From Antedon bifida (Eukaryota; Echinodermata; Crinoidea; Comatulida; Antedonidae), in assembly GCA_963402885.1 (NCBI GenBank), contig OY727095.1, positions 315,001 to 379,000 of the forward strand: DNA of 64,000 bases, read 5' to 3'. The notes below the pieces were generated by a model. The model did not search any database and was not told where the DNA came from. It saw only the letters and a list, made by a program, of their open reading frames with translations. Every line of letters begins with the position of its first letter. Position 1 is the stretch's first letter. The position numbers were made by a program, and so were the translations under genes. Shown here piece by piece: positions 1 to 64,000 of the stretch.

Positions 1-600
1 AGATATGCCTAACTATATACTAATTAAGTTTATTTTATTTATAGTTATTATTTATTATTAAGTGGTTTAGGTAAACGGATAACCAGTTTAATTTAGTTTA
101 ACGATGGTGTTTAAGTGGTTTTAGTTAGTGCCTTGAGCACTTTTGTGGATATGTGCGCTTTATAAATCTTATTATTATCTTACTTTCTTATTTTATCTTA
201 AACGGATGGTGTTAAGTGGTTTTAGTTAAACGGATAACCAATTTAGTTTAGTTTGATTTTATTTTTAGTTCAACGGATAACCAGTTTAGTTTAGTTTGAT
301 TTTATTTTTAGTTAAACGGATAACCAGTTTAGTTTAGTTTGATTTTATTTTTAGTTAAACGGATAACCAGTTTAGTTTAGTTTGGTTTTATTTGTAGTTA
401 AACGGATAACCAGTTTAGTTTATTTTAACGATGGTGCTTAAGTGGTTTTAGTTAAACGGATAACCAATTTAGTTTAGTTTGATTTTATTTTTAGTTAAAC
501 GGTTAACCAGTTTAGTTTAGTTTAACGGTGGTGCTTAATTGGTTAGTTAGACGGATAACCAGTTTAGTTTAACGATGGTGTTTAAAATACCATAAATGTA
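1..600. repeat. minisatellite, ~42-bp unit (AACGGATAACCAGTTTAG core)
   Basis: At least ten tandem, partly degenerate copies of a unit built from AACGGATAACCAGTTTAG followed by a T-rich tail (TTTGATTTTATTTTTAG). Some copies carry a variant block containing CGATGGTGTTTAAGTGG. The array lies downstream of the last visible subtilase exon, so it is probably intronic in that minus-strand gene. No coding signal was found inside it. Confidence 0.9.
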
Positions 601-652
601 AAGATTGGTAGGGCCTATACATGTTGTTGTGTTGTGGATGGGCTATACTTAC

Positions 653-2071
653 ATTTCCATAATCCTGTACAGCTCTTTTACCAAAGTCTGCGTGATTCGG
701 GTTTATACCTGTATCGATTATATAAGCATGTGCGTTCTTGCCGTCACCGGCTGAAATGAATAGAATAATATTTAGTGTTTTGATTGGTATTGGTCTCAGA
801 ATAATTTGAAATGTAAGATATTTTAACAGAAAGGTAATTCACAGTCGACATGATAGGATAGGGGTTTTTTCACACCTGCTCCGGTCGTCCGGCTCTGGGC
901 GTTCAGGTTCGCGCGTTATTTTGCGCGTCAAATATCGACTGCGTTTTCACGACGCGGAACATTGAGACACGAATTTATTTATAGCAAACAATGAATTAGC
1001 CTTACTTTTGTAGTCGATATCGCCATCAAGTGGAAGGTATCTCTGGTTGACACGGTCAATACCCCAGGAGCCGACGTCTGTGGTTCGTACGATGCCGTCT
1101 TCTTCAACGTATGATACGGAGGCTAGATTTCGGATCTGGAGTTAAATATATAAAAATAAATACAGAGAGCATTTTTTTATTTCATTTTATTCATTTGGCA
1201 TGCCGGCTCGAAAGTAGCAACAGGAAACTCTGTCGATCGGCAGAAAGGATGTGTGGCTAAACAGCTTTCGTTCCATTTTAAACGACATTCTGTATTGCGT
1301 AATTACAAGTTGGAACCGATGACGCAACAGTGCTGCAAACATCGCGCGTTTGATTTCACGCAGGCGGGGGCAAACACAATTATTGGAAGGGCATTTTTGT
1401 TACGTTGCGTAGGTTGCGTTACGTTGCATCGCTAGTGGGAACCAAGCTTTGAGTACTACCACTAACCTGTAGAAGTGCTTGGTCGTCCAATATGGCGGAG
1501 AATCCATTGGCTACCGTGCGGAATATATTCTTGATATTGACACTTCCACTGATTGCTCCGATACCAGTCACTTCTGAGTCCACGTCAACATCATCCTATT
1601 TAAAAAGTGTAATACATGCTTATTCAAGTAATACTTGGCCATATACTCGGAACAAAAACAATAGCAATATACTACACTCTTCCGAATGTTAAGATACCAA
1701 TTACTGTATTATTCTAAATATAGACAACCAACCCTTAATATTAACCATTAGTACAGAGGCCTACTAACTGTGTTGAATTAATATCCGATTCCTAGTCGGT
1801 TTCCTGTCTAAATTTGACCAGTTGGCCTGACAAATTTCATGATACAGCTTCACGAGTAAAATTAACACATAACACATATATCATAAACCTTAATCTTCCG
1901 CGATACAGGCATCACATGTGAATCTACAACACTGAGAATCGAGTGAACAAAACGATCACAAACCTTAAGTACAACAATGTACTGTCCCTGTATCCTTTCC
2001 TTAGCTTTGTGCAAAGGAGCGAGCGCATTTGCAGCAACAACACATGCAAGCAGCAATAGAAATCGTTGCAT
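653..2071 (-). CDS. proteinase-K-like subtilisin serine protease, 5' part (4 exons, runs off left edge)
   Basis: Secreted peptidase S8 (proteinase K / cerevisin type); only the signal peptide, propeptide and start of the catalytic domain are in the window. Exons on the minus strand: 1964-2071, 1467-1595, 1006-1135, 653-750. All have GT/AG borders and phases agree (0, 0, 1). Exon 1 starts with Met and a hydrophobic signal peptide (FLLLLACVVAANALA), then the I9 propeptide begins (GQYIVVLK). Exon 2 ends the propeptide (NGFSAILDD). Exon 3 has SVSYVEEDGIV and the SWGIDRVNQ entry to the mature enzyme. Exon 4 holds the catalytic aspartate in YIIDTGINPNHADFG (D135 of the joined protein). The exons with catalytic His and Ser lie beyond position 1 or are missing. 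A MITE (2205-2342) sits just upstream. Family call is strong; exact orthology is unknown. Confidence 0.85.
1400..1448. mobile_element. MITE family B, right-end fragment
   Basis: Ends in CTAGTGGGAACCAAGCT, the conserved terminus of family B, preceded by the typical GTTGCGTTACGTTGC stretch. No matching left end was found, so this is a fragment. It lies in the subtilase intron between exons 2 and 3. Confidence 0.6.
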
Positions 2072-2204
2072 TTTGATTTTTAAAGTCGCTGGAGGGAAAA
2101 AAAGTTTTTTTTTTCATTAGCTTACTAAGCATGATCTTACCTTAAGAGTGAATATTAATCGGGTGATTTTTGAAAACTCACTTATCATATACTGTTTAGT
2201 GTAA

Positions 2205-2342
2205 AGCTTGGGTCCCACTAGAGACGTGAACGCAAGAACGCAACGCAGCGTAAGTGATTTGACTAATCGGTGGCTTGTCATTGGTCAACTCGCTTGCGTT
2301 GCGCGTACGTCCTTGCGTTGTGTTTCTAGTGGGAACCAAGCT
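2205..2342. mobile_element. MITE family B, complete copy with TAA duplication
   Basis: Starts AGCTTGGGTCCCACTAG, ends CTAGTGGGAACCAAGCT and is flanked on both sides by TAA. Inside are opposed copies of a GCAACGCAAGTGANTTGACCAAT-like block, so the element is almost palindromic. Three-base TAA/TTA duplication fits a Tourist/PIF-Harbinger-like MITE (inference). It lies about 130 bp upstream of the subtilase start codon. Confidence 0.75.
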
Positions 2343-2862
2343 TAAGAGCTACAATAAAATTACTGAACCTAAATCTAAAAAACAACACAACTTACTCTTT
2401 GTCACTTAGAATGAGATGCTGTAACGAATATATAACTCAGTTCGAGTCTTGTGAAATGTCTTCCTCTGCCTTTCTCTCTCTTTATATGGAACTTTAATAT
2501 CATCACGTGACTAAAGCTATTGTTTGTTAACACCGCTAATAATCCTGCAAGGTAATTAAGATAAAAAAACAAAAACATTTCGCCATTAACTTTAATTTAT
2601 TGCACACATGTTATATTTTGTATTGTATGTATATCATTTTATTGATAGTATTATTCATTTTCGTCCTAAATTAGTGATCATATTAATGATATTAATTAAT
2701 TTGGAGGTACTATTTACCTAGTTGTATTATTAAGGATTTTGCAAAATGTACGCCTGTCTTCCATATAGCATACACAATTAATATTGTTAACATTTACACA
2801 GCCGATGTACCTGATATATTTGGATAATTAATATTAGCAAAACAACTAAATAGTCACGCAAT
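2343..2862. other. AT-rich spacer, nothing recognised
   Basis: About 520 bp between the family B MITE and the RAG1-like element. No open exon with coding character, no repeat copy and no RNA gene was recognised. Confidence 0.6.
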
Positions 2863-3000
2863 GGTTTATCGCAAATAGCTTGATTTCCCAGGAACGTCAT
2901 TGCACAATGCATGATGGGAAGGGCTTGGGACCAAAACGTCACGCACGGTATCTCCGTAATGGACAAAAAGCTGATTATTAGAGAGGGCGCGCTATGTATA
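2863..3000 (+). repeat. left terminal inverted sequence of the RAG1-like element
   Basis: Left arm of the inverted pair. Its first ~80 bp also match the left half of the 38656 MITE, including the left-specific CATTGCACAATGCATGATGG block, which the right arm lacks. That asymmetry is what allows left and right ends to be told apart. Confidence 0.7.
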
Positions 3001-4107
3001 GAGTGCGCCCTCTACATTTAAAGGGTCAAAACACGCTTGATTGGCGTTGGGCTGTAACCGTACTTTAAATGACCAATGATGTGCCTTAGATAAATAAAAT
3101 CAACTGAATATTCATGAGAAACGTTATGAGGTAATCACTGAACCGCCCAAAAAAATAATTTGCCGAATCTGTTCACGATGTATGGAAGTAAACGAAGAAT
3201 GAAAATCAGTCTTTATTTTTTCTGTTATTTTCACCAAAATTTTGATGATTTTTGTTATTTCGGCAGGTAATGTAATAAAGGCGTTATTTATATACACATT
3301 CTATTTCTAGAATGTTTAACTATTATCAAACAAGTATATAAAAAATTAGGGTTCCGTATCGGTTAGTATTTTTGCAATACGAGTTTGAACATGTGGGTGA
3401 AATACACGTGTTGAAGTTGAACTCGCATGGCGTAGGACGTGTTGGTAGCATAGAGTACAGTAGGGGTATCTTAATTGGTGGGACTATTACCGCTAGTAAA
3501 CACAATTGAAATGAATAAGAAATGGTTGTTCGTAATTCAACATTTTATTAGACCTAGGCCTGTTAGAACTTAGTGTCTAGTAGTAGGCCTAGGCTAGCCG
3601 GCTAGCCTACTAAATAGTAAAAATAGGCCTAGCTAGGCCAAGCTAGAGAGATAGTAGCCTCCTCTCTCTGGCTTAAATATACAGGATCAGGATATACAAA
3701 TATTGAATACAGGTTAGGTATACTTCTACTTAGTCAAATGATGACTCAATATAATCAATACTAATGTTAAATATAGCCTAGGCCTACTGAGTTTTAGGCA
3801 TAGGCTAGTAATAATAGTATATAAACAAAATAATGAGCAAAATAATGTGGATACATTAGCTGATTGAATTACCAACAATAAAAACAACATATGTCGTTTT
3901 TTTTTAGACTGGTTGATATTTCTATTTACAATGACAATTTTATACATAGTTAAGTTGTAGTTGTATATGGTAATGCGCAATGATTCCATTTTTTTAACTA
4001 TAATCAACTTGATATCTGGCGTAGGAAAGATTTTTGTTTCATCATATCATATGCAATGAATTAAATTTTACAACATAGAAAATTAACCGTTGTCAAGTTA
4101 ATATGCA
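3001..4107. other. non-coding left interior of the RAG1-like element, with an AGGCCT cluster
   Basis: Between the left arm and the stop codon of the RAG1-like gene. It contains a dense cluster of the palindromic hexamer AGGCCT / TAGGCCTAGGC (3551-3640, again near 3776-3786). A 93-residue open frame at 3726-4007 is low-complexity and was not accepted. No RAG2-like (kelch) exon was recognised. Confidence 0.5.
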
Positions 4108-7100
4108 TTATAATCCGACCACCTCATTCTTCAACTGAGTTTGTACCTGAAAATAAATATATAAATATAAGTTTTTACAAATAATATACAAGCTACATAT
4201 TTCAATTATTATGTTTTTTCCATTAATTACAAATTTTGAAAATAACTTTTGCTCACAATCTTTCCTCAATCTTTTTTTAGGCTTGACAACCTTGCTATTG
4301 ATTTGTGGACTCGTCAACGTAAGATGATTCCGCATAATGGAAATCATCTTCCTCATTTCGGACTGCACACCATATACGCTTCTTGCTTGTCTATTAAATG
4401 CAGCATGTATCTGTTCACCGCCTTGTTCGCTAAGCAACCCCAAACCAATCTGCCACCTCTTTAATGTTGGTACCACATGCTTCTCAAGCATGTGCATTTT
4501 TGGAGTGATGCTGTGGCCATACTTCCGGAACTCTCCGACAAAATCATGGATGTTGTTGTCTACAGCATAATAAAAATAGTATGTTGTTTATGATTTTGTT
4601 ATCGTCATTTATAAATTAGTAACCATTGTTTTTAATAAACTGTATACCTACCAATTTCTTTGATTTCCTCAGTAGTAAGCGATCTGGTATGGTTAATCTT
4701 CTGCTCCACAATTGAATATTTGCTAAACAACGGAATGTATTTGTCCTTCATGGTATCTAATTCAAGTTGCAGATCCTTAGCAATACCTATAGGCAGGTCC
4801 ATTGACTGCTCGTCAAAAGTTGACTGGCATGCGGCGATCAAATGTGATATGATGTTTATCTGTATTTAGGAGCAAACATTTCACAGTTAGTAAACAACCG
4901 GGCAAAAAAAACTAAAAAGCATTTTATTAGTCTACTATAATTTTATTATGGAATGTGCTCAGTCTACCTTGCAACATTTATGAACATGATTGCCGATAAA
5001 GGCTTTTCCATGATATGCTTGCCTGTCGACTTTATGCTTCTTCAGCACATTGTCCATTGCTGCAGTTAATGGCCCAGCACCCACCTTAAAATCATCTTTC
5101 TCTATTGATTTTTCCTATGAAATTTAACAAACAATCTGTCAACATTGCATATAGAATTAATTAAATTAAAATAATCTTTATTAACAATACCATATATAGT
5201 ATGAGAGAGTATGCAAATTTAATCATTAATCATTGTTTATTAGTTTTATTTGTATTTGCAGATTGTCATATTTCGAGAGCAGTGAATACCTAATGAGTTT
5301 GTGGCACCCTCCCTGTGCCTGTTTCTGCAATGTATGTGGTTTCATTTTATTACTTACAAGTTCTCTAATTGCTTGCAATTTTGTTGTCAATGCTGTTGAC
5401 TTTAGTAATTGCGAGATGGGCATGTTGTCTTCCATGTTGGAAATGTCGATCTGCAGTTTGTTTATTTTTTCTCTGCAGGCTTCATTTAGAGCTGTTTTCT
5501 TTGCAATTGTAATTTCAAAGTTGTTCAGTTCTTCTGATGGATTTGATTGTCTGAATTTTAAAAAATAATACAACTTAAAATACAAAATGGGCTTCTTTCT
5601 AGTATATTGATTTTTTAAAAGTATGTAATGTTACCTGAGTTTATATATTTTTCGGTCCAAGTTATGGGCATCCGATTCTAATAGGTCGTACAATTTCTTG
5701 AATACTCCTAGCGAAATATGCAGGCAAGGAATTGAAACCTGTAAAACAATTTAATTAAAATGGATTAGAATAATGCATTGCAGTTAAAATGCCTTGTATT
5801 GCGTATTTTTTGGTAATATAGTTTTATTTAAAACTTACATGGTCAATATCAATGTTTACCATTGGCTCTCGAACAACATTTCTTGATATGTCTTTGCTAG
5901 TTTCTTCATGAGAGCCATGGGCAACAAATTGCTTATAGTCCTCCCGGAGTGACATCATGTTTCTGTCTTCCTTGCTAATGCCACTGTTCATGTGGTCTTT
6001 GGTGGCGTGGCAAAACAAACAACCATATCGGCCTAAGAAATAAAGTCAATAAAGAACAATCTACAAACTGTAGGAATACTATTTAATTTAAACTCTCTGT
6101 AACATGTATATATTTGTTTTTACTTACCATTAGGTGAAAGAAGGCCATATATCCGCACAAGGAAGTCATAATCGCCGAAAAAGAACAGTCTGATATTGTA
6201 CCCCCTATGATGAAGAATAAGAATTTATCAAAATTAAAAGGGTAAGAGTTTCTTCATTCGAATAAAAAATGTATTACATAAAATAGTTCATTCTTACCTC
6301 CAAACTTGTCCATGCAAGTCTGTTATTTCTTTGACTATTAATGGCAGAGTCCTTGCCAGATTCACTGTATAATCTGGTGCATTAAACATCAAAACCACCA
6401 ATATGTTCTTCAGTGCATTGGGCTTATCTATGCTACAAATCTGGATCTCAAATTTGGTAGAGCCGCCACCTTTGTCGCCACCAAATTTTAGGAAAATTTC
6501 TCCATCATTTGGTTTAATGTTCCCTAATCTAAAACAAACAAATTATAAAAATGAATTCTTGGAAAATGTTTATGTTTTGCTAATAAACTTTAGCATTTAT
6601 ATTAAAAATTAAACTTACTGGTAATGACTCTCCAAGTAAGAGAATACAAAAGATTGTATGTTTTTGATCCTTACTACTGGTGCTTCAATTTCCTCAAAAC
6701 CATTCTCCCCACTGGCAGTTTCATTTTTGAACACTAGTTTCACCATTTCTCCATGTACATAATCCTGCACTATCAAATTCTGCATGGAACGCATTTTACG
6801 TTCAGAGGAAAGTGTTCCTGGTGGAAGATACCTGTAAAAGTATTGATAGTACAGTTAGTAATAAAGGTTTCATATCACTATATGCTGCTTTTGTTTCTAT
6901 AAAATGAACTACAATTTGTATGTAGTCTGCTTTGTATTGATTATTTTTCTTGAATGAAATATTTATATATATTTAAAAATTGTTATTTACCTCCTCAGTT
7001 TACGAAACTGCTGCCAACCAAGATCACAATCAGTCTTTAATGCGAGACCTACATCTACATCAGGCTGTGTTTGTTGTGTTGGGCTTTGCTTCACGCCACC

Positions 7101-8181
7101 ATGTATGCTTTTCTCCAACCGTTGAAATTCTGCAGACCTTCTGGTAATAGTTTTTTTACAAATACCTTGTGTCTTGTTGGATGTCTGTATAACACTGACT
7201 TTCAATGGCTGCAAAATTAAAGAAACCTGCTGTATGATTTACTAAAAAATGTACAAAAATAATAATATGCATTAGATATTAAAAAAGTATTTAAATACAT
7301 GCTCTATGTATTATTAATAGTTTGGATTAATGTAATTTAAAAGTACTTACTCTGCCCTTTGTCATCAAGTTCAGTTCTTTATTCTTTTTTAGGGATTTGT
7401 GCAAGACATTATGTGCTAATTTGTGAAGTTCATCTGGTATGACCTCATTAATTTCACTGTTGATTTCAGTTACTGCTTTCTGTATTTTCTTCACCTTTTG
7501 TTGGCACTTGGATGTACATTCATGACTATCACATTGATGATATAGCAATGTGTCTGAGCATTTTTTACAAGTCAGTTCTACACCCAATAGTGACTGTTTA
7601 CTCAATTCAGATGCCTTTGTGACGTCAAACACATTTACAGGACAAGAACATTTTATACAAGGAATTACATCACATTTAAGGGTACTAAATAATTGCGACA
7701 AACAGTGTGCACAGAATGTGTGGCCACATTTAGTTTCAGACATGGACAAAGACATAACATGTTTACAAATGGCACACATAAACCAATCTTTGGAAGCATC
7801 TTTTAATTTAAATTGACTGGGTAATGATGGCAAATTCGTATTAGTAGATGAAAATGTACCATTGTTGTTTCTTTGGAAAGTTGTGTGTTTTCTTTTTAAG
7901 CCTTTGTTTTTAATATTTGTAAATAAATAACATGACAAACATGACTCTGTTGTGTGTTCTGTCCAGTTGTATGTGTTTATCGGTTGAAATTTGTATGCCT
8001 TTGACTCGCATGTAGTGCAAACAAACTGGGGATGAATGCTACTAATATTAGTGTCTAAGTTATTGTGGTGTGAAATGTCTGGCCTAAGATTTGCAATCTT
8101 ACATTTTTTTTCGGAATTTCTAAATTTATTGCCACACAATCTACAAAGCCACAACATTGAACTAGAGTGAAGAGACAACAT
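4108..8181 (-). CDS. RAG1-like transposase/recombinase, 11 exons, 955 aa
   Basis: DDE-type recombinase related to RAG1. Minus-strand exons: 7351-8181, 6991-7208, 6619-6831, 6298-6528, 6128-6204, 5839-6032, 5635-5738, 5358-5550, 4968-5114, 4652-4859, 4108-4559. All borders are GT/AG and all phases join, giving 955 codons and TAA. N-terminal zinc motifs: CRLCGNKF (13-20), IHPQFVCTTC (49-58), CLSC then GLKRK (81-98). RING: C136/C139, C152/H154, C157/C160, C175/C178. Next zinc finger: C205/C208. K275-G-R-P278 plus TRRSAEFQRLE (299-309) resembles the RAG1 nonamer-binding GRP and LTRRAQ region. Core: GGDKGG (D439, RAG1 D600 position), FNAPDY (470-474, D708 region), CLFC (528-531, ZnC2), H828/H833 (ZnH2), GGEQIHA (E854, E962 position). 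RAG1 residue names are from family knowledge. The 3' end may contain a further small intron (after SKF, rejoining at VQTQL). A start at Met9 is also possible. Confidence 0.85.
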
Positions 8182-8719
8182 TTTGACAGTTTACTTACAT
8201 TGATACACAAAATACACTAAATCAGTACAGTAAAGAACGTCAGAATAGGCCTAGTGAGTGTAAATTTATTGGTATGTCATTGACCGATTGCGTAAAATTA
8301 AGCCGATACGGAAATCTGATTTTTTATTGAAATACAGTATGACCTTGGCCTAGATGGCTGGCGAAGTCCCTGATTTTCAATACGCAATATTTTTTGTGTG
8401 GCAGACGATTTTCCGAGTTCATATTTAGCGCTACCTCGATTTCGTGGTGGCGCTGTTTGTCCAGGGTCGCTTAAATACTTCACAAGTAAAACACTACAAA
8501 ATAATACGAAAACCAATTTTATGCGAAATTTTCTTTTAATAACCAGTTTATTAAACATATATAAAGTGAAAAACTAATGTAACTTTGTTTAAATTAATTT
8601 ATATAAACCATGGTAAGCCATTTACTACGGGTATACCTCGATCTAAAAATGATAAACAATCCTCACGACTCGCTCTTCACGCTCCATTGAACACGATGTT
8701 TATAGTAACTATGCGGATT
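8182..8719. other. 5' flank of the RAG1-like gene inside the element
   Basis: Presumed promoter and leader for the minus-strand RAG1-like gene. A minus-strand open frame at 8298-8558 begins with a basic then hydrophobic stretch (FRIKLVFVLFCSVLLVKY), but no acceptable splice partner was found. No TATA box could be assigned. Confidence 0.35.
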
Positions 8720-8879
8720 CGCGCCCTCTATAGTACGAGGCTTTTTGTCTCAAAATGATATTTACGAAGATACCGTGCACGACGCGTACGGACAAACAAC
8801 AAATCACGTACGTACGCGTCATGACGTTTGCTCCCAAACCCTTCCCATCATGCGTCGCGCTCGCTATTTGCGATAAAAA
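8720..8879 (-). repeat. right terminal inverted sequence of the RAG1-like element
   Basis: Read on the minus strand it begins TTTATCGCAAATAGC and carries GCATGATGGGAAGGGTTTGG, then a right-specific block GTACGTGATTTGTTGTTTGT and the shared GCACGGTATCT, GACAAAAAGC and AGAGGGCGCG blocks. The right-specific block is found in the right half of the 38656 MITE but not in the left arm of this element. Confidence 0.7.
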
Positions 8880-9442
8880 CATGTGTGTAACATGCAATCG
8901 ACGCTAGGCCCTATCTACATTCTAGATAAACAACCACCGCCCCGGAGGTGTAACCGTGAGAATTAACAGACTGTTAAGAACCTCAAATTGTGTTTATCAT
9001 TTTGTAAAAGATAACCACATATTGCATGCGTGTATATTTGCAGATGTTATACTTAATATTCATCTCATATAATACACTATAGGCCTATACATCAATATCT
9101 ATATATAATATATCACAATTTGAACTTATTTGACCCCTTTTGGGTGTAGCCCTACTAAACCAATATGAGCGAATGAAAGTGAACGGAAGGTGACCTCTAA
9201 ATAAAATGGCCAGCCAAATAGTGAAGTAAATAATAATTTTTTTAACGAAAAATAAGAAATTGGTACTGTATAGCAATGTACGAGTGTGAAATTAGTACTG
9301 TATCATCTCTCTCAATATGAATTCCGCCTGTCCTCGAAAGGCTATGCTAACTTTAAAACGAGGCTGAGGGTGTCCTATAAGTTTTTGTGACGCGATATGA
9401 TGATTTGTGCGAAACGCACATGGCGGCCTAGCTGAGAGTATT
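8880..9442. other. spacer and presumed TRUB1 promoter
   Basis: Separates the RAG1-like element from the TRUB1 start codon. The last ~60 bp include an ATGGCGGCC that is out of frame and closed at once by TAG. No repeat copy was recognised. Confidence 0.4.
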
Positions 9443-12400
9443 ATGAGGAGGAGATTGTTGAATTTAAATGGGCTCATTGCAGTTAATAAACCCCCAGGAG
9501 TCACATGCAGTGACTTATTGAATAACATTAAAATTAAACTATTCAATGGTAAGACTGTTTTTGAACAAAGCTATGCAATTTCAAAACATCAGTTAATCCT
9601 AGGCCTTACCACACGGGTCTCTAGAATAATGTTATGACAAGCAAACCTGTCTGTAAACGGTAGGCATGATATGGCGTCATAAGATGTATCCTACTAGCCT
9701 AGCGCAACGGGCGAACAGTACGTTGATTCCCATTTTTCACTTGAAGCATAATGTTATTTAATAATAAATACATAAATTTACTAATTTACATGTTTTATGA
9801 CGAATCTAGGCTATATTTTTCTACAGAAAACAGTTTTTATTATTTTTATATAGGCCTAGGCCACTACTAACTAAGTACTAGGCCTAGGCGCCTAAATTAA
9901 AAATTGTCTCAGACCTATCTCTGTGACACAGCCTGCTTATTATAATCTAATAAAGCTATATAACTAGTAGTAGTAGACATATCCTAGCCCTAGGGATTAA
10001 CGATTTATCTGTCAAAGTGCTGTGCCCACCATCCATGGTGTAATTGCTGCTTTTGTGAGGGGTGTTCAGGTTACAATGGCGTGGCTATGATCGCTCTCGC
10101 TGGGACACTGGTTAAAACCCAGAGGGCCCAAACCAAGAGCATGAGCAGCCCCAATGCGTTACACCACTGGGTTGCTGATTGAAACGTGAAGGTAAACAGG
10201 GGTAGAAATCCCATTCATTGATATTTTTGCACAGGCAAACCATATGTCTGTATTAATTTACATTTACTGTATTAATTAACAGAAATCAGTGAAGCATTAC
10301 CTATTAGTGTTAGAAGACAATTCAAAATAGGTCATGGTGGAACGCTGGATAAAAATGCAGAGGGCGTTTTGGTTCTTGGAATTGGTTTAGCAACGAAAAA
10401 TCTAACACAAGTTCTTAAAGGGAATAAGGTAAGTTTCCATCCATTTTCCATTACATTAATAAAACACGTTTTGTGTTTTTGTGAGTTACCCCGTTATATA
10501 ATTAATATGGGTTTCCTTGAACAGCGATTGGCCGTAGTTGTTAAAACGTATTGACCCCTGTTGATTTTATACACATTGTGTTTTATATTGTATTCTCAAT
10601 CTGTTATTGGTGCTGTGTTGGTTTGAAATAAAATAATAAAGAAACCCGATTGGCTATTCAATTAAAATTTATTTTCTTTTGTATCATAAAACAATAATGG
10701 TTAATAACATAGGAAGGAGATAGACTAAAGTAAAATGCAACTGTACTTTAACAGCTAGGTCATGCACTCTATGAATATGTGCGGGCTTTTTTCAGTGATG
10801 AATTTGCATTATGTATCCGGTTATGTTTTGTTATATTTTCAGAAATATGACGCAATTGGTTGCTTAGGGTCTGCAACAAATACTTATGATTCTACAGGAA
10901 CAGTTGTGTGTTCTCATTCATATTGTAAGCTAATAAAAAAACTGTTGAATGTTTTCAAATACAGTATTTTTTTGTTAGTTCAATATTGTATTATATAATA
11001 TTGTATAACATAATAGTGTAGTGGAGCTGTAGCTTGGTGGTTAATTGCCTTCCAATCCCAAGGTCCAGGGTTCAATCCTGACCTAGTGCCTGGAATGGGT
11101 TGTAGCTCACAACTCTTTCAACTCCACTCCCTAAGCCTCAAATGAGACTTAGTTTATAAACATGATCAATTTTAAAATATTTTATCCTCCATCTTGTAAT
11201 TGGACGAGTTTGTGCTCGCTGTTGGATGTGTATGAAATTAAAAATATGTAATATAATCTTATGATTTTTTCTAGGTCATGTAAGTAGAGAAGATTTGGAA
11301 AAAGCGTTGGAGACATTTAGAGGCAATATTTTACAAGTTCCACCAATGTAAGTAGTTGACATGATATTACCATGGAGGAAATATACGATATATATGTATA
11401 TTTCCTCCATGATATTACTAACAATTTCTGCAAAATAAATGTTTTTCATAGTGGGGGAAGGAGGTGTATTGAACGATCTTATATACAGTAACACTTTGAT
11501 CAAAGCACTTCATGCCGGATTTGATGATATCTTTATACATACAAAGAACTGTAGATGAATACCACATACAATAGCTTTCATTTACCCTGTGGGTTTCTTC
11601 ATGTCGAGCTTCTTCCAAACGGTGCTCAACCACATGAACAATGGTCAAGTAAAGTACTGATATTATGGTTGGGGTTTGCAGTGCCTCTGCCTTAACCACT
11701 TAACTAAGTGTAAACATTTATGTAAATATATTTGTATTTCAGTTACTCAGCTCTTAAAATAAATGGAAAGAGGATGTCTGATCTTGCACATAGAGGGCAG
11801 CATGTAGATCCTAAGCCAGCCAGACTTGTCACAGTTCACAGCTTAGAGTGTACACAGTTCACTTCACCTCATTTCAACCTTAGTAAGTTGCATATTACCG
11901 TCATTTATTGCAGCAAAAATTACCTTTATGATCCATAATTTAATCATGTATGTTTATTGCTAATTGGATTTTCCTTTCAATTACCCAAGTGACTTAAATG
12001 AAATTAGAAATTTCCGTTTTAACGTACAGACTATACAAGTTTAGTGTAAATGACTCAGGGATACATATATCCAACAACAAAAGGTTTGATTGAAATAGTA
12101 TAATATAACCTACAATTTCAACCCCTCTGTTTAAAGTACTTTTTGTAAATTTCACCATAAAGAAATATTGATAATAATAATAGTAGTAATAGTATCTTTA
12201 TTTTGTCCATTAAAAAGAAATTAACAGAAATTTGTTTTGAAAAACTGACATATCATCATACAACTATATAAATAAAATGTAAAAATACACAGAAAATTGC
12301 ACCAACACAGAAAAGCACTATAACAACATAAAAACAACACAATTCTCTGATAAAAGATTAAAAATTACTAATTATTCAATATTGTACATTTATGGTAATT

Positions 12401-13807
12401 AAAATAAGTTTATATATTTACAAGAGTACAGTCAACTTAAAACATAAAAAATACACTCTCCTTAATAATAAATCTTAGTTCTCCCATGGAGGTAAAAATA
12501 AAAAAAAAAACAATAATATTTTTACCTCCATGGAGATTATGTAAGAATACTAATTCAGAGTGTTGCTGTTCTTTGAGATTATTTACGCTTTTGGCGAACT
12601 AGTTTCTCCTCTGCAAATTCAACATTTCTTTGTTAAGAAAGCACCCTTTGTGGCCCTTATAATTAATATTTACTATACATCAAATTGTCCATAGTATTTT
12701 GTTATGATTATCTCGCTTTATTACCTCTTTTCAGCTCTTCATTGCGGTGGCGGCTTTTATGTCAGAAGTTTAATTCACGATCTTGGGAAATGTAGGTTTG
12801 ATTGATAGAGTAGCCATTTTCTTTTCGTCTATAAGTAATTAATATTATGTAAAATTATTTTTATATGAAATATTAGTTGCCATTTTTAACCTTAGCAGAT
12901 AAATTAAATTCTAATGATGGATTAATCAATTAATTGTGCTCTATTGAAACATTTGAGATAACAAAATGAGTTTTACGATTACAAAATGAATTTTACTTGA
13001 AACATTAAAAATATGTATAAGATAAATTTCTAAAAATATTTATGTTTTCGCATATTGCCAGAAGTACATTTTAAAATCTACATTTTATAATAGAAAATTA
13101 TTATCAAACAAGATGCTTTTCAAAATGTTAAAGAAAAAAATTTAAATATTATAAATTTTGTATTATTGTATAAGATTTGTATCCTGCAGTTAAAATGAGT
13201 GTATGTAATGTATGTTATACTTACAGTAGGCTAAAAGAATGATATTTTGACATTCTTTCTTTTTTATGTTTAATTTAAATTTTGTTGACATTCTATTGAC
13301 GTGATGATATCAATATTGAATTGGTTAATATTACTATAATATTTAAATATGATTTCCTTTTTACTTGGTTTAAAATTAAACAAATCCGAAAAATTTACCT
13401 TGGTATATTTATACCACAGCGTCACTAATTGTCCAAATTTGTTTCAAACTGCTTGGTTAAGTTTCGTTTTTCGAAGAATCTAAATAGACGAACAGGAAAA
13501 TGATGTTTTGGAAATATGCACCTTTGTTATTTAAATTACCATTTATATTTAAGTATTTTTATACCAGCTTCACTAATTAGCCAAATTTGTTTCAAACTCT
13601 TATTGAATTTAGACTGGAATATGTTTCATTTTTCAAAGAGGAAAATAATGTTTGGAAATATTTTCCTCTTTAGCTTTAGGTACTAGTGCTCATATGACCC
13701 ACCTAATCCGCACGGAGCATGGACCGTTCACTCTCACCCAGCATGCATTGCAACCAGAGACGTTGACCATAAAGGTCATAGAAGAAGCATTATTGCGCAA
13801 TATTTGA
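9443..13807 (+). CDS. TRUB1: tRNA pseudouridine synthase, TruB family, TRUB1-like (7 exons, 245 aa)
   Basis: Converts the conserved T-loop uridine (U55) of tRNA to pseudouridine; TRUB1 also modifies some mRNAs (family knowledge). Exons: 9443-9548, 10283-10428, 10843-10924, 11275-11347, 11743-11882, 12735-12791, 13674-13807. All have GT/AG borders with phases 1, 0, 1, 2, 1, 1 and end at TGA. Domains in order: NGLIAVNKPPGVT (motif I, residues 9-21), KIGHGGTLDKNAEGVLV with catalytic D58, YDAIGCLGSATNTYDSTG, GNILQVPPIYSALKINGKR, CGGGFYVRSLIHDLGK (motif III), and a C-terminal RTEHGPFTLTQHAL. Human TRUB1 has a longer N-terminus and tail; this copy is compact. ATG at 9443 is the first in-frame Met. 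A possible AATAAA lies at 13893. Intron 3 holds a tRNA-derived SINE. TRUB1 rather than TRUB2 is favoured by the intact catalytic motif and the RTxxGPFTLxQHAL tail. Confidence 0.9.
11018..11165 (+). mobile_element. tRNA-derived SINE, copy 1
   Basis: Has an A-box-like TAGCTTGGTGGTTA (11030-11043) and a B-box GGTTCAATCC (11069-11078) at tRNA-like spacing, then a non-tRNA body ending near CTCAAATGAGACTT. Body and head match the copies at 23478 and 59682. Lies in TRUB1 intron 3. Confidence 0.7.
11378..11416. repeat. short inverted repeat in TRUB1 intron 4
   Basis: ATGGAGGAAATATACGATAT is followed at once by ATATGTATATTTCCTCCAT, forming a near-perfect hairpin of about 19 bp arms. It could be a fold-back remnant. 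Confidence 0.5.
12484..12535. repeat. short inverted repeat in TRUB1 intron 5
   Basis: CCATGGAGGTAAAAATA and TATTTTTACCTCCATGG face each other around an A-rich loop. Seventeen-base perfect arms; origin unknown. Confidence 0.6.
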
Positions 13808-13957
13808 CCTGTTGCTTAGTAACAACATCAGACAACATTTTCTGTAAGTATATTCTTAACTTATCCATTTCTCTGAGGAATCTTGTTTTTAAAATAAATA
13901 ACATTTTCACTGAATGTTGATACAACCAAACTGGCTTCCATTAATGTGTACTTCTTA

Positions 13958-14102
13958 AGTTCTGTCTACACTATCAAACTAGTTTGACAAAAAAAAGTGT
14001 ACCCAAATAAGGTGGTGATATTCCCAAATATGGTAGTGATATGACATCATCATGTCCATGGACACATCACATTTTTGTTTGTTTGATAGTGTAGACAGAG
14101 CT
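13958..14102. mobile_element. MITE family A, complete copy (TTA duplication)
   Basis: Starts AGTTCTGTCTACACTATC, ends GATAGTGTAGACAGAGCT, 145 bp, with TTA on both sides. The interior carries the family's nested inverted blocks (CCCAAATATGGTAGTGATA, GACATCATCATGTCCATG). Confidence 0.85.
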
Positions 14103-15501
14103 TTAGCGATAGCTTTCACAATAGTACTGCTTCAGCAAACTCAATATTTTTTCTTGGTAATTACGTCATCCATTCAATAGCAATAACAAACGCAAGATTA
14201 GGTTTATAAATTGGATGCAGAAGGAAATTATAATTTGATTATAAAAGTAATACAACATCATCAATGATTTGTAAAATTAGCATTTATAAAGCATTTTATT
14301 ACAGTGAATATGACATAAAAACGATAATGTACATACATGTTATGCTACATTATGCCGGTGGTTGGTCAATAAATAATTTTATTTCAAAATGTGAAAACCA
14401 AAAAACTGGATATACCTGTGTCTGGTTACAAATAGAGGTGAATATTTTGTGACATTAAACCCTATGTAGGAGTGCATATTTTTCTCAATCCCCCAATTCC
14501 ACATTGATAGTGACTCCACTGATATGCTTGCAATATTTAGATTCATCATACCTATTTCAAACATACAGATTTCAAGTTTACTTGTTGTTGTTGTTTTTTT
14601 TTATTGTTCAGAACCAGGAGAGTACTTTACAGTGATTTCAATTCAATAATCCTAATTACTTACTTATTTACATACAACATGTCCTATTGGTATATAAGCA
14701 CTCTAGGCGTTGTTTACTGTTCTGATGATGAGAATAGTTTCTCGAAACATGTCACATTTACATTTTAAGGCAGTTTGCCTTTTTATTAAATGCCTCGCTA
14801 TAGTCATCTTAACTTTATTCAATGTATATTTTGTATTCAATTCAATATTTATTTTGGAATCTCTGGTCCATATTATATATGTCTTTCTGGAAAATAAATA
14901 AATTGAATTGATAGTTTGATAGCCAAGTCTTCAATGACCTACAGATTGGCATTTGTTGATGGTTGTTTTTTCTCTTGAAATTCTTGTCTCTCATGTTTTG
15001 GAGCTTCAACCATTGAGGTAACAAATAAACCTCCATGTTCCAAGTGTTCTGATTAAAAAGTGTCTTGAATATTAATAACACTGCTTTTAAGATCTACACA
15101 ACATTTTACACAAACAGCTTGCATTACAACAAACTAAGAAATGCTAAATTTATTCATCACTTGCATTTGGTGTGATGTTAAATTACTAATCTTGTTAGAT
15201 GCAATCGTAAATGCATGTGATGTTTTAAAATGTAAAAATTACTTCGTTTTCTAAACAAATTAAAATCAAGTTCACAGCTAAGTGTAGTATGTCTTAGGAT
15301 ACTTTGCATATGTGATATATTATGAATGTACTTATAAAGAGGTCTGAATCCTTACTAAATGATATAATAGTCTAACGTAGAATTCTGTATTTAATGTTAT
15401 TCACATCACAGGCATAATAAGGATTGTAGGGGCCTATGTTTAATATGAATGTAAAATTATACGATGACTACATAGCAGAGACTATCTTGATTTGAAATTA
15501 A

Positions 15502-15779
15502 AGCTTGGTTCCCACTTGGACTGCCTTCTTCCTTCCTCCCTCCCCCCCCCCCCCCCAAGATTTATTATTATTTGTTATTTCTTATTTATTCCATTATTGT
15601 TTTATCTTAAAAGGAAGTAAATAAATGTTAAATAAATGTTTAGGACGTAATGCAGGAACGTAAGTGTAAATAACTTGACCAATCACAAGCGATGGATTAT
15701 CCAAACTGTCGATGGTCAATGGTCAATTTGGTTGCGTTGCACTTACGTCCTTGTGTTGCATCCTAGTGGGAACCAAGCT
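15502..15779. mobile_element. MITE family B with internal insertion
   Basis: Starts AGCTTGGTTCCCACTTGG, ends CTAGTGGGAACCAAGCT, with TAA on both sides. At 278 bp it is about twice the usual length because C-rich and AT-rich sequence (15527-15655) interrupts the left half. Confidence 0.75.
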
Positions 15780-17155
15780 TAAGGAGCCATAAAAAGTCAA
15801 AAAGTTCTGATTAGGGAAGTAGTACATGAGAGGCTTAGTTAGGTAGGTAGGTACGTTGATAGGTATGTTAATAGGTTGGTTGGCAGGTACTGTAGGTTGG
15901 TTGGTTGGCCAACGAGTCAAAATAATAAGTTCTGGTTAGGGAAGTAGTACATGAGAGACTTCTAAGGTAGGTTGGCAAAATGAGTCAAAATTATAATAAT
16001 ATTCTTCTCATTCGTCTTAGCACTTAGCAATGTTAACCTTGAAAGACAATTGAAGTAACACAATACAAATGTACACATTTATAATACCAACATACAATAA
16101 TATATTTATTTAAGATTGCACATGTTTTTACAAGAGTTTTTAAATTACTCCTTATTATGTTTTAATATACCAATTGCGCTTGGTATAAAAATTGATATAA
16201 ACAACACAATATATGAACGTTTGGGTAGAAAATAGAGAAGAAGTTATGTGTAGGTGAATACACATATCAAAGGGTGTTTGCATTGACTTGGCATGTTTGT
16301 CTATTGCTGCTACAGTGTAATACCATAGTAGCAATGACTACCACAAAAAAATAATATTAAACATTCATACACACAAGAAATTATTTGTGTGAATATGTAC
16401 TTTCTAATGCCGAATAGTGCTAAGTAGGCAATGTTAATTGAATTGCATATTACATATGAAATTTGACACCACTAAAGAAATATACAGTTACCTTATTTGT
16501 AAAAATTGTAAATTTAGATTACTAATTTTACTGAATTACTGTGCTGTGAGAAACCTTTTTTTCAGGATATACTAAGTTATTGCTTAAAAGTTGTTATTAT
16601 TTGGGAAATAAACTATGATATACCTAAATTACAATCCTTTTATATATTTATTTTTATATAAAACCTAAATAAATTCCTATCATTTGATAGTATGATTGTG
16701 AGTCACATGGCATGCAATGGTACGAACTATTGAACGGTCGTTCAATAGTACTGCGCCTTGTTGAAATATAACCTTTCATCTTTCACCTCATGCCATTATT
16801 TGTACCATTACACTAATAAAAGTTCATTATTTGAATAATATTTATTTTTGGTTGCAGTTTCTGCCACCCAAAATGATCCAAAGATCTGATAATTATCCAT
16901 CCAATAGAACTTGTTAGACGGTGGAAACAGGGTATATTAACATATAATGCAATTGTTTTTAGGAATCTTAAAATAATGTGATAGAAATGCATACAATTTT
17001 TGCTAAAATATTTACAAATATTACATTTGCATATTTACAAAAGTACAAAATGTCAGTCTCGTGTTTACTCTTTGCAGTTTAAAAAAGAAAATTAATTTGG
17101 AAAGAACGCTAAAACAACAAAAATAATCAACCTTGATTACCAATGGTCAAGGTAA

Positions 17156-17261
17156 AGCTTGGTTCCCACTAAGAGGCAACGCAAGGACATAGACGCAACC
17201 GATTTGACGAATCACACGCTTGCGTTACTGCCTTGCATTGCGTCCTAGTGGGAACCAAGCT
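17156..17261. mobile_element. MITE family B, short copy
   Basis: Starts AGCTTGGTTCCCACTAAG and ends CTAGTGGGAACCAAGCT. Left flank TAA, right flank TAG. The internal palindrome is shortened compared with 2205-2342. Confidence 0.75.
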
Positions 17262-17775
17262 TAGGACATTAAAACAATGTTAATTTACATTCAGAAATCA
17301 ATTTCTGAAGTTACACTCATTCATCAAATTTCTTTCTATATTAATTATTATTTAATCTGTTTTAACTTTTATTTTATTCTGTATTATTATACTGTTCTCT
17401 ATACTGTACATGCTTTTTGTATTATTAAAAGTTGAAATAAAAGCATATATTAAGTTTTAATCACTGTTATTGTTAAAAAATCCTTTTCAAAAATGTGATA
17501 ATACCATAGAGTTTAATACTTTGTTTTTCTGTGCTAATGTTATATTGTTTGCCAAGACTTGAGATTTCTTTAAGATTTTTTTTAATTTAAACATTGTAAA
17601 TTGAATGGTAGAACGTTTTTTGTTTGTTTTTGAATTGTTCTCATATTACATTTTCAGATTTCTTAAGTTCAAATATTGTAAAGGAACTGGTAGATAACGA
17701 TGATTAACTCTTAAACAGGTGAAGGGACCAGTAGAAAGTCTTTCTGTGTGTTTGAGTTACAACTCATATTAACTC

Positions 17776-20700
17776 TTAAACCGGTGAAGGGGCCGGTAGA
17801 ACATCTTTCTGCGTGTTTAAGTCAGTGTTTGCTCGTGGCATATTAATTGCATGGCCAAGCATTAAAGTTTGTTTTTGAGGCCATTTATGATTTGGACTTG
17901 GTAACAACATTACAACAGTGTTATCTTGAAATAGTTCTAAGCTTGCGGTCTCGTACCGACTAAAATCTCGCAGATAAAATATAAATCCAAGTGCAATGTA
18001 AACTAAAACCTCTGGTATTTCAAATATTATCGTTCTGACCCACGTGTACTGTGAAAGAAAAGAGCCAATTGTGATGATCACTGCGTAAGTTATTGTGTAC
18101 AGCGCCACCAATTGTCGTAGTCGCGTGTAGATTCTAAGTTTCTTTAGTAAAGGAGCTTCGGGGCTGTTACCTTCGAAGTATATCTCCTTAATTGAGACCA
18201 GATGTCTGGTGATTGTTATCTGGCGTTGCAAGATTTCAATGCTTTCAGAAGACCATTTCAAAGCGCGATAGATTGTAAATATAATGCAAGATATGGCAAA
18301 TGCCTACAAAGGTAAAGAGAAAAAAACATTAATAGTACCATGGAGAAACTAACTTATTCATGATGTAATTGCATTGAAAGCATTGGTAGACTAACAGTTA
18401 TAGAACATTAATTTAAATTCAATATTTAAAGGGACAACGTGCTTATTGCAAATTAGAGAGAGAGTATCCAGCATTTTATAAACTTACCAAAAAATATGTA
18501 TTTGCATAAACGACACACAGCTCGGAAGCTACATAGAAGAAGAACGTTACTGAAACGTAAATAATAGATTATGTTAAATCATTAAAATGAATGTGGGAAA
18601 TCATAGAGCATCAAGGGTAATCCTTTTGAAAATAGTAAAGTAAAACGTTAAGCTCTGTCTACACTATCAAAAATGTGATGTGCCCAAATATGGTAGTGAT
18701 ATTCTCAAATACGGTAGTGATATATCATCATCATGTCCATATATGGACACATAAAATTTTTTGTCACATATAGTTTGATAGTGTAGACAGAGTTTAAACT
18801 GAAAACAGATTTAATTATGATTCACTCGTCTATTCTATAGTTGCATTTAACACACTGCCATAGGTTTTTTGAATAGCCCAATAATGATATGTCTCAAATT
18901 ATGATACATAGTAAAACTTACTTGGAATGAGTGCGGAACGACAATGTTTGATATATGGCCTCATGACGCACCAACCTTCAGCGGCCATCATTATGCTTAT
19001 AAATAGTAAAAGGTCTTCTATACTTGAAATCAAGTAAAGACATACTTCTATTGTGTGTCTTTCTAATCCTGTTATTAAAAGAATCATTTTAAAAAATGAA
19101 AAATAAAAATTATGTTGTAATATTAAAAAATAAAAATTATATTGTAATATTGAAACATAAATATATTTTATTATTGTAATGTAACATAATATAATGATAT
19201 TTAAACCTATTATTATTAGAAAAATGATATTCAATCAAATATTATTATAAGAATGACTCATTGTAACATTGAAACATTTTATAACAGATATTGGCCTATT
19301 CAAGCATTAGAAAAATGATATATTGTAAGTAATATTGAAACATTTTAAAAATATTGTAATTTTGAAACATAATAATATAATAGTATTGGCTATTGAAACA
19401 TTAGATAAATGATATTGTAATTAATATTGAAGCATAAAAATGTTATATTGCAATGTACAGTAATGCACTGTTAGATGTTGGCATACTGTGTACTACTATA
19501 GGTCCATATGATATTGTAATGTTGTAATGCATTAGATGTTGGCATACTGTGTACTACTATAGGTCCATAAGATATTGTAATGTTGTAATGCATTAGATGT
19601 TGGCATGTATACTACATGTTCTAGCTCCACTTTGCAGTTTCAATAGGAAATGATCAACATTAGGTAATGAATCTGATCAGCGTCTGTAAATTATCTTATT
19701 ATTTTCGTGATTATCAAGTAATTTTGGTTAACTCTGTCATGATGATGTTTTAATGAAGCTATCTGTGAAGTAAAGTAACCTTTATTATTTCCGTTAATTT
19801 GCGTTAAATTAATGAAATACTTGATTAACTTTCCTCATGTGTAAACTATAGTATTTGGCTACCTACTATCTTTGTATTTTCATTCAGTTTTCTTAATATT
19901 CCTTTTGGGTCGTCTTTACTAATTAAGTAAAACCCCTATTAAACAGATACCTTTGGGACCCAAAAAAGTGTCCCCTTAATAGGGGTTTTCTATAATGTTA
20001 AAACATATATTTCTCCTTGTGTCGTGTGAAAGTGTCTGCATATAGAAGTGTCCCTTAATAGGGGTTGGCTGCAATGTTAAAACATATATTTCTCCTTGTT
20101 CATGTGTGAAAGTGTCCCGTGAATAGGGTGTCCCCTTAATAGGGGTGTCCCAAGGGAGGGATAATACTGTAACAATATTCAGTCGACATGATGCAGTACA
20201 TTACATTACATTACAAATACGAGTTTCAATTTCATCTTTAATGTTCTTTAAAAATAGAATTCTATGGACTGAGGAGACAGGATGTCTTTAGACAACGTCT
20301 TTTGTTTAACATTCTGTCAACTAACGTTAAAACTGAGAAATAATATAACGCTGGAATTGTTGTAATAACGTCACGCTCATGAGTTATACCTTAACAGTCG
20401 TACGGTCATTACTCCCTTCCTCATTATATCATCTTTTTCGCAGAATACATCTCAAGCTAATGATTTTTTTTGTATGTGTATTTTGTGAAATGTTTGATTC
20501 ATTTTTTATTGGTAACAAGTATTCTGTGAATAGTTGTTTAAATTTAATGTAAAGATGGAATCTGCTAAACTGCCCAGCGACAAATTCTGGAATGTCTATA
20601 ATGAGAAATCTGCTATAGAAAAACAAAATTGCCCCAAATGATGGAATATGATATGTATAGCAATATTCATTATTTAACAGTGACTTGCAGTAGGATTTAA

Positions 20701-23700
20701 AGAAAATTTATTCAATTTATTCCCAAAAATTCCTTCAAAAAATCGATATAAAAACAATAAATAATAGTTTAGACCAAATTGAATTAAAATACAAGAATCA
20801 TTTGAAAGTACAATACGTTTTATTCTTTTGTTTGTTTATTAGATGAATTAAGAGAAATTGTTGTTCAAGAAACAAAAACAAAATATAAATAAAAAAAACA
20901 ATTAAAACTGTTTTTAGACAATTACCTGTGGAATCCATATAACGCCAGTAAATCATTTCTAAAACTAGATTAGTAAGCTTAAATGTAGGTGCCACAAACA
21001 TGAACTTGTGTAGGCTGTTGGAGTACTGCAAACAAAATAATGATTTCATATCAATATAAAGTACAATGTTTGTAATTAACCTGATTGGCTATTAGGTCAA
21101 TAAACTTTAAGTGCATGATACTGGAACAATACAATGAACATTGTTTTAAGCTCTGTCTACACTATCAAACTAGTTTGACTAAAAAAGTGTGATGTGCTCA
21201 AATATGGTAGTTACTGTATTTGTCCAAAAATGGTAGTGATATGACATGTCCATATATGGGCACATCACATTTTTTTGTCACAAGTTTGAAAATGTAGACA
21301 GAGCTATCAGTATGTTAGTAACAGATTTTTATAAACAAACAAAAATACTGTAATATGAATTATAGATCAGTAAATACTTGAGATGTTGCCTTTCAGCGGT
21401 TAGTAAGTCGTCTTAAGTCCTTTAATTCTATCCATCAGTTAAATATCTTGAAATCAATAACAGCATATACTAGACATGAAACTCGTCACTTTGACGAGTT
21501 AGTTATCCGCACCACGACAAACGCCACGTGCACGTCATACGTTGGAATATTGCACACAGATAAAGATTATGGCATTATGACAAGAACTGAAGAATATGAC
21601 ATGCTGTTAGTGCTGAATTTTGTGTCATATAGTATATACATGCAAACAGTATAAGCTGTATACATATTACATACAGTGTAGAATAGGTGAAATTACGGGA
21701 CCCGCCATTTATTCCAATTTTTAACATGGCGACGGTATCAAAATGAAACACTTAGATAGCAATTTCAGAAGGAAATTATCTCAGGAACAACATATTAACG
21801 TGTAGAAGAAATTTGAATACGTAAAATATAGATGCGCACCCTTTTAAATGTGATGAACTATTACGCAAAATATGAAAATACGACTTTTTTTATTCAACTG
21901 GCCATATGATGACGTCACAACATCCGATTGGCAAAATGTTTACATGAATTCGTATCTACAATCCAATAGCTTCCAGAAAACGTTTTAATCGTGATTATCA
22001 CATTTTATTCTTACGAGCTATTACAGATTAAAATTTACTGTAAAGATGAAATTAATGACCCACGTAATTAAAATTTTTAGGCATGATGACGTCATAAAAA
22101 TTAAAATATTTTTATCTCATGCTAAAGAAAGTTGATTGACCTACACAATATATAAATGTAGGAGAAAAAGGAATACAGATAAGCGCGATGCGCTCCATTG
22201 AATGTGATGAGCAATAACGAAAGAGACAAAAATCCTATATTTTACATTCGTGTGGCCATACGATGACGTCACAATGTTTTTTTAGCCTTATTGATGCATG
22301 ATCCGATATCTACAACTCATCAACTTCTAGATTTTGTAATAAAAATAAACGGTTAACGGTTTACTTTAGAAACTATGACTGTTTAAAAAAAGACATAATT
22401 TTGACGATTTTTTAAGCTTTTTCATAAAAAACGCGCACGAATTGTCTAATTCAACGTGTTCGTATGGCGTTATTTAAACTGGAAAAGGTCTAAATTGTTT
22501 TCAAAATCACTGGGAAAGGCTTGAAAAATATAATTCAAGAGAAAAAAATATGTTTTTAACGCTATGTGCGCACCGCGCGCATAAAAAATTGCGCGCCCGT
22601 GGGAATTTTTGACATGCTCAAAATGATAAGAAACGCGTAAAAAGTTGATTAGAAATTAATTTTGCGCATTTTGAAATTTTAAATGCGCGTGCGCGCGTAA
22701 CTTCTTGTCAAACATGCCATTTTTAATCCGTAGAAAGTTTGCCCCTGATATGACTTAAATTTTGTCAAAGTGTCAATACTAAATGACTTTTGGTTTTTAA
22801 TCTATGATCAATCATTGAAATTCATAAAATTGCGCATAAGTCACGTTGCGCAACTATGACGTCATTCAAAAATAGGAGGTGCACAACTTCACGTAAATGC
22901 CCATATGTTGTCAAAGTTATGAAATGTTATGTTTACACATTTTAGAGGAACACGACTCACAAAAAGGAAGGAAGGAAAGAAGAATAATACAGAAAAAAAA
23001 TATTGATCTCATACAATTACAAGGAGTTATCCGCTTGGTATACCAAGCGGATAACTAATTAAAGCAAAACATTATACTATGATGATGAATCTGCACTTTG
23101 TATCGCATACTATAAACATAGTCAGCTAGTAATTCATACATTCTGTATTTTGTACAGACGAATTCGGATCATAAAGGAAAACAGAAAATGAGTACCAACA
23201 ACAAAATTGGCTTAAAAAAACATTATTGTAGAGGAAGTTTTTTGGACAGACTAATCCATTATAAAGAAAAACAGAAAATGAGTGCAGAAAACAACATTTA
23301 AAAAGAAACAAAAATGCAATGCATTACGTCTTACTCTTATACTGTACAATAAAAAAAATACTTAATTGTTTTCTGTAATATTGGCTTTAAAAAACATATT
23401 GTATGAGGCAGTTTGGTAAATAAAGAATTCTATAAATTATTGAGCACCTAAACTTTTGCATCTATTAACATTATAAGAATAGTGGAGTTGTGGCTTGGTG
23501 GTTATGATGCTTGGCTACCACTCCAGGGGTCCTGGGTTCAAGTCCTGTCACATGTCAGGATTTTTTCTAAGGACAAAATTACAACTCCACTCTCAAAGTC
23601 TTGTAATAAGACTTTTGTCTTGTGAACATCTGAGGGTCCCTAATGATCAGCAATTGCTGGATGGATCACCCTCAATAAATATGATAATTACTTGATACTA

Positions 23701-26700
23701 CTATTCTCTGTGAAGGTGTCTCTAATTCAACTGATATCAATGATGAAAGCCTAATTAGGCCTATTATTTTTGGACATTATTCTCATTGAATAGCTTACAT
23801 TACATCATTAATGTAATACAGAAGCAGTAAGATAGATCTTTTGTGTTAAAGATCATTAGGTATAGCTCTGTGTAGGTCTGTAGTTGATGAATAGTGGAAT
23901 TATCTGAGACAATTCAATTATTCATACAATTTGCCAACTTATATAAGAAGTATGCATGTTCCAGGTTGTGCACTGTGTAACTCTAGGCTACTGTATTACA
24001 CTGCATACATGATTCAAGTATGTTTTACTTTCCTTGATATGTCGATCAAATTTTAAAGGCCATAGTAGAACCCCTTCATGCGGACACTGTCCTGTGAAGA
24101 TTTATGTTTTAACACTACGGCTAACCCCTAACTTTTTGTTGATTCCTGAATGTGCCACTTAATAGAGGTTTCTACCGTTGACGACATTTGATAAATAATT
24201 GGTGAAAACCAACTTTATTAGGCGAATGTGATAATAGTACTTTTGATTTTGCGATTTACTATTATAACCATTTTAAAAACCTATCTGTTTATTTCTGACT
24301 TGCTTTAATGTACAAAATATTTTATGTGTAGCCATAAACATTGTAAGGCATAATATCGATAATTTCTAGCCATTTATCAGTCTTGAGTTAAGAACACAGT
24401 GACACATTCCATATTTTATGTTAACAAACACTGCAATACAAAAAACAAATGTTTGGTAATTTTTTATTTTTTGCAATACAGCTCAGACAGCTTGGCTATA
24501 AAAATACAGACTTACAGTAATTCAAAATATAATGAAGATGATAATTTCTTTTTTAAACACCTTTTAAAACTGTGTATAAAACCATTATGTCTTTGCCTTG
24601 CCTACACTATCAAACTTTATGTGACAACAGCATTTGATGTGCCTATATATGGCCATCATGATGATGTCATATCACTACCATATTTGGGAAACATCACACT
24701 AGTTAGATAGTGTAGACAGAGCTTTAACTTCACATCAAAACTAAACATTCTAATACAATATAAATTTAATAATTAGGATAATTTGTACATAATTTAAGAA
24801 ATCATTATCATTTTTTGCTTTTTAAACTCAGTAACTATATTATTTAAGAACCATTTATTTCTTAACTTCACATCAAAGCTAACAAATCTAATACAGTATA
24901 AATTTAAGAAATAGGCTAATTTGTATATTATTTAAGAAATCATCATCATTTTTTGCTTTTTAAACTCTGTAATGAACCATTTATTTCTTAGACTGAGTTA
25001 CACATCAAACTAAAATTGGATATTATCATCAAGGTCTTATGTTAAGCTGGATAGCTTATGATTTATGTTGAGTATTTTCTCAATTGCATTAATTGTAGCC
25101 TATCCTACCATCACTTTACAATCTAGATTATTCCGCTGTTATGAATAAAACATAATTCTATAACTTGTTCACAATATCTCCTGTATAATCATGATGCGTG
25201 TGATAAGCTATTACAAGAACATGCTCCTGGCTAGTGTGTACATGTTTTATGTCAAGTTATTGATTGATGCCAATAAATAATAATAATACGCTAAAATTAA
25301 TAATTTTATAATATGGTTTTCACCAAATAGCTTCAAAGCAATTACTCAATCAATAAAGGTATTTACCTGTTAAAATTTAACTAGACATTTTTATAAACAT
25401 GTATTCATTCAAGAGTGTATGAGCTTGTGTCAGCTTCATAGTGCTGAATAAATTGTTTATTTCTAAATAGATTTAAAATATAATTCTTTTTTTATATCGA
25501 CGACATTCCTGCTAAATTTGTGCTCCAATATAACCGTTTAAATCAGTAGGTGGTCGTCGATGTAAATCGTTAGCATTACCCAAATTGCAATGGGTTCTGG
25601 CGGTCATTTCAAATGTTACTGCAGTGTAGTTGATTCAATGTCTGTTGACTCAAATAACTGTTATTTTGCATTGCATCTAAAATGCCGTTCTAACACCGAA
25701 TCGATTGGGGGTTTTTAACCGTTATTTTGAGACTGCCATTTAATTAGTTGTTTCTGCTGCCAAGAAATGGTTACAGTTAAAGTAACTCCCTTCTATGCTT
25801 ATCTCCGCTTAAGCATAGAATCGTAGACTTACAAGTGCATACATATCAGTTAACTTATAACTCTGAAATTCTGATAGTTTTCATCTGGTGTTATACTATA
25901 GTACTTTAACTCTGATAGGCAAGCAGTTCCCATCAGGAAATGTTTAATCAGCATATTCTTTGGCATTTGACATAGAGCAAGCTAAACCACAATGAATGTA
26001 ACTCTAATAATAGACTGAAATTTAACTTAAAACGTTAAAGAGCGTGGTTTAAAGGGTAATTAAATTTGAAAGATATCAAACGAAATGTATGGATATTAAA
26101 TTTATGAATCATTTAAAATTAATATTCAGAATTTGCAATCGTAGCTCCCCAACCGGCTCAGCTACATCTACAGTGATTAAGTTCACTTAGGCTGGCCCTG
26201 GTCTTCCCAACTTCAATTTTTTTTTTATGTACAGTATATTGAAATAGACCGAATAAATAATGAAATAACATTTTTTGGAGGGATTTTTGTCTTTGTAACT
26301 GAACAACTCACTATATAAAGCAGGTCTTGGAATATTAGAGTATGACACTCAGTTCCTGTAAGGCTTTTGAATTGCATTAAAAACATCCCATGACTCCTGT
26401 GCATGCAATGCATTAGTTGTGTAAATACCCTCCCATCATTTCCTTTCATTTACATGTGATATATGTGACTAACAACTTGTGATGTATACACTAATTCAAA
26501 AAAGACAGTTGATGTTAATTTATTTATCCTTCCTCAAAAAACTCAACAAGATCAAACAAAGGAGAAAATAAAAATCTAAAACTCTGAAAAGAAAGAGTGT
26601 TGCTCAACGCTTCAAGAACGAGAAAATTAAAATCTTAAACTCATTAACGCATAACCAAGGCCGTAGCGAGCGGTTAAAAACAGAAGAGGCAAAGATGCTT

Positions 26701-29700
26701 TAAATATAATTATTAACATAAAATATGATGATCTGCGCTAGAGAATTACGGTGGGTAGTGAAAATTGTCAGACGAGTCGCGTACCTCGTCTGCCTGGCTA
26801 CGGCCTTGATAACTGTGGCTACCGTACTTCGGTAAAAAAGATCCAACTCTGAAAAGAAAGATTATTGATTGAAAAGTTGCTTACTTCGTTAAAAATAGTC
26901 CAGTTGATAATCCAGCACACCATGAGGATGACCCATATCATTACCAGTATCTTGTATATGATTGGTTCAGGGATCTCGTCCATGCTTAGGTGACTGTCCT
27001 TGTTCATTGTGGTCAGCCGTGACTACATACAGTAAAACAAAAAAACACATTTTCATATAATAATTACCACTTTTCTATAGTACCCTCTTCATGAATAACC
27101 ATGCTCAAAGGCACTTTACATTACCCCGGTCATTTTTTTAAATCAAAAATATAATAATATAATGCAGCATATAATGCAGCTAGTAATCAGCCCCAAGTTG
27201 TGTCTTGATCTATACACCTGGGTGGAGAGAGGCAAATTTAAGTAAAGTATCTTGCCTAAGGATACAAGCAATGCGGCAATAGTGAGCTTCGAACCATGAT
27301 CTCGCGATCAGACACATTTATTTTTATTATTAGTGATTAATGTTTTTTGATAGACAAATCTAGAAAATACCAAAAACTAATTTATTTATTCATCATATTT
27401 CCTCACTTTACTCTTGTACATCTACATGTAAACCATTTTCATGTTATGTGAATAAATAAACGTGAAACTTTAGATTGACTCATTAAATTTCCTTCAGTTG
27501 ATTGTTAAAGGAATGAGAGGATATATGTGTGTGCAATGGTCAGACACAGACAGTATCTTATTAACTATATGATATCAAGCACTGTTCAGGGAATTGAATG
27601 GTTTTAATTTGGTCATGTGTTCAAATGTACAGCACAAACTGTCATCTCAGCATTTAGTTTGACAAAAGTAGTGTGATGTGCCCAAATATGGTAGTGATAT
27701 GCCGAAATATGGTTGTGATATGACATCATCATCTCCATATATGGGCACATTTTTTCACATAAAGTTTGATAGTGTAAACAGAGCTTTAGATAGTGTGTAC
27801 ATAATATTTGTCAATAGTGCAGAATGATACTATACTAACGCTAAAAGAACGTATCACCGAATGCTGGCAATGTTTGCTATTTTAAAAATCATTAATACTT
27901 GTTAAGCTAATGTGAATGCTAGTCTTCAACAAATGTCATGTGATCTGAATAATAGACGACCTACTTTTAAGTCACATGGTTCAATTACAGGTTATAGTCT
28001 GAATGCACCATGAAAGAACAGAGTAAATAAATAACTTTATTTGGATTGATGCTTTTACAACAGCGGCACAAATCGGTTTACAAATTAAAGGTAAAATAAT
28101 AATAATTTAAATAAAAAATAAAAACTTATATAGCGCCGGCATCCCCTACCCATGTGGAGCTCATGGTGCTTTGTGCATCAACAACGTGCGAGTACATCAG
28201 CGAATAGCGATGTCTTTAGGTTTGTCTTAAGAATTGTTAAAGTTTTCATCGACTGTTCAGAAATATTTAGAAATATAATTAACATAAGTTGTAATATGTC
28301 AATGGTGTATGTGATATGGACTTTCTTTGATTCATTCAATGCTACTGTTAACAGCTGCAGGTTCATTTTGCTTAATGTTTCATAAATCCTTTCAAATAGA
28401 ATGTAGTTGAAAGGAGACAGATTATTATAAACATCGCAGCAAGAGAAAATATTATTGTATTAAATTGTAATAAAAGAAATGCGTCAATGAAAGTTAATTA
28501 TCAACTGTGAAGTCATTTATTTCAATGCATCCTTAACTCTGATGTATTTTTGTAAAAACATTGAAATAACTCCTTTAATATGAGTACATTCATAAATCCA
28601 TTTTAGTTAAAATTGAAAACTAAGATTGAAAATAGTTGCCACTCACATCACTTGTGTTTATGTCTCGAAAACTGTATAGGAAATGGACCCAACTACTACA
28701 TAATGATCTCTAAAGCTCTGTCTACACTATCAAACTTCATGTGACAAAAAAATGTGATGTGCCCACATGGACATGATGATGTCATATCACTACCATATTT
28801 GAGCACATCACTTTTTTTTTGTCAAACTAGTTTGATTGTGTAGACAGACCTTTAGTACAGTATAGTACTTTTCAAACCTTGTTTGTAATCGATTACAACT
28901 GTTTATTTGTATTATTATTTGTATTGTTGTTTTTCCAAAATAAAAATTGAATTGAAATTATGGGTACAGTACCCGGATTAAAAGGCTTGACAGCATTATC
29001 TATGTTAATCCTTTTAGTCTAGTGGTATTTTTTTTTATCCCCAAATTCACTGACCATAACAGCTTTTTTTAAATTGTCTTTATTTTGTGGTCATCATAGA
29101 TCTTCATGATTTTGGATACTTTGAACTGAATACCATTGATATTGAACTGAGTACTATTGAACTGAGTACTATTGAACTGAGCACTATTGAACTGAATACC
29201 ATTGAACTTGCTACATGGTCAGTGCTTTTACAGGTCAGTGTTCTCTAATAAACTTATAGATAAATAGAAACTACGTCAATTATGTACAGTACTTTACATT
29301 TGATAATAACAGATGTAGGTTGCAGTTTCCCCGAATATTGCGAAATTAAAAAAATATAATGAGGTACTTAGCTCGTAAATCACTATGTTGTTATTTATGA
29401 TGACTTATGATGACGTACTGTAATTTAATAGTGGATTCTTTTAAATCACATCAAAAGTTATGCCACTTTATATACTGTAATAAAGCTCTGTCTACACTAT
29501 CAAACTAGTTTAAAAAATGTGATGTTCCCATAAATGGTAGTGATGTGCCCAAATATGGTAGTGATATGACATCATCATGTCCATATATGGGCACATCACA
29601 TTTTTTGTCATATAAAGTTTAGTGTAGACAGAGCTTAACAAAGTTGTATTTATTTACATCTTATAATTTTAATGTACAGCACACTTTGATATGGTAGAAT

Positions 29701-32700
29701 TGTTATGAGTATCAGGTTGTAAAGTAAAAACCAACAAAATGAATTTAAGGCACAAATGTGTTCCTGTGAGTGGTTCTATACACTGTTATGGTACGACACA
29801 TTACAGTCATGTTCTGTATTGTAATAATTAGTTTGTAGTGGATTGGATCATTGATCAATTCCGTACCCCTGGGCTGTTTGTCCAGCTGCCATTCATCTCT
29901 TTGTCGCTTATAGCAGTAGACTTTATAAGATTAAATCATTTGTCTGTTACATAATAAATATTAATGTTATGTATTTTCTGAACATTAATGCCTCGAAAAT
30001 AACATAATTGTTTTGAAAAAAATATTAATTTATGAAGTACTGTGTACATACTAATTCCTACTATGCAATTTGTATGAAATGTCATGTGATGAATTAGATA
30101 CCGTATAAATTATTATTATTCTACAGTACTAATGTTTATATGTCACCTTCGTTAAGTTTAACCGCGCATTAAATTTAATCCGATTTGAAATGTGGATTTG
30201 AAACACATATCAATATTAAAAAACCTTACCCGACAGATTGTAGTCGGAGTCACAAGAACTCCGGATAGTTTCGGTTTAACTGGCGGACATATCAGTGTCA
30301 TGATAAGGAAGTTGCGTTGCCGAGAAAACGTATGATTCAAGTAGAAAGAGCCGGGATCGTCCACATCCTGTTGAACTTTCATATGCAAGCAAGGCAAGCC
30401 GTCTAGCGTGTTTGGTTCAACTTCTCCTAGTTGGTGACACATGCCTGCCATCATATCATTGTTCCATTGTGATACCTTTTCATCAAATAACAAAAATATA
30501 AAACAGTTTCAATTATTACTATAATAACATTAAAATGAAAGCTAAATAGTTTGGGAAATATTTTGATTGACAATACAGTATTACTGAGTGACACCATATA
30601 CATATTATAATATCTCTATGGTGACTGTGTGCATATTGGCCGCCATACTTTACAACAAAAAAACCATCCCTCTAGGCAATGGTGTGTAAAGACGTATAGT
30701 ATTAAAGCTGACCTAACCCTTGTACTCAATAAAGATGATGGTGAGCAGGGCCATAGCCAGCATGAGAAATTTTAATTTTCACTACCCACCCCAATTGTCA
30801 TATTTTATATTAATAATTATATTTAAAGCATATCTGCCTCGTCTGTTTCAAACCTCTCGTTTCCGGCCTTGGTGAGTAAATTATAAAGTTATGAATTTAG
30901 GCATTCGTAACCAGAGGCCGAAATAATCATACACTGAATATTAGTGACATAATTTTGGTGAAATTAGTCATATTTTATAATTTTTAAGCTGTAACTATTA
31001 ATAGATTTTGTAAGATACAAGTTTACTGTGTTGCTATAACATTATATAGTCAGTGATTCAACAAAGATTTTAAATGTCAATAACCTGTGTTTCATAATCA
31101 AAAAGTAATAAAAACTGATGACTGATTAAGTAAACTAACCAACTTAGGTGAAGAAACACTGACGACCTGTCAAATGTAGATTTTGTTTGACCTTTAGCAA
31201 ATTAATTTGATCTCATAATAAATTTATATTGACAGAAAACTAAATTTTATTTTTAACAGTAATTTATGGAATAATAATATCGTACTTAGTGTAAGTAAGT
31301 ACTTATATAAGTACCTATCTAATTTGAATGATTTCTTGACTGATGATGGGGGATTAGAACGATCCGTCTAGGTTTTTAAACATTTATAGCTAACAACAGC
31401 CCCAGGAGGCTGTGCTACATGAATTTAATGTTTTGTATATTTAAGTAAATTCAATTTTTTATAATAATCACATAACCACATCCAACATTGAGATAGACAA
31501 TTTACAAAATGTATGCTTAATAAAATTTAAAACATTCTTGTTATAAAGGGTTAGGATAAAGACATGAGCAACAAGTAGTAAGTACACCAATATAGTCTTA
31601 CTAAAAATGATAACATAATATTATCACATGTCATAAAGCAGTCATAAATGCATCAAAGTAATAATCATCAACTGTTAAACACTTACCTCCCTCCTGTCAC
31701 CATAGCTACATGCTAATAAGTAGACATCAGTATAAACATTAAAATGATCATTCTGTCAAAAAGAGAATGTTAACATTAATGTTGTACAGATGAATGCATT
31801 GATTCAAATCAGATGCAATCAATTCTTTAATTGTATCATTCCAGTTTTACCGGTAATTGCTTTTTAAATATTAAAGCATAGATCATAAAACTGGATATTT
31901 AATATAACATCCCTTTTATCCAAATTGAGTTTTAAGTAACTTTCAGTAAAATAGATAAATTTTATAATAATAATAATAATAATTAATATCCTGGATTTAT
32001 ATAGCGCCTAATGTTGTGAACCTCTAAGCACTTAACAGTATTACCCCGGTCATTTTTGCATCAAACATGTATGGAAAAATACTCTTATATTATATTAATA
32101 ACGTATCACAGCAGAATTGAAAAAAAAACTGTACTGTATTGTTGATGTTATACTAACAGTCTCAATCACAATGGATCAAGGTACAATATGTTCTCTCGGT
32201 TTTCGAAACATATTGGCGTTTCAACATTTCAAAAAGAAATGGTGAGATACTGTATGCATGGGCGAAGTCACATGGCTCCACTATCTTGGGAGGGGTTTAC
32301 TTTTCAAATTCTGTTCTCCCCTCAGAGGTAAAAGGCCTATCTTGGTTTATCCAGGTAAGCTATGTATGAAATAGAATTTAAAATACAGTAATAATTTTTT
32401 AAGTTTATAGTCTCTTTATAATAAATGTCTACAGTAACAAAGGAAGGCTAAAGTTACATAACATTAAAACAATAGTGTTGGTTGATTGGTGGATTTTAAT
32501 GTAATGTTAATTAAAACAAGAAAACAACACAAGACATACCGAATATTCTACAATGTTGCAAATTGATTGACAGTATTGTAGATGTAATGATCAGTAATTT
32601 ATAGATACTCATGTCTTGTTGAGAATATTATTAAGACTAATTAGTAATAATTGGCTATATCTATTAATATTTTACTACTAAAAAGGCTGCAGCAGAACAA

Positions 32701-34795
32701 ACGTTTAATTACCTAATTACTGTACCAACACCTGTGACAGCTGAATTACTGTAATTAGTACAGTTGAATATTTAAGGCTATGTTCAGACCCATGGCGTTA
32801 GACCGTTTTAGCGTACAACGTTACTAGCAAGGTCACATTACAAACCGCAGAGAAAAAAATGAGGTGTTCAGACCCATAGCGTACGATTATCGTTACAACG
32901 GAAGTGCGTCATTTAGGTTGGTTCTAGTTGCATATTCATGTGCTCTTACCCACGTGTTTTCATCATTATTTCCACTGTATATAGGCCTAGATCTCAGCCC
33001 TACAATTATGACAACATTTGCCGTAAATAAAACATACCTCAGCATTTATTTAAGAAAAATATAGTAAAGCCAAATTTATATTTCTATTGTTTTATTTTGT
33101 AGTAAAAAAACATTTTCCCCAGGCTCTTGTGTTACGAAAATAAAGCAGGCCTCCAAATGATGAAGATGGAGATTGTGTTAATCACATGGGTGGAAAAAAT
33201 TGATTGTGATTAGTCCAGACCAGTCAGTTAAAAAAAACCCTTAACTTGCTAATAAAAATGACACAGCTCCCCTTGTTTGTTTACTGAATTTTTTAGGAGT
33301 TAGGGGGTTTTCAGCATTAAACTTGTCCAGTCTAGTCTGCCTCATATATGAATGAGTGACTTGATGTCCCACCAAGCTAGTTTTTAGCTTGAATGAAATG
33401 CGTGAATGGCTCTTAGCTAGGCCTAGGCCTAAAAGGGGACGGGGTCGTAGTCACTATGTTTAAATACAAGGTGAATTTATTTATGTCATTTGTTAGAAAA
33501 TATAATGGTAATCAATTGATACATGTAGTTTGTAGCCTAGTTTTTTTTAACAGTTGTATTTGTAGCCTAGTTAGGCCTTATTTATTCTGGCCTTTTTGTT
33601 GTTGAAATCCATCTCTCACACATTGACGATACAAGATGTCAGCCTAGGTCAAACCTTGTTTCGCGTCATAACAGGAAACGTTCTGATTGGATACAACGTT
33701 GACTTACAGTAGCGTCGTACGCTAAAACGGTACTATCAACCGTTTTCCACTACAACGCTACAACCGTTGTACAACCCGTTGTACGCTAATCCCCAACTGT
33801 TCAGACACACATTCTTTTAGCGTCGTACGCTAAAACGGTCTAACGCCATGGGTCTGAACAGGGCCTTAGTCCTAATTGTAGTGGTGACCTCATACTGCAA
33901 GGTCAACTGTGTTTTAAAACATTTATGTGCAGGAAATCAAGTCCACACACAAATGTATGCTACTGTTATTTACTGTAGTACTGGTGGAAGGAAGTCTTAT
34001 CACAGGAAGTCTTTTTTCAAAGAAAGGAAACACGGAATGCGATCATTAAAGATTTTTTTAAACCCTGTACCTGCACAATATATTATCACTCAAAAACCTT
34101 TTTGACAGCCAGTCATAAATCTCCTAAAGCACAGGAATAAACAATTATTCAACAATTAAATTTATTAGATCATTATTTAGTAGAAGGTCTCTGAGTAAAT
34201 TCAATTAAATAACAAGAAAAATAATAAACAATAATTCATTATTTTTAGTAGGATTCTTGCACTGAATAATGGGAATAATAAATTTGCTTTGTTTACTTTC
34301 ATTTTCAAGTTATAAAACTATTTGTCTAGGCCCTAGGTTTATACCATGGAGTATGTTTATACAAATCATAAGTTCAAGAAATTAAGCTGACGTCTTGGTG
34401 GGCGTATCCAATTGTGTTTCCAGGCGATTAACCTGGGAAGTTTGTGTAGCCTCTTCTACTAGATCGACTAGCTACCTTGTTGGGATAAGCGCCGATAAGG
34501 CTACGTCTACGTCGACTATACTTAACATAGCCTAGCAAATCGACTTAATAATATTATTAATCATGCTTACCTTGGTCGGGCACGTTAGTTGAAAAAGTAA
34601 ACTAGAATCGGAGCCAAAACTGAAACTTCGGCCCATTGCTAGGATCAAAGACGGAACATTGTACCCAGAAATTGAAACGTCCTTGTCAACAATACGTCCA
34701 AACACTGGTTCACAACACTCCAACTGTAGGATCAAAAGTAACGTAATTACACGTAGTATTTGTCTATATGATTTAATGTTTTCTGCAGTATTCAT
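17776..34795 (-). CDS. GPR107-like seven-transmembrane protein (LU7TM/GOST family), 8 exons, 503 aa
   Basis: Lung-seven-transmembrane / GOST-type membrane protein: an extracytosolic domain followed by seven helices, typically acting in the Golgi-endosome system (family knowledge). Minus-strand exons: 34571-34795, 31687-31752, 30230-30475, 26885-27022, 20926-21025, 18922-19068, 18488-18549, 17776-18303. All GT/AG, phases join, stop TAA. Exon 1 has a signal peptide (VITLLLILQLECCEPVFG) and the start of the luminal domain. Exons 2-3 hold four or more cysteines and an NHT glycosylation site. Exon 4 has SHLSMDEIPEP just before helix 1, the position of LSAxEIPLP in GPR107. Exon 5 (LHKFMFVAPTFKLTNLVLE) matches the IHWLMAALPFTKSLSL region; exon 6 has MMAAEGWCVMRPYI. 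Helices continue in exons 7-8, which end in a polar tail. Similarity is by motif, and the subfamily is not settled. Introns up to 6 kb are full of repeats. Confidence 0.8.
18651..18793. mobile_element. MITE family A, complete copy
   Basis: Starts AGCTCTGTCTACACTATC, ends GATAGTGTAGACAGAGT, flanked by TTA on both sides. Lies in intron 6 of the GPR107-like gene, between the exons at 18488 and 18922. Confidence 0.85.
19440..19615. repeat. tandem repeat, ~63-bp unit
   Basis: Two and a half tandem copies of a unit containing TGCATTAGATGTTGGCATAC, GTGTACTACTATAGGTCCAT and GATATTGTAATGTTG. Intronic in the GPR107-like gene. Confidence 0.75.
19925..20165. repeat. CCCCTATTAA / TTAATAGGGG repeat cluster
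   Basis: Several short inverted and direct copies of CCCCTTAATAGGGG with linking ATGTTAAAACATATATTTCT and GTGTGAAAGTGTC segments, present twice in tandem. Related blocks occur near 24063-24175 and 49455-49645. Intronic. Confidence 0.6.
21149..21305. mobile_element. MITE family A copy, degraded right end
   Basis: Starts AGCTCTGTCTACACTATC after TTA and ends GTAGACAGAGCT, but the right flank is ATC rather than TTA/TAA and the right terminal inverted repeat has substitutions. Confidence 0.75.
21680..23060. repeat. unclassified ~1.4 kb repeat-like block ending in a perfect palindrome
   Basis: Composition differs from its surroundings: rich in CG and GCGC, with TGACGTCA-type sites at four places (near 21910, 22086, 22263, 22857). 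It has two diverged internal halves, each with a GATGCGC block, GTGATGA and then GGCCATAxGATGACGTCACAA. It closes with AGGAAGGAAAGAAG, an A-rich stretch and the 32-bp palindrome at 23025-23056. No protein frame was recognised. It lies in intron 4 of the GPR107-like gene and is probably a mobile element of unknown class (inference). Confidence 0.45.
23025..23056. repeat. perfect 32-bp palindrome
   Basis: AGTTATCCGCTTGGTA is followed directly by its exact reverse complement TACCAAGCGGATAACT, with no loop. Symmetry stops on both sides. It looks like a terminus or hairpin of the repeat block it closes. Confidence 0.9.
23478..23630 (+). mobile_element. tRNA-derived SINE, copy 2
   Basis: AGTGGAGTTGTGGCTTGGTG head with A-box-like TGGCTTGGTGGTTA (23491-23504) and B-box GGTTCAAGTCC (23535-23545). 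The body ends near AAGACTTTTGTCTTG, like copy 1 at 11018. Intronic in the GPR107-like gene, opposite strand. Confidence 0.75.
24591..24723. mobile_element. MITE family A copy with degraded left end
   Basis: Left terminus is changed to TTGCCTTGCCTACACTATC; the right terminus GATAGTGTAGACAGAGCT is intact and followed by TTA. The interior is in the orientation opposite to the 18651 copy. Confidence 0.75.
26656..26808. mobile_element. MITE family D (CAAGGCCGTAGC ends) with 5-bp duplication
   Basis: Starts CAAGGCCGTAGC and ends GCTACGGCCTTG, perfect 12-bp terminal inverted repeats, flanked on both sides by ATAAC (26651-26655 and 26809-26813). The interior includes GACGAGTCGCGTACCTCGTC and a stretch shared with the inverted copy at 30747. 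Confidence 0.8.
27105..27310 (-). mobile_element. SINE-like repeat with reverse B-box
   Basis: On the minus strand it starts with a GGTTCGAAGCTC B-box-like segment and runs through GCCGCATTGCTTGTATCC, ACCCAGGTGTATAGATC and AATGACCGGGGTAATG. The last block recurs at 32040-32055 next to TATATAGCGCC. Probable tRNA-derived SINE; only motif evidence. Confidence 0.5.
27655..27785. mobile_element. MITE family A, left-truncated copy
   Basis: Begins inside the left arm (TTTAGTTTGACAAAAG) and keeps the typical interior and a right end GATAGTGTAAACAGAGCT followed by TTA. Confidence 0.7.
28714..28851. mobile_element. MITE family A, complete copy, reverse interior
   Basis: Starts AGCTCTGTCTACACTATC after TAA and ends GTGTAGACAGACCT before TTA. 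The interior (GGACATGATGATGTCATATC) is inverted relative to the 29484 copy. Confidence 0.85.
29104..29211. repeat. short tandem repeat, 18-19 bp unit
   Basis: Five to six copies of ATTGAACTGAGTACT with small variations (29124-29205). Intronic, low complexity. Confidence 0.7.
29484..29635. mobile_element. MITE family A, complete copy with TAA duplication
   Basis: Starts AGCTCTGTCTACACTATC, ends GTGTAGACAGAGCT, with TAA at 29481-29483 and 29636-29638. One of the clearest copies for defining the family boundaries. Confidence 0.9.
30747..30876. mobile_element. MITE family D, inverted degraded copy
   Basis: Shares with 26656-26808, in opposite orientation, CACTACCCACC, CAATTGTCATATTTTATATTAATAATTATATTTAAAGCAT-like sequence (given here only as its general course) and GCCTCGTCTG. 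Ends are degraded to GGGCCATAGCCAGC and TTTCCGGCCTTGG. Confidence 0.65.
31965..32080 (-). mobile_element. SINE-like repeat fragment with TATATAGCGCC
   Basis: Contains TTTATATAGCGCC, AAGCACTTAACAGTATTACC and CCCCGGTCATTTTTGCATC. The last block also occurs at 27120-27140, and TATATAGCGCC also at 28127-28137. Fragment of a dispersed family. Confidence 0.5.
32774..33866. mobile_element. ~1.1 kb non-autonomous element with long terminal inverted repeats
   Basis: Left end AAGGCTATGTTCAGACCC, right end GGGTCTGAACAGGGCCTT. The arms share about 45 bp, including CATGGCGTTAGACCGTTTTA. Subterminal copies of GTTCAGACCCATAGCG (32868) and ACGCTAAAACGG repeats (33718, 33825) add further symmetry. TA follows or precedes both ends. 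No transposase frame inside. Lies in intron 1 of the GPR107-like gene. Confidence 0.75.
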
Positions 34796-36480
34796 GACTT
34801 TTGCATACTTGACACTTCTTAAACTAAAAATTTAAAATACAACCGATCAGCTGTAACAGTTTTTTTAAACAACCAGCTTCTGTTTTGTTTGTTTGGTACC
34901 GTATGTAAATTGACATTTAAATCGGCCCTGATTGGGCTATTCTATTGCATAAAGTTGCTGTGCGTATATGAATTTTTTCTACTTTTTTAATTATGCGGCA
35001 AACTACTATAGTTATTATATTCATATTTAATACAATTTCAAATAAACATTTATTTATTGTCTTCAAATAAATTGTTAAAACAAAATAATGCAATTATAAT
35101 GTATCCTGAATTGTACATTCTACCCGTTCAAAATGGATTATTCTAACGTTTTTGTTTCCCCGGAAGTGAAGAATATTGTAGATAGAGGGCGCTGTTTGTT
35201 TACTTTATTGGAAGATGATAGGTGTACATTTTATGTTTTTGTAAGCAGTGAGTTGTAGCTAAATTCCTCCATATACTAGGATAGACCCTCATCATTTCAT
35301 TGCATAATAGATAAATTATAAATGTATTGGTCCAGCTTAAATATTTGACATTTTAAACATACAAAATAAATATACGGAAATTATAAAATACGAAATAGCT
35401 TATACTGCTGGGAAATTAATTGAATTATTTTTACGTGTTTAAATATTTTAAATTGTTGTAATTATTATTAATGATTGTTGCACACCTTCGGTCGATTTAA
35501 AAGGAGATAAAATAGGCCATTTTAATGTCACATGAAAGTTATTCACTTTTGGCTACCCTACAGCGGGCCTTTGTTGTCTACCTTGGAATGAAAAAAAAAA
35601 AATATGATGGTGGAGGAACCTACTTTGTTGTAGGCAGTAAAAAGAGAGGAAAAAAGCATTTTAATTTTGTATAAAGTGAAAATAAATATAATCGTTAACA
35701 CGTGCAGGCAATGAGCTTAGAGTGTGAGGCTGAGAATGTTCTGACTAAAACAATTAGGCCGTGAATAGTGGAAAAATTAAACGTTTTCTATTATATAATT
35801 GGTATAATTTTCACACGATAGTATTGTGTTTGTGATACTTCAGGCCGAAGCAATTTGATATTAAGGTATTGGAATATCAATTCATACATTGAGCAATCAT
35901 ATTTTGTTGTTACTCTATATCATTCATTTTAAATTATAAAATACAATTTTTAATTTTAAATGTGAAACTCTTTCCTCTACAAATAGTAGGAGACCAAAAC
36001 GATGTGTTTTGCGCATGCGTATGGCACGCGTTTCCGACTTCTTATCGCACGTGACGTGTGTAACTAGGCTGACTAAATTTGTCTTTGTTTTTATTTTTGA
36101 TTAAAGACTTTTCTGTTGCCTACCATTCCTTGGTATCGCTAACACTATTTCAATGTATACATGTCTGTCAAAGCCTACAAGATCTGTATGTATGATGTGT
36201 GCCTAAATAAGGCAGTACCAGAATTCCAAGATACCCTCAAATCGGACTATTCCATTGTATCATAGGTAAAACGACAGCAAAAACATGCATATCCCTATTT
36301 CTCAATAAATAACGTATATTCAAATATACTACGAAAGAATAGTTTATGACTTTGCGGAATATTTCATTTGTTTTTGTTCATTATGCTTAAGTTAAGTTGA
36401 ATATAATAATGTTTTTTAATAAAGGTATCCGAATATGAGAATGAACGACGCTAGGAATGTGCTGTGACGTCACAATTTGA
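34796..36480. other. intergenic, divergent promoter region (GPR107-like gene / MRLC)
   Basis: About 1.7 kb between the start of the minus-strand GPR107-like gene and the presumed MRLC leader. AT-rich, with no repeat copy or coding exon recognised. A CG-rich stretch (36001-36060) contains GCGCATGCG and CACGTGACGTG, a plausible regulatory island (inference). Confidence 0.4.
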
Positions 36481-36591
36481 TGAAGAGAGATCCTTTAGAT
36501 GTGTTGATGATCCTGTAGCTTATTACAAGTTGTCTCTTTTCTTGGTGCATCGACGCTTGTCAAGTAGTCCCAACCTTTAGAAATCAAAATG
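36465..36591 (+). promoter_or_regulatory. MRLC promoter/leader with CRE site
   Basis: A consensus CRE, TGACGTCA, lies at 36465-36472, 117 bp before the start codon, with GGAATGT (TEAD-like) 10 bp upstream. The leader runs into exon 1, whose only coding bases are the ATG at 36589-36591 followed by GTGAGT. The transcription start is not identifiable from sequence alone. Confidence 0.35.
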
Positions 36592-39500
36592 GTGAGTAAC
36601 TATGCATTATTTAAGTACCTACACATATTGTTTAGTATATATTGAATTGATTTGTGTTACACATTAGCTACCGTACGATACCATTTTAAAACGTAACTTT
36701 CTGTAGGGCATGTTTGTTTGTGTGCATGTACATTTTTTGTTTACCAATTTATAACCTAATTTGTTAATTTTAATTAAAGTTAAATTAATTGCAAGATTAC
36801 TTATATTTTCACCATGAAATATCAGGTATTTGAATTGGAATAAAAGTTGCGACATGTTGAAAGGAATTACATTACAAACTTTTCAAACAAAATATGTGGA
36901 TATTTAACGGATTTGTTTTCGGATGAAATGGATATTAATGTAGCGGCTATCATCGGCTATCATCGGCTATCATCGGCAAAAGTGCTGCGACCTACTGTTG
37001 TAACATTTAAGTATATTTTCAGCAGTGCAACCGAATTCAGGACACCACCCCTCGCCCATACCTCACCCCTCGCCCATACCCCACCCCTCGCCCATACCTC
37101 ACCCCGCCGCATTGACACCCCCTCCCAAAAATTAGACTCAAGTGTCTCGAATAGACAATTTAGTTATGTAGCCTACAGGCAATAGGTATGTACAATTTAG
37201 AGAAAGTTACCGTGTGGATCAAAATGTAGGCCTACAACATGTATATAAAACGAAGTGACAAATTTGAAAACCAGTAACAAAATAAGGAAAAAATGTATTA
37301 GGGCTATTTTATTTATTTACTGTTATATCGCTTTATGTCCGACGATAGACATCACCTTTAATTTTTAAACCAGACAATCATTAATAGACCTGGATGACCA
37401 TATTAGGAATTGTGCCTTTAGAGGGCGTCGTACTAGCATCACCGAACTCAAATTGTGTTAATTAAATTAAGTATGCTATTTATCTTGAATTAAGTACCGT
37501 ACTTGTTCTATAAATTTCGGAAGAATGTCATCAGTGCCCTAGATTCTTTCGAATAGGCCTAGCTTCAAATCGCTCGAAATCAACATTAAACGTTACGTAG
37601 AAAAACATTATATCGCTAGTGATACGGATACTAGAACCCGAGCGAGGATAACATTCATAATTCATTAGATAAATGTTATATTAATTCCACATGCCATATT
37701 TGGGTTATCGGTAAATAATCCGCACCAGGGTGCGTTGCCCATACGATTGACCTTTGCGATGTCGAGCCGGACCGCCGCTCGTGCGCACTAATCCATGTCG
37801 TGACATTCCGCAAATACCTAAGGCATTCCTTGAATTCGTTGTAGCCAGTAGCCTTTTAATTATACATCAGTGTGATAACATATATATTTATTTAGGCATG
37901 GAGCTGTCTATATAAACGGATTCATTCAACATTTTTCTATAGGCCTAGATGTTATTGTAATGAATTCATTGAATACTACAGTATTAATAATATCACTGTA
38001 TCAAGATAACATTTATAGTCACATAAAACATGACGGTTTACCATTGCTTAGATACCACTAAATCACTTACTAAAAATAAACAATTATATAACAAACAAAT
38101 TAATTTGAGTATATATTTTTCATTTTATATTAATTAACGATTTTATTTTATTTTCAACAATTTTCAAACTCTACACAAGACGCCGCTGCTACAAAATCCA
38201 ATTATTTTGTCTTCAATTTTTAATCAAGAAATAATCAACTAATTACAGTCAATATTTTACCAACATTCTAACACCTCATAAGCTCTGTGTAACTTCCTAT
38301 CAGCCAATCAACGCAACAAGACAATTGTTCGCTTTACCAATCAAATTGTCTGATAATGTTTCATGGTTCACGTGACTCATGTCATAATTTGTTTGATATT
38401 TTTAGGCCAGCGCAAAGAAGAAGGGAAAGTCTAGCAAGAAGCGTGCGCAACGTGCCACTTCTAATGTGTTCGCTATGTTCGACCAGGCCCAGATCCAGGA
38501 ATTCAAAGAGGTAATCATTTAAACATTTTTTTGTATAGCCTATACGTTTAGGAATTCAGAACTGTGTTTCGTAATCGTTCCGGCAAAGATGTAGCTTTTT
38601 TGTGTGTATATTTGACCTTATTAATTATTGCATGTTGCATTAGGGCCTGCATCATGGTTTATCGCAAATAGCTTGATGTCGCGAGAAATGTCATTGCACA
38701 ATGCATGATGGGAAGGGTTTGGGAGCAAACGTCACGACGCGTACGTCGTACAAACAACAAATCACGTACGTACGCGTCGTGACGTTTGCTCTCAAACCCT
38801 TCCCATCATACATGGCGCACGCTATTTGCAATAAACCTTACCGTATTATCTGTATTTTTACCTTGTAAAAGTTACATACATCACATAATGTCACAATTTT
38901 TATATCTTTCAACATCATTAGGCTTTCACATTGATCGACCAGAACCGTGATGGTTTCATTGACAGAGAGGATTTACAAGATATGTTCGCCTCTATGGGTG
39001 AGTAATAGAATAACGTATTATGATTGGATAGTAGCAGTGGTTGACGCGATGCGTCTCCTAGTTACCGTAGGCGCCGTCGGCGAATCAAATCGTCGAACGG
39101 CAATGTTTCGTTTTCACGCGCCGCCGCCGCGTGGATCGTCGTGAAAACGAAACATTGACGTTTTATTCGCCGGAACAGACGTGAAAGACCCTTAAAAACA
39201 TAATATTAGAAAGCGTAAATGACTTGCAACACTGTAAAGGCCAACTCAGACAGCGTCGTACGACGAGGCCCGACGAAACGTCTTGGCCTCGTCGTGGCCT
39301 TAACCATTTGTGTTGAGGAACAAGAATACGAAGTCGCTATAAAGCATATAAGTTCTATGATTTTATTTTTTTTTTTAATTTTAGGTAAAGAGCCAAAAAG
39401 CGATGAGCTGGATGTGATGGTAGCCGATGCACCAGGACCTATCAACTTCACTATGTTTTTAACACTGTTTGGTGAAAAACTAAACGGGACGGACGCGGAG

Positions 39501-40375
39501 GATACGATATTAAATGCATTTAAACTATTTGATCTTGAAGCAAAAGGAAAGATAAATGAGGATTAGTAAGTTATTTAAATAATTATTTGTCATAATAAAA
39601 CGTCATCATGATAATCATCATTTTTGTCAATGGGTTGTCCTCATTACGACACCCCATTCGTTTTCCCGACACACCCCACTTTACTACGCAGCGGAAAAAC
39701 ATTCATGTGCTCATATATAGATTTACATAAATTTGCGAAAATATAAATAAATAAATCCTCATTTATTCTCCCATTGTTAAACCCCAAAAGTAATTATTTT
39801 GAAACTGTATATTATGCCCCCTGGTTTTCCAATTGGGATGCCTTTGTACAAATGCCATTTTTGTCGTGTAAATATGCGATTTGCTTAAGCTTGGGTCCCT
39901 ATAGGACGCAACGAAAGGACGTACACGCAACGCAAGTGAGTTGACCAATGACAAGCGACAGTTCGAATAAAGTGCATCGCTTGTGATTGGTCAAATCCCT
40001 TACGTTGCGTTACGTCGCTGTGTTGCGTCTCTAGTGGGAACCACGCATTAGGTACACAAATATTAATATATACAATTGTTCCCAGTTGTGATCACGCAAT
40101 ATAGCACTTTGCGTTAATACATCGCTGTGTTGCGTTACGTTGCGTCGCTAGTTGGAACCACGCATTAAGTACACACATATTAATATGATATGCAATTGTT
40201 TTACAGCTTTGCCACTAAAATGATGCAGAGTGGAGAACGGTTCACTCAGGAAGAGGTAGATCAAATGTACAAAGGTGCTCCAATTGATGACGATGGTTGG
40301 CTCGATTATTCCGCATTCGTGCGCATCATCAAACATGGAACCAAGGATGAAGAACTCGTCAAATCATCTAAGTAA
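36589..40375 (+). CDS. myosin regulatory light chain, non-muscle/smooth-muscle type (5 exons, 177 aa)
   Basis: Binds the neck of myosin II heavy chain and switches on contractility when phosphorylated by MLCK or ROCK (family knowledge). Exons: 36589-36591 (ATG only), 38406-38510, 38922-38997, 39385-39565, 40207-40375. GT/AG throughout; phases 0, 0, 1, 2; stop TAA. Residues 5-17 are a basic tail ([13 protein letters not shown]) leading to ATSNVF with the phosphorylatable T19 and S20. The first EF hand loop [12 protein letters not shown] is intact and is the divalent-cation site of this family; later EF hands are degenerate as usual ([20 protein letters not shown]). Length matches the 171-177 aa family. 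Intron 1 is 1.8 kb, a typical place for control elements. A possible AATAAA is at 40860. Intron 2 contains the 38656 MITE and intron 4 a duplicated segment beside the exon 5 acceptor. Confidence 0.95.
36947..37110 (+). repeat. two small tandem repeats in MRLC intron 1
   Basis: Three copies of an 11-bp unit GGCTATCATCG (36947-36979), and further on about four copies of an 18-bp unit ACCCCTCGCCCATACCTC (37044-37107). Together they make an accidental open frame that should not be read as a gene. Confidence 0.8.
38656..38837. mobile_element. 182-bp MITE, internally deleted derivative of the RAG1-like element
   Basis: Starts GGTTTATCGCAAATAGC and ends GCTATTTGCAATAAACC. The left ~75 bp match the left end of the 2863-8879 element, including its left-specific CATTGCACAATGCATGATGG. 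The right ~90 bp match that element's right end, including the right-specific CAAACAACAAATCACGTACG. The centre is a near-palindrome of ACGCGTACGT blocks. No clear target-site duplication (CATCAT / TTACCG). Lies in MRLC intron 2. Confidence 0.75.
39888..40047. mobile_element. MITE family B, complete copy with TTA duplication
   Basis: Starts AGCTTGGGTCCCTATAGG and ends CTAGTGGGAACCACGCA, with TTA at 39885-39887 and 40048-40050. In MRLC intron 4. Confidence 0.75.
40044..40206 (+). repeat. ~115-bp tandem duplication next to the MRLC exon 5 acceptor
   Basis: The right half of the family B MITE plus the following CGCATTAGGTACACA, ATATTAATAT and CAATTGTT segments occur twice (units ending near 40090 and 40206). 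The second unit ends in TTGTTTTACAG, the real exon 5 acceptor; the first ends in TTGTTCCCAG, a possible decoy acceptor. Confidence 0.7.
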
Positions 40376-42203
40376 ATCACCTCCTACTCACCAAATGTAT
40401 CAAATATGCTTCTATATGTTTCTACTATGGCAATACAAACGATATTATGACTATCGTAAAGATAGGAGTGGAATACGGAATTCCTCTAAATTTGGTATTG
40501 CCCTATGTAGAACATAACAATATGTAAATTTCATTTATACTTCTAGTTATAGAACATCTATAAATATGTGAGTGTATAAACTGTCACTGAGCAAGGGAAC
40601 ATTCTTTGTGTATTAACTTAACTCCAAACAGCAAGCATATCAATACCTTTTTTATTTTTACGAAAAGGTGACGTCATAAAGTTTGTTATAACGTTATTTA
40701 AAATGCGTCTTCCGTATAACGAAAATGGGTTTATTTTTACTAATGTAAACGGGTATATTAACCGTAATACCGTTTAATCCCATGGTAAGAGGCGATACCG
40801 TCCACTTTCAAACGACCACAAAAACGTGTTTATTTTTACATTTTTATTCCCCTTTTTGCAATAAATTATTTTAGAATTCTTAATTGGAAAGAGATTCTAA
40901 AAGTTGGCCGAGACGTCGTGCAAGAGAGTCTACTTGAGTTTTATAGATTAGACTCACCTTCGCCGAATCTAGCAGTAAGTCTACGATGGTTCCCGTCATT
41001 CAAATACATATTTCTTTCTCCATTCATTTTTAGACCAATTCTTATATCTGACCTTGCCCAAATAAGGGCATTGGATGTATTTATTATTATTCAATCGTAG
41101 CTATTAATTAATAATTAATTTCATCTTCACGCGTATAACCTTAATACAACAGTAATCGTTTAGTTATAGCAGGCTGGTCCTAAAATCCATGTATAATGGG
41201 GAAAGAAGTATGTTACGTAATGTATGACGTCACCATCGTAAAACTGCTGCTCAGAAATGGACGTACCATTGACTGCCGTGTATACTTGTGTGACATTTTA
41301 TTAGAATCAATCTTATTATAGCTTTATAATATCTGGTTGGGTTTATTTTTCATTAGCGGATTAGGACGTAGGCGACCCAGCTAACAGTCAATTCCCAATA
41401 AGTACGGACACACTCCGTTGCCATTTTCACTTTATTCTATGCTTTGATATTCAACAATAAACACTATTGGTTTCATACATATCCGAATTTTGTGTAGTAA
41501 TTTTCGTTTTGTTTCATACAAAGTCTATACTATCAAACTAGTTTCACAAACAGGTGAGTGATATGCTTAAATATGGTAGTTATATGACATCATCATGTCC
41601 ATTTGGGCCCATCATATTTTTTGTCACATAAAGTTTTATGGTGTAGACAGAACTTTACATTTGGCAGCGCGCTGTGACGACACATATTACGCGTACGCGT
41701 AATGTAACGTGTACTTATCCCCCACAATCTAATTCGTAAAGGATTTGGTAACGCGAAATAACACAAAACTTCGTGACAAACTAAACAAAAATGTCCCAAA
41801 ACAAAGGGATGTTGGAGGATAGAAAATTCAGTAGACCTGATATTGCGACGGCCGCCGGACTGCGCTTTGTTTATCATTAGCCAAGTACAGATATAATTAT
41901 TAAATACCAATGAGTACATTTTTAATTGTCAATTGTGTTTGAATCCGCCGTATAAATGAATTGTCCCTGTGGGAATAAAGCGTGAAAATCGTAATGGATC
42001 GAATACAATACGTAGGCAATAGAACAACGAGTCAGTAACAAATCGATATCAGAAGGCATTCCCTCAAACGTCATCATCATGTGTGTACACAAATAATATT
42101 CTCATTTCGGAATGACAGAGTACAAAGTCCGATGTGAGTGAGTTTGATAGATCGTTTTTTTTATAGTTTTCTAAAGATTATTATTGTTAAAGGATTGATT
42201 TAT
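40376..42203. other. 3' region of MRLC and intergenic spacer
   Basis: Contains the MRLC 3' untranslated region (to about 40.9 kb if AATAAA at 40860 is used) and one degraded family A MITE (41519-41654). No exon was recognised; open frames at 40275 and 41593 are shadows without coding character. Confidence 0.5.
41519..41654. mobile_element. MITE family A, degraded copy
   Basis: Left end reduced to AAGTCTATACTATCAAAC, right end GTGTAGACAGAACT followed by TTA. The interior retains the ATATGGTAGTTATATGACATC block. Confidence 0.7.
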
Positions 42204-42444
42204 ATGCTTCCGTGGTTGGACCAAGTGTCTTCTCGACGAGCATGGACACCGAACTCAACCAGTCCTCCGGCATTTAGGCGCAGTCCAGAAGGAGTTGCCG
42301 CTTGGTGGTTAAAGGAGGAGCTAGCAATGTTAGGCGGACCGGCCCAACTCTACTCAAATGCTATAAATTCCGTCCAGAATACGCTGACCAATTGTCGGAA
42401 TATGTTGAGTTTTCCAGCGGCTAAACACACAGTAAAAACCGAAG
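42204..42444 (+). CDS. unassigned open exon; possible alternative first exon of the PP2A B55 gene
   Basis: An ATG at 42204 opens 80 codons (MLPWLDQVSSRRAWTPN...), ending at a good donor (GAAG|GTAAGA) in phase 1. Codon composition is markedly less AT-rich than the surroundings and the peptide is not low complexity (it contains GVAAWWLKEELAMLGG), which suggests real coding sequence. No domain was recognised. The B55 first coding exon (44650-44656) also ends in phase 1, so this exon could splice to the B55 exon at 45588 and replace the short MAG start with an ~80-residue extension. Vertebrate B55 genes do use alternative 5' exons (family knowledge). It could equally be the first exon of an unrelated gene or a chance frame. 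Confidence 0.35.
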
Positions 42445-42474
42445 GTAAGAGTCGGCGGCCAATAGTGTTATAGG

Positions 42475-44649
42475 GGATTAATATCGAGTGGTATTGCAAA
42501 CATAATTTGGTCGGTTGAACAGGGCGACGATCAATGAACATGAACGCGAGTACATATAATAAACAAGAACAAGTCTATTTAGCTATCGGCTACGTCTGCT
42601 GACATTTGGCTTATTACACACCGACTGAAATTAAATACCTGGTACTTTAATATTGGTTACTAATGTTATAAAAACATATTTATTAGTTTTTAAAACAACC
42701 ATTATAGCGTATAAATTCATGACAAACAACTCTTGCTGAATGTGAAAAATTCCAATTGTTATTTCTTTATTGTCCTACACGTGTTAGTCGTATTCATGCA
42801 TATACGGTACACATTCTAGTAATGGGTAGACAGGGTAGTTGGGTTTATTTGTTCAGATGAAAAGAAGCTATCAGACAACAAAGCCTAAAAATGTCGTTTT
42901 GTTGAATGATACAGTACATTCCTCACGCTCTAATTGAAAACGTTCATTGCAGTGCCATTGCTATAAAAATGAATAAATACCACTATTTGTTGTCAATGTT
43001 CACGGTTGTTCACATTTATAAGGCACTAAACATTTGGATTTGGTTTATGAGTGCTATACCCACTAACAAAGTTTGAATACATTTATCATTTCCGCGAATA
43101 TCGGCATATGCATGATGTTTATGTGGGCCACTTTGCCAGCATTATGGTGTTCGGGCCACTCTCTATAAATAAGATTGAATATAACAAAAAATAGAATAAA
43201 TATCATTATGAAAAACGGTTGTACTAGGTCGATGAAGATTTCGCCCGTGCACCTAAAGCTCTGTCTACACTATCAAATTTTATGTGACAAAAACATTTCA
43301 TGTGCCCATTGGACATGATGATGTCATATCACTGATGCCGTATTTGGACACATAACACTTTTTTTTTAAACTAGTTTGATAGTGTAGAGACCTTTAGATG
43401 ATGGAGGAAACATTTAGCTCCATGCTGAGATTAACACTAATATAAATAAATATAAGAATTATTGTAATTATATGGATGCAAATGATTAAATGCGCTAGAT
43501 GACAATGTTACGACAACGATAACGAACTTGTTATTGTTTATGTTTATGTTACATTGGAAAAACTAACTTTGACGAAAATTCGATTCATGTTTTTCTTTTC
43601 TAGCTCTGTCTCGTACATAAATAATTTGTTTTAGGAACCAGTGACATAAAGTGTGCTGTTAAACTTATTTTGGTCTCTATTTATTTCATTATATTTTGTG
43701 ACACTGTGTCGAAATAAACAACAAACCATAAACAATGTATGAGGTCTGATTCAGTTTTACTTGGAACCTACCCACCACCTAGAAACCATCATGGAGTAAA
43801 TGCGTGTATAAGTAAGCCTACACGTCATCTCATTCCCGTGGATGGATTAGGCTTCTATAACTTATATAAATAATTAATTGATTGAGATTTGCGTCATTAT
43901 GTTTATTTCAGGTAAGTTGGTTGTCAAATAGCAGGCCTACAATAATTAACATAGGCAATAATAATATTAAATAAATATACATTCAAGACGTACGTCAAGC
44001 CGCCTATGTATCGGTAAATAATATGAATGAGTTTATTTAGAAATGATGATGTCGGCATACTGGTTGATCTGATGACGTAGGCTTCGACAATGAGCAAATA
44101 TAAATAAACGTCAAGAAATGATGTAGATTTTACTCTTTCCTAATTAGATTTTGTTTCTCCTACTTTACTCTCCATAAAAGACATCCTATCCAACTATCTG
44201 ATAGTCTTCATCTAACAACCCAACAGTTCCAGATAACAAAATTCTTCTACCCATTCCCCCAACCAAATGCAACCAACCATACCTAAAAATATTAATTTTA
44301 GCGAACTCTATTTAGTGATACGGGTAATACTGTACGTATTTTTGGTAAATGTTGCATCATTTCGATTGCCATCAAGTTTCATCCATTCTTTGATAGTTTG
44401 TATTTTAGTAATGTCGCCCTCATGCGGCACTTGTTAGTGGAGAACAACATTTCAAACAACTGAATTCATTTGACGTCATGCTAGACACTTCCCTCTTGTA
44501 AATTCGCCATTTTATAGGAGTGAAAATGCCTCCTGTATTTATCATGAATTGATCGTCCTAATCGTTTTTGCAATTCTTTTAAAAAGTCATGACAACTTAA
44601 TTAGGTATTTTGAGTGAGATTTTGCATCGGATATTTTTATGCAACAAAA
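42475..44649. other. spacer upstream of the B55 first exon
   Basis: AT-rich; contains one family A MITE (43257-43393). The last ~150 bp should hold the B55 promoter and leader. No other gene is supported. Confidence 0.5.
43257..43393. mobile_element. MITE family A, reverse interior
   Basis: Starts AGCTCTGTCTACACTATC after TAA and ends GATAGTGTAGAGACCT before TTA; the right arm has lost a few bases. Confidence 0.8.
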
Positions 44650-47600
44650 ATGGCAGGTGAGTTTGTTTGTTGATTGATTGCATGTATGCATTCCGAAGAG
44701 TCATTGTATTGTACTTGTATGTACGACATTCAAAACTTGTCTGTAGTAGTGCGGAGCGGAGGGTAGAATGAATAGCTAACGACAGAAAGCAAACAAATAG
44801 AACATTGTCAAGCTGCAATGAATATCATTAATCATAGCTTGTGTACTTTTAAACCAATATGTCTTTCGAATTTAGATGTTTATTTACGTTTCCCTACCCA
44901 TCACTGTATTTGAATTTGACACCGCCACCTGATGGATTTGTCAAGAAATGGTTGAAAAAATGTGTGGAATCTTGCTTTCTTTTCTAAACTTTTAATACTA
45001 GGATAGGCCTATGTCCGTGCTGGGTATCTATTTCTTTGTTACATTCATGTTTTGGCATTCTGCATTGCTGCGCAACCTTCTCAATTCAATTAAATGAGGG
45101 AGGGACAGTTGAGTTGATATCAATAAACAGGCAGCAGGGACAGTTGAGTTGATATCAATAAACAGGCAGCAGGGACAGTTGAGTTGCACTGACCTGGGTA
45201 CATTTTGCACATTGCTTGCTCTCAGGTCAATTCATTCACACATCCTACCATACATAGCAGTAGTAGTAACCTAGCTAGGCTTTGATATAGCATATTGAAT
45301 ATAATTTAAACTTTAAGAATCTAATAAGTTAGATTTTATTTTTTATTTTCATTACTACTACATTACCCTTTTTCCCACTACCAAAAAACAGAAAGCGTGA
45401 GTATAATTCTAAGTATGCCAAACTACTGTTTTAAATCAAAACTTACATTTTGTACCACATTTCAGATTTACTCAGGCCACACCCACCTACAACAATCAGG
45501 TACTATTTACTGGACTTCCTACAAAATACAAAGATATAAACACTTTATGCCAACAACAACTTGATATAAAACCTTTTGTTTTTTCAGGTGCTGGTGAAAC
45601 AAGTTGGTGTTTCTCACAACTGAAAGGAACTGTAGAAGAAGATGTCACTGAAGGTTTGTTCATTTTAGCCTACTGCAAACATTTTAATGTACATTGTTTA
45701 TGTTATACCATTCCCAAACTCTTTTATGTATGAGAGTGATGTGACACTTTGTAATTTGGTTTTTGTTAATTTTTCATTTATCTGTTTTTGTATATCTCTA
45801 AGCAAACACAAGTAATTTTCCACTGATGAATGAATGAATGCTTTTCTAAATTTGGATAAATTGAAAGTATTGTTAGATATTAATTTCTTTTGGTATCATG
45901 ATCTGTCTGGAAGGTTTACAGTACTGTAGCTGCTACCCTTTAGGACAATTTTATTTTTTATAAACTAAGTACTGTATTAGTGCACAGTAGTAATCGTAAT
46001 AAACAACAGGTATTAGTAGTCTATTCAATTGCAAGCGAGTGCTTCTTTACATTATAAATGTGTTGATTAATGTGTTTGTACTGTATTGATATGCTGTTAA
46101 AGAATTGAGGGAAATATATTAAATGTATTACTAAAAACAGGAAACTTGTTGGAACAAAATGATATGCATGATCGACCACCAACACAAATTATTGTTACAT
46201 AAATCAATCAAACAGAATGATATTTAAATAATAATTGGTTTGGAGCATTTTTTTTTAAATACAGTAATATATTAATATGAACAATTGTTAGACATTTCTA
46301 TTCAGTGTCTCTTACTGTTCTATAAGATGGCTGTTTGTCTGCTAGCATTTAGGGAACGAAAAGGAGTTGGTTTTAAATGCTGCATAGCATAGATACTATA
46401 CAGTACTTGTGCTTTTATGCTAAGAACTAGGGCTAATTTTTAACTAGACAAAAAACTATGCATGGAAGATGGTTTAGCTAGAGCCTAACGCTGCATTCAC
46501 ACACCTGTTGCATTCCACCATACAGAAGACGACAGCATTCAATTTTTACGATTTTTCATTAAGTGGCACCATCTTCAGCTAAACCTATAGTTAATGAATG
46601 AATGTGCCACTATCAACAGCTAAACCTATAGTTTAATGAATGAATGTGCCACTATCAACAGCTAAACCTATAGTTAATGAATGAATGTGCCACTATCAAC
46701 AGCTAAACCTATAGTTTAATGAATGAATGTGCCACTATCTTCAGCTAAACCCATAGTTAATGAATGAATGTGCCACTATCAACAGCTAAACCTATAGTTT
46801 AATGAATGAATGTGCCACTATCAACAGCTAAACCTATAGTTAATGAATGAATGTGCCACTATCAACAGCTAAACCTATAGTTAATGAATGAATGTGCCAC
46901 TATCAACAGCTAAACCTATAGTTAATGAATGAATGTGCCACTATCAACAGCATTTATTTGTCCACTATATAAAGTATCAGCAATTTGTTTTCTGTACACT
47001 ACATATATTAATAATTGTATTGACCACAGTACATTGGAGTTAATAATAATAATAGTTTGCATTTGTAGTTTACAGTAGTCATTGTTCCACATCAATGTTA
47101 CTTCCTATACAAATTGAACTTTGGTCATTTCCTCCTCTACAAACCAGAAGCAGCTGAGTATAGCCTTGATATTTCCTGATTCAGTGCACACCACCTTTTG
47201 GTAATCACATGCAAAAATTTGCTACTTTTGTTGTAGAATACTTGCTTTTTAAAAGACTGGGTTCAAATCCTGGCGAGGGCAATTAACTACAGCAGTGGGG
47301 ATCCAAGGAGGGAGGGAGAGCACATGGCCTAAAAGTACAGTAGTGAAATGAAGTGCTAAACTTAATTTGATGTACTATCTTGCGCATTACAATTTGTTAA
47401 ATGTAGAGGATGCCTGGACCGGCTGGCCTTCCACCTTGAACAGAACTTCTTTCTAACAATGACATGCCGCATATTGTACTTTTAAATTGCACTTCCTTGT
47501 TAAGCCAAGTTGGCTATTGGAAACTTGGAACTATCATTAATTGTGCTTTTCTAACCCTGGTAAAAAATATTTATAACTATAAAAAAACAACCTTACTGCA

Positions 47601-50600
47601 CCTCTTTAGCTACACTATGTAATAAAAACGTCAACATCTCACCTTTTTGGTTAAATCTGAAACTAAAATAATTTATGGACTGATAAACTAAATCATTCAA
47701 ATTTGTTTTTTTTTTTGTTTAGGTTACTGTAGTGTAAGTGTAAAATACCTGAATCATACTGAACATTTATCCATAGAAACTGTTCCCAATCAGTAATGTA
47801 TGTAGTTGTACTGTGCAGCAAAGAGTTCTAATGATAGTTTTTTTCTCCTAACAGCGGACATAATCTCAACCGTAGACTTCAATCATGATGGAGAACTACT
47901 TGCAACCGGTGATAAGGGAGGAAGAGTAGTCATCTTTCAGAGAGAAGATTTAGTGAGTATTTCCAACAAATTAATTAATATTATCAATATATACTGTAAA
48001 ATAAAACAAGTAATTCATTATTACAGTCAGGAGGTCCATCCACACAGAGGGAAAATGGCTATGGTCATGTAATACAAAGTGAGCTTGAGAGTTGTCAAAA
48101 CAATATGAACTATCTGATAACTAAAGCACATAAAACTCCTAGAACATAGGATGCCCTTTGCCATTTTTCTCCTGACTCCACACTGAAAAATAAGTGAAAG
48201 TCGCACGCACACACCCACACAAAATAATACATAATTCATGCTAATTAATAATTCCACATAGAGCAACCTGATTTAAAACATTTGAAACAATATCACAAAT
48301 TAAACAACAGTATGTCCGCCTACACTACCAGGTCCTATCAAATTCACACGCACATCAAATATAAGTAAATTTAAAAGTCACTAGAAGAACATGATCTAAA
48401 AACACTTAAATGCGCACAGATTAAACAATCGTTTTCGATGACCAAACCATGTCATGTCAATTCATTGTATGCATACATTGATATTGAGACCTGTTATCTT
48501 CCTCCTCACCTTAACACAGTTTGATGGTTTCTAGATCCAAATGATGGCCGAATATGCATCGATTGACCTCTGACCTGGTTAAGTCGTCGGTCGTCGCAGA
48601 TCGAAAGCTCCCTATTTGATTAAACTTAAGCCTTTATTCTTATTTTAAGTAAAAAAATCATATTTTTATCGTTTCTAATTTTTAGTTTGATCAACAACAG
48701 CAGCAACAACAGCAGCAACAAGCTAGAGGAGAATATAATGTATATAGCACGTTCCAGAGTCATGAACCAGAGTTTGATTACTTAAAAAGTTTAGAAATTG
48801 AAGAGAAAATTAACAAGATCAAATGGTTACCTAGACATAATAATGCCCACTTTCTCCTGTCTACAAATGGTAAGTACGAACATTAAGCAGCTTAGTTTTT
48901 ACTGGTACTGGTTCAGGTAACCATCTACATAGAGACATCTGGTAGCCATTGACATAATGTTGCCATTTAGATTAATGCTACTTTTAAGTGTACACACAAT
49001 ATTTTTCTTTTTTTTTAAAGGTGACATACCACAGACATTGCAATAAATTCTTATAAATGTTGATGACAATTCGCACCATGCATGTAGTTTTATCTATACC
49101 TGAAAATATTGTTATTCTTTCTAGATAAGACAATTAAATTATGGAAAGTGTCAGAAAGAGATAGAAGATGGACCGGTTTCAACTTAAAAGACGATGATGG
49201 ACTCATCCGTGAAAACAATAGTATTCAATCTTTACGAATTCCGCATTCCACCCCTATGGAATTAATGGTAGAAGCCAGCCCTAGGAGAATCTTCGCGAAT
49301 GCTCACACATACCATATCAATTCAATATCCGTCAATAGTGATGTTGAAACGTACATATCAGCTGATGACCTCCGCATTAACCTTTGGCATCTAGGGATCA
49401 CCGACCAGAGCTTCAGTATCCTTTAAAAATATTGTAAAATGCTAAAATAAAAATACAGTAGAACCCCCTCCTTTGAGACATTCCCTATTCAGTAAAACCC
49501 CCTATTCAGGGAAAACCCCTATTCAGCAAATACCCCGATTCAGGAAAAACCCCTATTCAGCAAATACCCCGATTTAGGAAAAACCCCTATTCAGGGAACT
49601 CCCCTACACACCTACTACGGCCAACACTACTTCTTCTATTAAGGGGACACATGTTTCTGAATCGTTCCAGGTATCCTATGCTTGCAACAAAATTGATAGA
49701 AAAATGATAATGTCCGTCCACAATATCTTCATCCTATATATGAACATTTTTGTATTGCACTAAAAGAAAACGTATTAAAAGCTTTTTTATCCTTAAGCGT
49801 TAACTTTATAGATATTGTTGATATAAAACCAGCCAATATGGAAGAGCTTACAGAGGTGATAACAGCCGCGGAATTCCATCCCAAGCAATGTAACCTGTTT
49901 GTATATAGTAGCAGCAAAGGGACCATTAGACTATGTGACATGCGAGCAGCTGCTCTATGTGATCAACATGCTAGAAGTAAGATCATTCTTATCATTTATT
50001 TAAAAGCCCTTTCACATTTCATCTTGTTTCAGGTTCATAGTTCTTAGATTTAAGTTTTGAGCATTGATTTCAGACCTCTCAACTTTCAATTACCAAAAAA
50101 AAAAGATTTACAACTTGCACCAACTAAATACCAAACAATTTAATGATCTAGAATTTGTTTTAAATTATGTTTACTAATCCAACTAACTCATTCTGAAATA
50201 AATACTTTTTGTAAGCGTTAAAGTTTGACACTACGTATTTCAACACTTAGTATGTCCCACGTTAAAACAGAAAATGAGTAAGATATGGAAGGACATAATA
50301 ATTGTGTAGTTTCATGAATTACTTAATTGCATTTTTTATTTCTGTAACATTAACTTAATACTGTGTGCGCCTTTCGGGAAAGATTTTTTTACGGATTTAT
50401 TTTGCGCAAAAAGTGGGATACGCCCACCAAAGTTTGGAGGTCTGGAATCATTTTACTGAACTGAAAACATTATGTAAACAAGAAGAGATGTGATAAGGTA
50501 AATTTTACAGTAGTTTTTACTATAGGACTCAAAATAGGACTAGGAAGTTGTATGTACTTTAATTTAGAATTCTCTTCATTATTTGGAAGGGTACATCCAT

Positions 50601-51765
50601 TTACTAAGATAGTTTAAAATGTTAGTTTGGGTGGAGTAGAAATTGAATTCTAAAAAAGGAATAGAAAAATCTTAGATATCAGAGAAGTACATTTTTTCAG
50701 CGACAATCACTGGTCAATCTATGAAAAGGTGTTGTAGATCTTCCACAAAACTGCAAACATTACCATATATAGATCATTTCGCACAACATAATAAATTTTA
50801 TTTTTATACAGTATTTGAGGAACCGGAGGATCCAAGTAACCGGTCTTTCTTCTCGGAAATTATATCATCCATATCAGATGTAAAATTCAGCCACAGTGGA
50901 CGCTATCTTATATCAAGGGATTATTTGTCAGTTAAAGTGTGGGATCTTCACATGGACAGCACACCTGTGGAGACCTTCCAAGTGCATGAGTATCTACGTA
51001 GTAAACTTTGTTCATTGTATGAAAATGATTGTATCTTTGATAAATTTGAATGCGTTTGGAATGGAAATGACAGGTAAAGTATAATTCTTTTATCCTAACA
51101 AAATGTTCTGGCTTCTGTGTGTAGATATCTCAAATTAATTATAAACCAAAGTATAGTAAAAAAAATAATTTTATGTCCTCTCACAAAAAACATCCCTGTA
51201 ATTTGTAAACTATATTTTTTTTTTCACTGTAACTTTTTGTTTTGGTTTATTTATTTTGTTAAAAACTTGTGCAACAATTTTAATGATAACTGATGTATCA
51301 GTTTAACTTATAACTTATGTACCAGTTTAACTTATAACTTATGTACCAGTTTAACTTATAACTTATGTACTAGTTTAACTTATAACTTATGTACCATTTT
51401 AACTTATAACTTATGTACCAGTTTAACTTATAACTTATGTACCAGATGTATCCAAATTAAATAAATATTACTTGCTTTTTAGTGCAATTATGACTGGTTC
51501 ATACAACAACTTCTTTAGAATGTTTGACCGCACATCAAAACGAGATCTAACATTAGAAGCATCTAAAGAAAACATGAAGCCACTGCAGGTGCTAAAGCCA
51601 CGTAAAGTTTGTACAGGAACAAAGCGCAAGAAGGACGAGATGAGTGTAGATAGTTTAGATTTCAACCGTAAAATCCTGCACACTGCATGGCATCCCAAAG
51701 AAAACATAATTGCTGTAGCAGCTACAAATAATTTGTATATATTCCAAGAAAAGCCACCCAGTTAG
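44650..51765 (+). CDS. PPP2R2: protein phosphatase 2A B55 regulatory subunit (8 exons, 451 aa)
   Basis: WD40 beta-propeller that directs PP2A to substrates in mitotic exit and signalling (family knowledge). Exons: 44650-44656, 45588-45653, 47855-47952, 48686-48869, 49125-49415, 49812-49976, 50812-51073, 51483-51765. All GT/AG with matching phases; stop TAG. Hallmarks: [14 protein letters not shown] (9-22), [134 protein letters not shown], near-identical to vertebrate B55. Odd point: ten consecutive Gln (60-69) from CAA/CAG codons replace a short polar loop before [14 protein letters not shown] at 51956. Intron 2 contains a ~44-bp minisatellite and intron 7 a 24-bp one. Vertebrate paralogues A-D cannot be separated here. 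Confidence 0.97.
45103..45190 (+). repeat. 35-bp tandem repeat (2.5 copies)
   Basis: Unit GGGACAGTTGAGTTGATATC + AATAAACAGGCAGCA, in B55 intron 1. Copies are nearly identical, so the expansion is recent. Confidence 0.85.
46560..46950 (+). repeat. ~44-bp minisatellite (about 9 copies)
   Basis: Unit AATGAATGAATGTGCCACTA + TCAACAGCTAAACCTATAGT with 0-2 extra T. Copies are nearly identical. In B55 intron 2. Confidence 0.9.
49450..49650. repeat. CCCCTATTCAG tandem repeat
   Basis: Starts CAGTAGAACCCCCTC, followed by about seven copies of CCCCTATTCAGGAAAAAC or CCCCTATTCAGCAAATAC and an inverted TTAAGGGGACAC. Related to the blocks at 19925 and 24063. In B55 intron 5. Confidence 0.75.
51280..51445 (+). 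repeat. 24-bp minisatellite (6-7 copies)
   Basis: Unit ACTTATAACTTATGTACCAG + TTTA. In B55 intron 7, ending 38 bp before exon 8. Confidence 0.9.
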
Positions 51766-52200
51766 GTTAGGTATAGTGTTTAGGTAGATTTGTAAAGACT
51801 TTTGATACTCAACTAAGAAACCAACTCCAGTCATTATTGTAAGGCCATGTTGGCTTGCTGTATCCTACAGTCTAACAATGTCTGACAGGAAGCTTACCTT
51901 TACAATGCACAGTGGTATAAATAAGCAACCTGTTTTAAGCACCTATAGCATTATAAATAAAAAACAACTCTTGTAATGTTTGTCAACTCATGATACAAAT
52001 GTTTATGTGCAAGTAAAACAAACAGGTCCTGTCAATGCAGTTGGTTTAAGTTGGTTACCTCTGGAGGTAAGCAGGAGTCTTAGATGATGACATCACGGAT
52101 GTCTATCATAAGTTAAGTTTGCTCCGTTAACAGTTCAATTTTCAGTAATGCCCAGAAGTAAATATATTTGAAGGGAGATCTATGCATGTTTAATCACTAA

Positions 52201-52347
52201 AGCTTGGTTCTTACTTTGATGCCATGCAAGGACGTAAACACAACGCAAGTGGGTTGACCAATCACAAGTGACACATCGATTGTGATTGGTCAAATTACTT
52301 ACGTTGTGTTGCACGTCCTTGTATTGTTTCATAGTGGGAACCAAGCT
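52201..52347. mobile_element. MITE family B, complete copy
   Basis: Starts AGCTTGGTTCTTACTTTG after TAA, ends CATAGTGGGAACCAAGCT before TAT. Interior inverted blocks (GACCAATCACAAG / TTGTGATTGGTC) are well kept. Confidence 0.8.
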
Positions 52348-52611
52348 TATGCTGCCTGTGTAACTGCTGCTGTTGCGAGATGAAATACTGGATTTACATT
52401 CAAACCAAAACTTTATACTTGGAATCCAAAACTTAAGGACCAAACTAAGTCATAACTCAACTTCTCAGTCCGTTAGTATAAGAAACTATTAATGAAATAT
52501 GAATAAATCAGTTATATAAAGACTAAATAATTACAAAATATATTCTATTTGTTTTTGTCAGCATTGTGTTTAGAATATTTTTTTATAAATCTAATAGTAT
52601 AATTTATGGAC

Positions 52612-52713
52612 TAGTGATGTGCCCAAATATGGTAGTGATATGACATCATCATGTCCATATATGGGCACATCACATTTTTTTGTCACATAAAGTTTGATAG
52701 TGTAGACAGAGCT
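52612..52713. mobile_element. MITE family A, left-truncated copy
   Basis: Begins at ACTAGTGATGTGCCC inside the left arm and runs to GATAGTGTAGACAGAGCT followed by TAA. Confidence 0.75.
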
Positions 52714-53431
52714 TAATTTATCTTCCATGTAATCGAGATGAATTGAATTGGTTTAAATCTGTTTTTATTGTATATCAAATCTTATTCTATTCATTAAGAG
52801 TAGATAATTGTGAACGGGTAAAATATGCATTTGTGAATCGAAGCATCAAAATGAACATGAAAAAATGTAATTACTGTATTTATTTTATTATTTTTGTTAT
52901 TTTGTCGTCGAATGCAAACAAAATGGTCATCAAATGTTGCCCCAGAATAATTACCAAGCGTATATTTCTTCTTTTTTTTTAAAGACCAGGTTGCTAATTT
53001 TCAAGTTTGTACAACTTAAAAAGTCTTGGTTACAAAAATGAAATATGGAATTTGCTGCCCTCAACTTGTATTTTTGTCCTCATAGCCTTTGTTACCCAGT
53101 AACGCAATAACTAGTCTTTCCTCAGTCACTCTTAAATCATGCTATGGCAGTAGTATGTAAAATGAATTAATGAAATATGCATTGAATGTAATAGGAAGGC
53201 TTATGTATTTAATTGTTTTTTATTTAATGTGTTTTATTTGTATTTGTGAAGAAAATGCTCAACCAACCAATATGTCGCAATCAGTTCTATTCAGTGTGTA
53301 TTTGTATTTACTTTTTTTGTTAAACAAAATGAATTTGATACTTAACGTATAAAAATTGTCAGATTTGGCAATAATTGTGGATTTTTCTACACTTTAATTA
53401 ACATGTTTTGTTCTGTTGTAACTAGCCTTTT

Positions 53432-53731
53432 TGAAATATACGGTGGCTCATAGGTGCCTCTTAAAGTATCTAAATGGTATTGTATACCTGTTAAATATAC
53501 TGTATGCAGGAGGCACCTTTGAGCCTACCTCCTGTCAAAATACACGGTGGCTCATAGGTGCCTCTTAAAATATCAAAATGGTATGGTATACCTGTTAAAT
53601 ATACTGTATGCAGGAGGCACCTTTGGTTAAAATACACGGTGGCTCATAGGTGCCTCTTAAAATATCTAAATGGTATGGTATACCTGTTAAATATACTGTA
53701 TACAGGAGGCACCTTTGAGCCTACCTCCTGT
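53432..53731. repeat. three tandem copies of a ~95-bp hairpin-forming unit
   Basis: Each unit runs from GGTGGCTCATAGGTGCCTC to GAGGCACCTTTG, the two ends being inverted copies of each other (GGCTCATAGGTGCCTC against GAGGCACCTTTGAGCC). Units 1 and 3 also keep AGCCTACCTCCTGTC; unit 2 lacks it. A small open frame across it is not a gene. Confidence 0.85.
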
Positions 53732-55365
53732 CAATGTTATAAGGTTACTATGAAACAATTAAAAAGCAAATTAAAAAGATAAAGATCACTGTATATCACT
53801 TGTATGTCATTCTGTTTGTATTTGAATTAATAAGTCTGTTCACTAACTAATCTAACTTACTTAGTTCGAACTTAAATGACTAGACTGGATTCTTCCATAC
53901 AATTATGTTTATGACTAATGGGACTAAATTGAACCAGGCAGTCGTTAATGTAATTCTATTTGTACTGTATTATTAATTAATATGCCTGTGCAATAATGGC
54001 TCTTGGCCGGACTAAATTGCTTAGAGAACCGGACATTCACTATATAACACATCTTGACCAACAGAGAGATTTTGTAAATAAGAGCTTTGGTCTTATAAGT
54101 ATGGCTTCCTTCGGTTTTAATGTCAGTTTGTCGAATGGTTAATGTTGGTTGGTCAATTGATTCCTGGATTAGCTGTTTTGATTGGTTGATTGCTTCAACC
54201 AATCAACTTTCGTTTAACTTAATTGTTGGTAGTTAAATGCTGTACTACTATTTATTGCGCAAATTTAGTCAGCAAATTTAGTCAGCAAATTTCAATAATA
54301 TTCAATTAACCTAATGCCATCGTCCATATTGCTTTTTTTTTTGTCTTAATCGAAATTCGTTTTTAATTAAGCAAATGCAAATTAGACTCCGTATGCAGGT
54401 CACGGATTAGGAAATCTTTGAATTCGAACAACAAGCGGATTAACACAACATGGTTAATTGTGCTGGTGAAAGGAAAACGTCGATATTGAATGGTCATTTT
54501 GAATGAAAGAAGCGAGAATGAAGACACTAAGGCGCGAATTGTTGTAGTAGACTGGACGGGCCTACCTATACTTATACAGTACAGTACTCAATATTGTAAC
54601 TAAGCGTTTTTTAACATTTTGAAACATTAACGACGTTGATATAGAAGGCCGATATAAGCATTAATGCAAGACTATTCATAAGACGAAAAGGTAACATTTT
54701 ATGCAACATTGTCTGGAAATACCAAGAAACTGCCTTTAAGGTTCAACTTAATTTCCGTGGAAGCCAATTGTAACTGAAATGAACAAGTGAAGAAACTGCT
54801 TCTTAATTTCCTCCGAAGAAGAAGATAATTGAAACTGAAATAAAAGCTTGATGAGGGGTGAAGATTTAGAATCCCAGACCAGGTATGAATTTTACGTTTT
54901 GAAAACAAGAAGCAATATCAAGATAATTTATGACAGTACGTTAATATAATGATTGGAATTCGATTTATATGAAGAATGACAGGTCTATTATTCAAGACGG
55001 ATAAACAAACAGCGGCCGTGTCAATACCAAAGTCGCCAGTCAATGTGAAGATTATTGTAAAAGTAAAACATACAATAGATACATTGAGAAAGAAGACAAC
55101 ACACCTATGTTCCTGCTGTGAGGACCTCGCAACCAATCTATAAAGGACAATGACTACATATTGTGTTAAACATCTGAAATAAATCTCTTCAAATATTTGG
55201 AAATATACCTTCTATATGTTACAGGAAGAAGGAATGGAACGAAGAAAGACATTATTTTTAACGTCTAAAATCAATGAACAATATTGATGATCTCTGTGAT
55301 TTGTCAACGAACGAACGAGTACTTTAAATGATTGTCCCAAGTTGGTAATGTGACATTTCAGTGAC

Positions 55366-56584
55366 ATGTCTGAGTTTAATGTGACTTACAATGACACTAC
55401 AGATACTTCCTATGTGACTTACACTACAAAGACTATTAGAACCTCAACCTCAGCAACCACTCTTAACGTAACTTCAACTGAAGATTTTGAGCCTACATTA
55501 CGCAGTTCAAGTCTTCTCTATATTCTTTTGATAATCGACTTTATAACCATAATTATTAGGAAATTTGCTTGTTATCGTGGCAGTTTTTAGGAATCATCGG
55601 CTGCGCTCAACCACGAACTTACTGATCGCTTCGTTGGCGTTGGCAGATTTTCTAATTGGCGTGGCTGTCCTCCCTACCGCCATTTCATTGGAATACTCCT
55701 CTGGTTACTGGTATTTTGGCAGAATTTGGTGTGACATTTGGCATGCCATAGATGTATTCTGTTGCACTGCATCTATATTAAACCTATGTATCATATCTTT
55801 TGATCGATACTGGGCGATAACGAGGCCGATGACTTACCGTTTCAAAATGACGAAACGCGTCAGCTGTTTTCTCATCGCGTTTGTATGGGTTTCTGCGTCT
55901 GCCATTTCGTTCCCGTGGTTAATTTGGTGGAGGAAAGTAGATCCACCATTTGTTGTGAATCAATGTATTTTTACAAGTAACTCGCTATTTATTTTTCTTT
56001 CATCATTTATTTCGTTTTATTTGCCATGCACAATTATGACTTTCATTTATTTAAGTATTTAGGCCTACTTAACAGTTAAGCAGCAAATACGAGGAATTCT
56101 AACCGGTACAAAAAGCGTAATAACAAGGACAAGCAAATCAGACAAACATGAAAAACCCGTAAATTTACGAATACATCGCGGAGGTACATTAAAAAAGAAT
56201 AAACTAACATACACTATGAAAACTGAACACAAAGCCGCCAAAGTGCTAGGTATCGTTATGGGTATTTTCATCGTTTGTTGGCTACCATTCTTTGTAACAA
56301 ACGTTCTATCAGCTCTCTGTATAGAATGTATTAAATACCCAGGGTATATCTTTCCAATAGTAAGCTGGCTTGGATGGCTCAACAGTACAATGAACCCGTT
56401 AATATACGCATTTGTCAGCAAGCAGTTCCGTAAAGCATTCCGTGATATTCTGTTTGGTTCTTTTTGTCGAACTAAGAGTTCACACTCATCGTCTGTAGTT
56501 ACCACCCTTTCGAAAGGTATCATCAATGCAACATTTATAAACGAGGAGGAAGATTTCAAATTAGCAACTTACAAATATTCCTGA
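55366..56584 (+). pseudogene. aminergic-type rhodopsin-family GPCR, disrupted by a frameshift and an in-frame stop
   Basis: Single-exon 7TM receptor related to biogenic-amine receptors (dopamine D1/octopamine/trace-amine group; subtype not resolved). Frame 1 from ATG 55366 gives an N-terminus with several N-x-S/T sites and the first part of TM1 (LLYILLIIDFITII). The frame then shifts by one base at 55556-55561 and GNLLVIVAVFRNHRLRSTTN continues. Later landmarks: SLALADFLIGVAVLP (TM2), CDIWHAIDVFCCTASI with the amine-binding Asp of TM3, DRYWAI, SFYLP in TM5, then TAG at 56060-56062. The same frame resumes with YLTVKQQIRG, KAAKVLG, CWLPFF (TM6), NSTMNPLIYAF (TM7) and RKAFRDILFG, ending at TGA 56582. 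AATAAA at 56828. The stop lies in TAGGCC, which looks like a 6-bp insertion. Either a young pseudogene or two assembly errors; short-intron alternatives would destroy TM1. Confidence 0.8.
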
Positions 56585-58436
56585 TAATTTTTTCTAATTA
56601 TAGATATGAACTGATTATGACGAAGTATTTATGGTTTTCATCAATCTGTTTTACTTATTTCAAATCATGTAAATGTGTGTTAGTCACTGATTTCTGAGAC
56701 GTCATCAGTAAATGTGTGTTAGTCACTGATTGCTGGGACGTCATCAAAAGTGACGGAGTCCGCTCTTGTAGTCTCACAGGTTTAACGTGTGTGTTATTGT
56801 TGTTTGTATTGTTCATGTAAAATCCGAAATAAATTGAAGCTGGAAGAATGACGATTCCGAATCCGAGTTTTTGTCTTTATCACCCGATATTCTGTGCTCT
56901 CATTTGGAGATTTAAAAATGCTGTAGAACGGTGCGATGAAAATGATTCCTCAATTTTATTTTTTTGCTTTGGGATATTTGTATGGACTTATAAAAGCGCT
57001 ATAAAAGACAACCATTATTGTTATTATAATCAACTTCGTAAATTCTTGTAATTGTTTGTAAGGAGTAGCTTGCGTCCGCGAATTACTTGCGTATTTTTCA
57101 ATGTACTTTCGTATAAAGTACAAATTACGTCAGAGTAAGGCAAAACATCTGACCAATTACGTTAATTCTTGTTTAACAGAAAATTTGATGTCATCCGGAG
57201 AATACCATTCGCTTCACTATTCATGTTAATCCGGTGGATATATCATTCTATTTATTTAGTAAAAGCCGTGACAAACAAATCGCACATCTACTTAAACGTG
57301 TTCTTGAAAGTAAATATGACATAGCATTCGTGTCATTGAACATACGTGTGTTTGAATGCTTGATTAGTTAAAATAAATGTTGAAAGAGATGAAGTACTGC
57401 GTTATGTTGTGTATACTTTCAGCATGGAAAGCGCAAACACATTCACATTAAGTTAATTAACGCGGTATAATTTCCAATATTTCAAGTAATTTGCACGTTT
57501 TTATTATTTATTTTATGAGTGCTAAAGAACGTCTAGGAACGTCAACTTTTAGAATAAATCTGTACACTATATATAATTTTTGTGTTCCCATTAATTAATT
57601 GCCAAATATTTAATTTAGTAAACGTATTTTTTATATATCCTATCATTGTAAACGTCTTTTTTTAAATATTAAGCTAGCTATAGGCCTACAGATAACTTGT
57701 TTACACCAAATATACTGGAAAAAGTATGTGTTTGGAGGATTATGATGCCCATAATATCTCTCTTATTTCTAGTATTAGTTTTGTTCTGTCGGATAGTTTC
57801 CAATAAGTAAAGACAAATTCGGATTGTTTTAATTCAGGTGTTTTATTACATTATTTAACCTCAATTCTCTAGTACTACAAATAAATGAAAGAAAAATATT
57901 TCAGTTGCTTATAATATTATGACGTCACGTCTTCAGAAACATTGGAAATAAAAATAATGGGGTTTTATTGGACAAATTATTACAGTCTGTGATGTCGTCA
58001 TGATGATGTCGTCATGATACACCTTGCATAACATTCAGTAACTTGTGACCGAAGTATATTTTGGTTGTGGCGATACCATCATGGACTACATAAGATGGAT
58101 ACTATTGTTCGTGGTCATATTATTGTGCGTGGTTTATGTTAGTATTAGTAGCCATAGACCTGCTATTATAAGCAGTCTATATTATTATACAACCCTGGTC
58201 TGTAGACTGGCTATTGTTCGTGGTCATATTATTGTGCGTGGTCTATGTTAGTACTGTATTAGTAGCCTATAGACCTGCTATTATAAGCGGTCTATATTAT
58301 TATTGGTCCTGCTCTGTAGGCCTGCTATAGTCTTGCATATATTGGCCTCATCCATCTACCGTATTTATTTAGACCTGTCAGCTGCGAATGCATGGTCTTA
58401 ATAATAGTACACCTATTCCAGTAAATGTTGTTCTTT
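56585..58436. other. spacer between GPCR-like locus and aminopeptidase
   Basis: Contains a 35-bp direct repeat (TGTGTGTTAGTCACTGATT blocks at 56672 and 56710, each followed by GACGTCATCA), a duplicated TGATGTCGTCATGATGATGTCGTCATGA stretch near 57990-58018 (noted by position), and a ~113-bp tandem duplication (58099-58323). The minus-strand aminopeptidase 3' end probably uses TTTATT (AATAAA on the minus strand) at 58364. No other gene is supported. Confidence 0.5.
58099..58323. repeat. ~113-bp tandem duplication
   Basis: Two units share CTATTGTTCGTGGTCATATT, ATTGTGCGTGGTNTATGTTAG, GACCTGCTATTATAAGC and GTCTATATTATTAT. The open frame that spans them reflects the repeat and is not a gene. Confidence 0.85.
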
Positions 58437-61400
58437 TTACTTGGGCATGAGATATTTAGCTGCCAAGGCCACGACAGGGGCCCCAGTTGGCACCCCTGGG
58501 AAGGGTCCAGATGATCCAGCTATATCCAAGTGCGAGTATGCTAGTGGAATTTCACCATCAATACCATGCTGAAAAGGTAATACAATATGTTAATCATTAT
58601 TCTTGTCAGAAAAGTATAGTTAGCAATGTATAGGATCAGCACAAATTTAAAGGCTGTATTTTATAATATAGGGAGCTTTTGATTTGCAAGAACCTAGGTC
58701 GCGGTGTTGTCGGTCATTGCCTGACCCTAGGAACCATCAAACGTGTCGAACAAACTGACAACATGACATAGTTTGGTTGATGGTCATCTCAAATCGGAAG
58801 CTGCCCAACACACGTACCTTATCAAGACCAGAAGCTAGGATGAGGAAAGCACCTGGGCCTTGATGTCCCCTAGCAGTCTTTGATGATGGTTGATTGTTGC
58901 ACTGAAGGACGTCTTCATATTCAGACTTGCCAGCATGGAATTTGTAATCCTGTTGATGAGAAACAATACCACTCATTAAGTACATGCTTATTACTTATTT
59001 CAAGTATGCTATTGTAAAATTACAAATTACAACACAATTTTCCAGAAGACTAGACTACTGCTTTTTTTAAAATGCATACTTCTCTACGAATGGTTGATAT
59101 TTCAAATGGATCACCAAATTTTTCGCCAGCTAAAAAAAAAAGATAGATGCTAATTAACAAAGTAGGTCGAATATCAAAGACTTAGTGTAAATTGCACTCT
59201 TGCAAATACTGTTCATTTTGGTGGTACAATTCCATTTAATTTAAAGTAAGCAAAAACTAACCTTTCTGGAGTTCCTGAGCGCATTGTTTTTTACGAGCTG
59301 GTCCGTTATCCATAATAATCTAATATAACAATAAAATTATTACTAAAATATAATAGTTAATTATATCTCAACCGTAATAGTAATAGTAAATAACGATTAT
59401 TTTATTTACCTGACGTTTCGCCAACTATCAGTTGGCTTTCTCAAATTGCACGGTTACAAACTCAGTCAAGTGTGGACCAATGTGTTGACCCCGTCATCTA
59501 GAGGTCAACTGTGACATACGTGTCACTACACAGTTGGCGAAACGTCAGGTAAATAAAATAATCGTTATTTACTATTACGTTTGTGATATAATTAACTATT
59601 ATATTTTATTTGGAATACCAACCGAATGAATCTTTTTAATGAAAATAATTACTTATTTTGAAATAATTTTAGCGTTAACAACCCAGTGGAGCTGTAGGTT
59701 GGTGGTTAACATGCTTGGTTCAATCCTGACCTAGTGCCAGGCTTCTAACGAATCTTAGAGACTTATAAGTTGATATGATAAATTATGAAATCCTGTAATT
59801 GGCAAGTTACTTCGGGAAACCACCTCACGACTTATGAAAAAAAAAAATGAAAACCATATATCGTACCGAATACTCTGGTCCCATGGCTAGCACTGCATGG
59901 CCCGTCAAGGTAGCTATTGTAAACAGCTGAGGATTCACTTCCTTGGTGGCCTGCATAGAAAAGTTCATATTGGCATTTTTATGTATATATTTTGGGCATT
60001 TAGTATGGTGTTTATACAAATCATTTTGCAATATCATATCATCATAGTTTGGATTGTATGACATTCATTTATTTTATGCTTTTTGTATTTTTTTAAATAG
60101 CAGCAACAACGTACTTATAATTAATATCGAAGTTTAGCCAATAGAAACAATTTTTTTACCTTTTCCTTCATCTCACAAAGACAATCCGCCATCGCCATGC
60201 GGCCTTCGGCATCGGTGTTGCCGATGCGAATTCTCTTTTGAGCACGAGATGTGATGATCTCATCAGCCACGTAGCATTCTGTAAAACAATACAGATCACA
60301 TATTATATATCATATTATATTACAATAGTAAATACAATCTTTCTATCTATCTTATGTATACTGTATAGCACCCTCTAGTGTCTGTTAGTTCAACAAACAA
60401 ACATAACCAAAGACTTGTGACAAATCTAAAGCCTTGTCTACACTATCACACTTTATGTGAGAAAAAAAAGTGATGTGCCCATATATGGACATGATGACAT
60501 CATATCACTATCATATTTGTGTACATCACTACCATATTTGAGGATACGGTACCACTACCATATTTTAGCACATCACACCTTTTTTATTAAACTACTTTAA
60601 TAGTGTATACAGAGTTTAAGAACTCTGTAGATTAAATCATGGGGGAATTATTTAGATAATTAAATTATATATACATTAGTAGTACCTGATCCCACACTAT
60701 TGCGAACCATTGCCATGGTTCCTACAACCTTGATTCCGATTGGCTTGATCAGGTTCACAGTCTGAAAGAATCCAGCAACAGCAGCTGCTCCGCACTTATC
60801 TCTACAATTATCAAACAGAAGATAATTTAGATCAAACATTTGCATATTATAATAGGTATGTATCCATTTGTTTAAATTGTTGAGTGTGTGTTAATGCAAA
60901 ATTAAAAATGAAGCCTACCTATGCATACCAGCCATAACACCCCCTGCCTTTATGTCTGCTCCACCGGTGTCATAGGTCACACCCTGTAATACAAATAAGG
61001 TAACAATTTAGTTTACACATCAAAGCCATTTAATAATAAGAAGCATTTGTTTATAAATATTGTTCAGCGGTATTGCTTGGTTCCCAATAGTGATGCAACG
61101 CAAGGACGTAACTGACCAATCACATGCGATGGATTATTCGAATCGCTTGCATGCATCTCTAGTGAGAACCACGCTTTAATACGTTACCTTTCCCACCAAC
61201 ATCATAGTGCTTTCAATCTTTCCCTGACCAGAGTACTCCAACTTGATAATGCATCCTTTGTGACGAGGGACGTATTTAGCGCAACGGTTGACGGCGGAGA
61301 ACAAAGGGTATTTTGAAAGCAGTGTTTCATCGTCATCAATAACTTCAACCTTTAAAAAAGACACAACAGACATAAATATGAGCAAGTGGGTTCCTGGGGT

Positions 61401-64000
61401 CCAAAAAGCAATACTGTATTAACTGTTTACCAGAACTGTATTAACTGTTTACCAGAACTGTGTTAACTGTTTACCAGAACTGTGTTAACTGTTTACCAGA
61501 ACTGTATTAACTGTTTACCAGAACTGTGTCAACTGTTTACCAGAACTGTGTTAACTGTTCACCATAACCGTGTTAACTGTTTACCAGAACTATGTTTTAA
61601 CTGTCTACCAGAACTATGTTTTAACTGTCTACCAGAACTATGTTTTAACTGTCTACCAGAACTATGTGTTAACTGTCTACCAGAACTGTGTTAACTGTCT
61701 ACCAGAACTGTGTTAACTGTCTACCAGAACTGTGTTAACTGTCTACCAGAACTGTGTTAACTGTCTACCAGAACCGTGTTAACTGTTTACCTTGATAGAG
61801 GAATCTTCACCACCAAATAATTCTTGTACATACTCCTTGACTCTTGGTGCGGCCATACGCTCTGGGTCAGACCCTCCGATATCACGGGCTACAAGACTGT
61901 TTGAAATTGTAGAAAGGTATTTTTAGAACTGATCGAAATAGATTTAATAAAATTTAATTTGATTATTATTGTATATTGTTAAACCTTTTCTACGAAAGAG
62001 TGTTCCTCTGTTACAAAAGAGTGTACCGGCAATAAATTATTATTCATTTATGATTATGGAATCCCATACATAATAGTATAATAAATGTAGCCACATGTTT
62101 AGTAACTATTTACCGTCCACTCTCAAGAGCTTCTGACCACTTCTTGATGCGTGCACCTTGTGAGCTATCTGAACACAAGAAGCCTAGCTTTTCTGCTTTA
62201 CTGATGCGTTCATTCTTCAAATCACGAATTTCAAGAGGCTGTTTATTGGAAATTTAAAAGTAATTTTGTTAGATATTAATTCTCTATTGATATTTTATAT
62301 TTATCTTTTCAGTCTAGTTACATTTACTATTTGCACTGAGGAAACGGTGTTACTGAAACGCTCTGCAATTTCTTTCTGGCTGTATTACTGTTTATTTGAT
62401 TATTTTATTTGTATCTCTATTGAGATCCAGACACAGCATTGTCATTTTTTCTGTAATTTTCATTTTTATTTAACCATTTAAAATATGTTTCAACTTTTCA
62501 TAATCATATGCTACTTACAACATATAAAGAATAGAATGCACCAAGCACAGATATAAGTAAAGCTTCTGTAAAGCTGTCATCTTCAGCACGGACAAGTAGA
62601 GGGCGTTTTACACCTGCTTTCAAAGCTCTAGTAGAAGAAATAAAAGGTAAGAACACTTTCTATCTGCTGCCACCTAGAGTATCTCAGGGCGTCACTGAAA
62701 GTTTTATTGAAAGGTTTGTACTAGACTAGGTTCTAGCCCGTAATTAGTAAAGATAAATATTTTGGCACATATGGCGTTTCATACGTATTTGGTTGTAAAT
62801 TGTATACAGTATTATTACAAAATATGATTTTTTAACTTATTTCATGGAGGTATGTTTATTTTGTACCTTTTAATACCAGCAAAAGCTGCATCAGCAAATA
62901 CTCTGACGTCATCGTAATCACGATTGAGAGGCCCGGTTGGTGAAAAGACCACACGTTTGATTTTACATTCTGCTGGTAGAGGACATACGACGATTTCTGA
63001 ACCAACTGAAGCGTCAATCTATAAAACAGATGAGATGACTTAAAAGATGACTTGGCTTAAATCATAATCTTGCATTATTGTTACAAACAGACATATATTT
63101 AATCCATTGATCCAAGATTTCAAGGATACAAATACTGACCAATCAAAAGTTGTGCCCAGAATTAATTCAATGATCCAAGATTTAAAGGATGCAAATACTG
63201 ACCAATCAAAAGTGGTTCCCGATTGATTTTACATGCATAAATATCTTTTATTTTATGGCAATTAAAGTGTGAGTGACAGAGAGACTAGATTTATGGGTTA
63301 TGGAGAATCTTTTTGCAGTTAAATGGTACTTGGTGCAAATACGTATAAAAAAGGAGAACCGAGGGGGAAAAACGCTTTATTAAAACGGATACATAAAATC
63401 AGAATATCCACACCAAAGTATTCTTACAGTCTTGAGGGTCTCCAGAGGTGCTTTGAGGAACTCTAGTTTGCCTGTGAGTTTCTCCAAGGAGTCTGTGACA
63501 AGGACAATCCCATCATAGGCTGCATCTTGAGGATCAGTTGTGAAATCTACTGGACACGGAAGTCTGTAAATAAAAGCACAACAAGATTACAATAATTTTC
63601 AATTAAACAAACCATGGGTTGTTTGTCAATATTAAAATATGATCATGATCATATGATGCATGGAAAGTATTTAGTAAATCATGTTCCAATCATTATTTAA
63701 ATTGATTGGCCAAGCATAACAAAAAAATATCTGAAAACGCAATATGCCAGGCTGGACCATTTCCTGATTTCATCATATTCACAAAGTTACGATTCATAAA
63801 TTTCGTATAATAATGTGTCTAGATTACTAAAAAACCGTTAAAAAAATGGATACAAAATTATAATATATTTTATATATTTAAAAATATTTTTACCTTGGTG
63901 GAGCCATGACGAAGCCTTGATCCTTTGATATACTAACTGCAGCAGCACTACTACGCAAGGCACTGACCGCTCGTGTTGTATGACACTTGCAAGAATGACC
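58437..64000 (-). CDS. M17-family aminopeptidase, W07G4.4-like (15 exons visible, ~519 aa from likely Met)
   Basis: Metal-dependent leucyl-type aminopeptidase. Exons: 63894-64000 (open to edge), 63428-63563, 62867-63018, 62519-62627, 62114-62238, 61791-61896, 61188-61349, 60919-60983, 60686-60801, 60160-60278, 59867-59950, 59262-59319, 59080-59129, 58818-58949, 58437-58568. GT/AG borders, phases join, stop TAA. Counting from Met at 63907 (MAPPR), the two-metal site is intact: K268 (VGK), D273 in GVTYDTGGADIK, catalytic K280, D291 in HRDKCGAAA, and NTDAEGR (349-355, D351/E353/R355). The TYDTGGADIKAGG wording is closer to the invertebrate W07G4.4 type than to mammalian LAP3 (family knowledge). 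The frame stays open upstream of that Met to the window edge with an Arg/Ser/Ala-rich stretch (TTRAVSALRSSAAAVSIS), so a longer, possibly mitochondrial, start is possible. Confidence 0.93.
59341..59612. repeat. fold-back element with ~80-bp arms
   Basis: Left arm 59341-59430 and right arm 59529-59612 are inverted copies. Shared blocks include ATAATAGTTAATTATATC, AATAACGATTATTTTATT and ACCTGACGTTTCGCCAACT. The spacer has a second CAACT/AGTTG symmetry. In an aminopeptidase intron. Confidence 0.85.
59682..59770 (+). mobile_element. tRNA-derived SINE, copy 3 (internally shortened)
   Basis: CAGTGGAGCTGTAGGTTGGT head with the A-box region and B-box GGTTCAATCC (59718-59727), then CTGACCTAGTGCCAGG as in copy 1. 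Sequence between A and B boxes is partly deleted. In an aminopeptidase intron. Confidence 0.7.
60430..60615. mobile_element. MITE family A, expanded interior
   Basis: Starts AGCCTTGTCTACACTATC after TAA and ends TAGTGTATACAGAGT before TTA. The central ACTACCATATTTGNG block is present three times, making it ~40 bp longer than other copies. Confidence 0.75.
61075..61175. mobile_element. MITE family B, short degraded copy
   Basis: CTTGGTTCCCAATAGTGATG left end and CTCTAGTGAGAACCACGCT right end around a shortened GCAACGCAAGGACG / GATGGATTATTCGAA interior. Ends 12 bp before the donor side of the aminopeptidase exon at 61188. Confidence 0.65.
61412..61790. repeat. 22-24-bp minisatellite (about 16 copies) in an aminopeptidase intron
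   Basis: Unit GTGTTAACTGTTTACCAGAAC, with TTTACC and TCTACC variants forming two blocks and a TATGTTTTAACTG sub-block (61588-61660). It directly abuts the donor of exon 61791-61896, and the last unit supplies the GTAAAC donor sequence on the minus strand. Confidence 0.9.
63070..63215. repeat. ~67-bp direct repeat
   Basis: TTGATCCAAGATTTCAAGGA (63108) recurs as ATGATCCAAGATTTAAAGGA (63170), each followed by CAAATACTGACCAATCAAAAG. Two copies in the intron between exons 62867 and 63428. Confidence 0.8.

Follow-up and report, generated by a model that had tools for sequence, protein, structure and literature searches.

A Chapaev-type transposon of Antedon bifida with a RAG1-like transposase and RSS-like 12/22 ends

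The transposase gene

The window is a stretch of 64,000 nucleotides from the crinoid Antedon bifida (contig OY727095.1, positions 315,001 to 379,000 of the forward strand). It contains a transposase gene with the following features:

4108..8181, minus strand: RAG1-like (DUF1280) transposase gene, 11 exons, 955 aa, with GT/AG splice sites throughout and matching phases
8181-7351, 7208-6991, 6831-6619, 6528-6298, 6204-6128 and 6032-5839, minus strand: exons 1 to 6
5738-5635, 5550-5358, 5114-4968, 4859-4652 and 4559-4108, minus strand: exons 7 to 11
4559-4257 and 4146-4124, minus strand: exons 11 and 12 of an alternative 3' end (12 exons, 913 aa)
7351..8181, minus strand: exon 1, encoding a RAG1-like N-terminal zinc (Chapa) region (residues ~13-84) and a RING (residues ~131-190)

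The 11-exon frame of 955 codons with matching phases had been proposed in an earlier, sequence-only reading of this DNA and was reproduced here, with its last ~45 residues probably representing an intron. Removal of a 110-bp GT/AG intron (4256-4147) yields a 913-aa protein that ends with KDCTNSVEE, and its short tail resembles the closest relative, P0001. The protein matches DUF1280 (PF06918) over residues 318-493 (E = 4.3e-15; 56.4 bits, cut-off 25), as a Chapaev core does, and has the order of the RING subgroup of Chapaev, a Chapa zinc domain followed by a RING, the latter scoring under the Pfam cut-off. Twenty-six database homologues align with the window protein (alignment A1, 27 rows including the window protein). 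D439, D509, and E850/E854 are conserved in the transposase, and the Chapaev motifs C(2)C and H(3-4)H are present, with conservation of 90% or more for C528/C531 in A1 and no variation at H828/H833. The window protein gave no match to the Pfam RAG1 family (PF12940), no relatives were found in viral contigs, and an Rfam scan of the window at gathering scores returned no match.

In agreement with the earlier claim that RAG2 is missing, the DNA outside the gene holds no frame of RAG2 size; the longest unrelated stop-to-stop frames are 106 aa (2944-4110) and 91 aa (8182-8777), a measure that a gene of many short exons could escape. A search of the genome with the RAG2 (PF03089) and RAG1 (PF12940) families also gave no match, but the control families were equally silent, so this result is uninformative on absence.

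Transposon boundaries and the host repeat

The gene lies within a transposon that is itself inserted in another repeat, as follows:

2863..2943, plus strand: left half of a ~180-bp MITE-like repeat with its own inverted end GGTTTATCGCAAATAGC, defined from genome copies
2940..2943, unstranded: left copy of the 4-bp target duplication CACG, read from the junction against gene-free repeat copies
2944..8777, minus strand: complete Chapaev-type transposon (5,834 bp), defined by a second copy with 0 mismatches whose flanks differ immediately outside
8778..8781, unstranded: right copy of the target duplication CACG, read in the same way
8778..8877, plus strand: right half of the ~180-bp MITE-like repeat with inverted end GCTATTTGCGATAAA, defined from genome copies

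The sequence-only reading had drawn a RAG1-family transposon at 2863-8879, bounded by TTTATCGCAAATAGC inverted repeats. Such arms do exist on both sides of the gene, with a perfect 15/15 bp inverted match (E = 0.022 taken alone) and an additional block of 47/60 bp (E = 6e-8), but TTTATCGCAAATAGC...GCTATTTGCGATAAA is part of the ~180-bp repeat that was the target of the insertion. Among 40 scored of 418 candidates, the right arm half (query ~5916-6015) occurs without a nearby gene copy at 25 places, and in 19 of these the left half (query 1-81) directly adjoins it. Ten gene-free copies were then aligned; because they were picked for both halves lying together, their emptiness is by choice and the exact junction is the result, namely a single CACG in 10/10 where the window holds the 5,834-bp insert. 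The gene-free copy L018 has two extra bases next to the junction CACG. Conversely, a second copy of the gene (G000:C12:17053910-17059743) is identical to the window over 2944-8777 only (5,834 bp, 0 mismatches), has no arms, and is flanked by an AAAT/AAAT target duplication. The refutation test set by the sequence-only reading itself thus went against the element as first drawn, the gene being found between unrelated flanks and the supposed termini together around no gene; that element was rejected, and we give it practically no credence.

The further inverted blocks reported along with the arms were seen again, but blocks such as CACGGTATCT, GACAAAAAGC, and GAGGGCGCG are the true ends of the transposon. 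The true termini at 2944 and 8777 start with CAC (CAC..GTG), as Chapaev termini do, and the idea that this element has termini different from CAC heptamers fails for that reason. The case illustrates how an element inserted within another repeat acquires false termini.

Target duplications are 4 bp at 8/8 insertions read, from four families, a count that leaves out copies with one end left (e.g., L019, L020, L024, and L025). Chapaev elements likewise duplicate 4 bp of target. An intact frame, as found in the window, could also be that of a domesticated host gene, not a live element; however, two full-length copies of identical sequence lie between different flanks, each with an exact duplication, and C8, C10, and C11 hold older copies that are incomplete or interrupted. 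We regard domestication as extremely unlikely.

Relation to RAG1 and classification

A RAG1-related transposase had been proposed, and both parts of the protein now bear this out. The relation of the N-terminal part is supported at the level of sequence profiles, in that a profile of 20 relatives matches RAG1 101-490 (E = 5.2e-14). The relation of the core is supported by predicted folds of relatives rather than of the window protein; the predicted models of two relatives share the RAG1 core fold and its architecture. A core-only profile gave no match among PDB chains at E ≤ 10, and the window protein, searched alone, hit mainly RING chains in PDB and no RAG1 chain at E ≤ 1. For the part of P0002 that aligns with the RAG1 nonamer-binding domain, all alignments including it have an rmsd of 7-10 Å, so a shared fold there is no more than putative.

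DUF1280 corresponds to Chapaev transposases (PMC3985635, in part), and the combination of a RAG1-like N-terminal (Chapa) domain and a RING is already described for Chapaev proteins (available sections of PMC4411706). The distinct lineage suggested earlier is therefore outside Transib and ProtoRAG, as claimed, but already has a name. Like the RING-bearing subgroups of Chapaev (CMC/CMCT group), the window element has a single transposase gene, whose product combines a RAG1-like Chapa zinc region and a RING with a DUF1280 core and the motifs C(2)C and H(3-4)H, and it has CAC termini and 4-bp duplications; its RSS-like 12/22 nonamer layout sets it apart from them. Across the wider group, target duplications range from 2 to 5 bp (excerpted text of PMC12730594). 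The search found no literature on Chapaev in crinoids.

Alternatively, the element could be an unusual Transib or ProtoRAG (RAGL), a reading that draws on the RAG1 fold of the relatives, the CAC heptamer, and the N-terminal RAG1-like domain. Transibs share the RAG1-fold core and CAC heptamer, but are described with 5-bp duplications, no N-terminal RAG1-like region, and mostly symmetric ends (PMC8355894, PMC8289069, and PMC7204232, each in part), whereas the window element has 4-bp duplications and an N-terminal RAG1-like region. ProtoRAG/RAGL elements share a RAG1L fold with an N-terminal zinc region and CAC heptamers, but carry RAG2L and make 5-bp duplications, the spacers of ProtoRAG being 27/31 and its distal element not A-rich (available text of PMC8355894 and PMC8289069); the window element, by contrast, has no RAG2-size frame outside its gene. 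The 4-bp rather than 5-bp duplications at the eight insertions read place the element outside both groups, and its protein has DUF1280 in the core and lacks a PF12940 match, which makes this alternative very unlikely. Compared by description only, the transposable element N-RAG-TP of Aplysia likewise contains sequence resembling the RAG1 N-terminus (PMC8355894, in part), and may itself be a Chapaev. We consider it very probable that the element at 2944-8777 belongs to the RING-bearing Chapaev transposons and is a full-length cut-and-paste element that moved recently. A single gene was seen in it, for a RAG1-like transposase, and it has 12/22 ends whose pairing we infer.

Heptamer-spacer-nonamer ends

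Both transposon ends carry an RSS-like signal that is missed in the sequence-only reading:

2944-2950, 2951-2962 and 2963-2971, plus strand: gene-3' end, 12-RSS-like, with heptamer CACGGTA, 12-bp spacer and nonamer ACAAAAAGC
8777-8771, 8770-8749 and 8748-8740, minus strand: gene-5' end, 22-spacer RSS-like, with heptamer CACGGTA, 22-bp spacer and nonamer ACAAAAAGC

The layout is that of a 12/23 RSS pair (CAC heptamer, A-rich nonamer, spacers of 12 and 23 ± 1) in a 12/22 form, with ACAAAAAGC at both ends. Like the vertebrate 12-RSS and 23-RSS, the ends combine a CAC heptamer and an A-rich nonamer with unequal spacers about one helical turn apart, and the family 1 nonamer agrees with ACAAAAACC at 8/9 letters. 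They differ from the vertebrate signals in having 22 rather than 23 bp and CACGGTA rather than CACAGTG, in being transposon ends, and in that no RAG2 is seen. This end layout appears to be the new part of the finding. No description of a Chapaev with an RSS-like 12/22 nonamer layout was found in the literature searched, a scope that excludes the original Repbase Reports, nor was one found in the available portions of PMC4411706 and PMC12730594.

We tentatively propose that in Chapaev transposons a RAG1-like transposase may, unaided, recognize a 12/22 asymmetric heptamer-nonamer signal, which would amount to a 12/23 rule; to this possibility we assign well under an even chance. In the mechanism inferred for the window element, the region of a transposase dimer that aligns with the RAG1 nonamer-binding domain would grip the A-rich nonamers while the core would contact the CAC heptamers; the dimer would pair the short (12) with the long (22) end, nick and then hairpin the DNA like RAG1 and Transib, and insert it with a 4-bp stagger. 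With spacers that differ by about one helical turn, the effect would resemble the 12/23 rule, in that synapsis between the two unlike ends of a single element would be favored, in this case without RAG2.

Alternatively, the 12/22 layout could be a by-product of common ancestry or composition, with the A-rich block accessory and the distance without a role in synapsis. All families compared come from one genome. They are mutually related, and for this reason the identical 12/22 spacing of families 1 and 2 does not amount to two independent origins. A second family in the Antedon bifida genome retains 12/22 and a third has 12/21; a fourth (family 5) has about 13/22 by eye with weak nonamers, blind scoring placing its best positions elsewhere, and only the 3' end of family 7 was located. 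Degenerate nonamers at the 5' end of family 3 and in family 5, ends with 16-bp and 25-bp spacers (two places each) or an 11-bp spacer, and loci without RSS-like ends all fit a by-product. Such ends were not found at six or more loci or families (L034, L035, L036/L037, L043/L046, L048, and L049). At L043/L046 one side runs into N, L048 has doubtful candidate ends without a nonamer, and L042 has a single candidate end, the one with the 11-bp spacer. Against a by-product, the spacing of families 1 and 2 is held though their spacer sequences differ and longer aligned DNA stretches are only ~67-70% identical, and the short spacer sits gene-3' in 5/5 families with a located end. We rate the by-product explanation as rather doubtful. 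Among the points against our reading is a spacer scan without the heptamer filter, in which 12 led (9) but 22 (6) no more than tied with 8 (6), below 4 and 29 (8 each). The matches at 29 come mostly from one unrelated repeat. Overall, the RSS-like pattern was not enriched relative to the reversed control (185 vs. 352).

On the origin of the 12/23 rule, the accessible sections of PMC8355894 state that no RAG2-bearing relative (RAGL, ProtoRAG) follows it and that, as far as transposons go, 12/23-like ends are limited to a few Transibs (Transib5 of Drosophila and some from Anopheles). The window element moved recently, looks intact, shows no RAG2, and has nonamers close to consensus 12 and 22 bp from its heptamers; it offers a concrete enzyme and substrate with which one can ask whether a RAG1-type protein alone reads unequal spacing. 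If the proposed 12/22 signal is true, the two-part signal with unequal spacers that V(D)J recombination uses would predate both RAG2 and the split between Chapaev and Transib/RAG, and the origin of the RSS need not coincide with, nor depend on, that of RAG2.

Boundaries and insertion site of the element

Features of the window are as follows (positions in the window).
2944-8777, minus strand: Chapaev-group (DUF1280) transposon with a RAG1-like transposase gene
8181 to 4108, minus strand: transposase reading frame
3338-3378 and 8287-8327: ~42-bp segments (ATAAAAAATTAGGGTTCCGTATCGG...) forming a further inverted match, well away from the ends of the element that contains them
2863-2943 and 8778-8877: two halves of a ~180-bp MITE-like repeat, ends GGTTTATCGCAAATAGC
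~1981-2070, minus strand: putative secreted subtilase-like gene, which appears to begin here (MQRFLLLLACVV...), ~790 bp away from that repeat
46576-46951: tandem array, 41 bp, 9 copies
55553-56584, plus strand: two adjoining frames, whose motifs suggest a putative monoamine-type seven-helix receptor
61413-61791: tandem array, 22 bp, 17 copies

The sequence-only reading had placed the element at 2863-8879, with inverted arms as its termini. The arms exist in the window sequence, but they are not the termini: a second copy of the gene lacks them, and they recur without the gene elsewhere in the genome. With 2863-8879 as the query, we searched genome G000 (315.6 Mb, containing the window at C8:315001-379000) for further copies. 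The second copy, at C12:17053910-17059743, matches only query 82-5915 (window 2944-8777), with 0 mismatches over 5,834 bp; the sequence differs directly outside, where AAAT stands on both sides. The complete identity of the two copies points to recent movement of the element. Query ~5916-6015 occurs without the gene in at least 25 genome places, directly adjoined by query 1-81 in at least 19. Ten of the latter were fetched and compared, by alignment, with the left and right flanks of the window element put together across a single CACG; as they were selected for both halves lying together, the finding is the exact junction. All ten carry a single CACG and an uninterrupted junction, one (L018) with two extra bases beside CACG. 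Because the gene-free copies run through the junction and the C12 copy matches 2944-8777 only, the arms are the repeat's own: the RAG1-like element jumped into the MITE-like repeat, duplicating CACG.

The ten fetched repeat copies are 89.6-92.2% like the window's, and they have an internal inverted match. Separately, judged by the flanks in L002, L039, and L040, three Chapaev insertions (families 1 and 5) appear to share one repeat as their site (CACAAAATGGTCTAAAACGT...), hinting at a preferred target.

Transposase gene and its relatives

The proposed 11-exon frame of 955 codons was rebuilt from the sequence, with GT/AG at every junction. If a 110-bp intron is removed from the last exon, the product is 913 aa from 12 exons; the closest relative protein, P0001 (source name Antedon mediterranea), likewise has a short tail. 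Single exons of P0001 match this genome at 79-98% in the closest copies, which makes a crinoid near Antedon the probable host; its 118 matching stretches (E<=0.001) comprise exons from many families and copies.

Ends of the Chapaev families

CAC..GTG pairs flanked by a 4-bp duplication were searched for blindly in 26 loci as well as the window. This recovered ends in the window, L026, L027, L028, L039, and L040; L020 and L025 gave a single hit apiece, both judged to be chance, and the other 19 loci yielded nothing. A loosened search, with five more loci, found family 3 ends in L045, the left boundary agreeing with the L044 copy.

Ends of Chapaev families of this genome (heptamer-spacer-nonamer; family 1 is the window element)
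Family; gene-3' end; gene-5' end; duplications and remarks
1; CACGGTA-12-ACAAAAAGC; CACGGTA-22-ACAAAAAGC; older copies agree (C11, 3' spacer 12; C8, 5' spacer 22)
2; CACGGTG-12-ACAAAAAGT; CACGCTG-22-ACAAAAAGT; TTGA, ATTA, TTGG (three copies)
3; CACGGCA-12-ACAAAAAGT; CACGGCA-21-ACACAAAGT; ATGG
5; CACAGCT-13-AAATTAAGT; CACAGCT-22-AATAAAAGT; GTAT, ATTA; aligned by eye
7; CACGGTG-12-ACAAAAAGT; outside the fetched stretch

The short spacer lies on the gene's 3' side in five of five families with a located end. For family 5, blind scoring against ACAAAAACC gave its best 3' match (5/9 letters) at 28, 11 or 9, not 13, and its best 5' match (6/9) at 23, not 22. RSS-like ends were not found in six other loci or families examined; L048 has doubtful ends without a nonamer. 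A lone candidate end at L042:1777 has an 11-bp spacer, and RSS-like ends with 16-bp and 25-bp spacers occur at C1:16336052 and C8:22556914, and C7:3556859 and C7:3570332, respectively; all could be spacer variants.

The family 2 elements in L026, L027, and L028 (G000:C16, C14, and C11) are ~3.36 kb long and 99.9-100% identical between these three places. They show no match to transposase residues ~218-809 and are recent, probably non-autonomous copies.

In 467 kb (both strands, real ends included), CAC is followed by an exact ACAAAAAG at any one spacer length with a frequency of ~1.6e-4. The pattern CACG-N{5,33}-GACAAAAAG is not enriched overall (185 genome matches vs 352 in the reversed control). 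Among the 100 of 185 matches listed, spacer 12 occurs 9 times (8 Chapaev ends) and spacer 22 six times (4 Chapaev ends); spacers 4, 29, and 8 occur 8, 8 (mostly one unrelated repeat), and 6 times, and all others at most 5 times each. With CACG[G/C][T/C], a filter picked once the ends were already known, the listed matches number 8 at spacer 12, 5 at 22, and at most 2 at any other. CACRSY with spacer 12, listed in full, gave 58 matches vs 29 in the reversed control, and 14 of the 58 are, by sequence, ends of families 1, 2, 3, and 7.

Known signals and proposed mechanism

The RSS consensus is given as CACAGTG-12/23-ACAAAAACC in PMC8289069. According to PMC8355894, some Transibs are the only known case of 12/23 asymmetry beyond V(D)J recombination, no RAGL pair obeys 12/23 (ProtoRAG is 27/31), and jawed vertebrates recognise the asymmetry only with RAG2; a legend there also calls eastern-oyster RAGL ends asymmetric. 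Invertebrate RAGL is expected, in PMC7204232, to be relatively insensitive to asymmetry. No paper linking Chapaev with a nonamer was found in the literature searched; the original Chapaev accounts (Repbase Reports), outside its scope, could describe such a signal. We regard the element as a new Chapaev member, with an RSS-like end layout found described nowhere in that literature. The 12/22-type layout is conservation within one branch, not many origins, because all families are related and from one genome.

The element shows cut-and-paste insertion products, one transposase gene, conserved acidic and zinc residues, and bipartite, unequal ends; a RAG1-type fold is predicted in relatives of the transposase. 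In the proposed mechanism, a RAG1-like nonamer-binding region would recognise the nonamer, the 12 end would preferentially pair with the 22 end, excision would be of the hairpin type, and insertion would proceed with a 4-bp stagger.
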